Shown: piece after piece, positions 1 to 64,000 of the stretch | Layout of the letters: each line of letters starts with the position of its first letter | How positions within the stretch are numbered: the stretch's first letter is position 1 | Origin: Bremerella sp. TYQ1 | GTDB lineage: Bacteria > Planctomycetota > Planctomycetia > Pirellulales > Pirellulaceae | Direction: 5' to 3' | Length of the DNA: 64,000 bases | Assembly: GCF_020150455.1 (NCBI RefSeq) | Contig: NZ_CP083740.1 | Coordinates: 1,798,001 to 1,862,000 of the forward strand | Position numbers and translations under genes: made by a program | Notes under the pieces: model-generated | Seen by the model: only the letters and a program-made list of their open reading frames with translations | What the model was told of the DNA's origin: nothing | Databases searched by the model: none

Positions 1-906
1 AACGCCATCGCGAACGGCCAGCAGCTGATTCTCAACTTGTTGCGGCGTGCGGAATTGCCCCAACGTACGCACGACCCAGCGGCGTTTACCTTCCCAGAAA
101 TCACCTGCCGAGGTGTCTTCATTCTGGCCTGATAACACGCGACGTACGTCCGAGATGGTCAGACTTCGCGCGGCGAGTCGCTCTGGATGGACGACCACTT
201 GGATCTCGTCTTCCAAGCCGCCGATAACATTCGACTGCGAGACGCCTTTGACGCGTTCAAAACGGGCCTCGATTTCGTCCTCGGCGAAGCGTTTCAGGGT
301 TTGAATATCGAGCGATTCCGGTGGCATCAACTCTTGGAACTCCGGATGCTTGGCTGCCGCACGACGCAACTTGAGCATCTGCACACCGATATTCGGTGCG
401 AACTCGACTTCGTCGATTGCCTCTTTCAGTTCTGGATATTTCTGGCGAAAGTCGGCGTATTGTTGATCTTCCGGGCGACGAGCGCTGAGCACAAACCACG
501 CGATCGGTCGATCGGAAGAATTGGCCGTACTGATCACCGGTTGATCGGCGTCTTCGGGATAGTCGGGCACTTGAGCGAGCCGGCTGTTAACTTTGAGCAG
601 GGCTTCGTCCATGTTCGTGCCGACGAGGAACTCGAGGGTGATCTTGGCCTGCGAGTCGCTGCTTTCGGAGGTCATCTTGCTGATGCCTTCGACGCTTTTG
701 AGCTGCTCCTCCTGCTCGATGACAATCTCTTGCTCGATTTCCTGCGGGCTCGCCCCGGGCCAATTCGTTTCAATCGAAATGGTGGGAGTCTCCACTTCCG
801 GCGTCAACGCCATCGGCATGCGGAGTAAAGCAACCGTTCCGAAGAGGGCCACAAGGAGCACCCCCACGGAAACTTTCACAGGGTTGTTCAGGAAAAAATC
901 GATCAT
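1..906 (-). CDS. RND efflux permease, N-terminal part (runs off left edge)
   Basis: Inner-membrane subunit of a resistance-nodulation-division pump of the AcrB/MexB type, which exports small molecules using the proton gradient. The visible 302 residues begin MIDFFLNNPVKVSVG, with a first transmembrane helix at about residues 9-30, then the periplasmic porter start with the family motif TPEVETPTISIETNWPGASP and the pattern of alternating PN subdomains. The reading frame stays open to base 1, so the rest (about 700 residues in the family) lies outside the window. It begins 38 bases after the stop of the adaptor gene, and the two form an operon with the marR gene. Family assignment is secure; the substrate cannot be told. 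Confidence 0.92.
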   Translation of the reverse strand, partial: MIDFFLNNPVKVSVGVLLVALFGTVALLRMPMALTPEVETPTISIETNWPGASPQEIEQEIVIEQEEQLKSVEGISKMTSESSDSQAKITLEFLVGTNMDEALLKVNSRLAQVPDYPEDADQPVISTANSSDRPIAWFVLSARRPEDQQYADFRQKYPELKEAIDEVEFAPNIGVQMLKLRRAAAKHPEFQELMPPESLDIQTLKRFAEDEIEARFERVKGVSQSNVIGGLEDEIQVVVHPERLAARSLTISDVRRVLSGQNEDTSAGDFWEGKRRWVVRTLGQFRTPQQVENQLLAVRDGV

Positions 907-944
907 GGGACTAGCTTGTGCGGCGGGAAGGGAGGGAAGGGGAG

Positions 945-2201
945 CTACCGACCGGCGGTTTGAGCCGACGGCAAAATGGTGACCGGCTGACCAGGCCGCA
1001 GGCGTTCGTTGCCGTGGGTGACCACTTGCATGCCAGGCTTCAACTCACCGGTCACTTCGATATCACTTCCATCGGATACACCCAAAGTGACAGGAACAGG
1101 GCGTGCGATCTGACCATTTTCCGAAGGGGAAACCACGTAAACAACTTTCGAAGCACCGTTCAAAACGACCGAGTCTTTTGGTACCAGCAGGGCAGTTTTC
1201 GTTTTACTGGTTTGCAGCATGACGTTGCCCATCATGCCTCCTTTTAACACCGGTTGATCCTGATCGAATTCGTTGGCGACTCGAACTTTCACCGGAAAAG
1301 TTCGGGCCCGAATGTCGGCTTGAGGGATGACCGAAAGAACTTTGCCGGGAAACTTGCGACCAGGATAGGCGAACACTTCGACTTCCACTTCGCGTCCAAT
1401 TTGAACGTACGGAATGTCTTGTTCCGGAACGTTTGCGACCACGTCGACTTGGTCCAGCTGAGCGACTTCGGCAACCGCACCGCCACTGTTGGCCCAGGCC
1501 CCGACTTCCGTCGACTTCTTAACGATGTAACCGGTGAATCGCGTGCGAATGGTGTATTTATTGATGCGATCTTCCAGTTCTTGCACGATCGCTTTTTGCA
1601 TGGCAACGCGAGCTTCCGCTTGAGCGATCTGCTCCGGACGAGGCCCCGCAACGGAAAGCTCGTACGCCTTCTTGGCGTCCATGAATTCCTGAGCGGCAGC
1701 ATCCGCGGCGGAGACAGCTTCGTCATGCACTTCCTTGGAGGTAACTCCCCGTTTCTCGTACAACTCGACGGCACGTTCTCGGCGAAGATCGAGGTATCGC
1801 TGACGAGCCTCCGCGGCAAGCATGCGGGCTTTCATCTGTTCGACTTCTTCGATCCGAGTTCCGTTTTTCAGCTCGGCCAACTCCGCTTCGCGAACCGACA
1901 GCTCGGCAGCGGCCGCATCGCGTTGCAGACCGATGGTGTTGGTCAGCAGTTGAGCGATGGCATCGCCATCTTCTACGCGATCCCCTTCTTCAAAGTTGAA
2001 CTCGATCACGCGTCCATCGACGGCACTCCCCAAAATGGCATGCCGCGTGGGACGAACCGTTCCGACGAACGTTTTGTAGGAAGCGATATCTCGCTGCTGC
2101 ACGGGAACCGTTTTCACAGGAGCTTGGGCGAACGCAGGAGAGAGCAGGGCAACGCAGCAAACGCTGCCGAGTAGGGCCGTAATACTTCGATTGGTTTTCA
2201 T
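945..2201 (-). CDS. RND efflux periplasmic adaptor (membrane fusion protein)
   Basis: 418-residue periplasmic adaptor that links the RND permease to an outer-membrane channel. A signal peptide ends near AFAQ (residue 26). A lipoyl/barrel-sandwich half follows (ILGSAVDGRVIEFNFEEGDRVEDGD), then a long alpha-helical hairpin rich in Ala/Glu (about 80-215), the second lipoyl half (RTRFTGYIVKKSTEVGAWANSGG), a beta-barrel, and a membrane-proximal domain ending ERLRPGQPVTI. This is the standard HlyD/AcrA order and length. Its start overlaps the marR stop by four bases (ATGA), which indicates translational coupling. Confidence 0.93.
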   Translation of the reverse strand: MKTNRSITALLGSVCCVALLSPAFAQAPVKTVPVQQRDIASYKTFVGTVRPTRHAILGSAVDGRVIEFNFEEGDRVEDGDAIAQLLTNTIGLQRDAAAAELSVREAELAELKNGTRIEEVEQMKARMLAAEARQRYLDLRRERAVELYEKRGVTSKEVHDEAVSAADAAAQEFMDAKKAYELSVAGPRPEQIAQAEARVAMQKAIVQELEDRINKYTIRTRFTGYIVKKSTEVGAWANSGGAVAEVAQLDQVDVVANVPEQDIPYVQIGREVEVEVFAYPGRKFPGKVLSVIPQADIRARTFPVKVRVANEFDQDQPVLKGGMMGNVMLQTSKTKTALLVPKDSVVLNGASKVVYVVSPSENGQIARPVPVTLGVSDGSDIEVTGELKPGMQVVTHGNERLRPGQPVTILPSAQTAGR

Positions 2202-2671
2202 GACGAAATCGTGGGAGAGTTATCGTTGCGGGATGAGTGGGGTTGGCCATCGAGATTAATTAGCACGCGTTCCAGCAGTTCGTGCAGTTTCTCGACTTCC
2301 TCAGGTGCCATGCCGGCGGTTGCTTTCTCGCGCACCTTTTTCAGCACGGCGGTAATCTGTTCCCAAACCGGCTCGGCATCGGGACCTACGTCGAGATACT
2401 TTTTGCGGCGATCCTGATCGCAATTCGCACGCACGATCCAGTTCATCGTTTCCATGCGAGCCATAATGCCAGCCAACGTGGGCGGCTCGATGGTCATCCG
2501 CCGAGCCAGGTCGCTTTGCGTGAGGGGGCCTTCATACTTCAGCCAGCCGATGACTTGGAACTGTCGGAAGGTGATCCCGAACGGGCGCAGCTCAGCGTCG
2601 ATACGTTGCTCGTAATGGTGGGATGCCAGCGTGATCCAGTAACCGGTGCTGGCATTGAAGTCGTACGTCAT
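2198..2671 (-). CDS. MarR-family transcriptional regulator
   Basis: 157-residue winged-helix repressor. The core reads RQFQVIGWLKYEGPLTQSDLARRMTIEPPTLAGIMARMETMNWIVR, followed by the wing with CDQDRRKKYLDV, the usual MarR D-x-R-(R/K) turn. It is first in an operon with the efflux adaptor and permease, so it very probably represses this pump and is released by a ligand. A 21-base imperfect palindrome just upstream is the likely operator. The start is ATG with only a weak Shine-Dalgarno. The C-terminal tail is Ser/Asn-rich and overlaps the next gene by four bases. Confidence 0.92.
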   Translation of the reverse strand: MTYDFNASTGYWITLASHHYEQRIDAELRPFGITFRQFQVIGWLKYEGPLTQSDLARRMTIEPPTLAGIMARMETMNWIVRANCDQDRRKKYLDVGPDAEPVWEQITAVLKKVREKATAGMAPEEVEKLHELLERVLINLDGQPHSSRNDNSPTISS

Positions 2672-2688
2672 AAGCTTTGTGGCAGTAT

Positions 2689-2709
2689 TTAGTTAGGCTC
2701 CCTAAGCAA
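2689..2709. promoter_or_regulatory. Candidate MarR operator
   Basis: Two 9-base half-sites, TTAGTTAGG and CCTAAGCAA, are separated by CTC. The half-sites match as inverted repeats at 7 of 9 positions, with the inner TTAGG/CCTAA exact. The element ends 18 bases before the marR start and sits between divergent genes, the usual place for an autoregulatory MarR operator. Binding is inferred. Confidence 0.45.
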
Positions 2710-2874
2710 TTATGGTGGCAAGGGGTTCCCCCAGTCAAGCGAAATCAGCTATCACTTCGCACGATTCCTACAATCGTTAAACTCCTTGAGGCAGAACGGA
2801 CGATGAAGGGAACGACGCGGTATTGCTATGCCGCGCGCTTTGATGACGTGATGCCTATGAAGCGAGGGGCGACC

Positions 2875-3618
2875 ATGGCGCTCGAACAATTCCACCGAAG
2901 CACTTCCAAGAATAGCGTTCAGCAAATTCTCACGCATTTGGCGGCCGGTTGCGTTGCCATCGGCGGAATTCAAGCGGCGTGGGGGCAAGATACGTCTGGT
3001 TCGCGTTGGTCGACCAACAACCCACCCACGCCAGCGATGATTGAAACTCAATCGCAATCAAACGATGGAGAACTTCGTCGGTTGCCCCCGATCGAGGAAG
3101 AAGGGACCACCCCAGCAGCACAGCCGCCGAAATCGGTTGCGTCTGCTGAATCCAATGTGGCGGCCGCTGCCAAGCCAACGCCATCGGTCACCAAGCCGCT
3201 TGCCGATCCAGTCGACTGGTCGAACCCAAGCGTCGTCATCGGCCCAGAAATGACCAACCGTCCGGTCAGCCACGAAGAAATCGTTGCCGCTCCAAAGCCA
3301 CGGAAATCGCGCTACTCGAGTGCCCCTCAGCCAGACGCTGCCCCCGCGACCGCTTCCAATGGATCGCGATTCTCGCAAACAGCGCCTGTCGAAACGCCAA
3401 GTCCGGCAGCCGCGGAAACAGAAAAGCCTTCGGCGGCCGTCTTTGCACGCGTCTTCGATGAAGAGATCGAATCGCCGGTTCAAGAGGATCCTGCAATAGA
3501 TCAGCCAGAGATCAGCCAGCCGGAACTGGCGGAAACGGGTGGCGACTTGTCACCGATCTTCGCTTGCCGCCTGCTTGGTTTGCCGAAAACTCAGGGCGAA
3601 GAGTCGGCTCAGCGGTAA
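2875..3618 (+). CDS. Secreted or membrane-anchored Pro/Ala-rich protein, unknown function
   Basis: No known family recognised. The 247-residue product starts at ATG 2875 after a GAGGGG Shine-Dalgarno; upstream in-frame ATGs at 2803, 2851 and 2857 lack one. A hydrophobic stretch (ILTHLAAGCVAIGGIQAAWGQ) at about residues 20-40 looks like a signal peptide cleaved after WGQ. The rest is low-complexity, rich in Pro, Ala, Ser, Thr and Glu, with SRYSSAP and SRFSQ motifs that recur in other secreted proteins here. No globular domain is visible. It is transcribed divergently from marR. Confidence 0.6.
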   Translation: MALEQFHRSTSKNSVQQILTHLAAGCVAIGGIQAAWGQDTSGSRWSTNNPPTPAMIETQSQSNDGELRRLPPIEEEGTTPAAQPPKSVASAESNVAAAAKPTPSVTKPLADPVDWSNPSVVIGPEMTNRPVSHEEIVAAPKPRKSRYSSAPQPDAAPATASNGSRFSQTAPVETPSPAAAETEKPSAAVFARVFDEEIESPVQEDPAIDQPEISQPELAETGGDLSPIFACRLLGLPKTQGEESAQR

Positions 3619-3736
3619 CAGCAATCACGGCAAAATGTTGCCCGGTTGAAACGAATCGCGAATTGCTGAATCATGGCATTCGCGGCTAAGGTGCGTTTTC
3701 TTTGGCCGAAACGATGGTTTGCCAAGGATTTCGCCA

Positions 3737-4150
3737 GTGACCGACCAGCCAGACTCGCTTCGCGAGCGTATCGACGCCGTCTCTGACGACGCCGCCACCC
3801 CAGTCGCCCAGCTTCGCGACATGGTTTCCCACTTTGTTGCCCAACGAGATTGGCAACAATTTCATGCCCCCAAAAACATCAGCATGGCCCTCGCAGTGGA
3901 AGCGGCCGAGTTGATGGAGCACTTCCAGTGGCTGACCGTCGAAGCATCGCGGGCTGAAATGGAAGCGGACAAGCGAGCCGCGATCGGCGAAGAAATTGCC
4001 GACGTTATTTGCTACGCGATGGCATTGTGCAACGAAATGGGCTTCGACGTTGCCACACTGATGCGTGAAAAGATGAAGAAGAATGTGGCCAAGTATCCTG
4101 CGGATGAGTTTCGTGGAAGATACGGCAAAGAAGACCAGCCTAAGCAGTAG
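3737..4150 (+). CDS. MazG-like nucleotide pyrophosphohydrolase (DCTPP1/RS21-C6 type)
   Basis: 137-residue all-alpha NTP pyrophosphohydrolase that would hydrolyse non-canonical or excess (d)NTPs, most like the dCTPase 1 group. Visible family features: LRDMVSHFVAQRDWQQFHAPKN, the metal-binding helix AVEAAELMEHFQW (ExxE), and the second acidic motif EEIADVICYAMALCNEMG (ExxD). Length matches the single-domain MazG group. I prefer GTG 3737 because AAGGA lies 8 bases before it; a TTG at 3719 would add six residues. It stands alone between the secreted protein and the minus-strand membrane genes. Confidence 0.85.
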   Translation: MTDQPDSLRERIDAVSDDAATPVAQLRDMVSHFVAQRDWQQFHAPKNISMALAVEAAELMEHFQWLTVEASRAEMEADKRAAIGEEIADVICYAMALCNEMGFDVATLMREKMKKNVAKYPADEFRGRYGKEDQPKQ

Positions 4151-4179
4151 CCAAAGCCTGCCTGTCTTTTCGGTACCAA

Positions 4180-4545
4180 CTAGATCGCCGATCCAAGACC
4201 GAACATGGCCGCCAGATAGAAGGCTCCCCAGATCAGCATGTTGATAATAATGCCGACTTGGACATGCTGAACGATGGCTGGGCATCGTGTGATAAGAAAC
4301 GTCGAGATAACCGTCACGAACAGTCCGCCGACAGAACATGCGACAACGCCTGCGACGCAAGCGAAAAAGATCCACATCGGTAGACCCAGTACGAGTGCAA
4401 GCGCCACACACAGTACGAGTCCCACGCCGCAAATCGATATCTTCCAGCCCAGCTTCGCAAATCGAATAGTCGAAGCAAACTTCGGGTCGCTGCCTTCTGA
4501 ATCCGCAGGAGATTGAAACGGATTTTCCGGGGCATCGCTGGACAT
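4180..4545 (-). CDS. Small membrane protein with NPFQSP motif
   Basis: 121-residue hypothetical protein. A short soluble head MSSDAPENPFQSPADSE is followed by about three hydrophobic helices (roughly residues 35-57, 60-82, 95-118). The start at 4545 is chosen for its AAAAGG Shine-Dalgarno; an upstream in-frame start would overlap the stop of the neighbour. It lies directly downstream of a similar gene (4567-4944), and the two look like an ancient duplication. Function unknown; the N-terminal NPFxSP motif recurs in small planctomycete membrane proteins. Confidence 0.65.
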   Translation of the reverse strand: MSSDAPENPFQSPADSEGSDPKFASTIRFAKLGWKISICGVGLVLCVALALVLGLPMWIFFACVAGVVACSVGGLFVTVISTFLITRCPAIVQHVQVGIIINMLIWGAFYLAAMFGLGSAI

Positions 4546-4566
4546 GAAGCCTTTTCCCAGGGGCAA

Positions 4567-4944
4567 TTAGTCTTGGTCGGGAATGAATTCGCCAGCCAAC
4601 AGGGCAACGCCCGCGCAGCCGATAACGATCAACAACAGGTTCGCGGTAATCCCTGCCAACACATGCCGGACCACCGCTGGGTACGACTGAATGCAAAGTA
4701 TGCCATACAGTGTAAAAAGAATGCCGCCGAGCAGCGAACCGAGTACTCCAACGAAAAGCAGCATGTTGAGCGACGTTGAAAACAGCAAGAGCTCGACAAG
4801 AAACATCACCGCGTAAAGGGCTCCACCGATTGCCGGCAACTCCCAGGCCAACTTGACTCGCTGCAAGACAGTTTCCACCGGGACGCTAGGATCGGCAGCG
4901 GTGGTAGGGGACTCGAAGGGGTTGTGATCTGGTGATGTTTCCAT
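4567..4944 (-). CDS. Small membrane protein with NPFESP motif
   Basis: 125-residue hypothetical protein, METSPDHNPFESPTT at the N-terminus, then three hydrophobic segments ending IVIGCAGVALLAGEF. The middle LQRVKLAWELPAIGGALY aligns with RFAKLGWKISICGVGL of the next gene, and YPAVVRHVLAGITANLLL aligns with CPAIVQHVQVGIIINMLI, so the two are paralogues in one operon 21 bases apart. No catalytic motif is seen. A role in the membrane is all that can be inferred. Confidence 0.65.
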   Translation of the reverse strand: METSPDHNPFESPTTAADPSVPVETVLQRVKLAWELPAIGGALYAVMFLVELLLFSTSLNMLLFVGVLGSLLGGILFTLYGILCIQSYPAVVRHVLAGITANLLLIVIGCAGVALLAGEFIPDQD

Positions 4945-5081
4945 GCGAACGGTTCTAGCAGATCACATCCATTTCTCCCATCCACGATTTCAGGCCCGGG
5001 TAGTCGAATAAAGCAACTGCTGCCAAAATGAAAGCAAATGCAACCACTTATTTAGCGACTAGAATTACCGGAAAGTTTGGC

Positions 5082-5693
5082 ATGGATACCTTCGACGCAA
5101 TTTATGGTCGTCGTTCGATCAAGCACTATCACCCCGATCATGAACTGACCGACGAGGAAATCACCAAGCTGATGGAAGCGGCCATTCAGTCGCCCACCTC
5201 TTTCAATATCCAACATTGGCGCTTCGTCCTCGTGCAGGACAAAGAGACCCGCGAACAGTTGAAAGGGGCAGCTTACAATCAGGCTCAAGTGTCTGACGCA
5301 TCGCTGCTGATCGTTCTCACCGCGGACATGCATGCCTATAAGAAAGAGCCGGAACGCTACTGGCGAAACTCTCCTCCGGAAGTAGGCTCGAAGCTAGTCG
5401 GAATGCTCGTCGGCTTGTACGACAATCAACCAATACTGCAGCGGGACGAAGCGATGCGCTCGATGGGGATCGCCGCTCAAACCATCATGCTGGCCGCCAA
5501 GAGCATGGGGTACGACACCGGAGCCCTGGTCGGCTACGATCCCAACAAAGTTGCTGAAATCATCAACCTGCCGGACGATCACGTGCTGGGCATGATGATC
5601 GTTGTTGGCAAAGCAACTCAGCAAGCTTGGGGCAAACCAGGGCAACTGTCGCTGGAAGATGTGGTCGTGAAAGACAAATTCCCGACGAAATAG
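5082..5693 (+). CDS. Nitroreductase-family FMN oxidoreductase
   Basis: 203-residue NAD(P)H-dependent flavoprotein of the nitroreductase fold. The FMN-binding start IYGRRSIKHYHPDHELTDEEI and the AAIQSPTSFNIQHWRFV segment are typical; MRSMGIAAQTIMLAAKSMGYDTGALVGYDP and the ending HVLGMMIVVGKATQ are the conserved C-terminal half. I start it at ATG 5082 (GGAAAG upstream) rather than ATG 5028. It would reduce quinones, nitro compounds or enals; the physiological substrate is unknown. A strong terminator follows and overlaps the uvrB 3' end. Confidence 0.88.
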   Translation: MDTFDAIYGRRSIKHYHPDHELTDEEITKLMEAAIQSPTSFNIQHWRFVLVQDKETREQLKGAAYNQAQVSDASLLIVLTADMHAYKKEPERYWRNSPPEVGSKLVGMLVGLYDNQPILQRDEAMRSMGIAAQTIMLAAKSMGYDTGALVGYDPNKVAEIINLPDDHVLGMMIVVGKATQQAWGKPGQLSLEDVVVKDKFPTK

Positions 5694-5711
5694 TAACATC
5701 CCAGGGAATTC

Positions 5712-5748
5712 AAGGGTGCATGTCTTGAAACTAAGACGCACCCTTTTT
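5712..5748 (+). terminator. Terminator after nitroreductase, inside uvrB 3' end
   Basis: Stem AAGGGTGC (5712-5719) pairs with GCACCCTT (5738-5745), and an inner GTCTT/AAGAC pair extends it. A T-run to 5748 follows. The right half codes for the last residues and stop of uvrB on the opposite strand. Confidence 0.8.
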
Positions 5749-7806
5749 CGGTCGAGGGATTTTTCCGCCGCCTCGGGTGCGTCGGCCTCGCTTGCGACTC
5801 GAGCCACCTTCCTTGGAGTCGACTTCGCTCTTCTTCTTGCCGATCGAATCTTCCATCTTGGAAATCCGATCGCGGATAGCGGCGGCTCGCTCGAACTCGA
5901 GGTTTTCTGCAGCCTCGAGCATTTCGGTCTGCAGCTCGTTGATGTATTCCTGCGTAATGATCTCGGAGTCGTCGTTGCGTCCGACCGCTTCGTTCGCCTT
6001 GCGGTGTGCGTCCGCTTCCGATTCGATACCGCGACGAATGTTCTTCTTGATCGTCTCTGGCGTGATGTTGTGCTTCTTGTTGTACGCCTGTTGAATCTCA
6101 CGACGTCGCGCGGTCTCGTCGATGGCACTTTGCATGGCCGGCGTCATCTTGTCGGCATACATAATCACTTTGGCATTCACGTTACGTGCCGATCGCCCAA
6201 TCGTTTGAATGAGGGACGTTTCGCTACGCAAAAAGCCTTCTTTGTCCGCATCCAGAATGGCGACCAACGAAACTTCCGGAAGGTCGAGACCTTCACGAAG
6301 CAAGTTCACACCGACCAGGCAGTCGAATTTGCCTTCTCGCAGATCACGCAGCAGTTCTACCCGCTCGAAGGCATCAAGCTCGCTATGTAGCCATTTGCAA
6401 GCGATACCCTGCTCGGAGAAGTAATGCGAAAGATCTTCCGCCAAGCGTTTTGTCAACGTCGTGACCAACGTACGATCACCCGCAGCCACACGAGCCCGGA
6501 TTTCTTCCAGCAAGTGCGGAACCTGTCCACGAGCAGGACAAACTTCAACGACAGGATCTAACAGCCCAGTCGGTCGAATAATTTGCTCGACCACTTCGCC
6601 GGCCGTTTTCTCTAATTCGTAGTTGGACGGAGTCGCTGAAACGAAGACCGTTTGATTGAGGATGTTCTCCCATTCCTCGAACTTCAGCGGGCGATTATCG
6701 AGCGCACTCGGCAATCGAAAACCATGCTCGACCAGGTTCATCTTGCGGCTTCGATCACCGTGATACATGGCCGAGATCTGCGAAACGGTCACATGCGATT
6801 CGTCCACGAACAACAGGAAGTCATCCGGAAAGAAGTCATACAGCGTGCTGGGTGGTGCTCCACGCGGTCGGCCAGAAAGAGGTTGGCTGTAGTTTTCGAT
6901 CCCCGGGCAAAAACCGACTTCCTGCATCATTTCTAAGTCGAATCGAGTCCGGGCATTCAACCGCTGCGCTTCGAGCAGTTTGCCGGCTTGCTTGAGCTCT
7001 TCAAGTCGGCCATTGAGCTCGGCGCGGATGTTCTTCACGGCCCGCTCGATCCGCTCTTCCGGCATTACAAAGTGCTTGGCCGGATAAATGAACAGTTGCT
7101 CTTGCTGGCTGATAATCTCTCCGGTCGTCGGATTGATGATTGCCAACTGTTCGACTTCGTCTCCCCACAGCTCAATCCGGTAGGCAAACTCCTCATAGGA
7201 AGGCCAGATTTCCAGACAATCGCCGCGGACACGAAACTTGGACCGTTCGAAGGCAATGTCGTTCCGCTCGTACAAGATGTCGACCAGCTTCGAGAGGATC
7301 TCGTCACGATCGACAATCTGCCCCTGGCGGATGCTGACCATCATCTTCTTGTAATCGTCCGGAGAACCTAAGCCGTAAATGCTGGATACACTCGCCACGA
7401 TGATCACATCGCGGCGGCTGACCAAAGCACTTGTCGAGGCAAGCCGCAGACGGTCGATTTCATCATTGATCGAGGCATCCTTTTCGATGTAGATGTCTCG
7501 CTGCGGAATGTAAGCCTCTGGCTGGTAATAGTCGTAATAGCTGACGAAGTAGTGGACGGCGTTATTGGGAAAGAAGTCTTTGAACTCAGAGTAAAGCTGG
7601 GCGGCAAGCGTTTTGTTGTGCGAAATGACCAGCGTGGGGCGCTGCAAGTTCTGGATCACGTTCGCCATGGTGAACGTCTTCCCAGAGCCCGTGACGCCGA
7701 GCAAGCACTGACTTTTTTTGCCGGACTGAATACCTTCGGTCAGCGCATCGATAGCGGCTGGCTGATCTCCGGCAGGCTTGAACGCGGACGCTAGCTGGAA
7801 TTCCAC
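5731..7806 (-). CDS. uvrB: Excinuclease ABC subunit UvrB
   Basis: 691-residue DNA-damage-recognition helicase of nucleotide excision repair; it is loaded by UvrA and recruits UvrC. Walker A GVTGSGKT, the beta-hairpin [30 protein letters not shown], and helicase motifs [20 protein letters not shown] and QTIGRSARN are all present. The C-terminal UVR motif ends [15 protein letters not shown], followed by a basic tail. I choose GTG 7806 (GAGGGA upstream, giving [16 protein letters not shown], the usual UvrB opening) over GTG 7839. Length is normal. No LexA-like box was recognised. Confidence 0.97.
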
Positions 7807-7933
7807 TCCGATTCCCTCATCTCTGTTCGGTGACCCCACAGGGCCCTAGGCGGCTGGCATTGTCAGCTTGCCGGCTGAATCGCCACAAGCTGAATCGATT
7901 TATTTTAGCGGTTCCTGCACTGCTTGCAGGACG

Positions 7934-8260
7934 TTACTCGCCCAAACTTCCTAGCGATGCCAGCAATTCTCCCATTTCGCCGGCGGCATGGGCATCTCCT
8001 TGCTCGCGGGCAATTTCGATTCCTTCGCGAAGAACCGTGCGAGAATCCTCGATTTCACCCATCTCGGCCAGCATCTGCCCACACATGAACCATGCCGCTA
8101 CGTAGGGGGGAGTACCGCGCATGAGCTTCTCGAACTCCGCTCGCGCTTCGGCGTGGCTCCCTTCCTTCCGCAGCTCCATGGCCAAGCCATACCGCAGAAA
8201 CGTGTCGTTAGGGTCGCTTTCCAGCAAGCTGAGAATCTGTTCTTTACGAGAATTCGTCAC
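7934..8260 (-). CDS. Small tetratricopeptide-repeat protein
   Basis: 108-residue protein made almost entirely of TPR-like helix pairs: ESDPNDTFLRYGLAMELRKEGSHAEARAEFEKL, then PPYVAAWFMCGQMLAEMGEIEDSRTVLREGIEIA. No signal peptide or membrane segment. The start is GTG. It is probably a cytoplasmic scaffold or partner protein; it lies upstream of uvrB on the same strand with a gap of about 125 bases, so co-transcription is possible but not shown. Confidence 0.75.
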   Translation of the reverse strand: MTNSRKEQILSLLESDPNDTFLRYGLAMELRKEGSHAEARAEFEKLMRGTPPYVAAWFMCGQMLAEMGEIEDSRTVLREGIEIAREQGDAHAAGEMGELLASLGSLGE

Positions 8261-8426
8261 GAAGTCGTTGCTCTCTAAGGGGTTATCATCAATTGAAACA
8301 TTCCCTATAGGGTACCCAATCCGTACATTCTCCGAAATCCGAACAATTCTTTAAACCACTAATCTAGGAATGACCGATACCGAGATAGGAATCCAAATAT
8401 TGTTTTGACGGGCGACAGGAAATTCA

Positions 8427-10646
8427 ATGATGCATCGTAGCGCACTACTGGGAACCGCGGGACTAATCGTACTCGCTGCCCTTGGCCACGTTGTCATTTC
8501 AGGTCTCATGCCACAGCAGGAAGTCTCGGCCGAGAATCCTTCCTCAGCAGGACATTCCGCGTCGACACCGAGCCGTTTTGCGGTACCGGAAAGCTCCGTA
8601 CCCTTGCAACCGATGCCGGCCCGGATGAATGCCCAGCCATCTTCCTGGTCCAACAGTGGTACGCGACTCACCTCAGGCGAAGAAGCAACTCGGCCTTCGA
8701 GCCGACGTCGCACGACACGTCCCGCCGCAGAAGAACCAGCATTGGAACCGACGCCTTCGGCAGCTGCTCCGGCAGGCTTGCCTTCTTCGCTGGATGAAGC
8801 GTTAAGCCGTTTCCGCGACAACCCCGTATCGGTCGGTAGTGAAGAAAAGCCAGAACCTGAACTGGAAGCACCTGCTCCGATGGCCGCTCCGAAGCAGGAA
8901 GCACCGCCGGAAGCCAAGCCAGCCGCTCCTGCCAAAGCGAATCCTTACCGCTACCAACCCAGCACCGAAGCCCCCGCCGCAAATGGTGCTGCTTCGATCG
9001 GTTCAGCCCCACAGGAAGCACCACAAACCAAGCCTGAACCAACGGCCACGGTTGAACCGCAAGCGACTAGCATCCCACGTCAAACGTTGACCACTATCGA
9101 GACACCAGAGCCAACCCCAACTGCCGTCTCGACTCCGTCGGGCAGCCTGTTCGCAGTGAGCAGTCCCTTGGTTTCTGTCGACACAACCGGCCCCAAGTCG
9201 CTCGTGATCGGCAAGCCGGCGACTTACCGGGTGCATGCTCGCAACAGTGGCGAAACGAGTGCTCGCCAAGTCACCATTCATGTTTTGATGCCCCAAGGAG
9301 TTCAGCTTCAAGATCTCCGCGGCTCGCTTGGAACTCCGCGTCAGGTCACGACCCCAAGTGGCATGATGGCCATCCAATGGGAAATCCCCGTCCTTCCGGC
9401 ACAAAGCGAAGGATCGCTCGACTTAAGCCTCGTCGCGACGCAAACGCGTCCGTTTGAACTAGTCATGGAAGTCGCCTACGCACCGCTGACGGCCAAAACA
9501 CCTATCTCGGTACTCGAACCGAAGCTGGACATGGCCATCGATGGGCCGCAGGACATCCTGTTTGGCGATTCGCAGATCTTCAAAGTGATTGCGAAGAATA
9601 CCGGTACCGGACCTGCTGAAAACGTTTCGATCACGATCATGCCGATCAAGAAGGGCCAAAACCCCACGGTAATCGACTCGATCGGAACGATCGCTCCTGG
9701 CGATCAGAAAGTGATTGAACTGGAACTGACCGCTAAGCAAGCCGGTACATTGGCACTGCGAGCCGAAACTTCTGCCGACAACGGCTTGCGAGCTGCCGCA
9801 GCTCATGACGTTCTCGTTCGTCGTGCTGAACTGGCCGTCACCGCCCAAGGCCCTGCGATCAAGTATGCTGCGACGACGGCAAACTACTCGCTGATGGTCG
9901 CCAACGCTGGTAACGCTCCCGCAAGCGGTATCAAAGTCGAAGCTCAACTTCCAACAGGATCGAAGTTCGTCTCCGCTTCGCATGGCGGTAAGGTGAACGA
10001 ATCGACCGGAAGAGTTACCTGGAACCTGCCAAAGTTGGAGGCTGGTACTCAACAGCCACTGCAAGTTGTCAGCACACTGATGGTCGAAGGCAACAATATC
10101 CTGCAAGTCGATGCCGCTGCTGACCAGGGGCTCTCGAGCCGTCATGAAATGATCACCCGCGTCGAGTCGGTCGCCGACTTGAAGCTGCTGGTCAACGATC
10201 CGACAGGCCCAATCCCAGTCGGTCAGGAAGTCGAATATGAATTCACGCTGAACAACCGCGGCACGAAAGAGGCCCGGGGCGTTCAAGTGACCGTTAGCTT
10301 CGGCAGCGGGATCGAACCGATCTCGGTTGAAGGGGGCAAGGGTGCCATCCAAGGGGACGTCGTTCAACTGAACGCGATTCCAGCCGTCAACGCTGGCCAG
10401 GAAATCACCGTCAAAGTGAAGGCTCGCGGACGCAGCGAAGGCAACCATACCTTCCGTGCCGAAGTTCGCTGCGAAGACCCGACGACGCGCCTGGCCATTG
10501 AAGAATCGACGCACTTCTACGGTGCCGCAATTCAGACCGCTTCACCGCAGATGCCACCTCGTCAATTTCAGCAGCCAGCGAATCAGGCTCCGGCGAACAA
10601 CACCCCAGCCCCGCTGAGCCCAACTCCATTCAGCCGCTATCAGTAA
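8427..10646 (+). CDS. Secreted DUF11/CARDB-like repeat protein
   Basis: 739-residue extracytoplasmic protein. An N-terminal hydrophobic segment (about residues 5-25, GTAGLIVLAALGHVVISG) is followed by some 220 residues of Pro/Ala/Glu-rich linker. Then come about four Ig-like beta domains of the DUF11 'conserved repeat' kind, each with a signature like YRVHARNSGETSARQVTIHVLMPQG, FKVIAKNTGTGPAENVSI, YSLMVANAGNAPASGIKVEAQLPTG or YEFTLNNRGTKEARGVQVTV. The tail is Pro-rich and ends FSRYQ. This type is common in planctomycete cell envelopes and is probably structural or adhesive. Shine-Dalgarno AGGA precedes ATG 8427. Confidence 0.82.
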   Translation: MMHRSALLGTAGLIVLAALGHVVISGLMPQQEVSAENPSSAGHSASTPSRFAVPESSVPLQPMPARMNAQPSSWSNSGTRLTSGEEATRPSSRRRTTRPAAEEPALEPTPSAAAPAGLPSSLDEALSRFRDNPVSVGSEEKPEPELEAPAPMAAPKQEAPPEAKPAAPAKANPYRYQPSTEAPAANGAASIGSAPQEAPQTKPEPTATVEPQATSIPRQTLTTIETPEPTPTAVSTPSGSLFAVSSPLVSVDTTGPKSLVIGKPATYRVHARNSGETSARQVTIHVLMPQGVQLQDLRGSLGTPRQVTTPSGMMAIQWEIPVLPAQSEGSLDLSLVATQTRPFELVMEVAYAPLTAKTPISVLEPKLDMAIDGPQDILFGDSQIFKVIAKNTGTGPAENVSITIMPIKKGQNPTVIDSIGTIAPGDQKVIELELTAKQAGTLALRAETSADNGLRAAAAHDVLVRRAELAVTAQGPAIKYAATTANYSLMVANAGNAPASGIKVEAQLPTGSKFVSASHGGKVNESTGRVTWNLPKLEAGTQQPLQVVSTLMVEGNNILQVDAAADQGLSSRHEMITRVESVADLKLLVNDPTGPIPVGQEVEYEFTLNNRGTKEARGVQVTVSFGSGIEPISVEGGKGAIQGDVVQLNAIPAVNAGQEITVKVKARGRSEGNHTFRAEVRCEDPTTRLAIEESTHFYGAAIQTASPQMPPRQFQQPANQAPANNTPAPLSPTPFSRYQ

Positions 10647-10654
10647 GCGGTTTT
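10634..10654. terminator. Hairpin spanning two convergent gene ends
   Basis: CCGCT (10634-10638) pairs with AGCGG (10646-10650), extended by weaker pairs, and TTTT follows. The element covers the stop of the DUF11 protein and touches the stop of the convergent NHL gene. Likely a plus-strand terminator. Confidence 0.5.
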
Positions 10655-11627
10655 ATGGGGCATGTCGACCAATGAGGGGGCGAAGATCGTATCGAAAGAT
10701 CGCTTCCTTGCCTGGCACCGACATCAGCAATGCATCTTGCCAAAGTGCCAGACCAAAGACACGATCGCTGCCGCTGGGTAGAACTTCCAACAGCTTCCCC
10801 GTGTTGGTATCGATGATGGCAATTTCTCCTCGATCCCATAGGGCAATGTAAAGCCATGCCCGGCGATCGAGAACCATATGCCCAAGACGGCCAATTTCTT
10901 TTGGGTCGTCAATATCCAGCATCTGCGTCAGAAAGTAAGTCGCCACCTTCCCTTCTTGCCCTTCGTCGGTCAACGAATAGACCGGCACACGTGACTTACC
11001 TGATTCCGCGACAAACAGCTTCTTACCGTTGGAGCTCAGGCAAATACCGGTAGGCTGGTCGAGGTTCTCTTCCAACACCGTCGGACGATTTGTGGCGACA
11101 TCGAATCGGTAAACCGACCCGGTACCAGACTCACCGGAGGCTCGTTCCGGTTCTGTGAAATAGATGTTGCCATTGGGTCCGACTTTGATGGCAAACAACG
11201 AATCAAATCGCCGTCCCTGAAAACGATCAGCCAAGACGTTGACCGAATCCGACTTCGGACTGAAACGCAAGATGCGGCCATGATCGGAGTCGAGGGCCAG
11301 AATACGCTGATCGCTATCGAGGGAGATTCCTACCAAAGGGAAAAGGAGTTCATCATCCGCCATCATCGCAGGCGCATCAAAAACAATCGAAGCCCCTTGC
11401 AGCGTATCGACTCGGCCGACCGAACCTAAATGCCGATAGTTCGTCGCAAGCACAGTCCCCTCGCCATCGCAGCACATCGCCGAATGCCCGGCAAAGCCGG
11501 TCGCGAAAAGCCGCAGAGATGACGACGCCGTTGGCACGTCGTCCTGGGCGTTTACAAAACCACTAAGCAGTAGGCCAACGACCAGCGAACAAAGGGCAGG
11601 GGACAACAATGAGTGGTGATACAACAT
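10653..11627 (-). CDS. Secreted SMP-30/NHL-type beta-propeller protein
   Basis: 324-residue periplasmic or secreted protein. The signal peptide MLYHHSLLSPALCSLVVGLL...FVNAQ is cleaved near residue 28. The body is a six-bladed propeller of the SGL/NHL kind, with repeats such as GPNGNIYFTEPERAS, QPTGICLSSNGKKLFVAESG and DRRAWLYIALWDRGEIAIIDTNTGK. Possible roles are lactonase-like hydrolysis or ligand binding; metal ligands could not be confirmed by eye. It converges on the DUF11 gene with six bases between stops. Confidence 0.75.
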   Translation of the reverse strand: MLYHHSLLSPALCSLVVGLLLSGFVNAQDDVPTASSSLRLFATGFAGHSAMCCDGEGTVLATNYRHLGSVGRVDTLQGASIVFDAPAMMADDELLFPLVGISLDSDQRILALDSDHGRILRFSPKSDSVNVLADRFQGRRFDSLFAIKVGPNGNIYFTEPERASGESGTGSVYRFDVATNRPTVLEENLDQPTGICLSSNGKKLFVAESGKSRVPVYSLTDEGQEGKVATYFLTQMLDIDDPKEIGRLGHMVLDRRAWLYIALWDRGEIAIIDTNTGKLLEVLPSGSDRVFGLALWQDALLMSVPGKEAIFRYDLRPLIGRHAP

Positions 11628-11701
11628 GGTCTTCGTCAGGTTGCGGAGAAATCAGCCAGACGATCCTTGTCGCTTACACTCCAACTTTCCAGTGGCAGTA
11701 T

Positions 11702-12904
11702 CTATTCAGCTTGATCCGTGTACTTCTGAAATGCCAGAGGCTCGTCGGCCCGTGGGTCACCAATTTTGACGACCAGAGAACCATCTAAGAGGTCTTCAAT
11801 CGTCCGCCCAATGACCTCGGCACGCCACCCTTTGGCCAGAGAAGGACGTTCTCCGGCTCCGTCTAAATGATAGGCCACCAAATCGCGCACATCCTGCATC
11901 GTACACGCCAAACTGGGGGCAATCTTCGCCTCGCGACAGATACTCCCCAGTGCCGAACTAAGGAATTGCCCCAGGACCGTGTACTGAGAATTCGCTGTGC
12001 CCCGGTGATTCGTCGGGCACTCTCCATCGGGCAAATCGAGGGCTCGTCGCACGCAGTCGGCTAGATCGTCGATGTATGGGTCCAAGTCGCGACGATTCAT
12101 CCCCCGAAGTGCTTTGATTTGCGAAACTTTGGCAGACTTTCGCTTGGAAAGCTCGACCATTAAGTCGTCTCGCAGGACTCTTCGAGGGGGAACATTCTGG
12201 GCTTTGGCGTGATGATCTCGCCACGTCCAAATTTCTCGTACGATCGCCAACGAACGACGATTCAAGTTGCCGATCCCCGAAACACTTCGCCAGCCAGGTC
12301 GAGTCGAGTACTCTTGCCATGCCGTTTGGAAGCGAGACATCTCAGCTTCCATCCAGTCCAGTCGGCCGAGGCTTTTCATCTCGTCGTTGAGTTGCTGATA
12401 GATCTGGTCGAGATAGATCACATCGTTCAGAGCGTACTCGATCTGCTGCTTCGAGAGGGGACGGCTCCGCCAATTGGTGCGTGTCTCTCCCTTGGGCAAT
12501 CGTTCGCCAAGCAGCCGAATGACCAAGTTGCCAAGCGAGATAGGGAATTCCATCCCAATCAGCCCGGCAGCGACTTGCGTGTCGAACAAACGCGTCGGCC
12601 ACTTTCCTGTCGCACGGAAGCAAAAGAGAAACTCTTCGCGGGCAGCATGAGCGACCACCGTGACGTTGTCGCTGGTGATCAAGTCCCAAAAGGGGCTGAG
12701 ATCGACCATGCCCTTGGGATCGATCACGGCAAGCCCTGACTTGCTGGCGACCTGAATCAGGCAGAGTTCCGGGAGATACACGTCCTCCGAAATGAATTCG
12801 GTATCGAAGAAAATGTACTCGTCGGCAGCCAATTGCTGACAAAGAGCTTGCAGGTCACGGTCGTGACGGACGTAGGTGTACTCCACCGTGGTATCGCTTC
12901 TCAT
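11702..12904 (-). CDS. rnd: Ribonuclease D
   Basis: 400-residue 3'-5' exoribonuclease of the DEDD family that trims tRNA and other RNA precursors. Exo I FFDTEFISEDVYLPELCLIQVAS carries the D-x-E pair, Exo II is VTVVAHAAREEFLF, and Exo III is QQIEYALNDVIYLDQIYQQL with Y/D. An HRDC-type helical domain follows (RRSLAIVREIWTWRDHHAKAQNVPPRRVLRDDLMVELSKR). ATG 12904 is chosen; a TTG five codons upstream is less likely. It lies downstream of the antiporter gene on the same strand. Confidence 0.92.
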   Translation of the reverse strand: MRSDTTVEYTYVRHDRDLQALCQQLAADEYIFFDTEFISEDVYLPELCLIQVASKSGLAVIDPKGMVDLSPFWDLITSDNVTVVAHAAREEFLFCFRATGKWPTRLFDTQVAAGLIGMEFPISLGNLVIRLLGERLPKGETRTNWRSRPLSKQQIEYALNDVIYLDQIYQQLNDEMKSLGRLDWMEAEMSRFQTAWQEYSTRPGWRSVSGIGNLNRRSLAIVREIWTWRDHHAKAQNVPPRRVLRDDLMVELSKRKSAKVSQIKALRGMNRRDLDPYIDDLADCVRRALDLPDGECPTNHRGTANSQYTVLGQFLSSALGSICREAKIAPSLACTMQDVRDLVAYHLDGAGERPSLAKGWRAEVIGRTIEDLLDGSLVVKIGDPRADEPLAFQKYTDQAE

Positions 12905-13029
12905 CCGTGGAAAGTTCAAGAATACGCGGTCCGATCCCCGCAGTTACCGCCAATTAGTATGGGGCAAACTTTCCTCAGCCGCAAAGGGTGAAGTTGCCCG
13001 ATGCGGCGAAAACTACCGAGGATTATCAC

Positions 13030-14667
13030 CTACAGCAGGAAGACGAGGGACACGATCCCCAAGATCGGCAGCAAAATCGGGATGCTGAAGAACAGCACGT
13101 AACCGAAGAAGCTAGGCATCTTGACGCCACCTTCTTCCGCAATCGCACGAACCATAAAGTTCGGCCCGTTGCCGATATAGGTCATCGCCCCCATGAACAC
13201 GGCCCCTAAACTGATCGCGACCAGGTTCACATACTGAGCACTCGTCGAACTATCGATGGCTGCGTTCACAGCGGCAGCATCCATCTGCGGGAATGCCGTC
13301 TTGAAGAAGACCAAATACGTTGGGGCGTTATCCAACACCGACGAGAGTCCCCCAGTGATCCAGTAGAACTTCATTGGCGAATCGATGCCCAGGCTAGGTC
13401 CTTGCTCGTTCAAAATCTCAAGAGCTGGTTGCATGCAGATAAAGATCCCGACAAACAGCGCGGCAACTTCCACAATCGCGTGGTAATTGAAGCGGTTGTC
13501 TTCCCGGATTTGCTTGCTTCCCAACCAGAGGCTCATACCGACGAGAGCCAATTGGACAATTTCACGGAGGTAAACAAACGGATACCAGCCGATCCCCGGC
13601 AATGGTTTCGTCGGGTCGAGCAAAGCGACCGAGAAGATCACGCCCAAAAGCAGCAAAGCGTTCGGCCAAAGCCCACGAATGGTCAGAGGCGTCGTACGGA
13701 CTTCGTCGCGGAGGACGTTTTCTGGATCTTCTTTTGGGTAGTAATAGAACTTGTCCATCACCACGTAGAGGATCAACAGCAGCGTATTAGTCAATAACCA
13801 TGGTTTCCACAGGGCGGTCATCGTCCACAGGAAGTTAACCCCCTGCAGGTAACCGAGGAACAACGGCGGATCACCAATCGGCAGCAAACAGCCACCGCAG
13901 TTACAGACCACAAAGATAAAGAAGACCACCGTGTGCTGACGGTAACGTCGTTCTTTGTTGGTTTCTAACAGGGGACGAATCAGCAGCATCGCTGCGCCGG
14001 TCGTCCCGATGAAACTCGCCAGCAAACCACCCACCAACATAAACGCGGCATTTGTGGTCGGACGTGCTTTCAAGTCGCCTGAGATGCGAATTCCACCGGA
14101 GATCACATATAGCGAAAACAAAAGCACGATGAACGGGATATACTCGCCCAGAATTGCGTGATCGATCCGGTGCCAGGCTGCCTCGACGCCAGCGGCATCG
14201 TAAATGGTCAAATAGTAAAGCAGCGTCACAAACGCGAGACCGGCCGCAACGATGAAGCGGTTGGTATTACTTTCCCACCAATGCTCCGTAAATTTGAGCA
14301 GCGGAAGGACCGCAATCGCTCCGAGCAGAAACACAAAGGGAGCAACCGCCCAAACATGGGGCAGCGGGTGACTGCCGTGGCCGCCACCATGGCCAGCTTC
14401 AGCATGTGCTTCGTCGTGGCCTTCGTGATGCTCGTCGGCATGGGCTGGTTCAACATGGGCTTCGGCAACCGCATTGCTATCAGCTGCCGCCTTGGGGGAA
14501 ACGGTCCATCCGGCGACCGATGCCACAGCGTAAGCCACTAGAATCACAACGATGCCGATCAGTAATGGTTTGTCCGAACCTGATCCGCCTGAGTGATGAT
14601 CGTCCACCGTTTGGTGTCCTCCGATAATCCCGTTAACTTCCGTGGATGTGATTCCAGCTTGGCCCAT
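13030..14667 (-). CDS. NhaD-type Na+/H+ antiporter with His-rich N-terminal loop
   Basis: 545-residue integral membrane protein of the ion-transporter superfamily (NhaD/CitMHS/ArsB group). About 12-13 hydrophobic helices are seen. Motifs include GTTGAAMLLIRPLLETNKER, CNCGGCLLPIGDPPLFLGYL and SVLDNAPTYLVFF, all typical of NhaD. The first helix (about residues 34-54) is followed by an extracytoplasmic stretch of about 45 residues with many His, Glu and Asp (HADEHHEGHDEAHAEAGHGG). It probably exchanges sodium for protons; the His/acid loop may bind metal or sense pH. It is divergent from mfnB. Confidence 0.85.
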   Translation of the reverse strand: MGQAGITSTEVNGIIGGHQTVDDHHSGGSGSDKPLLIGIVVILVAYAVASVAGWTVSPKAAADSNAVAEAHVEPAHADEHHEGHDEAHAEAGHGGGHGSHPLPHVWAVAPFVFLLGAIAVLPLLKFTEHWWESNTNRFIVAAGLAFVTLLYYLTIYDAAGVEAAWHRIDHAILGEYIPFIVLLFSLYVISGGIRISGDLKARPTTNAAFMLVGGLLASFIGTTGAAMLLIRPLLETNKERRYRQHTVVFFIFVVCNCGGCLLPIGDPPLFLGYLQGVNFLWTMTALWKPWLLTNTLLLILYVVMDKFYYYPKEDPENVLRDEVRTTPLTIRGLWPNALLLLGVIFSVALLDPTKPLPGIGWYPFVYLREIVQLALVGMSLWLGSKQIREDNRFNYHAIVEVAALFVGIFICMQPALEILNEQGPSLGIDSPMKFYWITGGLSSVLDNAPTYLVFFKTAFPQMDAAAVNAAIDSSTSAQYVNLVAISLGAVFMGAMTYIGNGPNFMVRAIAEEGGVKMPSFFGYVLFFSIPILLPILGIVSLVFLL

Positions 14668-14964
14668 GTTTGGTCACCCTGTATGCCCTGTTAAGGTGGG
14701 TCCTAGACTTCCCGCTTCGCGTCAAGGTTTAGTTGCCCCAAAACCTTGAAAAGCTGGGAATGGTACGTGTGCCAAACGTTAGGTTATGCTGAAGCGGTTT
14801 AGGCTATCAGAGTGTAGTTTTCATGCCAAGGTGGCCGCGTCGCGGGAACCCGGTGTGGATTGTCGCGGTTTTGCCACTCATCCGGGCCAGACGCAGCCTC
14901 TGAAATCCGCCCCTTAAAAACAGCTTTTCAGCTTCGTTCTAAACCGGAAAAAGAATTACGACCT
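14668..14964. other. Intergenic region between antiporter and mfnB-like gene
   Basis: A divergent-promoter stretch of nearly 300 bases. No coding frame with a ribosome site, tRNA or strong hairpin was recognised; no clear promoter boxes could be assigned by eye. Confidence 0.4.
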
Positions 14965-15681
14965 ATGCAGTGGTTGGTAAGCGTAAGAAATCGCCAAGAG
15001 GCCGATCTTGTCATGCCATACGGCGTCGATCGGCTCGATCTGAAAGAACCAACTAAGGGGTCTCTTGGAGCGGCTTCTCCGGAAGACTGGAAAGAAACGG
15101 TCGAACGTTGGCATCGGCAAGTACCCGTCAGCATTGCCCTGGGAGAACTCGTCGAGTTAGACGCGTTGTGTGATATTCCTCACCATACCGACAGCGTAAA
15201 GATAGGGCTGGCCAATTGCGGATCGTTGGCCGATTGGCCGGAACGTTTAAACCAGTTTTTCCAACAGCTTCCTGACAATGTCGGCCGCGTGGCCGTTTAC
15301 TATGCCGACCGCCACTTGGCTTGCTCACCAAGCTTCAACGAAGTTCTGCACGCGGCGTGTCGCTTGAACTGCCAAACATTTTTGATCGATACCTTCGACA
15401 AGTCGGCAGGGCATCTGTTCGACCATCTGTCCATAACGCAATTAAAAGAATGGCGCAACCAACTCAATTTGGCTGGCCTTCATTTCGCGCTCGCAGGTTC
15501 GCTTCGAACAAGCCACTTATCGGCAGTGGGGGAGATTTGCCCCGACATCGTAGCGGTAAGGGGCGCCGTCTGTCATCACGATCGCCGAGGTGAAATTAGT
15601 GCGGAAGCGCTGAATGATTTTCACGATCGTTGGAAACGTGTTTCAACTTGCAAGCAGCGACGCGTTGTCTCGCCAGGATAG
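14965..15681 (+). CDS. mfnB: (5-formylfuran-3-yl)methyl phosphate synthase (MfnB/DUF556)
   Basis: 238-residue TIM-barrel enzyme that in methanogens joins two glyceraldehyde-3-phosphate molecules to make the furan precursor of methanofuran. The opening MQWLVSVRNRQEADL and the motif GVDRLDLKEPTKGSLGA are diagnostic; Lys27 in DLKEP corresponds to the Schiff-base lysine of the archaeal enzyme, and a second lysine is in VKIGLANCG. FALAGSLRTSHL and PDIVAVRGAVC close the barrel. Planctomycetes carry H4MPT/methanofuran-type C1 genes, so a role in a bacterial C1-carrier pathway is plausible. ATG 14965 is chosen since the family starts there. No other C1 gene is adjacent. Confidence 0.85.
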   Translation: MQWLVSVRNRQEADLVMPYGVDRLDLKEPTKGSLGAASPEDWKETVERWHRQVPVSIALGELVELDALCDIPHHTDSVKIGLANCGSLADWPERLNQFFQQLPDNVGRVAVYYADRHLACSPSFNEVLHAACRLNCQTFLIDTFDKSAGHLFDHLSITQLKEWRNQLNLAGLHFALAGSLRTSHLSAVGEICPDIVAVRGAVCHHDRRGEISAEALNDFHDRWKRVSTCKQRRVVSPG

Positions 15682-15736
15682 AATTTTGCCAACGCACTTC
15701 GTGGGAGCAGATCCTGGAAAACGTGCGACAAGTTGC

Positions 15737-15765
15737 TTGACTTTTGCAAATTGGGCTTCGATACT
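15737..15765 (+). promoter_or_regulatory. Sigma70-like promoter
   Basis: TTGACT, a 17-base spacer and GATACT. It lies in the gap after mfnB and points at the 69-residue gene that starts at 15854, leaving a leader of about 80 bases. Confidence 0.55.
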
Positions 15766-15853
15766 GGCGAATCGTTTGCATTGGCCGGTAGGTCAGTAGC
15801 AGACAGCCAGGAACGCCTTTCACGCCTCGCTTGCTTCGAAGGAGATAACGACC

Positions 15854-16063
15854 GTGCCAAGTTCCGTACTCGATGCGATTCGCTTAGGTATTTGGGATTA
15901 CGAACCGGAGAAAGTTGATTCCAATCGATTTGACCCTACCGGAGCCCTGCCTGGATCGGACGAAAAACTGGACATCTTAGCACGCCGTTTAGCGACCGGC
16001 CTTCCTTTATGGCACCCTGAAGATCGTCGCTCTTACGACGACACCGTTCGCGCCGAAGAGTAG
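15854..16063 (+). CDS. Small protein of unknown function
   Basis: 69 residues, starting at GTG after a strong AAGGAG site nine bases away and a good promoter at 15737, which argue that this short frame is real. The sequence starts MPSSVLDAIRLGIWDYEPE and contains DPTGALPGSDEKLDILARRL and LPLWHPEDRR. It has no signal peptide, membrane helix or Cys, and is acidic, with one likely amphipathic helix. I recognise no domain. Confidence 0.65.
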   Translation: MPSSVLDAIRLGIWDYEPEKVDSNRFDPTGALPGSDEKLDILARRLATGLPLWHPEDRRSYDDTVRAEE

Positions 16064-16163
16064 CGTGCAAACTGTTCCAGGCCTTGGGTTGCATTTCAAA
16101 GCCAATCGGCGAAGATTGGCCTAGTTAACATGCACTCGAATTTCTTTCACGAAGAGAAACATC

Positions 16164-16475
16164 ATGCCTGGATTCAGAGTTGAAGTGCCTCATCCGCTCG
16201 GCCAAGAAGAAGCCGCCAGCCGCGTTAAAAGCTTGCTGGAACACCTTCGCGGTCGCTTCGAAGGCCAAGTCAAAGATATGCAACAGACTTGGACCGACGA
16301 CGACGTGATGCAATTCTCATTCAAGACCGCCGGACTGGTCATCAAAGGCGAAATGGACGTTCAGCCCAGCTCTGTCGTCGTGCATGGCGATCTTCCGTTT
16401 GCAGCAATGCTGTTTAAGGGGCGGATCGAAAGCTCGATTAAGGAAGAGCTCGAGAAGTGCCTTAGCGGATCGTAA
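16164..16475 (+). CDS. Polyhydroxyalkanoic acid system family protein (PHA_gran_rgn)
   Basis: 103-residue small alpha/beta protein matching the PHA-granule regulatory family: MPGFRVEVPHPLGQEEAASRVKSLLEHLRGRFEG, then WTDDDVMQFSFKTAGLVIKGEMDVQPSSVVVHGDLPFAA, ending with a helix. Members occur near PHA synthesis genes in some proteobacteria, but no PHA synthase is near here, so the true role may be different. Start ATG 16164 has GAAGAG upstream. Its stop is immediately next to the stop of the convergent ABC1 kinase gene. Confidence 0.78.
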   Translation: MPGFRVEVPHPLGQEEAASRVKSLLEHLRGRFEGQVKDMQQTWTDDDVMQFSFKTAGLVIKGEMDVQPSSVVVHGDLPFAAMLFKGRIESSIKEELEKCLSGS

Positions 16476-18008
16476 TTACTCAAGCCACACTTTGACTTCG
16501 CGCCGCGGATCGCTCAACTCGAAGACGCTCCCCGGCGCGTAACCGCGTCGACGAACATCGGCTGTGATCTGCTGTAAGTCAATTTTTTCCTCCTGGATTC
16601 GGCTCAGCGTTTCTTCATCCAGGAATTGCTCCAAGCGATCAATCGCTGAGGCAGCCAATGTGACATTGGCTTTCAATCGGCCGTTGCGTGAGACTTGAAC
16701 CTTCAATCGCTGAGCAATCGTGGCGAAATCTTCGCCTGCGATTTTTGGAAGGACGAGTGCATTCAATTCCTTTTGATACTCTTGCAAATACCGCTCGATT
16801 GCTTGGCCCCACAAGACCTTCGTATCTAGGCCCTTCAAATAGTTGACGATGCCCTGAAAAGCTCGCAGAACATAGATTAAACGAGGCGGCCCTGCAATCC
16901 GGAAATTCATTCGGTCCTCGCCCAGCACGTCGTTTAAGCGTTCGCTAAGTGACCAGCGCCGTGTGTCGTATGGATGATCAACGCAGAACGGCTCGAGCAA
17001 CACGCGACAAAGCGCCGGCAGCCTTGCAGACATAGGCTGCAACAAATCAGGCTCAAATCCTAACATCGTGAGCAGCGGTAGAGGCGATTCATCCTGCTGG
17101 CGTGTTGCGCGGATTAATCGCAAGAGAGCCAAGCGTTCAGAGTCATCCATTCGATAGACCGAACCAAAGTCGTAGAGTACGATCTTAGGTCCATCTTCCG
17201 TCCGCTGAAATCGGACGTTACCTGGATGCAAATCGGCGTGCAACTGACCAAAGCAAAAGACGCTTTCCAAGAACCAAACCAACAACCGGCGTCCCAATTC
17301 CCGACGCTGATCACTTGGCCACGTTGCTGTGACTTGCTGCCATGTCTCTCCGTCGATCCACTGCGAAACGAGAACGTTCTCGCAGCTTAATTCTTCGTCA
17401 ACGTGAGGAACGATCACCCACGGGTTTTGGCCTGGCCCTACGGCAAATGCTTTCTGCGCTTTTGCTTCCAGTTTGTAATCGAGTTCCTCCTCGAGCCCTT
17501 GCAAAATCGTCGTTCGGTATCCGTCGAGATCGAAGCCTTGGGATAGATTACCAAATGGTTTTGCCAACCAACCTAGCGAATGGAGATCTGCCAACACTGC
17601 CTGACGAATGCCTGGATATTGGATCTTGATGGCAACTTCGTGACCTGTTGAGAGCGTCGCATGATGCACTTGTCCCAGGGAAGCTGCTTTGCCGGCGGGA
17701 TTAATCTGCTGAAACAACGATTCGGGGTCGGTCTCCCAGGCTGCTTCCAAGACCGATCGCATCGTCGACCAAGGAAGTGGCTCCGAAGATTCGTAGAGCG
17801 AATCAAACGCATTGCTGTCGGTGTCGCTGCTACGAAACGCAATCATCTGCCCCATCTTCTGAGGCAACCCTCGCAGTTTGCCGAGGCGCTGTGCCACCAA
17901 ACATTGAGCGGCATGCTTTGCTTTTCCTTCTCGCGAAAAACGCAGCTTGACGGTTTCTTTTGCAAGCTGAGCGTAGTCCCAAGTCCGTCGAATCGATTGA
18001 GTCGGCAT
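16476..18008 (-). CDS. ABC1/AarF/UbiB-family atypical kinase
   Basis: 510-residue ABC1-family kinase-like protein; relatives (UbiB, COQ8) support quinone biosynthesis. The family KxGQ motif is GLPQKMGQMIAFRS; the Ala-rich loop region is PAGKAASLGQVHHATLSTGHEVAIKIQYPG with the ATP lysine; the catalytic loop is FGQLHADLHPGNVRF and the metal motif VLYDFGSVYRM. The C-terminal 150 residues are less conserved. No ubiquinone genes lie nearby, so the assignment stays at family level. It is downstream of the chemotaxis operon but separated by a terminator. Confidence 0.88.
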   Translation of the reverse strand: MPTQSIRRTWDYAQLAKETVKLRFSREGKAKHAAQCLVAQRLGKLRGLPQKMGQMIAFRSSDTDSNAFDSLYESSEPLPWSTMRSVLEAAWETDPESLFQQINPAGKAASLGQVHHATLSTGHEVAIKIQYPGIRQAVLADLHSLGWLAKPFGNLSQGFDLDGYRTTILQGLEEELDYKLEAKAQKAFAVGPGQNPWVIVPHVDEELSCENVLVSQWIDGETWQQVTATWPSDQRRELGRRLLVWFLESVFCFGQLHADLHPGNVRFQRTEDGPKIVLYDFGSVYRMDDSERLALLRLIRATRQQDESPLPLLTMLGFEPDLLQPMSARLPALCRVLLEPFCVDHPYDTRRWSLSERLNDVLGEDRMNFRIAGPPRLIYVLRAFQGIVNYLKGLDTKVLWGQAIERYLQEYQKELNALVLPKIAGEDFATIAQRLKVQVSRNGRLKANVTLAASAIDRLEQFLDEETLSRIQEEKIDLQQITADVRRRGYAPGSVFELSDPRREVKVWLE

Positions 18009-18039
18009 GGCTTCGTGTTACCTGTTCGCCTAAAGAAAA

Positions 18040-18069
18040 AGCGGAGCGATCCATTGATCTCACTCCGCT
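18040..18069 (-). terminator. Terminator of the chemotaxis operon
   Basis: AGCGGAG (18040-18046) pairs with CTCCGCT (18063-18069), with an inner GATC/GATC pair. Read on the minus strand it is followed by TTTTTCTTT. It lies between cheC and the ABC1 kinase gene. Confidence 0.7.
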
Positions 18070-18142
18070 AATCTTTATCGACGATCAGTCTTGTCCGCCC
18101 CAACTCCTGGCGTGACGTTTCCGGTTGTAGGGAAAAAACGAC

Positions 18143-18751
18143 CTACTTGGGAACTGACCGCAATGTTTCACGCATGGCTGGATCTGGAATGAACAGAATC
18201 TGCCAGTTCAACTCCTCACTACCTTGCAGGAAAGTTGTTTGGCAAATCAATACATCACCCGCGTCCTGGATCTGATCCATCAAGGCTTGCTGCAATACGC
18301 AAACGCCGTAGTCTTGCAGGAAGATAGGTGGCGAGGGCACAAATTCGCAGTTCACCAATCGGGCAATGGCGTTGAAATAAGCACACCCCAGAATATTGCC
18401 CGTTTCGTTCAGAGCCGATTTTTCGAGATCGGACCATTCCGGGTCGGTCGAAACTTCTTGTTTGAATAGCGATGCGGCAAGCCCTCGACCGTTTTCTTCG
18501 TCAAACGTCAAGATCATCGTCCCGCCGGCGTCTCCTTCGATGGTTAACACGACCATCGTGAGAAGTTCCATGCCGAGATCGAATTCCTGCGAAACCATTT
18601 CCAAAGGGATTTCGCGAACGCAATCGAGCGAAAGCGAAACCTTTCCCCCGGTCCATACGCTCATCGCTTGCGAAGCTTCATCGGTTGCCGCTTGAAATAC
18701 GTTTTGCAGCAAATTCAATTGAATCGAATGTTCGTTGCTGGTGATTTCCAT
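18143..18751 (-). CDS. cheC: CheC/CheX-like chemotaxis phosphatase
   Basis: 202-residue protein of the CheC-FliY-CheX fold, which dephosphorylates CheY-P. One active-site helix is clear: WSDLEKSALNETGNILGCAYFNAIARLVNCEFVPSPP, with the E-x2-N pair and the Pro about 22 residues later. The corresponding first-half helix reads ELLTMVVLTIEGDAGG without the pair, so there is one active site. It is last in the operon cheW-MCP-cheR-cheA-cheC, 12 bases after the cheA stop, with AAGGA upstream of its ATG. CheX-like rather than CheC is possible. Confidence 0.78.
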   Translation of the reverse strand: MEITSNEHSIQLNLLQNVFQAATDEASQAMSVWTGGKVSLSLDCVREIPLEMVSQEFDLGMELLTMVVLTIEGDAGGTMILTFDEENGRGLAASLFKQEVSTDPEWSDLEKSALNETGNILGCAYFNAIARLVNCEFVPSPPIFLQDYGVCVLQQALMDQIQDAGDVLICQTTFLQGSEELNWQILFIPDPAMRETLRSVPK

Positions 18752-18763
18752 AGGGGGCGGTCC

Positions 18764-21700
18764 TTAATGAGTTGCGAGTTCGGCCTGGCTGCGAACTGCC
18801 AAGTCGATCACGGCGGCAGGATCGAGGATCAACGCAACACGGCCATTTCCAAGCACGCAAGCGCCGGCGATTCCCTCGACATTATGGTAATTTTCTGCGA
18901 GCGATTTCACGACAACGTCTTCTTCGCCGAGAATCCCGTCGACAACTAGGCCAACTTCACGACTGTCGTTACGAATGATGATCATCGTCACATCGCCAGG
19001 CGAATTCGCGGCATCGTGGTTCTCGCTCCAATCGAACGTGTCCCGCAGTTCCACGACAGAGACCGGTCGACCTCGAACCATTGCGGTCTGCTTGCCATGA
19101 ACTGTCCGTAGTTCGTCGCGGCGGAAGCAAACAATCTCGACGATCGATTCGACCGGAATCGAGAACAGATCTCCGTCGATCCGTGCCATCAAGCTTGGCA
19201 AGATGGCCATCGTGAGAGGAAGCTTGATCGTGAAGACGGTCCCTTCGCCATGCTTGCTGTCCACTTCGACAACACCGTTGATGGCTTCGATCTTGGCTCG
19301 CACGATATCCATACCCATGCCGCGGCCAGAGATTTCCGTGATCGCTTCTGCCGTGCTAAAGCCAGGCTCCCAGATCAATTGATAAATCTGCTGATCGGTC
19401 ATACGTTCTGCATCGATCGCGGTAACAAGCCCTTTTTCGACTGCCTTTTTAGAGATCTTCTCTCGGCTAAGTCCGCGGCCGTCGTCATTAACTTGAATAA
19501 CAATGCTGTTTCCGCGATGGAATGCATTGAGCGTGATCGAACCGCATTTCGGCTTCCCAGCCGTGACACGATCTTCTGGCGACTCAATGCCGTGATCGGC
19601 CGAGTTACGGACCATATGAATGAGCGGATCGCCAAGCTCGTCGATCATTCGCTTGTCGAGTTCAGTTTTCTCGCCGTTAATTTCCAGTGCGATCTCTTTG
19701 CCATTGGTTCGGGAAATATCACGAACCACTCGGCGGAAACGACCGAAAAGTGGACCGATCGGAACCATTCGCGTATCCATGATCGTCTTTTGAATGCCGT
19801 CCGTGACGCGATCCAACTGATGAACTGCATCAAAGAAACTGGTCATTCCGGTGCGGATGGCATCCATGCGTCGCATTTCTTTACCGATCGCGGCAAGGTT
19901 TTGTTGAATCTTGCGAACTTGAGCATGAACACTGCTAAGCTCTTTGAAATCCTTTTTGCTACCTTCGCCGGCATCGCTTAGCAGCTTTTGGCAAAGCAAA
20001 TCGGTCGAGTCCATCCATTGTTGACACTGCTTATGCGGAACCGCGTCACGCAAGTTTTCGCCTAGCTGATTGAAGCGAGCCTTGCTGATTACCAACTGAC
20101 CTGCGAGATTCATCAATTGATCGAGACGTTCGATATCGACCCGCAGCGTTTCAGCAGGTTTCGCATGAGATGTTTCCGCTGGTTTGCCATTAGGTGCCGC
20201 GGCGGCAACTGGTTTATTGGCCGGGACAGAAGCGACCGGGGCAGGAGACGCCGCGACAACAGCCGGTACTGTCTCTTGCTGAACAAGTCCTTCTACCAGC
20301 TTTTCTGCTTTCGCCACGGTCTCTTCGACAGGCAGCGCCTGCTGAGGGGCAACTTGTGGCAATTCCGGCTCCAGCTCGATATCAACACGCGACAGTTCCT
20401 TGAGCTGAACTTCCTCGACGCCTGAGACGTTTAGTAAACTTCGGATTTGATGATCTTCGATTTGCGTGATCATACCGATGACCATTCCGGAGATTTCGGT
20501 CATCGACTCTAACCGACCGCGTTCTGGCAACGTCAGCAGGACGGTGCCTTGCCGGGCGATCTTTTCGCACAGCAGTTGAGCTTTCAAGCCCACTAAAGGA
20601 ACGTTCGCGGTCAAGCGAATATGGGCAACGACCAGGCGAGTCTTCTCATCTTTCCAGTGATCCGCCGCAAGACGCTGCAGTTCCTGTTCATCGATCGCAA
20701 GCGGAACCGATTCGGTCTTGGTCTCCTCGACCGCTTCCGACGCATTCTCTTCCAGGCTTTGACATTCCATCTCGGCGGTCATCAGCTCGCTGGCACATGC
20801 GGCAAAGTCGACTTCCACGACCTCTCCGGAACGTAATCCTTTCAGGTATGCGCGAAGCGTATCGGCTCCACTGAGAACGGCATCGGTGAGAAACGGATCG
20901 AGGACTTTGCCGGCGTCTCGTTGTCGCTGCAAAATATCTTCCATGATATGAGCCAGCTTGGCAGGGCGATTAAGTCCAATCGATGCGGCCGAACCCTTAA
21001 TACGATGGGCCGTGCACATCAATGTGCGAACGGCTTCTTGTTTTTGCGAGCTGTCGGAGTCGAGAAGTACATCGACCATTTCGTCGAGCGACATCTCGGT
21101 TTCATCGAGAAAGATCGCAAGATACTTCGTCGGAACTTCCGCCTCGTCATAAACTTCCGCGAACATTTCAGTGCAGTCCACTGGTTGCTTCGCGATCTCT
21201 TCGGTAGCGATATCTTGCTGAGTTTCCATGTCGTTCATATCCCGTACCGAGGTTGGATCTGGTGTGCTCTCAGCGATTGCCGCGAGATCGTCGAAGGCAC
21301 CGTCGACGTCGCCTTGTTCGCCTTGCTGCTTGAGTGCTCCGCCGGTTTCAAGTACCTGCGTGATGGCCTGAAGCTGTTGTTCGCAGTCCAGATCTTCCGA
21401 CTGCGTTTCACGCAAACAATCGATCAGCTCGCTCAAGCGGTCTACAGAAGCGTAGACAACATGGACGACGTGATGATCAATATGCAACTGGCCGCGGCGA
21501 GCTGCATCAAAGACATTTTCAATGTTATGTGTCAGCCCGTTGATTCGCGGGAGGCCCAGCATCGCGGACAAGCCCTTGATGCTGTGAGCGGAACGAAACA
21601 TGTCGTTCAGCAATGTTTCGTCTACAGCGACATTTGCGGTCGCTTCGTCTTGAACCCAACTTTCCAGGTCCATCAAACGCTCGTTGATTCGTTCAATCAG

Positions 21701-21775
21701 CTGGGTAGATTCGTCGAGAAAATCTGCCAGGAGATCGTCCGAACAATCGTCGCGAAGTGCCGTGTCATCTGTCAT
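18764..21775 (-). CDS. cheA: Chemotaxis histidine kinase CheA with two Hpt domains
   Basis: 1003-residue hybrid-length CheA. Hpt1 spans about residues 12-125 with His64 in SAHSIKG; Hpt2 spans about 205-320 with His257 in CTAHRIKG. A middle region (about 370-470) holds a P2-like fold, then a Pro/Ala linker. The dimerisation domain begins RVDIERLDQLMNLAGQLVIS; HATPase motifs are HMVRNSADHGIE, VNDDGRGLSREKI and ITEISGRGMGMDIV; the C-terminal CheW-like domain starts at MARIDGDLFSIPVESIVEI. It autophosphorylates in complex with CheW and the MCP, and signals to CheY. The second Hpt is uncommon and may serve a second regulator. Confidence 0.95.
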   Translation of the reverse strand: MTDDTALRDDCSDDLLADFLDESTQLIERINERLMDLESWVQDEATANVAVDETLLNDMFRSAHSIKGLSAMLGLPRINGLTHNIENVFDAARRGQLHIDHHVVHVVYASVDRLSELIDCLRETQSEDLDCEQQLQAITQVLETGGALKQQGEQGDVDGAFDDLAAIAESTPDPTSVRDMNDMETQQDIATEEIAKQPVDCTEMFAEVYDEAEVPTKYLAIFLDETEMSLDEMVDVLLDSDSSQKQEAVRTLMCTAHRIKGSAASIGLNRPAKLAHIMEDILQRQRDAGKVLDPFLTDAVLSGADTLRAYLKGLRSGEVVEVDFAACASELMTAEMECQSLEENASEAVEETKTESVPLAIDEQELQRLAADHWKDEKTRLVVAHIRLTANVPLVGLKAQLLCEKIARQGTVLLTLPERGRLESMTEISGMVIGMITQIEDHQIRSLLNVSGVEEVQLKELSRVDIELEPELPQVAPQQALPVEETVAKAEKLVEGLVQQETVPAVVAASPAPVASVPANKPVAAAAPNGKPAETSHAKPAETLRVDIERLDQLMNLAGQLVISKARFNQLGENLRDAVPHKQCQQWMDSTDLLCQKLLSDAGEGSKKDFKELSSVHAQVRKIQQNLAAIGKEMRRMDAIRTGMTSFFDAVHQLDRVTDGIQKTIMDTRMVPIGPLFGRFRRVVRDISRTNGKEIALEINGEKTELDKRMIDELGDPLIHMVRNSADHGIESPEDRVTAGKPKCGSITLNAFHRGNSIVIQVNDDGRGLSREKISKKAVEKGLVTAIDAERMTDQQIYQLIWEPGFSTAEAITEISGRGMGMDIVRAKIEAINGVVEVDSKHGEGTVFTIKLPLTMAILPSLMARIDGDLFSIPVESIVEIVCFRRDELRTVHGKQTAMVRGRPVSVVELRDTFDWSENHDAANSPGDVTMIIIRNDSREVGLVVDGILGEEDVVVKSLAENYHNVEGIAGACVLGNGRVALILDPAAVIDLAVRSQAELATH

Positions 21776-21833
21776 GACTGTGCCCCGAGTTTGCCAATCA
21801 ATTCACTGCATCTTACGAAGTTGTTACGCGTGC

Positions 21834-22661
21834 TTACTTGCGACGATAAAGCCACGGATGAAGGCGATCGAAGCCATCCATCAGCTCACTGATACCTTCT
21901 GCCGCCCCTGCAACGAGGTAGCTACCAGGCTTCATCGCTTGCTCGACGTTCTTCATCACTCGCTTTTTGGAGTCGGTGTTGAAGTAGATCAAGACGTTTT
22001 TCAGAAACACCAGATTGAAGGGTGCTTCCTTTAAACGATCCAAAAGATTGTGCTGACGGAACTTCGTCATCGCACGAAGCTTCGTGTTCGGCTCCCAAAG
22101 GGAAGCTCCACCCACTTGCGTGAAATAACGTCGCTTTAAATCATCGGGCACAAGCCGCATGGCTCGTTGATTGAATTTTGCTTCGTTCGCTTCTTGAACC
22201 GCTCCAACACCGATATCCGTCCCGAGAATCTGAACTCGCCAAGCAGCCGGATTGCGAAGTCCATCCGCAATGCATGTAGCGATCGTGTATGCCTCGTCAC
22301 CGGTACTACAGGCGGCCGACCAAACACGAAGCGTGCCGCGGGCCTCTTTTTGAAGCTCGGGCAAGTAAGTGTTGCGAAGCCAGTTCCAGTTCGATTCGTC
22401 CCGAAACAGGTAGGTTTCGTGCGTGGTTACTTCCTGCAAAAAGCCATCCCATTCGGCATGGGTTGTCGGCAGCTTTTTGAGAAAGTTAAAGTAAGCCTCG
22501 AAATCAGCGATGCCAGTTTCTTTCAGGCGTCGACGAATGCGATTGGAAAGCAACTGCTTCTTCGCTGGTGAAATCTCGATACCAGCTACGTCATAAATCA
22601 TCTTTGCATAACGACGCATTTGATCGTCAGTAACTTGCGCCGTGGTAAGAAGCCCCGTCAT
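21834..22661 (-). CDS. cheR: CheR-type MCP methyltransferase
   Basis: 275-residue SAM-dependent glutamate methyltransferase that methylates chemoreceptors. The N-terminal helical domain reads MRRYAKMIYDVAGIEISPAKKQLLSNRIRRRLK; the SAM site is TLRVWSAACSTGDEAYTIA (GxExYS type); NLVFLKNVLIYFN is the conserved post-I motif. ATG 22661, preceded by AAAGGA, is taken over an upstream in-frame start at 22709. No TPR extension. No cheB methylesterase gene is in this cluster. Confidence 0.92.
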   Translation of the reverse strand: MTGLLTTAQVTDDQMRRYAKMIYDVAGIEISPAKKQLLSNRIRRRLKETGIADFEAYFNFLKKLPTTHAEWDGFLQEVTTHETYLFRDESNWNWLRNTYLPELQKEARGTLRVWSAACSTGDEAYTIATCIADGLRNPAAWRVQILGTDIGVGAVQEANEAKFNQRAMRLVPDDLKRRYFTQVGGASLWEPNTKLRAMTKFRQHNLLDRLKEAPFNLVFLKNVLIYFNTDSKKRVMKNVEQAMKPGSYLVAGAAEGISELMDGFDRLHPWLYRRK

Positions 22662-22757
22662 CCTAAATTCCTTTTTGAGTAATCGTTTCTGCCCAAACGA
22701 AAGTCGCATCGCCTCGCATACAACTCGCGAGACGATGCAACTGCATTCCTAGTTCGC

Positions 22758-24479
22758 TCAGATTTGGAACCGGCTGACCAGTTCGCGAAGCATGGTGGCC
22801 TGGGCCCCCAGTTCTTCGCTGCTCGAAGCCATTTCTTCCGAGGCTGCTGCCGATTGCTCGGTGACACCGGAAACCTGCTGAATTGCTCCAGCGACTTCAT
22901 TGGCGTTTTGAGCCTGTTCAACGGTTGCCGTTGCAATTTCGGAGATCTTATCGGCCGTCGAGCTGACTCCGCTGATGATCTTCTCCAGAGCGGCACCCGT
23001 TTGAGCACTGAGCTTGGAACCATCTTGGACGCGTTGAGTCGACTCTTTAATCAGCGAAGAAATTTCCTTAGCAGCTTCGCTCGATCGTTCGGCCAGCTTA
23101 CGGACTTCGTCAGCAACGACAGCAAAACCAAGACCATGTTCACCGGCCCGAGCCGCTTCGATTGCGGCGTTCAACGCGAGCAAGTTCGTTTGGCTGGCGA
23201 TCTCGGAAATGACTTGAATGATTTCACTGATCTGTTCCGAAGAAGTCTTGATCAGCTCCATCGCTTCAATCGACTTCTGAACGGCCGTACCGCCTTCTTC
23301 AGCCATGGTGCTGGTGTCGCCAGCCATACGATTGGCTTCACTGGCGTTGTCTTTCACAGAGTCAATGCTGCGGGTCAATTCTTCAATCGAAGCACTCATT
23401 TCTTCGACCGAGGCACTTTGGGTTTGAGCCCCTTGAGCCAGATGCTGCGAGTTTTCTGCGATCACCGAAGCACCTTCAGCGAACTGCATGCCGCTGTCGA
23501 CAACCTGGCTGATGATGTCACGCAGATCGGCGATCATGCGATCGATACCTCCAGCAAGCTGACCGATCGCGTCTTGAGATTCCAATCCGGTTCGCTTAGT
23601 CAAGTCGCCTTCGGCAGCGGCCTGGACGACGGCCAGAATTTGATCGACGTTGCGTCGCAGTTCGACTTGCTCTTCACGATCACGTTCTGCACGAGCTTCT
23701 TCAGCTTGTTGAGCTTTGACTTGCTCGGTGACCAGCGACCAAGCCACCATAGGCCCGGTGTAATTGCCATCTTTATCGAAAATGGCACTGGCCTGAAGAT
23801 CGAGGTATTCACCTTCGATCTCGATTTGAGTTTCGATAGGCAGGTTGCTCGGATCGCCCAGCAAACGTCGTTGGTGAGCTGGATTCTTATGGAAGATGTC
23901 GTACGAAGCGCCGACAATCTTGGCCACAGGCACCGGCAGAATATGCTCGATGCTTCGCAGCGTCTTTTCCGAAGCAGGGTTCATGTAGGTAATGGTTCCG
24001 TTCAAGTCGGCCAGCAAGATATTGATCGGAGCGTTTTCAACGATCGCCGTCTTTTCGGCAGCGGAAGCTTCCAAACGTCGCTTCTCAGTAATGACTTCCC
24101 ACGTCACCATTGGGCCCAGATAGGAACCAGCTTCATCGTACGTAGCGGAAACCAGCAAGTCGGCTGTTTGATCGCCGATCTCAATGTTCGTTCGTACCGG
24201 AAGGTTTTCAGGGTTGCTCAGGACGCGACGTTGATAGGCGGGGTCTTTGTGGAAGATGTCGATGCTTTGGCCAATCACTTCTTCCGGCTTGCAGGGAAGG
24301 TAAGCGGCGAGTGTGCGAAGTGTATTGACACTGGCTGGATTGACGTAAGTGATGTTGAGATCTTTGTCTGCCATCATGATGTTGATGGGCGAGTTTTCAC
24401 TCATCGCTTTGGCGATCGACAGTTCACTTCGGAGATCTTGGACGTTTTCGTTATTCTGAGCAGTTTTATTTGCGGTCAT
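22758..24479 (-). CDS. Soluble methyl-accepting chemotaxis protein with two PAS domains
   Basis: 573 residues and no transmembrane segment, so a cytoplasmic receptor. Two homologous PAS domains (about 27-130 and 148-255) share the pattern [19 protein letters not shown] / [19 protein letters not shown] and [13 protein letters not shown] / [18 protein letters not shown]-like helix pair follows (about 275-325), then the long coiled-coil signalling domain with the canonical tip [40 protein letters not shown]. It likely senses redox, oxygen or a small ligand. The C-terminus SRFQI lacks the CheR-tethering pentapeptide. It sits between cheR and cheW. Confidence 0.92.
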
Positions 24480-24624
24480 TTTCTAAAACTCGTAATTCTC
24501 GATGCATGAAGGAAATTGCCCCATCCCTTGATTTGCTTGTGCTCCTGCGTGTCGCAATCTGCTTCACATAGAAGCCCGATTGACGGTTGTCATGGTCCGA
24601 GCAGGTGCCCGGTCAGCACGACGC

Positions 24625-25143
24625 TTAAGCGTGCGTAAGTTGCTCGGTATCGGTCTTGCCGAGAATTTTGTCGATATCGAGCAAAATCAGCAGACGCTTG
24701 TCGAGCTTCACCAGGCCGGTGAGATACTCGCGGCCCAGACCAGCAACGGTCGGCGGCGGAGAGGAAATTTGATCTTTCGAGATACGCAAGACTTCACTGA
24801 CTGCGTCGACAATGATGCCGACCGTCTTACCACCCACGTTCATAACCATGATCCGTGTTTCGTCGGTGGGCTGTTGTTCTTGCAGGCCGAATCGGAGTCG
24901 CAAATCGACGATTGGAATAACCGTGTTGCGAAGGTTGATCAAACCTTTGATGTATCCAGGCGTTTGAGGAACACGAGTGATCTCGCCCATCAGGATGATT
25001 TCCTGAACGCGGGTGATCTCGATCCCGTACTCTTCCTTGGCAAGCTGGAAACTGACCAGCTGCATCGAGTTCAAGCCTTCGCGCCGCTGCGCTTCATGGC
25101 CGGAACGCTCTTCTAACTTCAAGTCTTCAGTAGTAACGGACAA
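24625..25143 (-). CDS. cheW: Chemotaxis coupling protein CheW
   Basis: 172-residue CheW: LVSFQLAKEEYGIEITRVQEIILMGEITRVPQTPGYIKGLINLRNTVIPIVDLRLRFG is the standard double beta-barrel core, and VGIIVDAVSEVLRI and GREYLTGLVKLDKRLLILLDIDKIL complete it. It links the MCP to CheA. A 26-residue charged N-terminal extension is present if translation starts at TTG 25143, which has a GGGAG site eight bases upstream; ATG at codon 27 is the alternative. First gene of the minus-strand chemotaxis operon. Confidence 0.93.
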   Translation of the reverse strand: MSVTTEDLKLEERSGHEAQRREGLNSMQLVSFQLAKEEYGIEITRVQEIILMGEITRVPQTPGYIKGLINLRNTVIPIVDLRLRFGLQEQQPTDETRIMVMNVGGKTVGIIVDAVSEVLRISKDQISSPPPTVAGLGREYLTGLVKLDKRLLILLDIDKILGKTDTEQLTHA

Positions 25144-25665
25144 AGCTCTGTCTCCCGATCATCGCTGGAACCAATGTTCTCGAGATCCGCTGCCCCGAGA
25201 TTCTCGGGCGGGACAACCATGTCCGTTATTTGTTTTCCTTCACGTTCGGATAAAACGCTTCGAGTCAGATGTAGCCAGCCCCTACGTTCCTGACACGTTT
25301 CTCGTATAAAGGTCGGTTAGTGAAAGAGAAAAGTTTGGTCAAGCCGTGAATTTTCCCCAGTCATTTCGGACTGCCTGTCTACCGTAGGCGGAACAAACGG
25401 TACAGCCGGAACGAAATAGCCGCGTGACGAGCAAATCGAGAGAAACTCTTAGTTGCCAAACGAATAAAAGTCAGTTCAGAAGCGGGCAATTTCTAAGAGC
25501 TGAGCTTTCCTAATACGCTTGACCAATTTATGAAAACTTATCAACGTTCATTTGACGCCTGCAGAGCGTGCCCTATCGTTCGGTAGAAATTTCATTTCCC
25601 ATGGACCATTCTCCACCGGCCTCTTCAGGCCGAGAGGGCAGGCACTAACAGGAGCTAAACGAATC
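25144..25665. other. Divergent control region cheW / cheY
   Basis: A 520-base gap without a credible gene. It holds the cheY promoter (25552-25579) and leader. The part next to cheW is rich in short runs but shows no clear sigma28 or sigma54 element that I can recognise. Confidence 0.4.
25552..25579 (+). promoter_or_regulatory. Candidate cheY promoter
   Basis: TTGACG, a 16-base spacer and TATCGT. It would give a leader of about 80 bases before cheY. Matches are five of six and four of six to the housekeeping consensus. Confidence 0.4.
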
Positions 25666-26028
25666 ATGGCTGTACGCGTACTTGTCGCCGACGACTCCAG
25701 CACAATGCGAAAGATCATTCTCCGTTCCCTTCAAGCTGTCGGCGTGCCAAACGCTGTTGAAGCAGCTGACGGTGAAGAAGCGGTCAAGATGTTCAAGCCA
25801 GGCGAGTTCGATCTCGTACTGACCGATTGGAACATGCCAGGCAAAAGCGGCTTGGAAGTGATTCAAGAGATCCGCAAGATCGATGCGGATGTCAAAATCA
25901 TGATGGTGACGACCGAAGCAGAAAAGTCGCGCGTCATGGAAGCCATTCAAGCAGGTGTTTCCGACTACCTCGTGAAACCATTCACCGCTGACACACTCCG
26001 CGAAAAGCTGGAAAAGCACGGCTGCTAA
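25666..26028 (+). CDS. cheY: CheY-type response regulator
   Basis: 120-residue single receiver domain. The acidic pair is VLVADDSS, the phospho-acceptor Asp is in LVLTDWNMPGKSG, the switch Thr is in IMMVTTEAEKS, and the Lys is in DYLVKPFT. No output domain, so a CheY that would act on the motor or a partner. ATG 25666 follows AGGAG by ten bases. It is transcribed away from the rest of the chemotaxis genes, from its own likely promoter. Confidence 0.93.
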   Translation: MAVRVLVADDSSTMRKIILRSLQAVGVPNAVEAADGEEAVKMFKPGEFDLVLTDWNMPGKSGLEVIQEIRKIDADVKIMMVTTEAEKSRVMEAIQAGVSDYLVKPFTADTLREKLEKHGC

Positions 26029-26065
26029 GTGCTGCTTTGCCGGAACATAGCAATACAAAACAACG

Positions 26066-26098
26066 AAGGCGACACGTCCCCATGGGCATGTCGCCTTT
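26066..26098. terminator. Terminator after cheY
   Basis: AAGGCGACA (26066-26074) pairs with TGTCGCCTT (26089-26097). It lies between two convergent genes and the ends read TTTAA on plus and TTCGTTGTTTTG on minus, so it could serve both. Confidence 0.7.
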
Positions 26099-26129
26099 AA
26101 TCATTTCGAATGAACGTAAATACCAAGGG

Positions 26130-27266
26130 CTACTTTTTGCGGATCACGATTTTGCTTTCTTCCACTTGATAGGCAAATTCTGTCTCTTGAAAGATTGCCT
26201 CCAGCAATGCAGCCAGGTCGACCGCATTGACGTCAAAAGAGATTCGCTGCTTTAGCTCTTCTTCCATTCCCTCTGGAACGTCAAATTCTTTTCCCAACTG
26301 TTTTTCTAATGCATCAAGCACAGGGCCGAGCGGCAACTGTTCGACTTTGAGCGTGTACCGTTTCTCGCCCGGCATGACGACCGTATTCCTTGCGGTGCCA
26401 CCACGAAGCAGCTTGGCTACTTGGTCTTGGATCTGCTGCGATCCAGTCACGGCCAATTGACGCTTTCCGTCCGATTGAACTTTGGCTTCCGGGAATAGTT
26501 CCTGAATCTTCTTGATCGCCTCATCGTGACTCCCGCTGTAAGGATAGATACGCGTCAGCGACAGGTCTTCTGGAATTGGGACAAGCTGAAGCTTGATTCC
26601 GTCTGCCTGCTTATCAAATCGATAAGAAGCATGGTATCCGGCAAGCACGAGGGAGAGATATTCAGTCGTTCGCATGGCGGGAAAATCAGCCGCTGGCCAA
26701 AGATCATGCTTGATGACTTCGTCCAAGTTATTCCACGTCATGCCATGGTCCTCGGCAACGCTCATCAAAATCTCGTGCGGCGTTGCCAACTTAGGCCAAG
26801 AATATTTTTTCTGGTCGAGAAACTTCAACGCTTCTGGAATACCGCTCGATTTGGCGAACTGCGACTGTAGCTGTGCCACAGTTGGCAAACGCCTCGCCGT
26901 CTCTTCTGGGCCAAAGTAGATCACGTCTCCTACGCGAGACATCCCCAGTCTAAGCTCTGCCGCTATTCGCTGCAGTGCAAGTTCCAGCCGCTCGTTCGTG
27001 AACGTCATGCTAATTGGCCGATCAGGATTGATGCGTCGATCTAAAAAGATCGCGACTCGTTGCGTCTTGCCCAACCGCATGAGTCCTTCCCGCAAGGGCA
27101 CATCCTCCCACGTCAGGTCGAACGTCGATTCCAGCTGCTTGTCGAGATCGGCTTCAGTTCGCCAATCTGTGGGAGCTTGTGCAAGAAGGGGGCTATTTAA
27201 TTGCGAAAATGCGGCTGTCAATACTCCCAATAGCAGGTTCAGAAAAACGGAAGAATAGGCTCGCAT
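26130..27266 (-). CDS. Secreted protein with STN-like (secretin N-terminal) domains
   Basis: 378 residues with a signal peptide ending near PLLAQA (residue 31). Two segments resemble the STN/secretin N0 fold: WEDVPLREGLMRLGKTQRVAIFLDRRINPDRPISMTFTNERLELALQRIAAELRLG (about 53-110) and LPLGPVLDALEKQLGKEFDVPEGMEEELKQRISFDVNAVDLAALLEAIFQETEFAYQ at the C-terminus. A further short fold with VTGSQQIQDQVAKLL, like the secretin N-domain, lies before it. No secretin pore domain is present, so it is not a secretin. Probably a periplasmic protein of the envelope; exact role unknown. Confidence 0.7.
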   Translation of the reverse strand: MRAYSSVFLNLLLGVLTAAFSQLNSPLLAQAPTDWRTEADLDKQLESTFDLTWEDVPLREGLMRLGKTQRVAIFLDRRINPDRPISMTFTNERLELALQRIAAELRLGMSRVGDVIYFGPEETARRLPTVAQLQSQFAKSSGIPEALKFLDQKKYSWPKLATPHEILMSVAEDHGMTWNNLDEVIKHDLWPAADFPAMRTTEYLSLVLAGYHASYRFDKQADGIKLQLVPIPEDLSLTRIYPYSGSHDEAIKKIQELFPEAKVQSDGKRQLAVTGSQQIQDQVAKLLRGGTARNTVVMPGEKRYTLKVEQLPLGPVLDALEKQLGKEFDVPEGMEEELKQRISFDVNAVDLAALLEAIFQETEFAYQVEESKIVIRKK

Positions 27267-27386
27267 CGATTATTTGCTCCCGGGTTACCCCGTGATTACA
27301 CTCGGACTTTGTTCAATGGATTGACCATAAAGGATTTTAGAACTCAGGACGAGTGGAATGTTTCTCGAATGCCGTAGGGCCGACTC

Positions 27387-28049
27387 GTGAGCGACTCCCC
27401 AGAGCGCCATCCCGTTTTGCTTTCGATCTTCCAAAAGTATCTTTCGGAAGAGAATACTGCCGCGTTTATTCATCGTGTTGCGGCGGTTTATACGTGCGGT
27501 ACGCTCGAACGCCTCTGCCTTCATGGATCGCCTGAGGTCCGACGTTCGGCTGTGATGGCTTTGTGTTTCGTCAGCGACTATTCATCCAACCATACCGTTG
27601 GAATGGCCCTGAACGACGCGGACCGCGGCGTACGACTTATTGCCGAAAACGGTATTCGTTCTCTTTGGATACGGGCAGGAACGCAAAGCCAACGACATCG
27701 TTTGCGCAAAGTGATGACCCAAATTCAAGGAAATTCGCTGGATTCTGCTCTCCGAGAAGCGGACTCGTTGATTATCGATGCACCGTGGTATTCCGAAGCT
27801 TACAGCCAGCGTGGCCAGGTTTACTACAAGCAACACAACTTCGAGCGTTCACTCCGCGACAACCATCAAGCGTTGGAGATCAATCCGTATCACTTTCCAG
27901 CGGCTATCGCCATGGGGCAATGCTACTTGCGACAAGGTGAAAACGTCATGGCCCTGGACAGTTTCCGAAGGGCGTTGCGACTTAATCCCAACTTGGAATC
28001 GATCCGTACTCAAATCAGCTATCTCGAGCGTCAACTCGAAGAGATGTAA
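27387..28049 (+). CDS. HEAT-like / TPR repeat protein
   Basis: 220-residue cytoplasmic protein. The first half carries HEAT-like helices (ERLCLHGSPEVRRSAVMALCFVSDYSSNHTVGMALNDADRGVRLIAENGIRSLW); the second half has TPR units (AYSQRGQVYYKQHNFERSLRDNHQALEINPYHFPAAIAMGQCYLRQGENVMALDSFRRALRLNPN). It starts at GTG 27387 with only a weak ribosome site, so the start is uncertain. Likely a protein-interaction scaffold. It is divergent from the STN protein. Confidence 0.72.
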   Translation: MSDSPERHPVLLSIFQKYLSEENTAAFIHRVAAVYTCGTLERLCLHGSPEVRRSAVMALCFVSDYSSNHTVGMALNDADRGVRLIAENGIRSLWIRAGTQSQRHRLRKVMTQIQGNSLDSALREADSLIIDAPWYSEAYSQRGQVYYKQHNFERSLRDNHQALEINPYHFPAAIAMGQCYLRQGENVMALDSFRRALRLNPNLESIRTQISYLERQLEEM

Positions 28050-28293
28050 AGCAATTCGGCCAAATGCTTCTTTCCTTGGCCGTGTCAATTGCAACGGTAA
28101 GTGTCCAGTCACGGACAATTTGCCGGAAACAACTGGCGCCGAGTCATCAATTTCTTTTCTTTGAAATTCTCGCGTTCCCAGCCTTTCTTTGGGGATCGTA
28201 TTACTTGACGTTTTTTGCCAGCGGTAGAAGTTGACCCGGCGAGTCTCCATAATAAGACAACCAACAACGCCACCCTCTCATCGCTCGGATCCT

Positions 28294-29871
28294 ATGAATG
28301 ACAACGAGAAGTCGGTCTTAATCGTCGGTGCTGGAATCAATGGTGCCGCTCTCGCTCGAGAATTGCTCCTCAATCGAGTCCCAGTCGTCTTAGTCGATCA
28401 TGCGGACATCGCGTCCGGAACGACGAGTTGGTCTTCGCGGCTTATTCATGGCGGGCTCCGCTATCTGGAACATGGCGAAGCCTCGCTCGTTTATGAATCG
28501 CTCGCTGAGCGCGAACGTTTTTTGGCAAACTCGCCGGAGCACGTTTCGCCACTCGAATTAATGATTCCGGTAAAGTCACAATTCGCCGGATTGTTTTCTT
28601 CTGCCGCAGGCTTCTTTAACCTGCCATTTCTGCAGTCGAAGAATCCTTCTCGCGGTTCGTGGGCGATTCGCAGTGGCTTGACAATGTACGACTTCCTCGC
28701 GGGTAGCCAAAAGCTGGGCTCTCATAAGCGAATGCCGAAGCAACAATGGCAAGCTATTGGATTCGATTCAGAGTTCATGGATGTCTTCAGTTACTTCGAT
28801 GGCCAGATCGAGTTCCCCGAGCTCTACGTTGCCACATTAATCCAAGACTGCGAAAGGATTGCTGACCAGCAGGACGTCTCGTTTCGACTTCACACCTATT
28901 GCCGTCCTAGGCTGAATCAAGACGTCTTTGAATTTGAGTCACTGATAAACGAGGGCGATTTATCTTCACCAGTACGCCCCTCAGCGGTAGTGAATGCATC
29001 TGGCCCCGCCGGGGACGAAACGCTTCAGCAGTTAGGGATTCCCTCGAAGCAGCTATTCGGTGGTACACGAGGCTCGCACCTAATTTCGCACAAGCCGGCT
29101 CTTAAAGAGGCGTTGGGACCACGCGGCATCTATGCCGAGGCTTTTGATGGCCGTCCCGTCTTTATTCTGCCCTGGAATGGAGGCACATTGATCGGGACGA
29201 CCGACATCCGGCATCAAGGCGATCCAGAAGTTGCCACCGCAAGTGAAGAGGAGATCGATTACCTGCTTCGGTGCGTAAATTCCGTGTTGCCGGGAGTCGA
29301 TCTGAATCATGCGGACATTACCCAGCACTACAGTGGTGTTCGTCCGCTGCCCTACGTACCGGAAGGTTCGACCGCTTCGATACCGCGGGGACACTGGCTA
29401 CATGAACATGATTCGGCCCCATGGCCATGTTATACAGTTGTAGGCGGAAAGCTGACTACGTGCCGCTCGCTGGCCGAACATTCCGCGAAAACAATTTTGA
29501 AGCAACTCGGCCAAGAAGTCGTTGCTAATTCGCAAAATCGCAAGACGTTTGACGGACAACTTCCCACGATTGAATCTGGCCAGCGTGCACGTTTTCTTAT
29601 GCATCATCTGACCGGAACGCCTATCGAAGCTTCAGTCGACGAAATGGCGGCAGCCGCCATTCAGAAACTGCACGCTAAAACAATAGCGGATGTCATCGAA
29701 CGCCGTTTGATGCTTGTTTTTGACCCGAAACTTTCGCATGCACATCTCGATGCGGTAACGGAAGCGTTGATTTCTGCTGGGAAACTTGCAGCAGACGACA
29801 AGCAAGAGACCATCGACAACTACGTCGAGCGGTTAAAATCGCGATTTGGAAAGCAAGTTCTTCCCGCCTAG
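28294..29871 (+). CDS. glpD: FAD-dependent glycerol-3-phosphate dehydrogenase
   Basis: 525-residue membrane-associated flavoprotein that oxidises sn-glycerol-3-phosphate to dihydroxyacetone phosphate and passes electrons to quinone. The Rossmann motif VLIVGAGINGAALARELLLNR is near the N-terminus, followed by SGTTSWSSRLIHGGLRYLEHGE and the substrate region. GTTDIRHQGDPEVATASEEEIDYLL and the C-terminal helical cap are typical. Glycerol kinase follows 21 bases later, so the pair forms a glycerol catabolic operon. ATG 28294 is chosen. No glycerol facilitator gene is present. Confidence 0.93.
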   Translation: MNDNEKSVLIVGAGINGAALARELLLNRVPVVLVDHADIASGTTSWSSRLIHGGLRYLEHGEASLVYESLAERERFLANSPEHVSPLELMIPVKSQFAGLFSSAAGFFNLPFLQSKNPSRGSWAIRSGLTMYDFLAGSQKLGSHKRMPKQQWQAIGFDSEFMDVFSYFDGQIEFPELYVATLIQDCERIADQQDVSFRLHTYCRPRLNQDVFEFESLINEGDLSSPVRPSAVVNASGPAGDETLQQLGIPSKQLFGGTRGSHLISHKPALKEALGPRGIYAEAFDGRPVFILPWNGGTLIGTTDIRHQGDPEVATASEEEIDYLLRCVNSVLPGVDLNHADITQHYSGVRPLPYVPEGSTASIPRGHWLHEHDSAPWPCYTVVGGKLTTCRSLAEHSAKTILKQLGQEVVANSQNRKTFDGQLPTIESGQRARFLMHHLTGTPIEASVDEMAAAAIQKLHAKTIADVIERRLMLVFDPKLSHAHLDAVTEALISAGKLAADDKQETIDNYVERLKSRFGKQVLPA

Positions 29872-29892
29872 CCCCACTCGAAGGACAACACG

Positions 29893-31386
29893 ATGCCCCG
29901 ATATATTCTTGCCGTCGATCAAGGCACCACCTCCAGCCGCTCAATCCTTTTTGATCGTGATGCCAACATTGTGTCGTCCGCTCAGGAAGAATTCCGCCAA
30001 ATCCTTCCGAAGCCTGGGCATGTCGAACACTCACCGGAAGATATTTGGACAAGCCAACTCAACACCATCAAGGGTGCCTTGGGTAAAGTTGCTTTGGAAG
30101 AAGTCGCCGCAATCGGCATCACCAACCAGCGCGAGACAACAGTCGTTTGGGACAAACGAACGGGGGAACCGATTGCGAATGCCATTGTTTGGCAAAGCCG
30201 AGTTTCCAGTCCCATTTGCGATCGACTTCGCGATGATGGACTGACGGAAACGATTCGCAACAAGACCGGCCTGGTACTCGACGCTTATTTCTCCGCAACC
30301 AAGCTAATGCACCTGTTGGAAAATGATGACGGTGCCCGCCAGGCAGCTGAAGAGGGACACCTTCTGTTTGGTACCGTCGACTGCTACTTGGTTTGGAAAT
30401 TGACGTCTGGCAAAAGTCACGTTACTGATTTCAGCAATGCATCTCGCACGATGATGCTGAATATCGAAACACTGGACTGGGACGATGAATTACTAGCGAC
30501 TTACAAGATCCCTCGCAGCATGCTCCCAGAAATTGTTGATTGCAGTGGCGTATTTGCGGAAACGGATACATCCGTACTAGGCCACACCATTCCAATCGCT
30601 GGTATGGCAGGCGATCAGCAAGCTGCTTCTTTTGGGCAAACATGTTTTGACGAAGGCATGGTTAAAAACACCTACGGCACCGGTGCATTCGCGTTAATGA
30701 ATATCGGCGACAAACCGGTTTTGTCGAAAAACAACCTATTAACAACGGTTGGCTGGAAGATCGGCGACCAGGTTAGCTACGCGTTGGAGGGTTCGATCTT
30801 CATTGCTGGTGCCGTTGTTCAGTGGCTGCGAGATGGCTTGGGCATCATTGAGTGCTCGTCAGAGGTCGAACCTCTTGCGGAGACGGTGGAGGATAACGGA
30901 GGAGTCTATTTCGTTCCAGCATTCGTTGGACTGGGAGCACCTTACTGGGATCCGAATGCTCGTGGAACTATTATTGGACTGACGAGAGGCACCACCGGTG
31001 GTCACATCGCCAGGGCCGCACTCGAATCGATGGCCTATCAAACGCGGGACATGATCGAGGCAATGCAGCGCGATGCAGGTGTTCCTCTGCAAGTTCTTCA
31101 GGTAGATGGCGGTGCGAGCGTCAACAATGCCCTGATGCAGTTTCAAACCGATTTACTGGGAACAACTGTTCGGCGCCCGAAGATCAGCGAAACGACCGCA
31201 TTGGGGGCCGCTTTTCTAGCTGGTCTGGCGGTCGGATTTTGGCATTCGCAAGATGAGCTACGTGGTCTCTGGAAGCTTGATCAAGAATTCAAGCCCGGCA
31301 AAGACCAAAGCAAAATGAATCAACGCTATGCATGCTGGCAAGAGGCCGTCAATCGAAGCCGCAATTGGGAGAGTGCAGGGGAGTAA
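29893..31386 (+). CDS. glpK: Glycerol kinase
   Basis: 497-residue FGGY kinase that phosphorylates glycerol to glycerol-3-phosphate. The phosphate loop is [70 protein letters not shown] and [13 protein letters not shown] are highly conserved, as is the FGGY signature region [19 protein letters not shown]. Length is normal. Good GAAGGA ribosome site. Works with the upstream glpD; the stop overlaps the start of a small membrane gene. Confidence 0.97.
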
Positions 31387-31604
31387 TGGAACTCGGCGTC
31401 TGGATCATGACCATCTTTACGGCAATTCTTGGCGTGGCAGGAATCTGGGCAGCCATCTTTGACGTCTCATCGGTATTTCAATCACGGAAGATTGGCTTTC
31501 TGGAACAAAGGATCGGCCGTGGCTCGGCCCGGTTGCTTGTCGGACTGGGAGGCATCGCGCTGATCGCGTTGGCCGCTAGTTTTGTTTTATTCCCTCCAGG
31601 ATAA
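31386..31604 (+). CDS. Small two-helix membrane protein
   Basis: 72 residues starting [51 protein letters not shown], with helices at about residues 5-27 and 48-68 and a charged loop between. Its ATG overlaps the glpK stop (TAATG), with GGGGAG just upstream, so it is translationally coupled to glpK. Function unknown; resembles generic small integral membrane proteins. Confidence 0.6.
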   Translation: MELGVWIMTIFTAILGVAGIWAAIFDVSSVFQSRKIGFLEQRIGRGSARLLVGLGGIALIALAASFVLFPPG

Positions 31605-31721
31605 ACAAACGTTTGGCAAAGTTGACGATTCCCGTTTGAACCGCCCCCTCCCGTGGACTACGCTGAGGGGCATTCGATTTTGTCGCCACGTTTCCTCAGG
31701 TCAGGATTGCCTGGGCACTCT

Positions 31722-33056
31722 ATGTTTATCCCCTACAGCACAGACGCTCCTCTTTATCATCTTCCGATCGTTACGGTGACGATGATCGTCATCAACACTC
31801 TTGTTTTCTTCACGTATCCGCTCCAATCGGAATTCGAAATAACCGATATCGACACCGACCAACTCACGGCGATTGTCGAGCAACTGCATGATGAAGGTGT
31901 CATCAGCGAAGAAGAATACGAAGAGGCGATGGCGGACCTGAACGGGGCCACGTCCAGCGAAGTAGAAGTCGAGTCAGCGCCTGCCGATGGTGATCTGCTA
32001 ACGCTCCAATACGGTCGCGGCTTGAGGCCTTGGCAATGGATCACGGGCCATTTCTTACATGCCGACTTCATGCATTTACTCGGCAATATGTTCTGGCTGT
32101 GGACGTTTGGGTTAATCGTCGAAGGGAAGATCGGGTGGTGGAAATTCCTTGTGGTCTACCTCGGTATCGGCGTAGTCGAAGGCTTCATGGAGCAAACGCT
32201 CATGCTCGGCATGGAACCGCTCCCCTGGAACTGTTCGGTCGGAGCGTCATCCATCATCTTTGGAATCATGGCAATCGCAATTATTTGGGCGCCTGCGAAT
32301 GATATTCATTGCACGTTTTTCTTTTTCATGATGATGGTATTCCGTGCGTTTCAATTTAGCATTCCCGTCGCGGGACTAGCTGGATTTTACATGCTGTACA
32401 GTATTGCTATCGCCACCTTCTTTACCTTCAACGGAGAGATCATTACTCCGACAAGTGAACTGCTTCATGCGTTGGGTGGTGTCGTGGGTCTGGCCGTAGG
32501 GATCGGCATGCTACGCATGAACATGGTGGACTGTGAAAATTGGGATGTGTTCTCGGTCTGGCATGGACGAAACCGTATGTCACGAGAAGAACTGCAGGAA
32601 CTTAACATCAACCAAGCAGAGTACTCCGAGAAGCAACAACGGCAAATCTCTAGCGGCCTGACACAAATCCGCCAAATCCTTCGTGAAGGACAATCACCTA
32701 AACTTGCCTTTCGTGCTCACCTGAGCATGAAACAGCGGTACGAGCAATGGACATTACCCGATGCAGAGTTCCTGATGATTGTTAAGCAGCTTTGCGAACA
32801 GAAGCTATGGGAAGACGCGACTCTAGCAATCGGTGAGTACCTACAATCACCGCGTAGCAAGCAGGATCAAGTCCGGCTGAAGCTGGCCTCCATTATGCTT
32901 GATCAATTGGGGCGGCCCAGCCAAGCTCTTTCCGTGCTTTCTAAAGTGGTCCCTGCGCAGCTCAATGATCGAGAGCAAGCCATCCTTCGTAAACTCAAAG
33001 TGAAAGCCAATCAAATGAAAGATGAAGGCGTCATCGATACGTTGGAAGATTGGTAA
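31722..33056 (+). CDS. Rhomboid-family intramembrane serine protease 1
   Basis: 444 residues. A rhomboid core with about six membrane helices occupies residues 15-265: TM2 has HADFMHLLGNMF (His118, Asn122), the nucleophile region is CSVGASSIIFG (Ser176), and the general base is His249 in ELLHALGGVVGLAVG. GASS replaces the usual GASG but keeps the catalytic Ser. A soluble insert (about 35-95) rich in Asp/Glu follows the first helix. The C-terminal 170 residues form a helical, TPR-like domain ending EDW. A close paralogue follows. ATG 31722 matches the paralogue's start. Confidence 0.88.
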   Translation: MFIPYSTDAPLYHLPIVTVTMIVINTLVFFTYPLQSEFEITDIDTDQLTAIVEQLHDEGVISEEEYEEAMADLNGATSSEVEVESAPADGDLLTLQYGRGLRPWQWITGHFLHADFMHLLGNMFWLWTFGLIVEGKIGWWKFLVVYLGIGVVEGFMEQTLMLGMEPLPWNCSVGASSIIFGIMAIAIIWAPANDIHCTFFFFMMMVFRAFQFSIPVAGLAGFYMLYSIAIATFFTFNGEIITPTSELLHALGGVVGLAVGIGMLRMNMVDCENWDVFSVWHGRNRMSREELQELNINQAEYSEKQQRQISSGLTQIRQILREGQSPKLAFRAHLSMKQRYEQWTLPDAEFLMIVKQLCEQKLWEDATLAIGEYLQSPRSKQDQVRLKLASIMLDQLGRPSQALSVLSKVVPAQLNDREQAILRKLKVKANQMKDEGVIDTLEDW

Positions 33057-33143
33057 GTTTCTAGGAAATAAAGGTAATATTTGGAGGCGCCCAGCGAATA
33101 ACGTTTCGAATTAGCCGCTTGCGTTCTCTTTCCCTGGACAAAT

Positions 33144-34391
33144 ATGTTCATTCCCCATGGCACCGATGCCCCTATCTACCATGCCCCAGTTGTCACAGTT
33201 ACGATTCTACTTCTGAACGTCGGCATCTTCTTTGCCGAGCCTGTTTACGAGAATATCGTTCACCCGGAACCAAGTAGCGGGCACCATCGCACGACGGTCC
33301 TCAAGTGGTTTATTCATGGTGGCTACGACGGGCCAGAGGAATACACGCTTCAATTCGGCCACGGCATCAAACCATGGCAAGGAGTCACCGCAGCGTTTTT
33401 GCATGCGAATGTTGTCCACCTGTTGGTCAACATGGGCTTCCTTCTATTGTTTGGCTTGATTGTTGAAGGCAAAGTCGGATGGTGGAAGTTTATCGGCATC
33501 TACTTTGGAACCGCTTTCGCACGCGGACTGCTACTCCAACTACTGGTCATGCTTTTCAACCCTGGCTTTCAAGGGGCTGCGTTGGGAGCCTCGGGGATCA
33601 TTTACGCATTGATCGGTATCGCATTCGTTTGGGCCCCGCTCAATACGATTCACGTAACCGTCGGCGGCCGTAAGCATGTTAACTATTACGACGTTGAAGA
33701 AATCGATGTCCCTATCTATGTAATGGCAGGTTGCTTCTTAGTCTTCGATGTGCTCTTGGCATTTTCGGTAATGCATCGTGCCGGCGGACTGGTTCCTTAT
33801 ACCCCGGTGCTACACTCCTTCGGAGCTTTGCTGGGCGCGGCCGTCGGCATTGGCATGCTCAAGCTTCGACTGGTCGACTGCGAACACTTTGACTTGTTCT
33901 CTGTCGTAGCCGGTCGGCATCACCAATCTCGGGCAGAGCTTGAGCCAGAAGCAACCCAGGAAAAAGAGTACCCACAAACGAGCCAAGGACTGAAGCAGAT
34001 CCGCAGCCTTCTTTCGGAAGGACATGACGCGAAACTTGCTTATCAAGCTCACAAGACAATGACTCAGAGATACGCAACCTGGCATCTACCCGATCGTGAG
34101 TTTCTACTCATCATCAAACAGCTCTGCCTGCAAAAGCACGACAATGAAGCCGCACAAGCCATGGAAGAATATCTAAACTCCAACCGTTCGCGGCATGCCC
34201 AGGTCCGACTTAAATTAGCTGAACATCTCGCTGGCCCGATGCAGCAACCCAATCCGGCTCGCGATGTTCTTCACAAAGTAAATTACGACATGCTTAGCAC
34301 ACGCGAACAGCAAGTCTATGATCAAATCGCTGCTCGCGTGAAAGCCTCGAAGATTCCTGCCGATACGCCTTTATCACCGGACGATTGGTAA
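33144..34391 (+). CDS. Rhomboid-family intramembrane serine protease 2
   Basis: 415-residue paralogue of the previous gene; both start MFIP.(S/G)TDAP.YH.P.VTVT. Catalytic features: HANVVHLLVNMGF, Ser150 in ALGASGIIYALIG, His224 in VLHSFGALLGAAVG. The helical C-terminal domain (LKQIRSLLSEGHDAKLAYQAH...) aligns along its length with that of the first rhomboid and also ends DDW. The loop after the first helix differs completely. The tandem copy lies 87 bases downstream, probably in one transcript. Substrates unknown. Confidence 0.9.
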   Translation: MFIPHGTDAPIYHAPVVTVTILLLNVGIFFAEPVYENIVHPEPSSGHHRTTVLKWFIHGGYDGPEEYTLQFGHGIKPWQGVTAAFLHANVVHLLVNMGFLLLFGLIVEGKVGWWKFIGIYFGTAFARGLLLQLLVMLFNPGFQGAALGASGIIYALIGIAFVWAPLNTIHVTVGGRKHVNYYDVEEIDVPIYVMAGCFLVFDVLLAFSVMHRAGGLVPYTPVLHSFGALLGAAVGIGMLKLRLVDCEHFDLFSVVAGRHHQSRAELEPEATQEKEYPQTSQGLKQIRSLLSEGHDAKLAYQAHKTMTQRYATWHLPDREFLLIIKQLCLQKHDNEAAQAMEEYLNSNRSRHAQVRLKLAEHLAGPMQQPNPARDVLHKVNYDMLSTREQQVYDQIAARVKASKIPADTPLSPDDW

Positions 34392-34403
34392 GCGTGCATG
34401 AAA

Positions 34404-34434
34404 AAAGGCAACCGTCAAAATGACGATCGCCTTT
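34404..34434 (+). terminator. Imperfect terminator after rhomboid pair
   Basis: AAAGGC...CCGTCA pairs with TGACG...GCCTTT around a tight loop, with two mismatches. It lies between convergent genes. Confidence 0.5.
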
Positions 34435-34460
34435 CGGAGAATTCAATTTTGAATCTTGAC

Positions 34461-35657
34461 CTAGCGACGCATATTCTGCGAAGCCATGGCTTGCTGCACC
34501 ATCGATGAATATCGCTGCGGCTCGTTCCAGAACGTCTGCAAGCTTTCTTCGCTGCTAAACAGATAGAGCGTACCTCGATAGGTTAGTCCGAAGCGACGAT
34601 CGCCCGGAACGACTTGCCCTTTGCCCAGAAAAGCGACCGGATCAATACCCGACATCACCGGGCTGAATTGATTTGGATTCGCTAGAAACTTCTGTTGTTC
34701 GGCTTGCGACGAGAACAAGTAAACTTGTCCCTGATGGCGTGCTCCCCAACGTGGATCGCCCTTCTGCCATTTCATTTGCTCGACAAGCGTGACAGGGCAA
34801 TAACCATCCATCGCAAACTGAGGTTGCTCTGGCTGCGATGCCTCAGACTGAGGCTGCGTCGATTGTTGAGGGGCAACATTGTTTTGTGGCGGTTGCGGTT
34901 GACCAGCAAACTGTTGAATCGATGGCTGGGCAGGGGCAGTGTTCTGCTGAGGCGCCGCAGAACCGAAACGGCTCTGAGCAGGTGCTTGACTAGGTGCCGT
35001 CTGATCCGACGATGGACCATAGGTCGCAAATCGCGAAGCCGGAGCCTGTGGTGCAGTTGGTTGCTGCGTTTGCGGTTGTGCCGGTGGCGCTGCCGATGGA
35101 GCGGCATTCGAGGTGAAGCTCGAATAACGGGAACCCTGTGGTGGCCCGGGGGCCACTTGCTGAGGGGCCTGCGGTGCAACAGGAGTTGTATTCGCAGCCT
35201 GAGCAACCATGCTTCCCCCCGGAGTAGCAGGATTCGCATTCGGATTCATCTTGGACGAAACCTGAGCAAGAATACCAACGTAACGATTCTGATCTTGGGG
35301 GCTGATCATGCGATACAGCACTTGGCCGCTGGGTGCGATCACCACGTCTTGAGGCCAACGATCAACGCCGAATTCTTTAGCGACGTGTGGCTCGGAGCTC
35401 GCATTGATCTTCACCGGGACATAGTTCTGCTCAACATCGTTGGCAAAGCTTGGCTGCGAGAAGACATTCGCTTCCAGCCGACGGCAAGGCGGGCAATTGT
35501 CCGCGTAAAAGTGAATCAGAACTAACTGATTTTTGGATGCAGCAACTCGCTTGGCAGTATCAAGATTGGGTGCCCAGCGAACGGCGTCCTCAGCGAGAAC
35601 CGTCGTCTGAATCGCAAAAAGCAAGACGAGGGTAGAAATACGAATTATGGACGACAT
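34461..35657 (-). CDS. Secreted thioredoxin-like protein with two YHS domains
   Basis: 398 residues. A signal peptide ends near VLAEDA. A thioredoxin fold follows with the active site CPPC (Cys55, Cys58) in LIHFYADNCPPCRRLEANVF and the cis-Pro loop region FGVDRWPQDVVI. A Gln/Pro/Ala-rich linker of about 140 residues carries GSRYSSFTS, ASRFATYGP and QSRFGSAAP. Two YHS-like domains close the protein: GYCPVTLVEQMKWQKGDPRW...VYLFSSQAEQQKFLANPNQFSP and GIDPVAFLGKGQVVPGDRRFGLTYRGTLYLFSS. YHS domains are linked to metal binding; the combination suggests a periplasmic redox/metal protein. Confidence 0.8.
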   Translation of the reverse strand: MSSIIRISTLVLLFAIQTTVLAEDAVRWAPNLDTAKRVAASKNQLVLIHFYADNCPPCRRLEANVFSQPSFANDVEQNYVPVKINASSEPHVAKEFGVDRWPQDVVIAPSGQVLYRMISPQDQNRYVGILAQVSSKMNPNANPATPGGSMVAQAANTTPVAPQAPQQVAPGPPQGSRYSSFTSNAAPSAAPPAQPQTQQPTAPQAPASRFATYGPSSDQTAPSQAPAQSRFGSAAPQQNTAPAQPSIQQFAGQPQPPQNNVAPQQSTQPQSEASQPEQPQFAMDGYCPVTLVEQMKWQKGDPRWGARHQGQVYLFSSQAEQQKFLANPNQFSPVMSGIDPVAFLGKGQVVPGDRRFGLTYRGTLYLFSSEESLQTFWNEPQRYSSMVQQAMASQNMRR

Positions 35658-35925
35658 GAATCAACGAGCCCCGGTAAACGAGTTCCAAAATTTGGCTTGG
35701 TTCGGTTTTCCATTGGTTCGTATCGGGACGCCCTCTGACGGAAATGCATCAAAAGTAACGAATTTGCGGAATTTCCTGGATTAAAGTGCCGCGCGAGTCG
35801 CGGAACGTGTTCCGATAAGTCAAAGTTGATGGGCAATAAGTCCACTAATACCAACACCTTGGCACTGCTACGCAAGATCTCGTGGAGAAAATGAGAATCT
35901 CTGTCGATTGAACAGGAATGATAGC

Positions 35926-35953
35926 TTGACACACCCCGGTAAATCCTTATGAT
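35926..35953 (+). promoter_or_regulatory. Strong sigma70-like promoter
   Basis: TTGACA, a 16-base spacer and TATGAT. This is the best match to the housekeeping consensus that I noticed in the window. Transcription would start near 35960 and run through the rho leader. Confidence 0.65.
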
Positions 35954-36467
35954 GCCAGTAGTTTGATCGCCACCACTCTGTGGGCAAAATCTTGTGTTTT
36001 CCTCACGCGGTGGCCATCCTTTCTGCTCAAAGGCGTCGGACTGAGATCTTCAGCAAACGTCAAGTTCTTCGGGCAGTACACGATTCTCTTTAGCGTGCCA
36101 CATTCAAGTAGCGTGGTCATTTGAGAATCAAGGAAGCTTTCAGTTCTTTAGGGAACTGTTTCGGTTACCGTTAAACCTTGCTAGGGTTGCTAGACTTGTC
36201 TGGATACCTGCCGGTGACATGACAAGGGTTTTACGTAGCCACCCATTTTCATATATGACTCGATTGGTAACGGAATTACCTTTCGACATTCATACACACG
36301 GCTAACAAGCTTGTCTTTCGATAGGCTTTTTGGCTCCCCAACGTTGCCTCGATCGGGGCCTCCTCGCTCTGGATGGATGGCAACACGGATACCTCTCACA
36401 TTCAAGCATTCTTCGTACGAGTGCTTTGTTCATGATGTGTGTGAGGTTGGACTGATTCGGGAAAGAC

Positions 36468-36487
36468 GTCTCTGACTCGTCAGAGAC
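36468..36487 (+). promoter_or_regulatory. Hairpin in rho leader
   Basis: GTCTCTGA and TCAGAGAC form a perfect 8-base stem with loop CTCG. It is about 165 bases before the rho start, without a T-tract, so it is not a classic terminator; it may be a leader element. Confidence 0.4.
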
Positions 36488-36650
36488 TGAATGCTCGAAT
36501 CATGCCCGCTCCCAAGGCAAAAGGAATCTTTTAAACCCGTTCAGGTCGAACTCCCTTGAAGGGAGAACAGCCTCAGGAATCTGTAAAGCGATCTCGCGTT
36601 CTTTCTGAAGACTCGGATCGAACCTGACTTCTGTGATTAGGTAGTTTTCA

Positions 36651-37976
36651 ATGTCAAACAAACGGCAGACCCGCTCCAAATCGGGCGGGCGGCGACGTGG
36701 TAACAGCGGCGGTTCCCAAAATGGACCAGGCCCCAAGGGCCGAGGACGTTCCGGGGGAGGCCGACGCCGATCTTCTCCTCCAAGCTCTAATGTGCCACGC
36801 AACAATCTCGACAACGAAGAATTTGAACCAGGGGAACCCATTCCACTGGAACCTGGTTATGGGTTGCTCGAAATGCACCCCAATGGCTATGGCTTCTTGC
36901 GTAGCCCGGCAAACAACTTTGCTCGCGAACGTACCGACCCCTTCGTTCCCGGCACGATGATCGAACGATACGGTCTTCGTGAAGGAGTGATGATCCGTGG
37001 TATGATCCAGCGATTCCGTCGTGGCCAAGGACCACGTCTCCGCGATGTCTTTGACGTCGACGGCATGGTCCCGGAAGACTATTTGAACGTGAAGTCGTTC
37101 GATGATTTGACTCCCGTCAATCCTTCCGAACATTTGAAGCTGGAATACGACGGTGGCCCTCTGACGAACCGTGTTGTCGACCTGCTCACTCCGCTGGGCA
37201 AAGGGCAACGTGCTTTGATCGTGGCTCCGCCTCGTACCGGCAAGACGATGCTTTTGCAGAACGTCAGCCGCGGCATTTCGGCCAATCATCCAGACGTCAA
37301 ACTGGTTGTGCTTCTGATTGACGAACGTCCAGAAGAAGTCACGGAAATGCAACGTAGCGTGAAGGGTGAAGTGATCGCGAGTAGTCTCGATCGCGACATC
37401 GAAAGCCATGTTCGCCTTTCGCAACTGGTGATCGAACGCTGCAAACGCTTGGCGGAAGCAGGCCAGGATGTCTTCCTGCTGCTAGACTCGATCACTCGTC
37501 TGGCTCGTGCATTCAACAAATGGGTTGGCGACAACCGTGGTAACAATGCCATCATGTCGGGCGGTATCAACGTCAAAGCGATGGACATTCCCAAAAAGCT
37601 GTTTGCAACGGCTCGTTCCTTTGAAGAAGGTGGCTCGCTGACCATTGTCGGTACGGCACTCGTCGACACCGGCAGCAAGATGGACGAAGTCATCTTCCAA
37701 GAGTTCAAAGGTACCGGCAACATGGAGCTGGTGCTCGATCGAAAGTTGGCCGACCGTCGTGTTTGGCCGGCGATCGATATTTCGCAGTCTGGCACACGTC
37801 GCGAAGAGCTGCTTCTCACCGAAGAGGCCCTTAACGCAGTCGTCGCTTTACGACGCACGCTGACTTCGATGCATCACATCGATGCCATGGAGCAACTCAC
37901 AAGACAGTTGGGCAAGTACGAAAACAACGATCAATTCGTCAGCCTGATTGCCAACAGCCGCGATCGCTATCAGTAA
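36651..37976 (+). CDS. rho: Transcription termination factor Rho
   Basis: 441-residue hexameric RNA helicase. The core holds the OB-fold RNA-binding domain (GYGLLEMHPNGYGFLRSP and later REGVMIRGMIQRFRRGQGPRL), Walker A IVAPPRTGKTMLLQ, the RPEEVTEMQRSV segment, Walker B VFLLLDSITRLARAFN, and the Q/R loops MSGGINVKAMDIPKKLFATARSFEEGGSLTI. In place of the usual helical N-terminal domain there is about 50 residues rich in Arg, Gly and Ser. It starts at ATG 36651. A strong terminator follows inside the lgt-like gene end. Rho is often autoregulated through its leader, which fits the long upstream region. Confidence 0.97.
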   Translation: MSNKRQTRSKSGGRRRGNSGGSQNGPGPKGRGRSGGGRRRSSPPSSNVPRNNLDNEEFEPGEPIPLEPGYGLLEMHPNGYGFLRSPANNFARERTDPFVPGTMIERYGLREGVMIRGMIQRFRRGQGPRLRDVFDVDGMVPEDYLNVKSFDDLTPVNPSEHLKLEYDGGPLTNRVVDLLTPLGKGQRALIVAPPRTGKTMLLQNVSRGISANHPDVKLVVLLIDERPEEVTEMQRSVKGEVIASSLDRDIESHVRLSQLVIERCKRLAEAGQDVFLLLDSITRLARAFNKWVGDNRGNNAIMSGGINVKAMDIPKKLFATARSFEEGGSLTIVGTALVDTGSKMDEVIFQEFKGTGNMELVLDRKLADRRVWPAIDISQSGTRREELLLTEEALNAVVALRRTLTSMHHIDAMEQLTRQLGKYENNDQFVSLIANSRDRYQ

Positions 37977-37999
37977 TCAAAGCTGTTCAAATAAGAAAA

Positions 38000-38740
38000 T
38001 TATTCGGAGCCGCCCGCTATGGTCGGCTCCGTTTTTATTGCGCCTGCCGTTTGGCTATCTCGCCAAATGAGAAAGACAAACAGCGGAATGGCTGCCAGTG
38101 TCGCCCATTGATACGCCGTCAATCCAAGCGCAAAGATCGGCTCTGGTCGCAGCCATTCCGTAAAAAAACGGTACGTCATATAGGCGACCAAGTAAATCTT
38201 GAACAGCTGCCCCGGAAACAGCTTTTTCTGCCATAAGAGGAAGAACACTCCGGCGCACGTTAAATGAAATAGTGACTCGTAGATCTGAGTTGGATGACGT
38301 AGCAGCTCGCCACCATCGGGAGCCGTGGGAAACGCGACGCCCCACGGCACATGACAGGCCTGTCCAAAGCAACAGCCAGCTACGAAGCATGCCCACCGCC
38401 CGATACCGATCGACACCGCAACAGGAACTACAAAACTATCGCCTGTCTTGGTACGAATGTCGAGAATCCACTTCGCGAGCTCAACGCCGAAGTATCCTCC
38501 CAAAAGCCCTGCAATTATTGTCTTGCCATGAGCAAACCAGGTCGTCCCATCGAGTAGTCCCTGCCAGTCATAAAGAGCAAATGGCAACTTCGCTCCAATC
38601 ATGGCTCCACAAAATCCTCCTAGCGCGATGCCGAGCTTCTCCCACCAGGCCAGTCGCAGCTCTTCTTGAAACAATCGCAGAAGCACAAAGCCGACGACTA
38701 TCGCCGCCATCATAATGGCCATGTACGCCAATTGCGTCAT
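38000..38740 (-). CDS. Divergent Lgt-like (prolipoprotein diacylglyceryl transferase family) membrane protein
   Basis: 246 residues with about seven membrane helices. The family signature region appears as GIGRWACFVAGCCFGQACHVPWGVAFP, followed by RHPTQIYESLFHL and a C-terminal YRFFTEWLRPEP. In classical Lgt this motif is GRIGNFINGE; here the Asn is replaced by Cys and there is a Cys-Cys pair, so this is a different subfamily. Classical Lgt moves diacylglycerol to lipoprotein Cys; this one may act on another lipid or acceptor. Its start overlaps the radical SAM stop by four bases (ATGA), last gene of a five- or six-gene membrane operon. Confidence 0.8.
   Translation of the reverse strand: MTQLAYMAIMMAAIVVGFVLLRLFQEELRLAWWEKLGIALGGFCGAMIGAKLPFALYDWQGLLDGTTWFAHGKTIIAGLLGGYFGVELAKWILDIRTKTGDSFVVPVAVSIGIGRWACFVAGCCFGQACHVPWGVAFPTAPDGGELLRHPTQIYESLFHLTCAGVFFLLWQKKLFPGQLFKIYLVAYMTYRFFTEWLRPEPIFALGLTAYQWATLAAIPLFVFLIWRDSQTAGAIKTEPTIAGGSE
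38005..38036 (+). terminator. Terminator of rho, inside the lgt-like 3' end
   Basis: CGGAGCCG (38005-38012) pairs with CGGCTCCG (38024-38031), followed by TTTTT. The whole stem is also coding sequence for the last residues of the convergent lgt-like gene. Confidence 0.85.
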
Positions 38741-40239
38741 TCAGATACTCCCACGGCTGACTTTAGCGGGGGAAGCTCGACATGCCCTTCGCGGTAAAGC
38801 ACGTTGTACGCACAGAACGGCACAAAATGCCCACTCGGCAAAAGATGATGCACGCAACACTTCATCACGCGTCGAACGTCAAAGTTGTAGGCGTCCAAAA
38901 AGGAGGTGATCATGATGCGAAACACATCTTCCGCCCCCAATTGTTCCTGCATTGCTTTGGTAAAGAACTCGACTGCAGCGGATGCATACTTAGGGTCTGC
39001 ATTGTTCAGAGCCCCAAGCAAGTCCTCCAACGGGCTCTGGCTACTAAGCACCGGCAAGGTAAGTCCGTCCGAAGAGGGCGGGGGAGCACAACTTCCTCCT
39101 GGGCAACATGCTTCTCGAACGAGATAACGTTCGAGAAGTTCTTTAACAGCTCCACGCTGAAAGGAAATTCCGCCTGACAGAAGATCCAAATGCTCGGCCG
39201 CTTTGATGAATCGCATCAAGGGCACAAGCTCACCGTCGCGGCGATATGCGTACGACATCTGGTGGCAGTTGGGATGAGCGCACGGAAGTGGCATAAAGTC
39301 GGCTTCCGTGTAACGGCCGTTGGTCTGCTCGGCGATCCCACGAATTACATCCGGAAACGTAATTCGGTTCTCCAATTCCTCCGGCAAGACATGCCGCCCC
39401 GAATAAGTTGCCGGCTGTAAGCTAAGACCGGTGATCCAGGGTCGTCTGGCACAATAATCTACCAGCTTCCCAAGTTCGTCATCGTTTACACCTGGCTGAA
39501 GAGTTGCGACAAGATTGACATGCAAGCCAACCTCGCCGCACTTTTCGACGGCTTTCAGCTTCGTTTCGACCAACTCTTCACCGCGAAGTTGGAGCGAGGT
39601 CAATTCTCGAAATCCGTCGAATTGAAGATAGATCTCAACGCGATCCTTGCGGTTTGCCAAGTACTCCAACAAAGCAGGGTCATGGGCCAAACGAATCCCG
39701 TTCGTGTTGATCATCACGTAGTCAATTGGCCGTGATAACGCGTACGTCAGGATCTCGCGAAACTGAGGATGAATCGTCGGCTCGCCCCCGGAAAGCTGAA
39801 GTACTTCCGGATTCCCCTCCATTTCAACGTAGCGATCGATCGTCTGTTGACATTGTTCAAGCGTTAAGTGCTTTCCGCCAGGGCCGCTCGAGGCATAACA
39901 CATCGGACATGCAAGATTGCAGCTTGAAGTGATCTCTAACAGGCCAATACATGTATGCTGTTCGTGCTCTGTGCAAAGCCCGCAATCGAGCGGGCAACCC
40001 TTATTGGGCTCGACAGCAAAATCGTGAGGGATTTTTCCCGGAACATTAAATTGTGCTTGGTCGTACCAGGCCACATCCGAGCACACAAAGTCTTCCCGCG
40101 TTCCGTGCAGTTCACATCGTTTCCGAAAGTAGACACGGTTTCCGCGCGTGATAATCTTCGCTGGCACCACCGCCAGGCATTCGGGGCAAAGACTTTGCGT
40201 TGTGCCTAGCACCGTATAATCTCGGAAAACCGGTTTCAT
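38737..40239 (-). CDS. Radical SAM enzyme of the Tes/MJ0619 type
   Basis: 500 residues. A rubredoxin-like pair CPEC (Cys18, Cys21) with Cys42 in KRCELHG opens the protein. A first C-x3-C-x2-C is at Cys82/86/89 with Cys97 (GCPLDCGLCTEHEQHTC), and the radical SAM C-x3-C-x2-C is CNLACPMC (Cys107/111/114), followed by LQLSGGEPTIHPQF. Further Cys lie in the C-terminal half (CAHPNC, CCPGGSC, KCCVHH, CAYN). The multi-cluster layout and N-terminal domain fit the family of archaeal tetraether lipid synthase (MJ0619, earlier linked to pterin methylation). It overlaps the lgt-like gene by four bases. The actual reaction here is unknown. Confidence 0.82.
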   Translation of the reverse strand: MKPVFRDYTVLGTTQSLCPECLAVVPAKIITRGNRVYFRKRCELHGTREDFVCSDVAWYDQAQFNVPGKIPHDFAVEPNKGCPLDCGLCTEHEQHTCIGLLEITSSCNLACPMCYASSGPGGKHLTLEQCQQTIDRYVEMEGNPEVLQLSGGEPTIHPQFREILTYALSRPIDYVMINTNGIRLAHDPALLEYLANRKDRVEIYLQFDGFRELTSLQLRGEELVETKLKAVEKCGEVGLHVNLVATLQPGVNDDELGKLVDYCARRPWITGLSLQPATYSGRHVLPEELENRITFPDVIRGIAEQTNGRYTEADFMPLPCAHPNCHQMSYAYRRDGELVPLMRFIKAAEHLDLLSGGISFQRGAVKELLERYLVREACCPGGSCAPPPSSDGLTLPVLSSQSPLEDLLGALNNADPKYASAAVEFFTKAMQEQLGAEDVFRIMITSFLDAYNFDVRRVMKCCVHHLLPSGHFVPFCAYNVLYREGHVELPPLKSAVGVSE

Positions 40240-40256
40240 ACGACAACTCTTTCTCT

Positions 40257-40664
40257 CTAGTGATATTGGATTGGCAAAACGGCGGATGCACAGATAGAAA
40301 AGGAAATGACAACCGCTAAGGCACTTAAAACAAGTACGGAACACCCGAGGCCATTAACAGCGCCGTAAGAAATCACGCGAGTTGCGTTCGTTCGTACCGA
40401 TCTAGCGAACTTCCAAAGACACGCAAAGCTGGCACACACGAACGGAAGTGTCGCGATGGCCCAACCTAAAAAGCTGCGTTGCCCTTCTTCCCAGACCGCC
40501 ACGCCACCGATGAAAACAATCGGCAGCATTCCCACGACCGCCAGTATCGCGAACGCCAGGAGCGGTTGACACGACTTCATGGAAGCCTGTTTTGATCGAT
40601 CTGGAGCAGGTCGATGTTCCGATTCTTCTCGTTGTTCGCCAGGGCCACCTTCGTACGGCTCCAT
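40257..40664 (-). CDS. Small membrane protein in radical SAM operon
   Basis: 135 residues: a charged N-terminal head MEPYEGGPGEQREESEHRPAPDRSKQ is followed by four hydrophobic segments (about 33-53, 62-80, 83-95, 105-130). It starts two bases after the stop of the zinc-ribbon gene and ends 17 bases before the radical SAM gene, so it is part of that operon. No known domain; no catalytic motif. Confidence 0.6.
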   Translation of the reverse strand: MEPYEGGPGEQREESEHRPAPDRSKQASMKSCQPLLAFAILAVVGMLPIVFIGGVAVWEEGQRSFLGWAIATLPFVCASFACLWKFARSVRTNATRVISYGAVNGLGCSVLVLSALAVVISFSICASAVLPIQYH

Positions 40665-40666
40665 GA

Positions 40667-41140
40667 TCAAAAGCCTCCTGAAGCGGCGAACATCATGAGA
40701 CAAAAGACGATCAGAGCAATGACGCCTGCGATGGCCAGCATCACCATGGTTCCTGCCGTTACGATTACCGCCGACAAACTCATCGTGATACCTCGTAGAA
40801 CAGGATGGCTGCTTTGATTCCCTTTGAAGATCAAGACACCCACGCCAATTGAGAGCGGTGCGACAACGATCATGTACAGCAATAGTGCCCCAGGCTGCTC
40901 GACGTAAACTCCCATTCCAACAAGCACCACCGCGAATGCAAGAATGATGAAGGACCAAATTCCAAAGATTCGCCCCAACCGATCCTGCGATGGCTTACTC
41001 TGAGGAACAGCAGCTTCCGCTTCGATAATATCTTCGCCGTCGTATAGCGGTCGCCGGCAAATCCAACAGACGTTGGCAAACGTATTGTTTTCTGCCCCGC
41101 ATTCCGGACAAAGGACATGAGGCAAGTCGGAACGCGTCAT
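40667..41140 (-). CDS. Membrane protein with N-terminal zinc ribbon
   Basis: 157 residues. A two-CxxC zinc ribbon occupies the first 32 residues (LCPECGAENNTFANVCWICRRPL), followed by an acidic linker and about four hydrophobic helices from residue 55 on. The ribbon lies in the cytoplasm if the first helix exits outward. Its ATG overlaps the preceding stop by four bases (ATGA). Function unknown; the ribbon may hold a metal or bind a partner. Confidence 0.68.
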   Translation of the reverse strand: MTRSDLPHVLCPECGAENNTFANVCWICRRPLYDGEDIIEAEAAVPQSKPSQDRLGRIFGIWSFIILAFAVVLVGMGVYVEQPGALLLYMIVVAPLSIGVGVLIFKGNQSSHPVLRGITMSLSAVIVTAGTMVMLAIAGVIALIVFCLMMFAASGGF

Positions 41141-41790
41141 TTCGTCTCCTCCGCTTGAACCATATCCATACGTTGACGGTATTGCTCGGCGAGCGATCTT
41201 GCCAGGCGAACGACCTGTCCGACGACAAGCCCAGTCCCACCAAGGCAAGCCAATGCCACTGCTTGTTGGACGACTGGAACCGCATGTTGCGAATCAAACC
41301 ATGAATCGTCAACCGCTCCGACGGTTCCCATATAGGCAGCCATAGCCCCCAACGTGGCCAACCAAACGAGACGTAAATCGAAGCGGAGACCAGCCATGGC
41401 AACGACTAGATAAAACGCCCCAGTCAGCGAAGTCGCCATGGGTCCTCCAGCTTTGGCTACGACTAACGCAATCGCGACTAAGTCGATAACCGTCATCAAA
41501 AAGGGAAGCCAAACCGGTAGAATGCGTTTCAGAACGAGCAGCAGATCAAGCAGCGAAACAACCACCAGCAAAACTGCTGCGATGGTTGCGACTTGATGAA
41601 AAGCGAGATTAGCTTGCCTTGCTTCAGACGCCAACGATAGATGATGCCCCAACTGACAGGCATACAAAACCACCACTGCCGCAACACGCAAAAGCAATGT
41701 CCGCAGCTCGCTCGAATAGGTTTGCCATCGTCGAACGATAAACCATTGCCGGCTTTCGATCGCCTTCTGGGTGTCGACTTGTTCTATCAT
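41137..41790 (-). CDS. Polytopic membrane protein, start of radical SAM operon
   Basis: 217 residues with about six hydrophobic segments between residues 29 and 190, an N-terminal soluble part of about 28 residues (MIEQVDTQKAIESRQWFIVRRW) and a charged C-terminal helix LARSLAEQYRQRMDMVQ. The layout resembles the membrane sensor module that precedes kinase or cyclase domains in other proteins, but no output domain is fused here. The 3' end overlaps the zinc-ribbon gene by four bases. Confidence 0.65.
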   Translation of the reverse strand: MIEQVDTQKAIESRQWFIVRRWQTYSSELRTLLLRVAAVVVLYACQLGHHLSLASEARQANLAFHQVATIAAVLLVVVSLLDLLLVLKRILPVWLPFLMTVIDLVAIALVVAKAGGPMATSLTGAFYLVVAMAGLRFDLRLVWLATLGAMAAYMGTVGAVDDSWFDSQHAVPVVQQAVALACLGGTGLVVGQVVRLARSLAEQYRQRMDMVQAEETK

Positions 41791-41847
41791 GAACCGATGC
41801 TTCCCTTCCTGGAAACGGACAATCGATCACGCTCGAAGCTAAAACGG

Positions 41848-42408
41848 TTAATCCATTGATTGCGGTCGATCGGCCACATTTTCTACGGGAGTATCTCGCC
41901 GCGTCGCTGTTGGCAAAGTTAACCGAAACACTAAAACAAATGCTACCAATGCGGCAATGAGGCCGGCCGGCACTCCACCCAGCAACATGTTCGTAAAACC
42001 ATAATCGTCTGCCTTAGGAAAAGCATTCACAGCAATCATCGCTCCGGCCCAACAGACAGCAAAAAAAGCGATACCAGCTGCGATTAGCAGCGGAACCATA
42101 ATGAGTGTCGAAATGAAAAACGCAGTCGCTTGCGCTCCACCTTTTGGCCACTGACCTGTCGCTCGAAACTCCCGGCGCAGCCTCAGTGCCGATCGCAAGT
42201 TCGCGGGTACAAGAATAAACAGGGCAATCAGTGATACCCCAGGCGAGACAAAATAGAGCCCGACGATCAACAAGATAGAAAGCCCAGCCGCCCGCAGAAA
42301 CGCAATGTAAGCATCCCCCGGCAATGGTCGATCGGTTTCATCCGGCAATAATGCTGGATCCGCTTCAGGAGATTCAAACGGATTTGGCTCACTTGGCGTA
42401 TCGTTCAT
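41848..42408 (-). CDS. Membrane protein with NPFESP motif
   Basis: 186 residues. The soluble head MNDTPSEPNPFESPEADPALL has the NPFxSP motif of the two small proteins at 4.2-4.9 kb. Four or five hydrophobic helices follow (about 37-52, 57-70, 95-125, 145-165). It is 57 bases upstream of the five-gene membrane operon on the same strand and may belong to it. Function unknown. Confidence 0.65.
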   Translation of the reverse strand: MNDTPSEPNPFESPEADPALLPDETDRPLPGDAYIAFLRAAGLSILLIVGLYFVSPGVSLIALFILVPANLRSALRLRREFRATGQWPKGGAQATAFFISTLIMVPLLIAAGIAFFAVCWAGAMIAVNAFPKADDYGFTNMLLGGVPAGLIAALVAFVLVFRLTLPTATRRDTPVENVADRPQSMD

Positions 42409-42490
42409 CGAGAAGTGATCCTGAGCCAGACGTTGCGAAGAGCAGCATCGTCGCCGACGCTCCGACTATCATACGCGATAACGAGCCCCA

Positions 42491-42519
42491 TTGCGGTCAA
42501 TTTCCTTCGCCGCTATTCT
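42491..42519 (+). promoter_or_regulatory. Candidate tRNA-Ser promoter
   Basis: TTGCGG, a 17-base spacer and TATTCT, about 90 bases before the tRNA. Moderate match to the housekeeping consensus. Confidence 0.35.
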
Positions 42520-42541
42520 CTAGAACCGCACAATCAGTTAA

Positions 42542-42601
42542 GATGCACGGCGAACCTAGAGCCCCCGTCAGGACTCCCTTAGGGAACCTTCGCGGTGCAT
42601 C
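42542..42601 (+). repeat. Inverted repeat abutting tRNA-Ser
   Basis: GATGCACGGCGAA (42542-42554) and TTCGCGGTGCATC (42589-42601) pair at 12 of 13 positions. The structure ends five bases before the tRNA. It may be a leader hairpin or processing element of the precursor. Confidence 0.45.
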
Positions 42602-42606
42602 TTACT

Positions 42607-42689
42607 GGAGGGTAAGCGAATGGTTAGCGGTCACATTGGAAATGTGATGCCCCCTTGTGGGGTTGCGAGTTCGAGTCTCGTGCCCTCCG
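42607..42689 (+). tRNA. tRNA-Ser (GGA)
   Basis: Acceptor stem GGAGGGT pairs with GCCCTCC. The anticodon stem TCACA/TGTGA encloses TTGGAAA, giving anticodon GGA. The variable arm has a CCCC/GGGG stem as expected for a class II serine tRNA, and the T arm is GCGAG-TTCGAGT-CTCGT. CCA is not encoded. The D arm is short and irregular. Confidence 0.85.
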
Positions 42690-42700
42690 CTTCGAGCTAA

Positions 42701-42735
42701 GGCCGTCAACGTATTGCGTTGACGGCCTTTTTCTT
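42701..42735 (+). terminator. Terminator after tRNA-Ser
   Basis: GGCCGTCAACG and CGTTGACGGCC form a perfect 11-base stem with loop TATTG, followed by TTTTTCTTT. Confidence 0.9.
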
Positions 42736-43026
42736 TGCCGATTTGGCATCCACTACGGCCCTCTAGTGGATGGATATCTGCCACCCAGAAGAGATTTATT
42801 GCCATATTTCTCTTTTTATTTCTTGCGCTGGTGGATAGAATTCACATTGTGCCGATGAATTATTACGCCCGTAGCTTGAAAACTCCTCGACTAGCTGCGG
42901 TCACGGACGGCATCTAACTCTTTTCTTATCCACTACTTAATGCACTAACTCGTATTGCGAAAGATCGCATTCGAGCATCCTTATCTATCTCTCGTCCTAT
43001 TCACCTATTTTGATGCGAGGTTGGTC

Positions 43027-44025
43027 ATGTTGTCTTTTTGCATGCCTCATCGTCGAAGACTCGGTTTCACGCTTGTGGAGCTGCTGGTCGTGATCGCCAT
43101 TATCGGCGTTTTAATTGCGCTGCTGCTTCCCGCCGTTCAACAGGCTCGTGAAGCGGCGCGCCGTATGGAGTGCAATAACAAGCTCAAGCAGCTCGGCCTG
43201 GCACTTCACAATTACCACGATACCTACGGCAAATTCCCTGCCGGGGCCCAGATGGGCGATGGAAAAACCAACAGCTGCACCACGAGCGGTCGCGGTATTC
43301 CCTGGACAGTGGCCATTTTGCCGTTTCTGGAACTGAACAACCTTTACGATCAAGTCGATATGTCGGCTGAATTTGTTTGCTCCAACGCAGAGTCACCTAC
43401 CAGCGGTGCCAACCGAAACGTTTGGCGTACATCAGTCGAAGCGTTTCAGTGCCCTTCGTTCCCGGGAGAAGCGGTCGACAAAAATCACACGAACTATTAC
43501 GGCGTGATGGGAGGCGGCGATAGCAGCCTTGGCAATTGCCAGTCGAGTAACGTTGGTCGACGTTTCTACATCAACGGAATTCTGTATCAGAACTCGCGAA
43601 CAAACTTTGCAAGCATCACCGATGGTTCGTCCAACACCTTTTTAATCGGTGAATCACGTTATCAATTGCTTGATGGAGGCCGTGGCGACTCGCACTGGCT
43701 CGGCTGGGCATCCACAAGCCGTGGTGGCGGTTCTGCGGTGACCGGCAACCTGGCAGCTGCCCAGATTCAAATCAATAGCTGCGATGGAAATTGCAACGGC
43801 GACAAGTACGACACCACATTTGATAGCGCCGGCGGCTCCTACTCGGTTCCCAATGGACTCGGCCAAGGCCTGCATCAGCGTACTTTTGGCAGCTATCACC
43901 CCGGCGGATGCTTGTTCCTGCTTGGTGACGGTTCGGCCCATTTTCTTAGTGAAACGATGGACCTGACGACGTATCGAAACCTTGCCATTCGCGACGACGG
44001 TAACGTTGTTTCCGTAAAGAACTAA
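43027..44025 (+). CDS. DUF1559 prepilin-like protein 1
   Basis: 332 residues. A type IV prepilin N-terminus RRRLGFTLVELLVVIAIIGVLIALLLPAVQQAREAARRMEC contains the G/F cleavage site and the Glu five residues after it. The DUF1559 C-terminal region follows: NNKLKQLGLALHNYHDTYGKFPAG, SITDGSSNTFLIGESRYQ, and near the end FGSYHPGGCLFLLGDGSAHFLSETMD. Such proteins are abundant in planctomycetes, need a prepilin peptidase and probably form pseudopilus-like or surface structures. ATG 43027 has GAGG upstream; ATG 43042 is an alternative. A lipoprotein gene follows in the same unit. Confidence 0.92.
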   Translation: MLSFCMPHRRRLGFTLVELLVVIAIIGVLIALLLPAVQQAREAARRMECNNKLKQLGLALHNYHDTYGKFPAGAQMGDGKTNSCTTSGRGIPWTVAILPFLELNNLYDQVDMSAEFVCSNAESPTSGANRNVWRTSVEAFQCPSFPGEAVDKNHTNYYGVMGGGDSSLGNCQSSNVGRRFYINGILYQNSRTNFASITDGSSNTFLIGESRYQLLDGGRGDSHWLGWASTSRGGGSAVTGNLAAAQIQINSCDGNCNGDKYDTTFDSAGGSYSVPNGLGQGLHQRTFGSYHPGGCLFLLGDGSAHFLSETMDLTTYRNLAIRDDGNVVSVKN

Positions 44026-44055
44026 CCCGGCCCTGGTCCCCGCGAAGGAAGAAGC

Positions 44056-44475
44056 ATGAAGACCAATGCAATGTTAATCGCGAACGCCGGTTTGGCGTTC
44101 GCTGTCCTAGTGCTGCTAAGTGGCTGCACGTCGCAAAAAGCTTCCGATATTTACTCCATATCTGGAACCATTTCATACGACGGGAAGCCACTTCCCAAAG
44201 GCAATATCTCCTTTGCCCCTGATGCCTCAAAAAACAACCAAGGGCCAGGTGTGACGGCTGAAATTACTGATGGAAAGTACGAAACCCCGGACGGTAAGGG
44301 AATCAGCGGTGGTCCTTACGTGCTGACCATCAACGGCTACGACGGCGTACCGATTGCCAGCGGAGAAGGGGGTATGGACCGCATGGGAAAGATGATGTTC
44401 GAGGCGTATGAATTGAAAGCCGATCTGCCACGTGAAGATGCGACGCACGATATCGAAATTCCCAAACGGAAATAA
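44056..44475 (+). CDS. Small lipoprotein paired with DUF1559 protein 1
   Basis: 139 residues. A lipoprotein signal peptide ends in the lipobox LLSGC (Cys24). The mature part reads SISGTISYDGKPLPKGNISFAPDASKNNQGPGVTAEITDGKYETPDGKGISGGPYVLTINGYDG, a beta-sandwich of the carboxypeptidase-regulatory-like type seen beside DUF1559 genes in planctomycetes. It lies 30 bases after the DUF1559 stop. A paralogue at 47.3 kb shares the GKPxPxGNxxFxPD core. Role unknown, probably envelope. Confidence 0.8.
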   Translation: MKTNAMLIANAGLAFAVLVLLSGCTSQKASDIYSISGTISYDGKPLPKGNISFAPDASKNNQGPGVTAEITDGKYETPDGKGISGGPYVLTINGYDGVPIASGEGGMDRMGKMMFEAYELKADLPREDATHDIEIPKRK

Positions 44476-44500
44476 CTCATTTCACAAAAACAGACCTGAA

Positions 44501-44527
44501 AGCCTCGACAAACCGTCGAGGCTTTTT
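44501..44527 (+). terminator. Terminator after DUF1559/lipoprotein pair 1
   Basis: AGCCTCGAC (44501-44509) and GTCGAGGCT (44515-44523) form a perfect 9-base stem, then TTTT. Confidence 0.88.
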
Positions 44528-44651
44528 CGTTAAGGAACCACGAAGCAGAGGCGAACCCCGTACCGATGGCTTTCCTCGACCAAGATACCAGCCAGCGAAG
44601 CCTCTTCCGCCCGAGAGACAAATGACGTAAAACAAGACAGATAAACAGTTT

Positions 44652-44724
44652 GCCCTCGTAGCTCAGGGGATAGAGCGACGGTTTCCTAAACCGCAGGTCG
44701 GAGGTTCGATTCCTCCCGGGGGCA
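44652..44724 (+). tRNA. tRNA-Arg (CCT)
   Basis: Acceptor stem GCCCTCG pairs with CGGGGGC with one wobble-type pair. The D arm is GCTCAGGGGATAGAGC, the anticodon loop TTCCTAA gives CCT, and the T arm is GGAGG-TTCGATT-CCTCC. The outermost anticodon-stem pair is A-C. Length 73, CCA not encoded. Confidence 0.93.
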
Positions 44725-45423
44725 CTTCTTGGAAACATGCGAGACGACTGTTCGAAATTGCTTTCCGAACTGGTGTCGTCGTAAAAATCATCTCCAGCAC
44801 ACGATTTCTCATGTGCTGGAGATGTCCTTGGAGTTGGCCCGTGGTTCGTTGGCCAAGATGACGATCATCCCCCCTGACGTCATACACCCCTGCTTCTAGC
44901 GTAGTAACGTTTCGGGCGGCAAACAGGAACGTAACTCGCACGCAGGACACATACGTGCTGCAAATTGGGCTGCTCTCACCTGAAGTCCTGGGAAGAATTC
45001 TGCAAAAAATCGCGACGGTGTTCTAACCGAAATCGCTGCCAATCTCGCGATGTTCATGACCTCGCAGCATGGGCAGCAAGCAACTTACATAAACCGCACT
45101 TTTCCCATTTGCTTTGAGGCAGTTGGCCTAACTTTGGCCTTTGGTGGTTTTGTTTGCCATTACCATGTGCCAATGGCAACAACCCTTAAACTGCTATGAG
45201 ATCGTGATTGATCGGACAAGAAGATCAATGTCGAAACGAACATGGACACAACTTCGCCCATCTGAATTTCCCATTGAACCGGTATGAATTCGACGCTGCA
45301 AACGCGCCCGTTGCCGGTTTTTGGAAGGGCGAATACAGTGGGTTAATCGCGGTGAACGAGTCTGCATCGGGGAACTCGCTTCGTAGAACCTGACAGACAC
45401 GTCATCGTTGGAACAGGAACAGC
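44725..45423. other. Intergenic region between tRNA-Arg and HTH-NTF2 gene
   Basis: About 700 bases with no credible gene. It contains a perfect 13-base inverted repeat (44789-44824) and an 8-base one, TTGCCATT/AATGGCAA (45154-45179). Short frames here lack ribosome sites. Confidence 0.45.
44789..44824 (-). terminator. Perfect 13-base hairpin
   Basis: CATCTCCAGCACA (44789-44801) and TGTGCTGGAGATG (44812-44824) are exact inverted repeats with a 10-base loop. Read on the minus strand the hairpin is followed by ATTTTTACG, so it could end a minus-strand transcript from the gap to its right; no gene is known there. Confidence 0.5.
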
Positions 45424-46068
45424 ATGAACCGAGCCTACGCGTGCAATCGCGATTTCTTGCGGCAGCTTCGTCTGCGCAATGGACTTACTCAAGCCGATCT
45501 CGCCAAGCGCGCCGGCTACAGCGAACGGCTGATCAGTAAAGCGGAAGCAGGCGTTCCCATTGCCTTGGATACCATTGTGGACCTGGCAGATGCGTTCAGC
45601 GAAGTCGACGAAGACCGTATTTTCTGGGAAGACTTAGCGTGCGATCCGGTTCAGCTTGCGCAGCGGTACATTCACGCGTTGCATGTTCACCAGAAAGGGG
45701 TGATCGACGAGATCGAGGAGTTCCTCGACGTCAATGCAGTGGTTCGCATTGCTGGCGACCCCGCGCAAATTCCGTTTGCTGGCGAACATGTGGGAATCGA
45801 CGCCATTCGCCGTGCGTTCGATATCTTCTTCAGCGTGTTGGAAGTCCCACAAAACCTCGATTATACCAAACACTATCAGTACATCTGCCAAGGACCGAAT
45901 GCCATTATCTGGGGTGAATCATGGATTCATCCGATCGGTCGGCCGATGAAAACGCCCATCCGCGTTTCCAATCTGCTCATGTTTCGGCAAGGTAAAATCG
46001 TCCTGCTGGACGACTGCTTCGATACGGCCGCGGGGGCTGCCTGTTTGCGTGAAAACAAGGATTCGTAG
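45424..46068 (+). CDS. XRE-type HTH regulator fused to an NTF2/SnoaL-like domain
   Basis: 214 residues. An XRE helix-turn-helix occupies residues 10-60: LRQLRLRNGLTQADLAKRAGYSERLISKAEAGVPIALDTIVDLADAF. From about 75 to 205 there is a SnoaL/NTF2-like cone fold: LAQRYIHALHVHQKGVIDEIEEFLDVNAVVRIAGD, GVEHVG-type AGEHVGIDAIRRAFDIFFSVL, and RVSNLLMFRQGKIVLLDDCFDT. The C-terminal fold probably senses a ligand or modulates DNA binding. Its stop converges on a YciI gene three bases away. Confidence 0.85.
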   Translation: MNRAYACNRDFLRQLRLRNGLTQADLAKRAGYSERLISKAEAGVPIALDTIVDLADAFSEVDEDRIFWEDLACDPVQLAQRYIHALHVHQKGVIDEIEEFLDVNAVVRIAGDPAQIPFAGEHVGIDAIRRAFDIFFSVLEVPQNLDYTKHYQYICQGPNAIIWGESWIHPIGRPMKTPIRVSNLLMFRQGKIVLLDDCFDTAAGAACLRENKDS

Positions 46069-46079
46069 ACGTTACGAAT
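46061..46079. terminator. Hairpin spanning two convergent stop codons
   Basis: ATTCGTA (46061-46067) and TACGAAT (46073-46079) pair perfectly around GACGT. It contains the stops of both the HTH-NTF2 and YciI genes. T-rich sequence follows on each strand, so a weak bidirectional terminator is plausible. Confidence 0.4.
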
Positions 46080-46500
46080 TCTTCTCAAGTTCTGCCCGTA
46101 GCTTATGTTCCGACGCTCGGATTTCGCCGGTCGGGTCTTGCTCGGCGAAGTCCTCCGTCTCGAACACTGGTCGAATCTCGATCACCGATTCGCCTTCCAT
46201 CGGTGGTGGGCAACGCTTCACCCAATCGATGGCGTGCTGCAGGGAATCGACCTTCCAGATCCAGAAGCCAGCGATCAGTTCTTTCGTTTCCGTGAAAGGG
46301 CCATCGATCACATCCCGATTGTCACCTGAAAAGTGGACGCGTGCTCCTTGTGAGCTCGGCTTCAGGCCTTCGCCGGCCAACATAACTCCTGCTTCGACAA
46401 GCTCTTCGTTAAATTTACCCATCGCCTCCAGCAGTTCTGTGCTCGGCATCACGCCCGCTTCTGAGTCGTTATTTGCTTTGACGATGACCATGACTTTCAT
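46072..46500 (-). CDS. YciI/DGPF-family protein
   Basis: 142 residues matching the YCII-related family: MKVMVIVKANNDSEAG, LLEAMGKFNEELVEAGVMLAGEGLKPSSQGARV, the family motif VIDGPFTETKELIAGFWIWKV, and AIDWVKRCPPPMEGESVIEIRPVF. These are small dimeric ferredoxin-like-fold proteins, often next to ECF sigma factors and SnoaL or VOC proteins. No sigma factor is seen here; the HTH-NTF2 regulator lies on the other side. Function of the family is unsettled. Confidence 0.9.
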   Translation of the reverse strand: MKVMVIVKANNDSEAGVMPSTELLEAMGKFNEELVEAGVMLAGEGLKPSSQGARVHFSGDNRDVIDGPFTETKELIAGFWIWKVDSLQHAIDWVKRCPPPMEGESVIEIRPVFETEDFAEQDPTGEIRASEHKLRAELEKNS

Positions 46501-46842
46501 AGGATGGATCCTTCGATATTGGGGATTGATCTAAGGGTAGAAACGCTTACTTTACTCTCTGGTCGTTCTCATCTGCTATCCATCGACATCCAATTTTCAG
46601 ATTGTTCGATTTCGCTTCCGACCGCTACCAGATTGGCTTGCTCACTGAGATCCTTTACGCCCAAAACGCGCAACGCACAAGCACACCTCAGAAAGTTTTC
46701 AATAAAACTTCTTTCATAGTTTACGCACACTTGTTTACAATAAAGCAACACTACGCGAGATGCTTCTGGATGGTGGAAAGAAATCTCAGGCAGCGCTGAG
46801 AATTGCTTCCCTTGCCCCTTCTTGTGAACTTAGGAAACGCTC
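46501..46842. other. Divergent intergenic region YciI / VOC
   Basis: About 340 AT-richer bases carrying the likely promoters of both genes. No clear gene, hairpin or consensus pair was assigned by eye. Confidence 0.4.
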
Positions 46843-47232
46843 ATGACCACTCCGTTCAAGCCGGCCGGCTACAATTCTGCTTCGCCTTATTTGATCGTCG
46901 CCAAGGCAGATGCCACGATCGACTTTCTGAAGGAGGTCTTCTCGGCGGAACCGCTGCGACGAATCCCGCGTGAAGATGGAAGCGTGATGCATGCCGAAGT
47001 TCGCGTGGACGACTCGGTGATCATGCTGGGAGAAGCGATGGAGGGGTGGCCTGCTCAGACGGCCCATATCCATCTCTACGTTCCCAACGTAGACGAGACC
47101 TACCAGAAGATGCTCGCTGCCGGCGGGGAGTCAATCATGGAGCCGATGCAAAAATCGCCGGACGACGATAAACGAGGGGGCGTGAAAGATCCTAACGGAA
47201 TCAGTTGGTGGATCGGCACGCAGATTGGCTAA
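46843..47232 (+). CDS. VOC-superfamily protein (PhnB/glyoxalase-like)
   Basis: 129 residues of paired beta-alpha-beta-beta-beta modules: SASPYLIVAKADATIDFLKEVFSAEPLRRI, DGSVMHAEVRVDDSVIMLGEAMEGWP, HIHLYVPNVDETYQKMLAAGG and GVKDPNGISWWIGTQIG. It resembles the PhnB-like subgroup, whose members include bleomycin-type resistance and glyoxalase relatives. Metal ligands are not certain by eye. It lies beside a YciI gene, a frequent pairing. A terminator follows. Confidence 0.88.
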   Translation: MTTPFKPAGYNSASPYLIVAKADATIDFLKEVFSAEPLRRIPREDGSVMHAEVRVDDSVIMLGEAMEGWPAQTAHIHLYVPNVDETYQKMLAAGGESIMEPMQKSPDDDKRGGVKDPNGISWWIGTQIG

Positions 47233-47261
47233 GCACACAGCCGCACGATCCCAGTTAAAGA

Positions 47262-47293
47262 AAAAATGCCCGATCCACCGATCGGGCATTTTT
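47262..47293. terminator. Terminator after VOC gene (bidirectional)
   Basis: AAAAATGCCCGAT (47262-47274) and ATCGGGCATTTTT (47281-47293) pair perfectly with a 6-base loop. A/T flanks on both sides allow it to serve the convergent lipoprotein gene too. Confidence 0.85.
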
Positions 47294-47319
47294 CGTAGGT
47301 CTATCTGTAAGTGGGCAAG

Positions 47320-47745
47320 TTACTTCGACGACTTCGGAATATCGAAGTCAAGTTCCGCATCTTGCTTCGGGACGTCGACTTCCGCTTTATACGATTTGAA
47401 CAGCTCTCGACCTGATTCGATCGTCTCGCCATGCATCGTGTAGGGAACGCCATCCCAGCCAACGATCTCGACTTTCATCGGACCGCCGATGGTCCCGCTT
47501 CCGTCTGGCGTTCGATATTCGCCATCCTTAATCTCGGCCATGGCCCCTGGTCCGGTATTGCCCTTCGCGCGATCTGGCGTGAAGAGCATGTTGCCCAGCG
47601 GAATCGGCTTGCCATCAAACGTTACTTTCCCAGAAAGCTGAAAACGATCTGGTCCGTTGTTGCTCGAATAGCAGCCGGTCAATGCAACGATCGAAAGGAG
47701 GAGAACCGCGAGCGCGTATCTCGAAACATTAGACGCCACACGCAT
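47320..47745 (-). CDS. Small lipoprotein paired with DUF1559 protein 2
   Basis: 141 residues with lipobox ALTGC (Cys25). The mature domain LSGKVTFDGKPIPLGNMLFTPDRAKGNTGPGAMAEIKDGEYRTPDGSGTIGGPMKVEIVGWDG aligns closely with the lipoprotein at 44.1 kb. Its ATG overlaps the stop of the upstream DUF1559 gene by one base, so the two are translationally coupled. Envelope role unknown. Confidence 0.8.
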   Translation of the reverse strand: MRVASNVSRYALAVLLLSIVALTGCYSSNNGPDRFQLSGKVTFDGKPIPLGNMLFTPDRAKGNTGPGAMAEIKDGEYRTPDGSGTIGGPMKVEIVGWDGVPYTMHGETIESGRELFKSYKAEVDVPKQDAELDFDIPKSSK

Positions 47746-48701
47746 TAGAACTCACCCCCGATGACCTGACCGTCGTTTCGCGTCGCCAGGTACTGGCTTA
47801 CCGTGTGGTCGATTGTCTCGCTTAGGAAACGCACCGACGCGTCGGCCAACGCAATCTGGCATCCCCCAGGATGAAAGCTGCCCAGCTGACGCGTGGACGA
47901 GTTCACGATGGTGGTCGTCACGTTGCTGCCGGAAAGGGGCATCGGCATCGGCGGCAAGGAATTCATCGGTTCGACAATGGTCACGCAAGACAGCGGCAGT
48001 CCGCCGGCCATCTTAGGACTTGTGGCCCAGCCTCGGTTGGGAAGTTCGGTCTGCGATTGAAAATAACGCGATTCGCCGATCATCATCGTCTGGGTGGTGC
48101 CGTCGATCACGTCACGAAATTTAACGGCCGTATTGCCAGAGAACATCCCGTTGCGATGGAACGTTCGGAGATTGCTCGAAATGCAATACCCGTCGTTCGT
48201 ATCGGTGCCGCCGCCGGAGATGCCGCGGTAATCGAGGTGCAGCGGGAAGAAACTACCGGCCGGATCGGTGGGGCATTGATAGGCGTCCACGCGAACTTGC
48301 TTCGGGCCGTTGGGCGCCGGGGTATCGTTCGAATTGCTAGAGAACGTTGCAGTAAAGTCGAACGTGTCGTGCAGGTTCGCCAATTCCAGGAACGGCAAAA
48401 TCAAAACGGTCCAAGGGGCTCCGTGATTGGCGCCGTTGGAGTTGCAGTACTTATTACTACCAGTGTTGCTGGACCAATTGGTGCCATTGCCGACCCAGCC
48501 GGGAGGGAACACCAAATGGACGTCATGATAGTTGTGCAGAGATAGACCAATCTGCTTCAGATTGTTGCTGCACTGCATTCGCCGAGCGGCTTCTCGAGCT
48601 TGTTGAACGGCCGGCAAAAGCAAAGCAATAAGAACGCCAATGATGGCAATGACCACCAATAACTCGACTAATGTGAAACCTCTGCGCGTAAAGGCACGCA
48701 T
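47745..48701 (-). CDS. DUF1559 prepilin-like protein 2
   Basis: 318 residues. The prepilin start is TRRGFTLVELLVVIAIIGVLIALLLPAVQQAREAARRMQC, then the DUF1559 pattern NNLKQIGLSLHNYHDVHLVFPPG, FRDVIDGTTQTMMIGESRY and LGSFHPGGCQIALADASVRFLSETID. It has the same two-gene arrangement as the copy at 43.0 kb but on the other strand. Requires a prepilin peptidase; forms part of the cell-surface machinery typical of planctomycetes. Confidence 0.92.
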   Translation of the reverse strand: MRAFTRRGFTLVELLVVIAIIGVLIALLLPAVQQAREAARRMQCSNNLKQIGLSLHNYHDVHLVFPPGWVGNGTNWSSNTGSNKYCNSNGANHGAPWTVLILPFLELANLHDTFDFTATFSSNSNDTPAPNGPKQVRVDAYQCPTDPAGSFFPLHLDYRGISGGGTDTNDGYCISSNLRTFHRNGMFSGNTAVKFRDVIDGTTQTMMIGESRYFQSQTELPNRGWATSPKMAGGLPLSCVTIVEPMNSLPPMPMPLSGSNVTTTIVNSSTRQLGSFHPGGCQIALADASVRFLSETIDHTVSQYLATRNDGQVIGGEF

Positions 48702-49036
48702 TGCTGAAACTCCTCACGAATTCCCAAGATTACAAAAAATGAATGACAACCGCGCAGAGATAAATGTAGAAGAGACCTGACTGCCGTCAAGTCACTCTGA
48801 GCCAAACACGCCCCCTTCTATTGTGCTGCAAAAAATACGGGAGCACTGGCTCTTCCAATGGGACAAATAGTAGCCATCAAGGGGCCAGAACGCCCCCGAA
48901 ACTATTATCCAAATTACTGAGACTCGTAGACATTCCACAGCGTCTAATCGGGCGATACGAAGTGAAATGGAGGCATTGGACGTATGTCAGAAGTCGCCGA
49001 TGTCGGCAAGTCACCAGCCGCCACAGGCCAACGGTT
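48702..49036. other. Intergenic region upstream of DUF1559 protein 2
   Basis: 335 bases without a supported gene; likely holds the promoter of the minus-strand DUF1559 unit. Nothing distinctive seen. Confidence 0.35.
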
Positions 49037-50863
49037 TTAGCCGTACCACCAAGGGATCACGATCACGCAGACCACAAGCACCAAACAAGTGAACGGGGTG
49101 CCGATTTTGAGGTAGTCGCTGAACTTGTACTCGCCTGGTCCCATGACCAACGTATTCACTGGCGACGCGACAGGCGTCATGAAAGCGGCCGAAGCGGCGA
49201 TCGCCACCGTCATAACGAAGGGGTAGGGAGAAACATCCAACTGCTTGGCAATGCTCATCGCGATCGGAGCCATCAGAATTGCGGTCGCCGTGTTCGAGAT
49301 GACCAGGCTGAAACCGGTGGTCAGAATGAACAGCACTGCCAACAGCACATGCGTTCCGGCTCCGTCGAGTACGTCCATCAGAAACTCGACGGCCATTTCA
49401 ATGCCATGCGTTTTCTCGAGCGCGACAGCAAACGGCATCATCCCGACAATCAGAAACACGCTTTGCCAGCGGATCGATTTGTAAGCCGCTTCGACATCGA
49501 TGCAGCGAAACAACCCCATCATCAAACAGGCAATCAATGCCGCAATGGCGTTGGGAACCAGCCCGGAGACCATCAGCACAATCATGGTCGCCACGCTGAC
49601 TAACGCCCATGGTGCCTGTGAAATGGCAGGGGCAACGTCGTCCACTTCGGCCGGCAGCGACAATACGAGGAAGTCTCGTTTGTGGGTTCGCAAATGATGA
49701 ATCTGCTTCCAGGGACCGATCACCAGCAAGATATCCCCAGGCCGAAGCTTTTCTTCCGCGAGAACTCCTTGAACCGCTTCGCCTCCGCGACGTAGCCCGA
49801 TGACGCTGAGGCCATGCTCGGTGCGAAACTGCTTTTCGACGATCGTCTTCCCGATCAGGGTCGACTCTGGCACAACGGCGACTTCGGCCATGCCGACGTT
49901 TCTGGACTGCTGCTGAAAATAAACTTCGTCGATCGGCAACAGCTCTAGACCTAGTTCGTCGACGAATCGCTGCAAATCGTTTTCAGGGTGGACCAAGTCG
50001 ACGAGCAAAACATCGGCAGGGCGAATTTCGGTTTGAGCGATTGGATTGAGCAGATGGGTTGCGCCACGTCCTTTCCGTTCAATGCCGATCAAGTTCACGC
50101 CACTGCGTTGCCGCAGTTCCAGTTCGCCGAGTGTGTGTCCGACGAGATCGGAAGAGTAGGGGACCTGAAGCCGAAAGGCTCGATTTTGCAGCTGGTACTC
50201 TTCAATGAACTTTCGCAAAGTCCGCCGCTTGGAAACCGAGTTGGAGGCCGGTTCGGGAAATGTCAGCCAGTTCCGTGCGATCATCATGTAGCCGACGCTT
50301 AGCACCAGAATGGTCAGCCCCATGGGCGTGAAGGAGAAGAACCCGAAGCCTTCCATCCCTTCACTTTCCAGGGCACTGTCGACGATCATGTTCGGCGGCG
50401 TGGCGACCAGGGTCATCATCCCGCTGATCAAACCGGCCACGCTTAACGGCATCATCATGCGGCCAGGGTGAATGTTCAGCCGCGACGTGACATTCAGCAC
50501 CACCGGAATGAAGATCGCCACGATCCCAGTCGAGCTCATCACGCTGCCGAGGAGACCGACGCTGACCATCAGCAGAACGACCAATTTCAGTTCGCTGCTA
50601 CCAGCTTTCTTCGCAAGCCACTGTCCAACTTGCAACGCGATGCCGGCCCTGGTGATTCCTTCCCCGATGACAAACAACGCGGCAATCAGCACGACATTGG
50701 GATCGGAGAAACCAGCGAAGGCTTCCTGAACGGTAATGATGCCGAAGACCGGCAACGCCACCATTGCCGACAACGCCACGACATCCATCCGCGGCCAATC
50801 GATCATGAACAACACGATACAAACCAACAGCAGTCCCAGTACGACCGCCAAGTCCCATGGCAT
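49037..50863 (-). CDS. SLC13/DASS-type permease with two TrkA-C (RCK-C) domains
   Basis: 608 residues. Two transmembrane blocks (about 1-215 and 410-608) enclose a cytoplasmic region with two RCK-C units: RAFRLQVPYSSDLVGHTLGELELRQRSGVNLIGIERKG and EVAVVPESTLIGKTIVEKQFRTEHGLSVIGLRRGGEAVQG. Transport motifs are GLLGSVMSSTGIVAIFIPVVLNV, LVATPPNMIVDSAL in the first repeat, and GFSLVISNTATAILMAPIA and AAFMTPVASPVNTLVMGPGEY in the second. It would carry anions such as sulfate or dicarboxylates with sodium. The substrate is not shown. Confidence 0.88.
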   Translation of the reverse strand: MPWDLAVVLGLLLVCIVLFMIDWPRMDVVALSAMVALPVFGIITVQEAFAGFSDPNVVLIAALFVIGEGITRAGIALQVGQWLAKKAGSSELKLVVLLMVSVGLLGSVMSSTGIVAIFIPVVLNVTSRLNIHPGRMMMPLSVAGLISGMMTLVATPPNMIVDSALESEGMEGFGFFSFTPMGLTILVLSVGYMMIARNWLTFPEPASNSVSKRRTLRKFIEEYQLQNRAFRLQVPYSSDLVGHTLGELELRQRSGVNLIGIERKGRGATHLLNPIAQTEIRPADVLLVDLVHPENDLQRFVDELGLELLPIDEVYFQQQSRNVGMAEVAVVPESTLIGKTIVEKQFRTEHGLSVIGLRRGGEAVQGVLAEEKLRPGDILLVIGPWKQIHHLRTHKRDFLVLSLPAEVDDVAPAISQAPWALVSVATMIVLMVSGLVPNAIAALIACLMMGLFRCIDVEAAYKSIRWQSVFLIVGMMPFAVALEKTHGIEMAVEFLMDVLDGAGTHVLLAVLFILTTGFSLVISNTATAILMAPIAMSIAKQLDVSPYPFVMTVAIAASAAFMTPVASPVNTLVMGPGEYKFSDYLKIGTPFTCLVLVVCVIVIPWWYG

Positions 50864-50932
50864 CGCGAATCCCCCGTGCCGCCGCTATGTACCGATAGTT
50901 GATAGGAACGATTCCGGCCAACAACCGAGACG

Positions 50933-52498
50933 CTAACCCTCTTGCTGCATCGGAGGGGCGCCGTTGGTGTTGGTATAGAAGTGGACGTCTTGTTGTGGAT
51001 AAGGAATCGAGATACCCGCTTCGTCGAAACGGCGTTTGACTTCCCGGGTAATGTCGGTTTTGACCTGCCACCAATTTTCCGTGCGTGCCCACGGCCGGCA
51101 AACAATGTTGACCGACGACTCGCCGAGATCGTGCGTCACGACTTGCGGCTCTGGCTTTTTGAGGACCAGTTCGTGATCGTTGACGACGCTCATGATGATC
51201 TCTTCGGCCTTGTAGAAATCGTCGTCGTAGCTGATGCCGAATTCCAAGTCGACGCGGCGTGTGTGGTTGGCAGTGATGTTGGTGATGACGTTGTTCCAGA
51301 TTTCGTTATTCGGAACATGAATCGTCTGGTTATCAAACGTTTTAAAGCGGGTCGAAACCAGATTCATCTGATCGATCACCCCGGTAATGCCCCCCGCGGT
51401 CACCACGTCGCCGACATCGAAGGGACGGTTCACCAGAATCATCAACCCACTGGCGAAGTTGCTGAGCGTTCCCTGCAACGCCAAACCGACCACCAAACCG
51501 GTAGCACCAATCGCGGCGATAATCGGCGTGATGTCAATTTCCAAAGCGGTTAGCGAAATAGCGAAACCGATGACCAAAACAATGTTCTTGATGGTGCGAG
51601 AGATCAGATTCTCGGCCAGACGACTCAGGCGAAGCTTCCGTTCCAAAAGCCAGTTGACGATATTCTGGATGAACTTGGCAATAATCCAACTGACCAGCAA
51701 GATGGCGAGAAACTTAGCGATATTCCAAGCCAATCGCTGACCACCTTCTTTAGAAACAATCCAGCCAACGACAGCCGCCCATGTAGCCGTCGCGTCGGTG
51801 GTGTCGACGTCGAAACCAGAGACGGCGATGATGTATTTGCGATACTCCTCGACCTCACCCCCTTTGCGTTCCAACGAGACCAATACCACTTCCAAGCGGT
51901 CGCTCAGTGCGGTTCGTTCGTCTTGCAAAAGGCTAACATCTTGCAGCAGTTCTCCCTTTTTAGTGACAGCTTCTTCAACCGCTTTTGGTGCGGCCGGCTG
52001 TTCCGCAGCGGGATCTTCCGGAGCTGCTTCTTCTTCCGGCGGAGCTTCGGCGTCGGGTTCTTCTGCGGGATTTTCTTCAGGAGGCGTTTTCGCATCGAGA
52101 CCAAGTTCGTCTTGAGCGGCGTTGGTAATCTCCTTTTCGGCTTGTTTCGCTTTTTCTTCGGCCTTTTCTTTGACCTGTTGGGCTTGTTGAAGCGAGGATT
52201 TGGCTGCTTCTTCGTCACCGGCGACCATTGCTTCGTTGGTCTTTTTCACGCCTAGTTGAACCGCGGCAATCTGCCGCGATTTTGTCGTCAGCAGTTTGAA
52301 CCAGGCTTTCGCTTCCCCTTCCAGCTCTTGCTTGGTGAGCGGTTTGACCATGATCCGCAGTTGGTCGATGGGGACCTTCGGATCGATCGTCGTGATCGGG
52401 ACGTATTCCTTCTCAGCCGGCTTTTCGTCCTGGGCAAACGCAGGCGAAACGACCATGGCCAGTAACATCAATCCCCATATCCAACTTCGAAACGCCAT
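50933..52498 (-). CDS. MscS-family mechanosensitive channel with long N-terminal extension
   Basis: 521 residues starting at ATG 52498 (GGGAG upstream). The signal peptide ends near PAFAQ. About 150 residues of Glu/Ala/Lys-rich coiled coil and Pro/Glu-rich linker follow, then helices at about 235-330 and the MscS core: ATGLVVGLALQGTLSNFASGLMILVNRPFDVGDVVTAGGITGVIDQMNLVSTRF, NNEIWNNVITNITANHTRRVDLEFGISYDDD and a C-terminal beta barrel. It protects from osmotic downshock. It is 69 bases downstream... of no shared start: the permease gene begins after its stop on the same strand, so they may form one unit. Confidence 0.9.
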   Translation of the reverse strand: MAFRSWIWGLMLLAMVVSPAFAQDEKPAEKEYVPITTIDPKVPIDQLRIMVKPLTKQELEGEAKAWFKLLTTKSRQIAAVQLGVKKTNEAMVAGDEEAAKSSLQQAQQVKEKAEEKAKQAEKEITNAAQDELGLDAKTPPEENPAEEPDAEAPPEEEAAPEDPAAEQPAAPKAVEEAVTKKGELLQDVSLLQDERTALSDRLEVVLVSLERKGGEVEEYRKYIIAVSGFDVDTTDATATWAAVVGWIVSKEGGQRLAWNIAKFLAILLVSWIIAKFIQNIVNWLLERKLRLSRLAENLISRTIKNIVLVIGFAISLTALEIDITPIIAAIGATGLVVGLALQGTLSNFASGLMILVNRPFDVGDVVTAGGITGVIDQMNLVSTRFKTFDNQTIHVPNNEIWNNVITNITANHTRRVDLEFGISYDDDFYKAEEIIMSVVNDHELVLKKPEPQVVTHDLGESSVNIVCRPWARTENWWQVKTDITREVKRRFDEAGISIPYPQQDVHFYTNTNGAPPMQQEG

Positions 52499-52629
52499 GC
52501 CGTTTTTCTCCCAAGACCGTGAATCAAGATGCGCAGCTGCGCGGGTTGCCGCTTTACTTCCATCCAAAGGCAAGCCACGCTTCATCTTGGGACGATTTGC
52601 CGTTGGATGCAACCCTTGCGGGAAATCGA

Positions 52630-53244
52630 CTACGCGCGATCTTCAGGCGGTGAGCCCTTCCAAAGGGGCTCTGCGGTAGACAACTGCGCCGTTATCCAGC
52701 GGGTATAGGCGAACAGATAGTCGCTCAGGCGATTGGCATAAGCCAGCACCCACGGATGGATCGGTGCGTTTTCGTGCCGTCGTACCAGGACACGTTCCCA
52801 GCGGCGGCAGATTGTCCGAGCGACGTGGGCGTGCGCCTCCAGCATCGATTCGCCCGGAATCGTAAAACCGTCGATCGCATCGAACAACTTGCGGTATTCA
52901 TCGATCCGCTGTTCCAGAAACGCGACTCGTGAATCGCTCGTTGGATCGTACGAGTCGGCATCTTCCGCCGGTGAGGAAGCGGAAGCGAGAACAGCACCGG
53001 CTTCATACAATGTGTTCTGAATCTTCAGAAAAGTTTCGTCCGTTTCTGCAGCAATCTTTTGACTGGGGCGCGTGCTTGAGGTCGTAGCGTAGGCTCTGAC
53101 AACGCCAAGGTAGCTAATCAATTCGTCCGACTCACCATACGATTCGACTTCCAGCGACGACTTGGACACTTTCACGCCACCCGCTAAGGCGGTGGATCCT
53201 TTGTCACCAGTTCGCGTATAGATTCGATGGATGTGAATCGACAT
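52630..53244 (-). CDS. Cob(I)alamin adenosyltransferase, PduO type
   Basis: 204 residues. The PduO-type ATP-binding start is RIYTRTGDKGSTALAGG, followed by KSSLEVESYGESDELISYLGVVRAYA and the conserved helix HAHVARTICRRWERVLVRR, then YANRLSDYLFAYTRWI. It transfers the adenosyl group of ATP to cob(I)alamin, making coenzyme B12. An acidic/Ser-rich loop (about 85-105) is somewhat longer than usual. It is divergent from the cardiolipin synthase gene; no B12-dependent enzyme is next to it. Confidence 0.93.
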   Translation of the reverse strand: MSIHIHRIYTRTGDKGSTALAGGVKVSKSSLEVESYGESDELISYLGVVRAYATTSSTRPSQKIAAETDETFLKIQNTLYEAGAVLASASSPAEDADSYDPTSDSRVAFLEQRIDEYRKLFDAIDGFTIPGESMLEAHAHVARTICRRWERVLVRRHENAPIHPWVLAYANRLSDYLFAYTRWITAQLSTAEPLWKGSPPEDRA

Positions 53245-53339
53245 GAAGATGCTCCAGGGTTAAAACTTATCGGTCCCCAATCCCCATCATCGCACAAGCG
53301 GTGGCCCTGGAAAATGGCAGCCGCGGAGGGCTCTTACGT

Positions 53340-54776
53340 TTGCTGGACCTTCAATCACTTACGACCGCCAGCGTTCTGCTGACGATTGTCCATATTCTGG
53401 GGCTATTCGCCGCGATCGATGCGATCATGAAGTCGCGAACGTCACAAGGGGCGATTGCATGGATGATGCTTCTGATCCTGGTGCCGTACCTGGCGTTGCC
53501 GTTTTATTGGATCTTCGGCCGCAGCAAGTTCCAAGGCTACGTCAACACGCGGCGAATTCGGGCCAAAGACATCAAAGAGCATACGCAGACGTTTCGAGCA
53601 GTCGATCCGTCCGTCGTCGCCGACTTTCACGATAACCCGAAACAGCTTGTCTTCGAGCGTTTGGCCGACTTTCCCTATACACACTCAAATTCAATCGAGC
53701 TCCTCGTCGATGGCGAAGCGACGTTCGATGCCATCTACGAAGCGATCCTCAATGCCAAAGAATACGTTCTGTTTCAAACGTACATCTTTCGCGAAGATGG
53801 CGTCGGCAAACGATTCGCCCATTTGCTTTCACAGAAGGCGAAGGAAGGGGTGGCGATCTATTTTCTGTACGACGAAATCGGCAGCTACCAACTGACGCGA
53901 AAGTTTATCAGCGAACTACGCGAAGCCGACATTCATGTCCGCGCGTTTCATACCACGCGTGGGAAAGGCAATCGGTTTCAGCTTAACTTTCGAAATCATC
54001 GCAAGATCGTGGTGGTCGATGGTACGTTTGCGGCGGTCGGCGGGCATAACTTTGGCGACGAATATTTAGGCTTGTCCGAACGCTTCGGTCCTTGGCGCGA
54101 TACACATATCAAGATTAATGGCCCTGCAGTTCAAGCGGTTCAGTGGTCGTTTCTGGAAGACTGGTACTGGGCCTCCGGCGATACCGTCAGCGTGAACTGG
54201 GAAGAAACACCCGCCGAAGAGGGCAACGAGATCGCGCTGGTCATTCCGATGGGTCCCGCCGACACGATCGAAACGTGCGGACTGTTCTTTGTGCACGCCA
54301 TCAACTCCGCCAAAAAACGAATCTGGATTGCGTCTCCATATTTTGTACCAGATAAGCAGGTCATCTGCGCACTACAGCTAGCAGCACTGCGGGGGTGTGA
54401 CGTACGGATCATTTTGCCGGAACGTCCAGACCACCTGTTGGTGTATCTTTCGAGCTTTCATTTCATCTTTGAAACCGCGATCGCGGATCGGATCTCTTTC
54501 TATCGCTACCAGCCTGGTTTTCTTCATCAGAAGGTACTGCTGGTCGATGACGACCTGGCCGCGGTTGGAACGGCAAATCTCGACAATCGCTCGTTCCGGC
54601 TGAACTTCGAGATCATGGTTCCCGTTGTCGGCAACGAGTTCGCTCGCTCGGTCGAGGCGATGCTGGAAGAAGACTTGAAACATTGCCGGGAAGTTGATCC
54701 GAACGAGATCCAAGGCCGCTCTTTCTGGTTCCGACTGGCCGTCAGTGCGTCTCGTTTGCTGTCGCCGGTGCAGTAG
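53340..54776 (+). CDS. cls: Cardiolipin synthase (phospholipase D family)
   Basis: 478 residues. Two N-terminal helices (about 10-30 and 37-58, ending LALPFYWIFGRSKFQGY) anchor it; then two HKD motifs: NHRKIVVVDGTFAAVGGHNFGDEYLG and LHQKVLLVDDDLAAVGTANLDNRSF. It condenses two phosphatidylglycerols to cardiolipin or a similar reaction. I choose TTG 53340 because GGAGGG precedes it by nine bases; GTG 53301 has no ribosome site. Length matches ClsA. Confidence 0.93.
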   Translation: MLDLQSLTTASVLLTIVHILGLFAAIDAIMKSRTSQGAIAWMMLLILVPYLALPFYWIFGRSKFQGYVNTRRIRAKDIKEHTQTFRAVDPSVVADFHDNPKQLVFERLADFPYTHSNSIELLVDGEATFDAIYEAILNAKEYVLFQTYIFREDGVGKRFAHLLSQKAKEGVAIYFLYDEIGSYQLTRKFISELREADIHVRAFHTTRGKGNRFQLNFRNHRKIVVVDGTFAAVGGHNFGDEYLGLSERFGPWRDTHIKINGPAVQAVQWSFLEDWYWASGDTVSVNWEETPAEEGNEIALVIPMGPADTIETCGLFFVHAINSAKKRIWIASPYFVPDKQVICALQLAALRGCDVRIILPERPDHLLVYLSSFHFIFETAIADRISFYRYQPGFLHQKVLLVDDDLAAVGTANLDNRSFRLNFEIMVPVVGNEFARSVEAMLEEDLKHCREVDPNEIQGRSFWFRLAVSASRLLSPVQ

Positions 54777-54937
54777 TCTGCTAGCGGCGTCATTAACCGC
54801 AAGATCGATAAAGTTTACTTAACCGGACTGCGTCGAACGGCCGAAAACGAGAAGGACGCATTGTCTGATCGGAAGAAGATGGTGCGCCGTGATCGAACCT
54901 TGTGGCTTTGCCACGCAGACTAAAGCGGACGGAAATC

Positions 54938-56653
54938 ATGCCAGCATCGCTTCGCCCCAACCTCTTTGCGACGGTAACCCTTGCCGGCGCCGTTAGCCTG
55001 ACCGGATGTATCTTTCCGTTCACGCGTTCCAACGATCGGCAGTTGGAAGAAGTGGTTGCCGCTCCTTCGCCAGCCTCGGCTCCTGCTTCCGCGGAAGTCG
55101 CAGCGAATCCTAAGCCGACCGGCGAAAAGCAATTGCCTCCGTTCGCTCGCTTCCTGGGTGGCATGTTTGGCGGTAAAGAAGACTCGGCTGCTTCCGCCGA
55201 CGTCCCTGCCACCGAAGTAGAAATGCCAGCCGCTCGAATGGCTCAGCAAAACCCACGGCCAGCCGCTCCGACGACATCCGCGGAAATCAAATCGGCGGCC
55301 GAGCTGATGCAGTCGCCTGCCCAAGCTCCGCCACAAGTGGTCACCGCGCCAAGCCAGGCACCATCCAACGACATGCCGGTGGTCGTGACTCCAGAAACGA
55401 ACACGATCGAAAACAAACCGGATGTCGTATCGCGATTCTCGCAAAAAGCGTCGCAGATGCTTGAAAAACCGACGACCGAAATCGTTCAATCGCAACCGAA
55501 ACCAGAGCCTCAGCCAGAACCAAAACAAGAAGCGGTCTCCCAGGCCGAAGTCGCCTCGCAGCTTCCCACCAACGTTGCTGGTGACCGTCTCGACGAACAT
55601 GCAAAAACACCATGGGCGGAACGATCGCTGCTGAACAAAGCGATTGCCAACAACTCGGAAAAGACCACGACGCTCGAGCATTCGCTGGAACTTGCGTTAG
55701 ACTCGGTTCGCCGAGAACGTCTTGAACAGCAAATCCCTGAGCCACAGCCGGCTGCTTCCAGCACCGCTTTGGCCAAGGAAGCAACGGCGGCACGCTCGAT
55801 GCCGGCGACTTCGCTCGAACCACCAACGCAGGCGGAAACTCCCACCGCCAAGATGGCTTCCAATCCACTTCGCTCGGTCGGTGGTAAAACCGATTGGTCT
55901 GGCCGCAAAACCCCAGTCGCGGCTCCGCAAACGATTACCAACAACATGACCGCCCAAACGCCGGAAGCAGGCTCGCAGTGGACCGATCCGACATCGGCCG
56001 CACCGCAAGTTGCCGCCAAGCCGGAACCACCGGTTGAACCGCAAATCACCGAGAACCCTTACGCGAGCAAACCTGAATCGCAGGTGGCCTCGGCGTCCCC
56101 GACTACCGAGAGTGGCAAGCCCACGACGACCGACGAAATTCACTTCCAGACTTCGGTTCTGGGTAAGTTGCAAGCGGCCAACAGCCAAGCGAACTGGGAC
56201 TTCGATGTCCCAACGCTGGAAGCCCCAGCACGACAAGAAGTCGCCGCCGCGCCGGCAGAAGTGAAGAGCGACATTCCACAGATTGTCGAGTCGCCGAAAA
56301 GCGAGCCAGTCCCACAAGAAGTGGCCGCGATGGAACCACCTTCATCGATTAGCGAACCGGCAGTGGAACCGAAGACAACCATCAACCCTTCGGTCGCTCA
56401 AACTGAGCCGGAAGCAGCGTCCGATCCGATTAAGCCATTCATCATTTCCGAGCCAGCACGAGCCCCAACGCGAGCCGCGGTCGTCCGTGCGGCTGAGCCG
56501 GCTCCGTTGGTGATCGAAAATCAGAACGGCAACTGGCAAAACGCTTCGGCAACGCCAATCAAGAAGATTCCACAATTGCCGCCAGTGGTACGTGCGAGCG
56601 AAAGCAATCAACCTTCGGCACCACGCGGATCCAAGACGTACATCGTCAACTAG
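54938..56653 (+). CDS. Pro/Ala-rich lipoprotein, unknown function
   Basis: 571 residues. A signal peptide with lipobox SLTGC makes it a lipoprotein (Cys24). The rest is low complexity, rich in Ala, Pro, Glu, Thr and Ser, with short conserved-looking stretches such as LPPFARFLGGMFGG, VSRFSQKASQMLEKP, KTPWAERSLLNKAIANNSEKTTTLEHSLELALDSV and TSVLGKLQAANSQANWDFDVP. No globular domain is recognised. It is probably an envelope-spanning or wall-associated protein. GGA precedes ATG 54938. Confidence 0.65.
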   Translation: MPASLRPNLFATVTLAGAVSLTGCIFPFTRSNDRQLEEVVAAPSPASAPASAEVAANPKPTGEKQLPPFARFLGGMFGGKEDSAASADVPATEVEMPAARMAQQNPRPAAPTTSAEIKSAAELMQSPAQAPPQVVTAPSQAPSNDMPVVVTPETNTIENKPDVVSRFSQKASQMLEKPTTEIVQSQPKPEPQPEPKQEAVSQAEVASQLPTNVAGDRLDEHAKTPWAERSLLNKAIANNSEKTTTLEHSLELALDSVRRERLEQQIPEPQPAASSTALAKEATAARSMPATSLEPPTQAETPTAKMASNPLRSVGGKTDWSGRKTPVAAPQTITNNMTAQTPEAGSQWTDPTSAAPQVAAKPEPPVEPQITENPYASKPESQVASASPTTESGKPTTTDEIHFQTSVLGKLQAANSQANWDFDVPTLEAPARQEVAAAPAEVKSDIPQIVESPKSEPVPQEVAAMEPPSSISEPAVEPKTTINPSVAQTEPEAASDPIKPFIISEPARAPTRAAVVRAAEPAPLVIENQNGNWQNASATPIKKIPQLPPVVRASESNQPSAPRGSKTYIVN

Positions 56654-56696
56654 TCCGGCGATGCCTCCAAAGCAATCGACTGGGCAAAGCTTGTCT

Positions 56697-59600
56697 TTAA
56701 AGCTCGGCCCAGTGGACGTCTGCTCGAGTCAACAAGCGGTCGGCGACTGGGACATAATCAGGACGGTTTTCGATCAAAAGCCGAGCTGCTTCACGCAGCG
56801 GAATGTTGCCGGCCGACTCCATCCAGATCACCTTGGGCAGCTTCGTTCCTAGGGGAGAGCTGCCGGCCAGGTGAGGCGCCGACGTGGTCACTGTCGAGTT
56901 ATCCGCCACTGATTCCGGCAGGAACATCAAACGCGAAACGGTAGCACCTAACTGCGTGAGTCGGCAGTCAGAAGAAGCAACGCGTTGCTTCCAATCGGGC
57001 CCGTCTTGAAGCGAGCTGAGGAACTGGTTTTCGCTGCCTTCTTCCGAAGCGTTGCGGCGAGCCAGGTCTTTGCCACACTCCATCATCACGTCGATCAGCT
57101 TGTCGACACCGTTGCGTTCTTCGTGCAGCAAATTGCACAGACCGCCATGATCGGCATTCAAGATGTCGTCGATGTTCCGTTCCAACAGCATCAGCTTTTC
57201 CAGGAACTTAGGATCTTCGACCACCGAACGGTCATCCAAAGCCATTCGCTCGCGAGCTTTCATCTCGGCCATTTCCAGGCTGGTGATCGTGCTCTTGATC
57301 CACATGTTGTCGCTCATGATGGCGGCACGCAAATGCTGGAATACCTGGCAAGTCGCAAGGACGATTACCCCGTGCGTTCGCAGCAGAGCATAGTTCAGCC
57401 AGATCGAGCGCAACTCGGGCAGGCTCATTCCGCCATCGTTTCCGCGGCTCTTACGTTTCGTGGATTGATGAATGACAGGGAAGAGGGACGTACGGAGCTT
57501 TTCGATCTCTTGATCGGTCCGTTCCCCCATGGCCCGGGCTTTTTCTTCCAGCTCGTGCAGCCGCTGATCGACAACGGACGAAAGCTGCTTGACGCCGCGG
57601 ACTCGGAAGTTTGACTCGTTCAGAATCGAATGAATTTGCTCGAGAACCTTCTTTTTGTAATGCCCTGCGATCTGTCGAATGTGCGGGGCGATTTCCGTAT
57701 GCAACGAAACGGCGATCAGCTTACCAGGCTCGGCTTCCATGTTGGATGAACCGATCAGCTGATCAAGCGAATCGAGCATCTGAATCGTCATTTCGGCCGA
57801 CGTTGGCTGAATGCGCAATCCGCTGATTTCATTGGCAAAGCGGCCGATCGTTTCGCTGAAGTAGTCTTCGGCACTGCCGCCGATTTCATCTTCGACTACC
57901 TGGGTGACCATATCGATGATCGTTTCCAAGCGGAACTCGGCATCCTGGAAGATCTTTTCCGACCGGAGATCGAGGATCTTCTTATAGTGCTCGGCCCGGG
58001 CAGAAGCTTGCTGATCGGTATCGTTTAAATGAGCCAGCTTACGCTGTTCTTTCTCGCCGTTGCTAGTCCCATGCCAACGTTTTAGCAGTTCCATGGTATA
58101 GCGTGCCGCGGCCAGATCGAGATGACCGCTCGAACATAGCGGCTTGCCGGCAAACGCCCAAGCCGAAACGGTCGGGCCTTCGCTTGCCGGGGCATCGGAC
58201 GAACTGCGTGCCCGCTGAGCGACTTCACGCCCTTCGTAAACGTTCATGTACAGCAGGTCAGCGATGTCATTCATATCGACCGGCGCGTTACGAGTTTCCG
58301 GCGAAGTTCCGGTCTCGAACATCGTGATCTGCTGAGAAATGCTCTCGGTCCAGCGCTGCGGCGGAATCTTGGTGACCGCGTCGCCTGGGTACTCTCCGGT
58401 GACTTGAAAATGGTACAGTTCTCGCAGGCAAGCGTAGGTGTTGCAGCGAGCCAGATCTTGTTGTTCGACGCCGTTCGGAGTGGCATGAATGAGCCAGAGC
58501 GAAACGTCCGCTCCGCTGCCGCCAAAGTCTTGCACGACTTCTTGAGCCAACGCAAACGCATCCCAAACCATGCCGCTGCCGGTTCCGCCGCTGCTGCTCA
58601 TGACCAGCACGACGCGCGGTTTTGGCTTCCAGGCAAAGTTCTCGTTATTCGGATCGATATGATCCTGGGCACTATCCACGGCGTCGGCAACGGCGTCGCG
58701 GATTTTATCACGCAGTCGACTGGCATGATCGGCAAAGGCAAGCCGTCCCAGCGGACGCATCCCTTCGGTCTTGAGCGAAAGCGGAATGTTGTACAACCAA
58801 CGACGACTCATCGACTTGGTCAACTGCCGTGAAAGATTGCGGTAGGCCTGGGGACGCCGCAGCGGCATCTCGACGGTCGAAAGGGAAGGGGTCCCAGCCG
58901 CAGCGCCTAGTTGCCCCGTGCTTTGAACCAAGTCGGTCATGTCGGTGTCGATCGCGACGCACTGACACCAATGTTGCTCTTGCTGTGTACCGACAAGTTC
59001 CAGTCGTCGATCGACAAACTGGCGCAAGACCCGATTGCCGAGACCACCAATGCCGAGCACGACGCTCGGTCGAAGCTCTCGTTGGGTGCGATCGTCCGCA
59101 ATCGTAGGCAGAACCTCTTGCTTGCGTGGCTTGATGTCTTCCCAAACGCTACTGGAACGAGGCTGCCAGGCTCGGCTGTCTCGATCCATGCGGATCGTTT
59201 CAGGATCGGAATCGCGGCCCTGGCAATTGGAGTCGCTCGATTTGGTGTCGTTGCAATTGATCGTCTTAGTATCGGTCTTCGACGATTCATCTTGCCCGAG
59301 TGAGCCGGAACGAACCTGGGGAATGTGAGCGAGACTGTCGGCCTCGATCAGGGCTTTCACCATTTCGGCACAGCTGCGGTAGCGTTCGTTTGGCTTCTTG
59401 GCGAGTGCCTTGGAAAGGATATCCCGATCGCGGGGCGGCAATGTGTTCAGCCGAGGTGGACTGTTCAGATGTTGCGCAGTCAACTGAGCCAGGTTTCGGC
59501 CAGGGAAGGGAAGCGTTCCCGTCAGCATCTCCTGGTACACAATCGCGAGACTGTATTGATCGCTTTGACGCGATGGCTGATCGTTGAAGACTTCCGGCGA

Positions 59601-60140
59601 AGCATACAACGGCGTGAGCCCTGCCATCATCGAGGCGGTCACGTCTTGGATGGATTTGACTAAGCCAAAGTCGGCCACTTTCGCGTGATTGCCGACAACA
59701 AGAAGGTTCTCTGGCTTCACGTCGAGATGCTGAAGCGAATGGACTTCGGTCATATAGTCCAACGCTTCGGCCGAGTCGGCCATGTACCGTAGCAGTTCGT
59801 CGCGGGGAATGCCCGGCAAACCTTCCTGTCGGCAAACATCGAAGCGGTCTTTCAGACAGCAGTCGGCCAGCTCGGTGACGACCACCAATTGCGCATCGAT
59901 CACTTCGATACGCTCTAAGGAAAGGAGGAACGGGTGGCGCAGATCTTTGATCCGGTTGAGCGCCTTCAGTTCGCGCGAGGCGCGAGCCTCGTCGTGGAAA
60001 CCAAACACCAACTTGACGGCCTTGGAAAGACCACCAGGTGCGTCTGCTCGCCAGACTTCGCCGTAGCCACCGGCTCCGATTCGTTGTACGAGGCGATATC
60101 CGTCTACCTCTCGTACTGTCGCACTTGTCTCGATCGACAC
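56697..60140 (-). CDS. Serine/threonine kinase fused to a tubulin/FtsZ-like GTPase domain
   Basis: 1147 residues from GTG 60140 (AAGG nine bases upstream); an in-frame GTG at 60209 would add 23. Kinase at about 14-270: GAGGYGEVWRA, Lys43 in SKAVKLV, catalytic HLDVKPENLL (HLD for HRD, Asp140), DFG at 157, SPE for APE. After a Ser/Asp-rich linker a tubulin-like domain begins VVLGIGGLGNRVLRQFVDR (about 360), with the GTPase signature SSSGGTGSGM (about 515-524) and DIAD at 625-628, which lies where FtsZ has its catalytic T7 loop. About 500 helical residues follow. Family Tubulin_2 is known only by annotation; the role is unknown. An FHA gene lies upstream on the same strand. Confidence 0.85.
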   Translation of the reverse strand: MSIETSATVREVDGYRLVQRIGAGGYGEVWRADAPGGLSKAVKLVFGFHDEARASRELKALNRIKDLRHPFLLSLERIEVIDAQLVVVTELADCCLKDRFDVCRQEGLPGIPRDELLRYMADSAEALDYMTEVHSLQHLDVKPENLLVVGNHAKVADFGLVKSIQDVTASMMAGLTPLYASPEVFNDQPSRQSDQYSLAIVYQEMLTGTLPFPGRNLAQLTAQHLNSPPRLNTLPPRDRDILSKALAKKPNERYRSCAEMVKALIEADSLAHIPQVRSGSLGQDESSKTDTKTINCNDTKSSDSNCQGRDSDPETIRMDRDSRAWQPRSSSVWEDIKPRKQEVLPTIADDRTQRELRPSVVLGIGGLGNRVLRQFVDRRLELVGTQQEQHWCQCVAIDTDMTDLVQSTGQLGAAAGTPSLSTVEMPLRRPQAYRNLSRQLTKSMSRRWLYNIPLSLKTEGMRPLGRLAFADHASRLRDKIRDAVADAVDSAQDHIDPNNENFAWKPKPRVVLVMSSSGGTGSGMVWDAFALAQEVVQDFGGSGADVSLWLIHATPNGVEQQDLARCNTYACLRELYHFQVTGEYPGDAVTKIPPQRWTESISQQITMFETGTSPETRNAPVDMNDIADLLYMNVYEGREVAQRARSSSDAPASEGPTVSAWAFAGKPLCSSGHLDLAAARYTMELLKRWHGTSNGEKEQRKLAHLNDTDQQASARAEHYKKILDLRSEKIFQDAEFRLETIIDMVTQVVEDEIGGSAEDYFSETIGRFANEISGLRIQPTSAEMTIQMLDSLDQLIGSSNMEAEPGKLIAVSLHTEIAPHIRQIAGHYKKKVLEQIHSILNESNFRVRGVKQLSSVVDQRLHELEEKARAMGERTDQEIEKLRTSLFPVIHQSTKRKSRGNDGGMSLPELRSIWLNYALLRTHGVIVLATCQVFQHLRAAIMSDNMWIKSTITSLEMAEMKARERMALDDRSVVEDPKFLEKLMLLERNIDDILNADHGGLCNLLHEERNGVDKLIDVMMECGKDLARRNASEEGSENQFLSSLQDGPDWKQRVASSDCRLTQLGATVSRLMFLPESVADNSTVTTSAPHLAGSSPLGTKLPKVIWMESAGNIPLREAARLLIENRPDYVPVADRLLTRADVHWAEL

Positions 60141-60238
60141 GATTAAGGACCTTATTTCGGGTCTGCGAATGCGATCATCGCAAGGGAATACCCAGTTGTA
60201 TATTGGCACGCAAAAAATGCGTTGAGCTTTCGCAAGGA

Positions 60239-60262
60239 ACCTCGCTTGAAATCAAGCGAGGT
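60239..60262 (-). promoter_or_regulatory. Intercistronic hairpin before kinase-tubulin gene
   Basis: ACCTCGCTTG and CAAGCGAGGT form a perfect 10-base stem with loop AAAT between the FHA stop and the kinase-tubulin start. There is no T-tract after it on the minus strand, so it is more like a processing or stability element than a terminator. Confidence 0.45.
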
Positions 60263-60304
60263 CTCAAAAAGGACATCCTGTCCGAACAACCGTTGGGTAT
60301 TGCG

Positions 60305-61402
60305 TTAGGTGGGAAAACGTACGACTACGTCGAATCCCATCTGCTGCAATACCTGGTTATCTGGTCCACTGGAAGCAGCTTGGGCAATGGCCTGACTGCC
60401 GGCGGACTTTACTTCCTGAATGTATTCTTGAATGCTAGTGGCAACGGCCGGACTTCGTGAAGCCGCCGACAAGGCACTAGCCGATACGCCGATCATCTTG
60501 GCGTGCTGAAGCACGTCAGAGACAATCGGCGGCTTGAATTGTTCGATTCCGATCACCGCGATCTCGACCCCCATCGCTCGAAGGTCTTCGACAGCGGTGT
60601 TGTCCCAATAATTGGCTTCCCATAAGTCGACCGAGCCGCCCAAAACCACTTTGACGGCAGAGCCAAGCTTGGTCCGAATCCAACCAACCGTTTCGAGCAA
60701 GTCGGCTCGATTGAGGTCTGACTCGTCGATCTCCAGCATCAATAAACCGCCGACGTTCTGGCGTTCCTGCAGCGCCAGCAATGCCGAACTGTGCTGAAGC
60801 AAACGGAGTGGGTTCTCCAGGACCAACGAGTTTTTCAGCAGCTTCGTTTCTTCGTGATTCTGATATGCTTTGCGGAAAAGGGGGCACCACTGCCCAGCGA
60901 TTTGTTGCGTGGCGACGCTCTCGATGGAGAGCAGGCCTGGATCAATTCGCTTCAAGCCAGACCACTGATTGACGGTGCGGAGGGCTTGAATCAGTAAATG
61001 AGGATCTTGCGCAGGAGCGGAAGCCTGAACGCGATCTTCCATCGTCAGCGTTACCGTTTGACGAGCCGTCTCGGCCGCAGGGCAATGGAAATCGAATTCA
61101 AAGTCAGCAATCGATACGGTATCGCCATCGACAAGAACATGCTCGTCGAGCTTCTCGCCGTTGATGTAAACGCCATTCGTACTGCGCAAATCACGTATCA
61201 GGTAGCCACTTCCGTGGCGGACGACTTCAGCGTGCTCTCGTGAGACGCGTCCTGATTCGACGGTCAGATTGCACGTGGCGTTGCGCCCGATGATGAATGG
61301 AAAGTCATCGATCACCGATTTGGTCGAACGGCCAGTGGCTTGATCGAGGTACTCGAGGTAAATCGAGTCGTTTCCAATAGTCGGTAGCAGCTGCGTCTGC
61401 AT
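60305..61402 (-). CDS. FHA-domain protein with a C-terminal EAL-like fold
   Basis: 365 residues. An FHA domain spans about residues 20-110: FPFIIGRNATCNLTVESGRVSREHAEVVRHGSGYLIRDLRSTNGVYINGEKL, with the Gly-Arg, Ser, His and Asn-Gly residues that bind phosphothreonine. Residues 150-350 resemble a degenerate EAL-type barrel (LMLEIDESDL, VKVVLGGSVDLWEANYW, LRAMGVEIAVIGIEQFKPP) but lack clear metal ligands. It is upstream of the kinase-tubulin gene, so it is a natural reader of that kinase's phosphorylation. ATG 61402 is chosen over GTG 61513. Confidence 0.75.
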   Translation of the reverse strand: MQTQLLPTIGNDSIYLEYLDQATGRSTKSVIDDFPFIIGRNATCNLTVESGRVSREHAEVVRHGSGYLIRDLRSTNGVYINGEKLDEHVLVDGDTVSIADFEFDFHCPAAETARQTVTLTMEDRVQASAPAQDPHLLIQALRTVNQWSGLKRIDPGLLSIESVATQQIAGQWCPLFRKAYQNHEETKLLKNSLVLENPLRLLQHSSALLALQERQNVGGLLMLEIDESDLNRADLLETVGWIRTKLGSAVKVVLGGSVDLWEANYWDNTAVEDLRAMGVEIAVIGIEQFKPPIVSDVLQHAKMIGVSASALSAASRSPAVATSIQEYIQEVKSAGSQAIAQAASSGPDNQVLQQMGFDVVVRFPT

Positions 61403-61763
61403 TCTTCCTACCCTGATGCTGGCGTCTACTCGTTCATCGAAACAAGGCAAACCATTGCCAAGTCGATCGGAAAAGTCGTCGGATAAGCTGCCGCGTTGCG
61501 CTGTTTGTTCCACGTCGCGGTGAGTGGCGGTTAAGTCACACCCAAATCAAACATAGGTCATAAACATCCGGCGTGACTGTGAATTTTTTGCCGGAGCAGG
61601 GGGGACGCACGGTTTGGCTCTCTATGTTCCCGAAATATTTTCGTTTTCCGCGATTTGAAATCTCGCACTTCCTGGGCCGTCATGAACTATGTTTCCTTTA
61701 AGCGCGGATCGATCGTTTGCGCGGTCGACTTTTCATCATCTCTTCTGGGAAGCAGGTAGTTTC
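61403..61763. other. Divergent region between FHA and pseudo-receiver genes
   Basis: About 360 bases that must hold the promoters of both units. A run GTGAATTTTTTGCCGG and AT-rich sequence lie near 61580-61660; no reliable promoter pair or operator was recognised. Confidence 0.4.
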
Positions 61764-63011
61764 ATGGTTTCACGTGCACTACGAATCGTCGTTGTCTCTG
61801 AGGACCGTCAACACCTTCGCGACTGCTTCGACTTCTTCGTAGCGTGTGGATATGAAGTAGAAACTCGCTGCGATTCGGTCTATCGAGAGAACGATTCTGC
61901 CCAGAAAAACGATCTTTTGATCTACGACTACAACGGCCATCAGTCGAGCGTCGGGCATGACAACTTGTTCCGCATCGCTGTCGTGCCGGCCGATAAACCA
62001 GAGCTCGTTCAGAAAGCGATTTCCGAGTCGGCGGACGATGTCGTTTTGCGACCGGTGACGCCTGCCAAACTGCTTGTCCGTATCCGCGCGGCAGCCGCCA
62101 TCCTGGAGGCCCGCGTTGCCGTATCCCAGCAATTTGGGCGCGATCCGCGCAAACGATACCCGGGCGAAGGGGCATTCCTAGGCACACTCCAGAACACGAT
62201 CGAACAAATTTCGGTCCATGGCCATTGCGTCTGTGCAACCCTGTTTTCCGTATCGAACAGCCGCTCGGAACGTTACAGCCAGTGGTTGTCGGAGTTGGAA
62301 GCGACCGCTTTGCCCGATTCACGCATCTTCGAGCTTTCTGGCGATCGCGTTGCTGTCATCACTCCAGCGACAACGCCTGATCAAGTAACCCACTGGGCCG
62401 CCGATCAGATGGCCCAGGCATCGGTTCGAGATACTTCGCAATCGAACGTGCCTCCGCTTAGCGTCTCTGGCAGTTTCGTTAGCACGCGAAACGATTCAGC
62501 TAGTAGCCAACAAATATCGCTTGTGTTGTCCGATCGGCTCAACTTGGCGATGAGTCTTGGGGAAGGGCTTCTCGTCGACGATGCGCTGGAAAGCCAATGG
62601 CTGCCGCATCAACCGACAGGAAGCATCTTCGACGGCATGACTGCCCAGGATATTATGCGGCCAACGACGGTTCGCCTCCGCGATACCGATACGGCCCAGA
62701 ATGCCTTGGAAACGATGAAGCTATGGAACGCGGACATCGCTCCGGTATTCAGCAGCGATGAAACATCGTGCGGTTTGATACGTACCGAAGACCTGACTGA
62801 GCTGGAAGATAAACAACAAGCCATCGGCCGTTACTGCCTGCCGAATGTACCTCGCGTACGATGCGACTCCACATTCGACGAGTTCGTGGCGTTGTTCTCG
62901 TCGAACGATTCTGCCTGGCTCCAGGTCCTTCGCAACAACGATCCTGTCGGTGTCATCCACTGCGACGATCTGACGTCGATGAACACCCCGGTGATGGTTT
63001 CGCTGCCGTAA
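61764..63011 (+). CDS. Pseudo-receiver protein with C-terminal CBS pair
   Basis: 415 residues. The first 120 resemble a response-regulator receiver (RIVVVSEDRQHLRDCFDFFVACGYEVE, LLIYDYNG with Asp at the phospho-site region, DDVVLRPVTPAKLLVRI) but the acidic pair is replaced by SED, so phosphorylation is doubtful. The middle (about 130-280) has the trace of a GGDEF-like fold without the motif (FLGTLQNTIEQISVHGHCVCATLF; SGDRVAVITPA). The end is a CBS pair: TAQDIMRPTTVRLRDTDTAQNALETMKLWNADIAPVF and CDSTFDEFVALFSSNDSAWLQVLRNNDPVGVIHCDDL. Probably a sensor/scaffold. It is divergent from the FHA gene. Confidence 0.7.
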   Translation: MVSRALRIVVVSEDRQHLRDCFDFFVACGYEVETRCDSVYRENDSAQKNDLLIYDYNGHQSSVGHDNLFRIAVVPADKPELVQKAISESADDVVLRPVTPAKLLVRIRAAAAILEARVAVSQQFGRDPRKRYPGEGAFLGTLQNTIEQISVHGHCVCATLFSVSNSRSERYSQWLSELEATALPDSRIFELSGDRVAVITPATTPDQVTHWAADQMAQASVRDTSQSNVPPLSVSGSFVSTRNDSASSQQISLVLSDRLNLAMSLGEGLLVDDALESQWLPHQPTGSIFDGMTAQDIMRPTTVRLRDTDTAQNALETMKLWNADIAPVFSSDETSCGLIRTEDLTELEDKQQAIGRYCLPNVPRVRCDSTFDEFVALFSSNDSAWLQVLRNNDPVGVIHCDDLTSMNTPVMVSLP

Positions 63012-63158
63012 AGCTTTACGCACGCAATTTGCATCCACCAACAAGCTTTCGTCCTAACGGCCGTAATACCAAATCGGTATGCAGCTTTCGTACTTGGCCG
63101 CGAACATTTACCCGTGGCGATGCCTCCCTGTAAGCCGGAGTGTTTAACCGAAATAACA

Positions 63159-63184
63159 CCATGCCGACCTTAGCGACGGCATGG
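63159..63184. terminator. Hairpin between convergent genes
   Basis: CCATGCCG (63159-63166) and CGGCATGG (63177-63184) form a perfect 8-base stem. Modest T content follows on either strand. Likely terminator of the two convergent transcripts. Confidence 0.45.
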
Positions 63185-63204
63185 CATTTGAATCGGTTTG
63201 CACA

Positions 63205-64000
63205 CTAATCGTTGCCTGCGACGACGGTGAAGTAACTCCCCACGACCAGGTCGAAATACTCCGGTCGCATTTCCATCGGGAAGCCTTTGTAGACACAGTA
63301 ATTGCGGATCTGCGTCAAAAGGTCGCGCGGCTGGCAGCGTCGCATCGGACGATTTACTGGAGCGTAGTGATTGTCGATCAAATGCGTGATCGATTCTTCG
63401 TCGTAGCGGCAACCGAACTGCTTCGAGAAGATTTGAAAGAGCTTGTGGAACTCTTCCTGCGAAGCATCTTCCACTTCGATCTTATAAGGTATTCGCCGCA
63501 GAAATGCGTCGTCGGTCAAGTCCGATGGCTCGAGGTTGGTCGAGAATATAATCAACTGCTCGAAGGGAACCTGAATCTTCTTACCGTTAGGAAGTGCCAG
63601 GTAGTCGACACGGTTTTCCAGCGGAACGATCCAGCGGTTGAGTAGTTCTTGCGGCTCCATTCGCTGACGGCCGAAGTCATCGATCAGGAGGCTCCCACAG
63701 TTGCTCTTCATCTGCAGTGGGGCTTCGCAAATGTTGTTGATTGGATCGAAACGGATTTCGAGACTGTCCATCGTCAGCTCGCCACCAACAACCACCGTGG
63801 GCCGGCGAACTTTAATCCAGCGTTTGTCGAAGTTGTCGGACTTGATGATGCTGTTTTCGTCTTGATCGACCGCTTCGTGGAAAGCTGCGTCGAACAGCTT
63901 GATGAACTGGCCATCTTCAACAACAGTACGTGGAATCCAGATTTCCTGGCCGTAACAGGCCGTAATTCGCTTGGCGAGTGTCGTTTTGCCGTTACCTGGG
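63205..64000 (-). CDS. AAA ATPase, N-terminus cut by right edge
   Basis: The open frame continues to base 64000, giving about 264 C-terminal residues. Walker A PGNGKTTLAKRI appears at the edge, then CYGQEIWIPRTVVEDGQFIKLFDAAFHE, Walker B SLLIDDFGRQRMEP, the sensor-1 region LIIFSTNLEPSDLTDDAFLRRIPYKIEV, and CQPRDLLTQIRNYCVYKG near the C-terminus. It is an AAA-type ATPase of the MoxR-like or DnaA-like group, kind unclear. The N-terminal part lies outside. Confidence 0.82.
   Translation of the reverse strand, partial: PGNGKTTLAKRITACYGQEIWIPRTVVEDGQFIKLFDAAFHEAVDQDENSIIKSDNFDKRWIKVRRPTVVVGGELTMDSLEIRFDPINNICEAPLQMKSNCGSLLIDDFGRQRMEPQELLNRWIVPLENRVDYLALPNGKKIQVPFEQLIIFSTNLEPSDLTDDAFLRRIPYKIEVEDASQEEFHKLFQIFSKQFGCRYDEESITHLIDNHYAPVNRPMRRCQPRDLLTQIRNYCVYKGFPMEMRPEYFDLVVGSYFTVVAGND

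Follow-up and report, generated by a model that had tools for sequence, protein, structure and literature searches.

Tubulin-like proteins of the FtsZl1 group (Tubulin_2, PF13809) were described in 2010 (Makarova and Koonin 2010), and the literature that we searched holds no account of an experimentally demonstrated FtsZl1 function. The passages of that paper on gene neighbourhoods note kinases near FtsZl1 genes. In a reviewer's remark recorded there, the gene of Pirellula staleyi has a diguanylate phosphodiesterase beside it; the authors discounted neighbours of this kind as restricted to a single organism or a few relatives. GAP1-N2 systems (Kaur et al. 2020), as set out in the sections dealing with them, are likewise multi-gene systems with a bacterial protein of the tubulin family whose C-terminal region is helical. 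Fusions of a kinase to a tubulin-like protein in Planctomycetes are already in print (PMC9871819, PMC11032199), with the same two domains and from the same phylum as the protein studied here, the kinase being N-terminal in PMC9871819. The passages on the fusion in these two papers give no partners, structure or T7 analysis, unlike the present analysis.

We analysed a window of 64,000 nucleotides of Bremerella sp. TYQ1 DNA (the whole stretch, to which all coordinates refer), in which the locus comprises the following features:

56697..60140 (stop included), minus strand: kinase-tubulin fusion gene P0001, 1147 aa from the GTG at 60140
59367..60098, minus strand: Ser/Thr kinase domain, aa 15-258 (PF00069, E 1.3e-29)
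59109..59366, minus strand: Ser/Thr-rich linker joining the kinase to the GTPase, aa 259-344
58071..59108, minus strand: Tubulin/FtsZl1 GTPase core, aa 345-690 (PF13809, AF2 models, fold search)
58572..58592, minus strand: T4 G-box SGGTGSG, aa 517-523 (from the sequence)
58257..58268, minus strand: DIAD, aa 625-628, on H7 in the model (the helix following S6), off T7
58203..58235, minus strand: likely T7/H8 equivalent, aa 636-646 (from topology)
56949..58061, minus strand: predicted helical insertion, about aa 694-1064 (from the model)
56700..56948, minus strand: C-terminal alpha/beta part, aa 1065-1147 (conserved columns and model)
60305..61513, minus strand: FHA protein with a degenerate EAL domain (PF00498, E 4.6e-18)
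61689..63011, plus strand: divergent gene of the REC-GGDEF-CBS family, CBS alone being over the Pfam cut-off
63205..64000, minus strand: AAA+-like ATPase gene, truncated at the window edge (complete at L164:9205-10524, 439 aa)

The sequence-only reading had placed a kinase and a tubulin-like GTPase on a single polypeptide, and this holds, as one minus-strand frame carries both the PF00069 and the PF13809 match; an alternative start at 60209 is also open and would add 23 aa. A chance fusion is countered by the same architecture in 79 of the 80 loci retained from a collection scan with one peptide pattern (the best 80 of 158 relatives), and in the remaining locus (L095) the frame leaves the contig end; Blastopirellula marina DSM 3645 (L088) is among the carriers. 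Further loci were added because they matched the window protein or PF13809, giving a non-random sample of 108 distinct fusion loci, with neighbours viewed for part of the 22 PF13809-matching genomes. The kinase-tubulin fusion is real, and its architecture is known from print. It differs from the published FtsZl1 system in that the kinase is fused, and in its surroundings: the vWA, P-loop GTPase and OmpA neighbours given in the 2010 passages are replaced here by FHA-EAL, AAA+-like and REC-GGDEF-CBS genes. No vWA or P-loop GTPase gene was found beside the fusion among the eight window ORFs and the nine proteins from the window region and relatives that were scanned.

The neighbour genes, which the sequence-only reading had passed over, are the most informative part of the locus. 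The FHA gene lies directly upstream of the fusion, with a 95-bp gap to the longest fusion start, and a gene of this FHA-EAL family is present in 81 of the 82 testable loci; nine loci were counted as being without it, among them L091, which has a partial frame at the contig end that falls below the cut. The phosphothreonine-site residues of the FHA domain, which we take to be G-R, S, H, N-G and N, are intact in the window protein and in 95-96 of the 96 family proteins (a set that includes the window's and was not deduplicated). The catalytic set of the EAL domain, which we assume to be seven residues, is complete in 51 of the 96 proteins scored, and none of the seven is present in the window. 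The loci fall into two forms. In form I the AAA+-like ATPase gene is directly upstream of the fusion and the EAL residues are intact, while in form II the FHA gene is directly upstream, the EAL domain is dead and a divergent pseudo-GGDEF/CBS gene usually accompanies them. The window locus is of form II, and the GGDEF motif is absent from the product of 61689..63011. Since the catalytic residues of EAL and GGDEF are lost in form II, phosphothreonine docking would be the function retained. The near-constant FHA-EAL linkage with an intact phosphothreonine site, together with the two locus forms, is new: our literature search did not find a planctomycete module of FtsZ-like kinase and FHA protein, and the neighbourhood tables in the supplement to Makarova and Koonin (2010) might list the FHA-EAL and AAA+ genes.

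The kinase domain has all its catalytic residues (Lys43, Glu57, Asp140 of HLD and Asp157 of DFG), and the HLD motif makes it a non-RD kinase; HLD and DFG are each present in 106 of the 108 distinct fusions. The linker that follows is rich in threonine (on average 8.5%, against 4.9% elsewhere in the protein), its content being the higher one in 97 of the 108 proteins, and we infer that it is a candidate segment for autophosphorylation and FHA docking.

The tubulin part matches Tubulin_2 over aa 360-591 (E 5.3e-25) with 88.9 bits, well above the cut-off of 27, whereas the canonical Tubulin model PF00091 stays below its curated cut-off (20.8 bits vs 33). It shares with FtsZl1, as characterised in the passages of the 2010 paper on the family, the family-specific inserts between T1 and T4 and a long helical C-terminal region. 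The T1 (GIGG in the window) and T4 glycine loops of a tubulin-type nucleotide-binding core are both present; GGxGxG is retained in 77 of 88 aligned sequences and the T1 glycines are complete in 56. The G-box SGGTGSG reported earlier is indeed at aa 517-523, and DIAD follows 107 residues past G518, as had been claimed. The proposed tubulin-like fold was also recovered, as a predicted fold, from the AF2 model of aa 345-1147 (the GTPase part without the kinase) and a fold search. By Foldseek and by structural alignment with VIA-align, which covered the folds in the list of Foldseek candidates, the predicted fold resembles CetZ, BtubA/B, FtsZ and tubulin. The window protein differs from these in its sub-threshold PF00091 score, its N-terminal kinase, a helical insertion in the C-terminal domain and the loss of the likely T7 acid in its genus. 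Foldseek gives low TM-scores: for the FtsZ rows listed they are 0.37-0.48 when normalised by target length and about 0.2 when normalised by query length, which the helical insertion may explain. A profile search of solved structures gave mainly coiled-coil and helical matches arising from this insertion, and CetZ (3zid) appeared across the G-box at E 0.43 only.

The long helical or coiled-coil region after the core (model helices 350-720) sits, in the model, behind the helix that follows S7 and ahead of the final strands of the tubulin C-terminal domain, and its aligned length over aa 694-1060 ranges from 145 to 412, with a median of 356. The segment beyond it (aa 1065-1147), with conserved R1135, R1139, D1141 and W1144, appears in the model to complete the tubulin C-terminal domain, which suggests where the hitherto unrecognised C-terminal half of the tubulin fold is located.

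The DxxD motif had been taken for the catalytic T7 loop, and this assignment is not supported. Of the 88 aligned sequences 5 have both D625 and D628, four of these being the window and its own genus; we rejected the pair as T7 on this poor conservation and on its H7 location in the model, judged from structural end points. Position 628 alone is acidic in 71 of the 88, mostly as Glu, and may have a role on H7. Alignment of the family profiles to E. coli FtsZ by hhalign covered the T1-T2 region alone (probabilities 27% and 2.5%), so T7 was placed from topology and structural-alignment end points and not from residue-level superposition; the end points are partly discordant, as the CetZ rows and the rows reaching model residue 356 (tubulin 335-347) need different readings. 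On this placement the likely T7 acid is in column 642, where 62 of the 88 sequences have D or E and 26 have no acid. In the window's genus it is Gln642, so that the protein may hydrolyse GTP poorly or not at all.

The locus is best read as a phosphothreonine signalling scaffold, and what makes the fusion resemble the centre of a signalling machine is that a partner gene for phosphothreonine recognition is almost always nearby. Specifically, we propose that a planctomycete FtsZl1 GTPase carrying a non-RD Ser/Thr kinase at its N-terminus would lie at the heart of a conserved signalling module, a reading from sequence and model to which we give a probability of roughly 0.5. By binding GTP and self-associating, the tubulin part would bring kinases together; these would phosphorylate threonines in their own linker or in partner proteins, and the FHA protein, connected to the fusion here by gene adjacency, would dock on the phosphothreonine; it could instead bind phosphothreonines elsewhere. 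In form I, the EAL domain would then degrade c-di-GMP locally and the AAA+ protein would disassemble the complex, while in form II the catalytically dead EAL and GGDEF domains probably act as scaffolds. The complete scheme, in which a self-assembling tubulin-type GTPase with a kinase on each subunit recruits a c-di-GMP phosphodiesterase through FHA and phosphothreonine, is dismantled by the AAA+ protein and became an enzyme-dead scaffold in the window's lineage, is an unlikely one as a whole. If true, it would be a cytoskeletal hub of FtsZ-less bacteria that joins a GTP polymer, Ser/Thr phosphorylation and c-di-GMP. The near-constant FHA partner and the fused kinase give a testable wiring for the planctomycete FtsZl1 branch, and the enzyme-intact and enzyme-dead locus forms offer a natural comparison.

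The tubulin part might alternatively be a non-polymerising GTP switch or a pseudo-GTPase that merely gates the kinase. The Gln at the likely T7 acid, the lack of an acid at 642 in over a quarter of the sequences and the incomplete T1 glycines are consistent with this, and non-filament forms are named as a possibility in the passages by Makarova and Koonin, but the retention of the G-box and a modelled tubulin fold that includes the end of the C-terminal domain make it rather doubtful. It seems improbable that the locus is a conflict or anti-phage system akin to the GTPase-tubulin systems of Kaur et al. (2020) and that its kinase, FHA and AAA+ proteins relay an invasion signal. Tubulin proteins do occur in GAP1-N2 GTPase systems in the sections of that paper on them, PADLOC kinase models hit the kinase (mad6 best, 2.7e-41), the ATPase matches IetA weakly and the distribution among genomes of the order is patchy. 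However, the PADLOC matches are confined to the kinase domain in the fusion and to short stretches in the ATPase, the FHA and CBS proteins have no PADLOC match at E 0.001, and the module looks vertically maintained in its lineages. Moreover, the neighbour proteins scanned in the window and its relatives include no vWA, TRAFAC GTPase or FNIII protein, in which they differ from GAP1-N2 systems, and no effector domain or nuclease.

A cytoskeletal polymer that substitutes for FtsZ in cell division, with the fused kinase setting filament growth, would agree with the tubulin-type fold of the model and with the lack of a detected FtsZ, which had been anticipated: no PF00091 protein was found in the own genome or in any of the 60 genomes searched (own included), against a match in 13 of 14 control genomes. 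The fusion is the sole PF13809 match of its genome, and the PF13809 and PF00091 searches revealed no other tubulin-superfamily protein there. Yet its tubulin part is detected in only 108 of the 296 genomes from the order (in 92 of the 206 good-quality ones) and in 18 of 392 genomes of a phylum sample, and a division factor would be expected to be less patchy; since most genomes of the order are without it, it is no general FtsZ substitute. With the likely T7 acid lost in the window protein, and a 370-residue insertion and a kinase on each subunit that may impede a filament, we consider this role improbable. As to essentiality, the terms tubulin, kinase, FHA and cytoskelet do not occur in a P. 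limnophila Tn-seq paper, and its FtsZ passages report only the loss of FtsZ.

Returning to the signalling scaffold, the history of its two forms was followed on a quick, poorly resolved tree of 88 rows (three without a form), on which the locus forms require a minimum of five changes and may have a single origin. The AAA+ assignment of the ATPase is a weak one: it has a Walker A motif (GAPGNGKTT), but all Pfam matches are under the curated cut-offs in both ATPase proteins scanned (best E 0.003), and solved structures give weak P-loop matches, with spastin at the top (E 6e-4). In form II its gene is found in 17 of 42 loci, or 11 of the 20 with at least 6 kb of upstream sequence, which weakens the idea that it is obligatory there. 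In one locus (L076), the ATPase gene adjoins a tubulin ORF without a kinase.

The sequence-only reading had claimed that a Ser/Thr kinase and a tubulin/FtsZ-type GTPase are joined in one polypeptide, which is confirmed by two Pfam domains in a single open reading frame:

56697-60140, minus strand: kinase-tubulin fusion ORF, 1147 aa

Residues 15-258 match a protein kinase (1.3e-29) and residues 360-591 match Tubulin_2 (PF13809, 5.3e-25); the PF00091 match of the fusion lies below the Pfam cut-off. The catalytic residues of the kinase are kept, with HLD in place of HRD, which makes it a non-RD kinase; HLD and DFG are each present in 106 of 108 distinct fusions. A scan of one genome per species (84,980 species) gave 158 relatives of the tubulin part, and among the best 80 of these 158, 79 carry a kinase in the same frame and 79 bear planctomycete names; the fusion is not a product of chance or artefact. 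L108, a 3-kb contig binned as Candidatus Nealsonbacteria, carries a planctomycete fusion, and its label is probably due to mis-binning. The genome of the window measures 6.66 Mb in one contig. Of eight other same-genus genomes searched, seven contain the fusion (81-88% identity); in the remaining one, which is 68% complete, only the kinase gave matches.

The fusion itself is known. The FtsZl1 family is treated in PMC2875224, its occurrence in Gemmata massiliana in PMC4672568, tubulin in conflict systems in PMC7159879, and the kinase-tubulin fusion in PMC9871819 and PMC11032199. What appears to be new is the conserved module around it and the split fold of the fusion: no account of an FHA-EAL/AAA+ module with two forms was found in the papers searched, supplements aside.

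Three gene families flank the fusion. Members of family F carry an FHA domain, and in relatives an EAL domain makes up the C-terminal half (at locus L085, FHA 1.4e-20 and EAL 5.4e-36); in the window's member Pfam does not recognise that half. Family C comprises AAA+-like ATPases, which match Pfam models weakly, and family A is of the REC-GGDEF-CBS type, with CBS alone above the cut-off in the window. Among the 108 distinct fusion loci, 82 have at least 4 kb upstream and at least 1.5 kb downstream, and F is found in 81 of these, the exception being L075. It is present in 18 of the remaining 26 and absent in 8. Seven of these 8 have short flanks on one or both sides, and among the seven L091 shows part of an F frame where its contig ends; in the last, L141, the upstream flank is 3.3 kb long.

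The loci take two forms. In form I (62/108), C lies at most 400 bp upstream of the fusion on the same strand; in form II (42/108), which is the window's, it is F that lies upstream on that strand, at a distance of at most 300 bp. No locus has both arrangements and four have neither. All seven EAL residues are kept in 49 form I loci and six in 2 (11 unscored), as against 0-4 of 7 in all 36 scored form II loci (6 unscored). Where form II loci have 4 kb or more upstream (36 loci), an opposite-strand A gene is present in 34; among the 62 form I loci it is present in 2. By motif search, form II A genes lack GG[DE]EF, the exception being an additional copy in a single genome (L051, duplicated as L087), and the GGDEF domain is still recognisable in some of them (PF00990 at 1e-29 in L057). 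Clustering by form is seen on a quick 88-row tree, with at fewest 5 changes versus a mean of 25 when shuffled, and may reflect a single switch. In the window, 60305-61513 (minus) and 61689-63011 (plus) encode members of c-di-GMP enzyme families (EAL and GGDEF) whose catalytic motifs are lost in this lineage and kept in relatives. Beyond the window, at L164:15043-17998, lie genes that on a reading of their sequence resemble GspE/PilB and GspF/PilC.

Of the 96 F proteins, 95-96 retain the phosphothreonine-site residues of the FHA domain, irrespective of EAL state, and the constant part of the module is the kinase, the tubulin fold and the FHA domain. The linker between kinase and GTPase averages 8.5% threonine versus 4.9% elsewhere and is richer in 97 of 108 proteins. 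It would be a natural candidate place for phosphothreonine docking, although Ser/Thr richness is common in linkers and no motif common to the whole family is apparent in it. In the simplest mechanism, GTP-dependent assembly of the fusion would activate the kinases by proximity and recruit the FHA protein. In form I the protein so recruited would be a c-di-GMP phosphodiesterase, with the AAA+ protein perhaps remodelling the assembly; in form II the recruitment would be kept and the enzyme lost.

The earlier interpretation as a whole is partly supported: the fused polypeptide stands, and the proposal that DIAD (residues 625-628) is an FtsZ-like T7 loop is not borne out. In the predicted structure of residues 345-1147, numbered from 345, D625 and D628 belong to the helix that follows S6 (model residues 279-291). 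Structural alignments end with model residue 316-317 paired with B. subtilis FtsZ 225-226 (2vxy, 2vam), 317-318 with residues 269-271 in three tubulin chains (7odn, 9g3x, 9qvm) and 295 with T. maritima FtsZ 213 (1w5f); the remaining rows end elsewhere and are not readable in the same way. By these end points, the FtsZ T7 acids and alpha-tubulin Glu254 would map near residues 636-646. Position 642 is acidic in 62 of 88 family sequences and Gln in the window and its genus; D625 and D628 occur jointly in 5 of 88, and position 628 alone is acidic in 71. The DxxD is therefore most likely a chance resemblance within one genus, and GTP hydrolysis at the tubulin-like interface may be weak in the window's protein.

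PF00091 has no match in the window's genome nor in any of 60 genomes searched, its own included; FtsZ loss in the phylum is covered in PMC10632474. The fusion as a general FtsZ substitute was rejected: the profile of the tubulin part matches 108 of the order's 296 genomes, the 188 that give no match include 114 of the 206 good-quality ones, and division therefore cannot depend on it in general. Across a phylum-wide sample it matches 18 of 392 genomes, eight of them weakly (E 5e-8 to 7e-25).

Tubulin_2-type proteins whose ORF lacks a kinase are found in the three weak matches inspected elsewhere in the phylum (L077, L081 and L082) and in L076, from the window's order. At G015:C768:64684-65589 lies a kinase 46% identical to that of the fusion; its open frame is only 403 aa long, which may mean either a relative that stands alone or the edge of a contig. 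Within the fusion, the stretch SRRWLYNIP...TEGxRPLGRLA between T1 and T4 (residues 445-472; 58725-58808, minus) is more conserved than the G-box SGGTGSG, and a conserved RxxxRxDxxW motif lies at the C terminus (residues 1135-1144; 56709-56738, minus), with R1135 and R1139 invariant among 37 aligned proteins.
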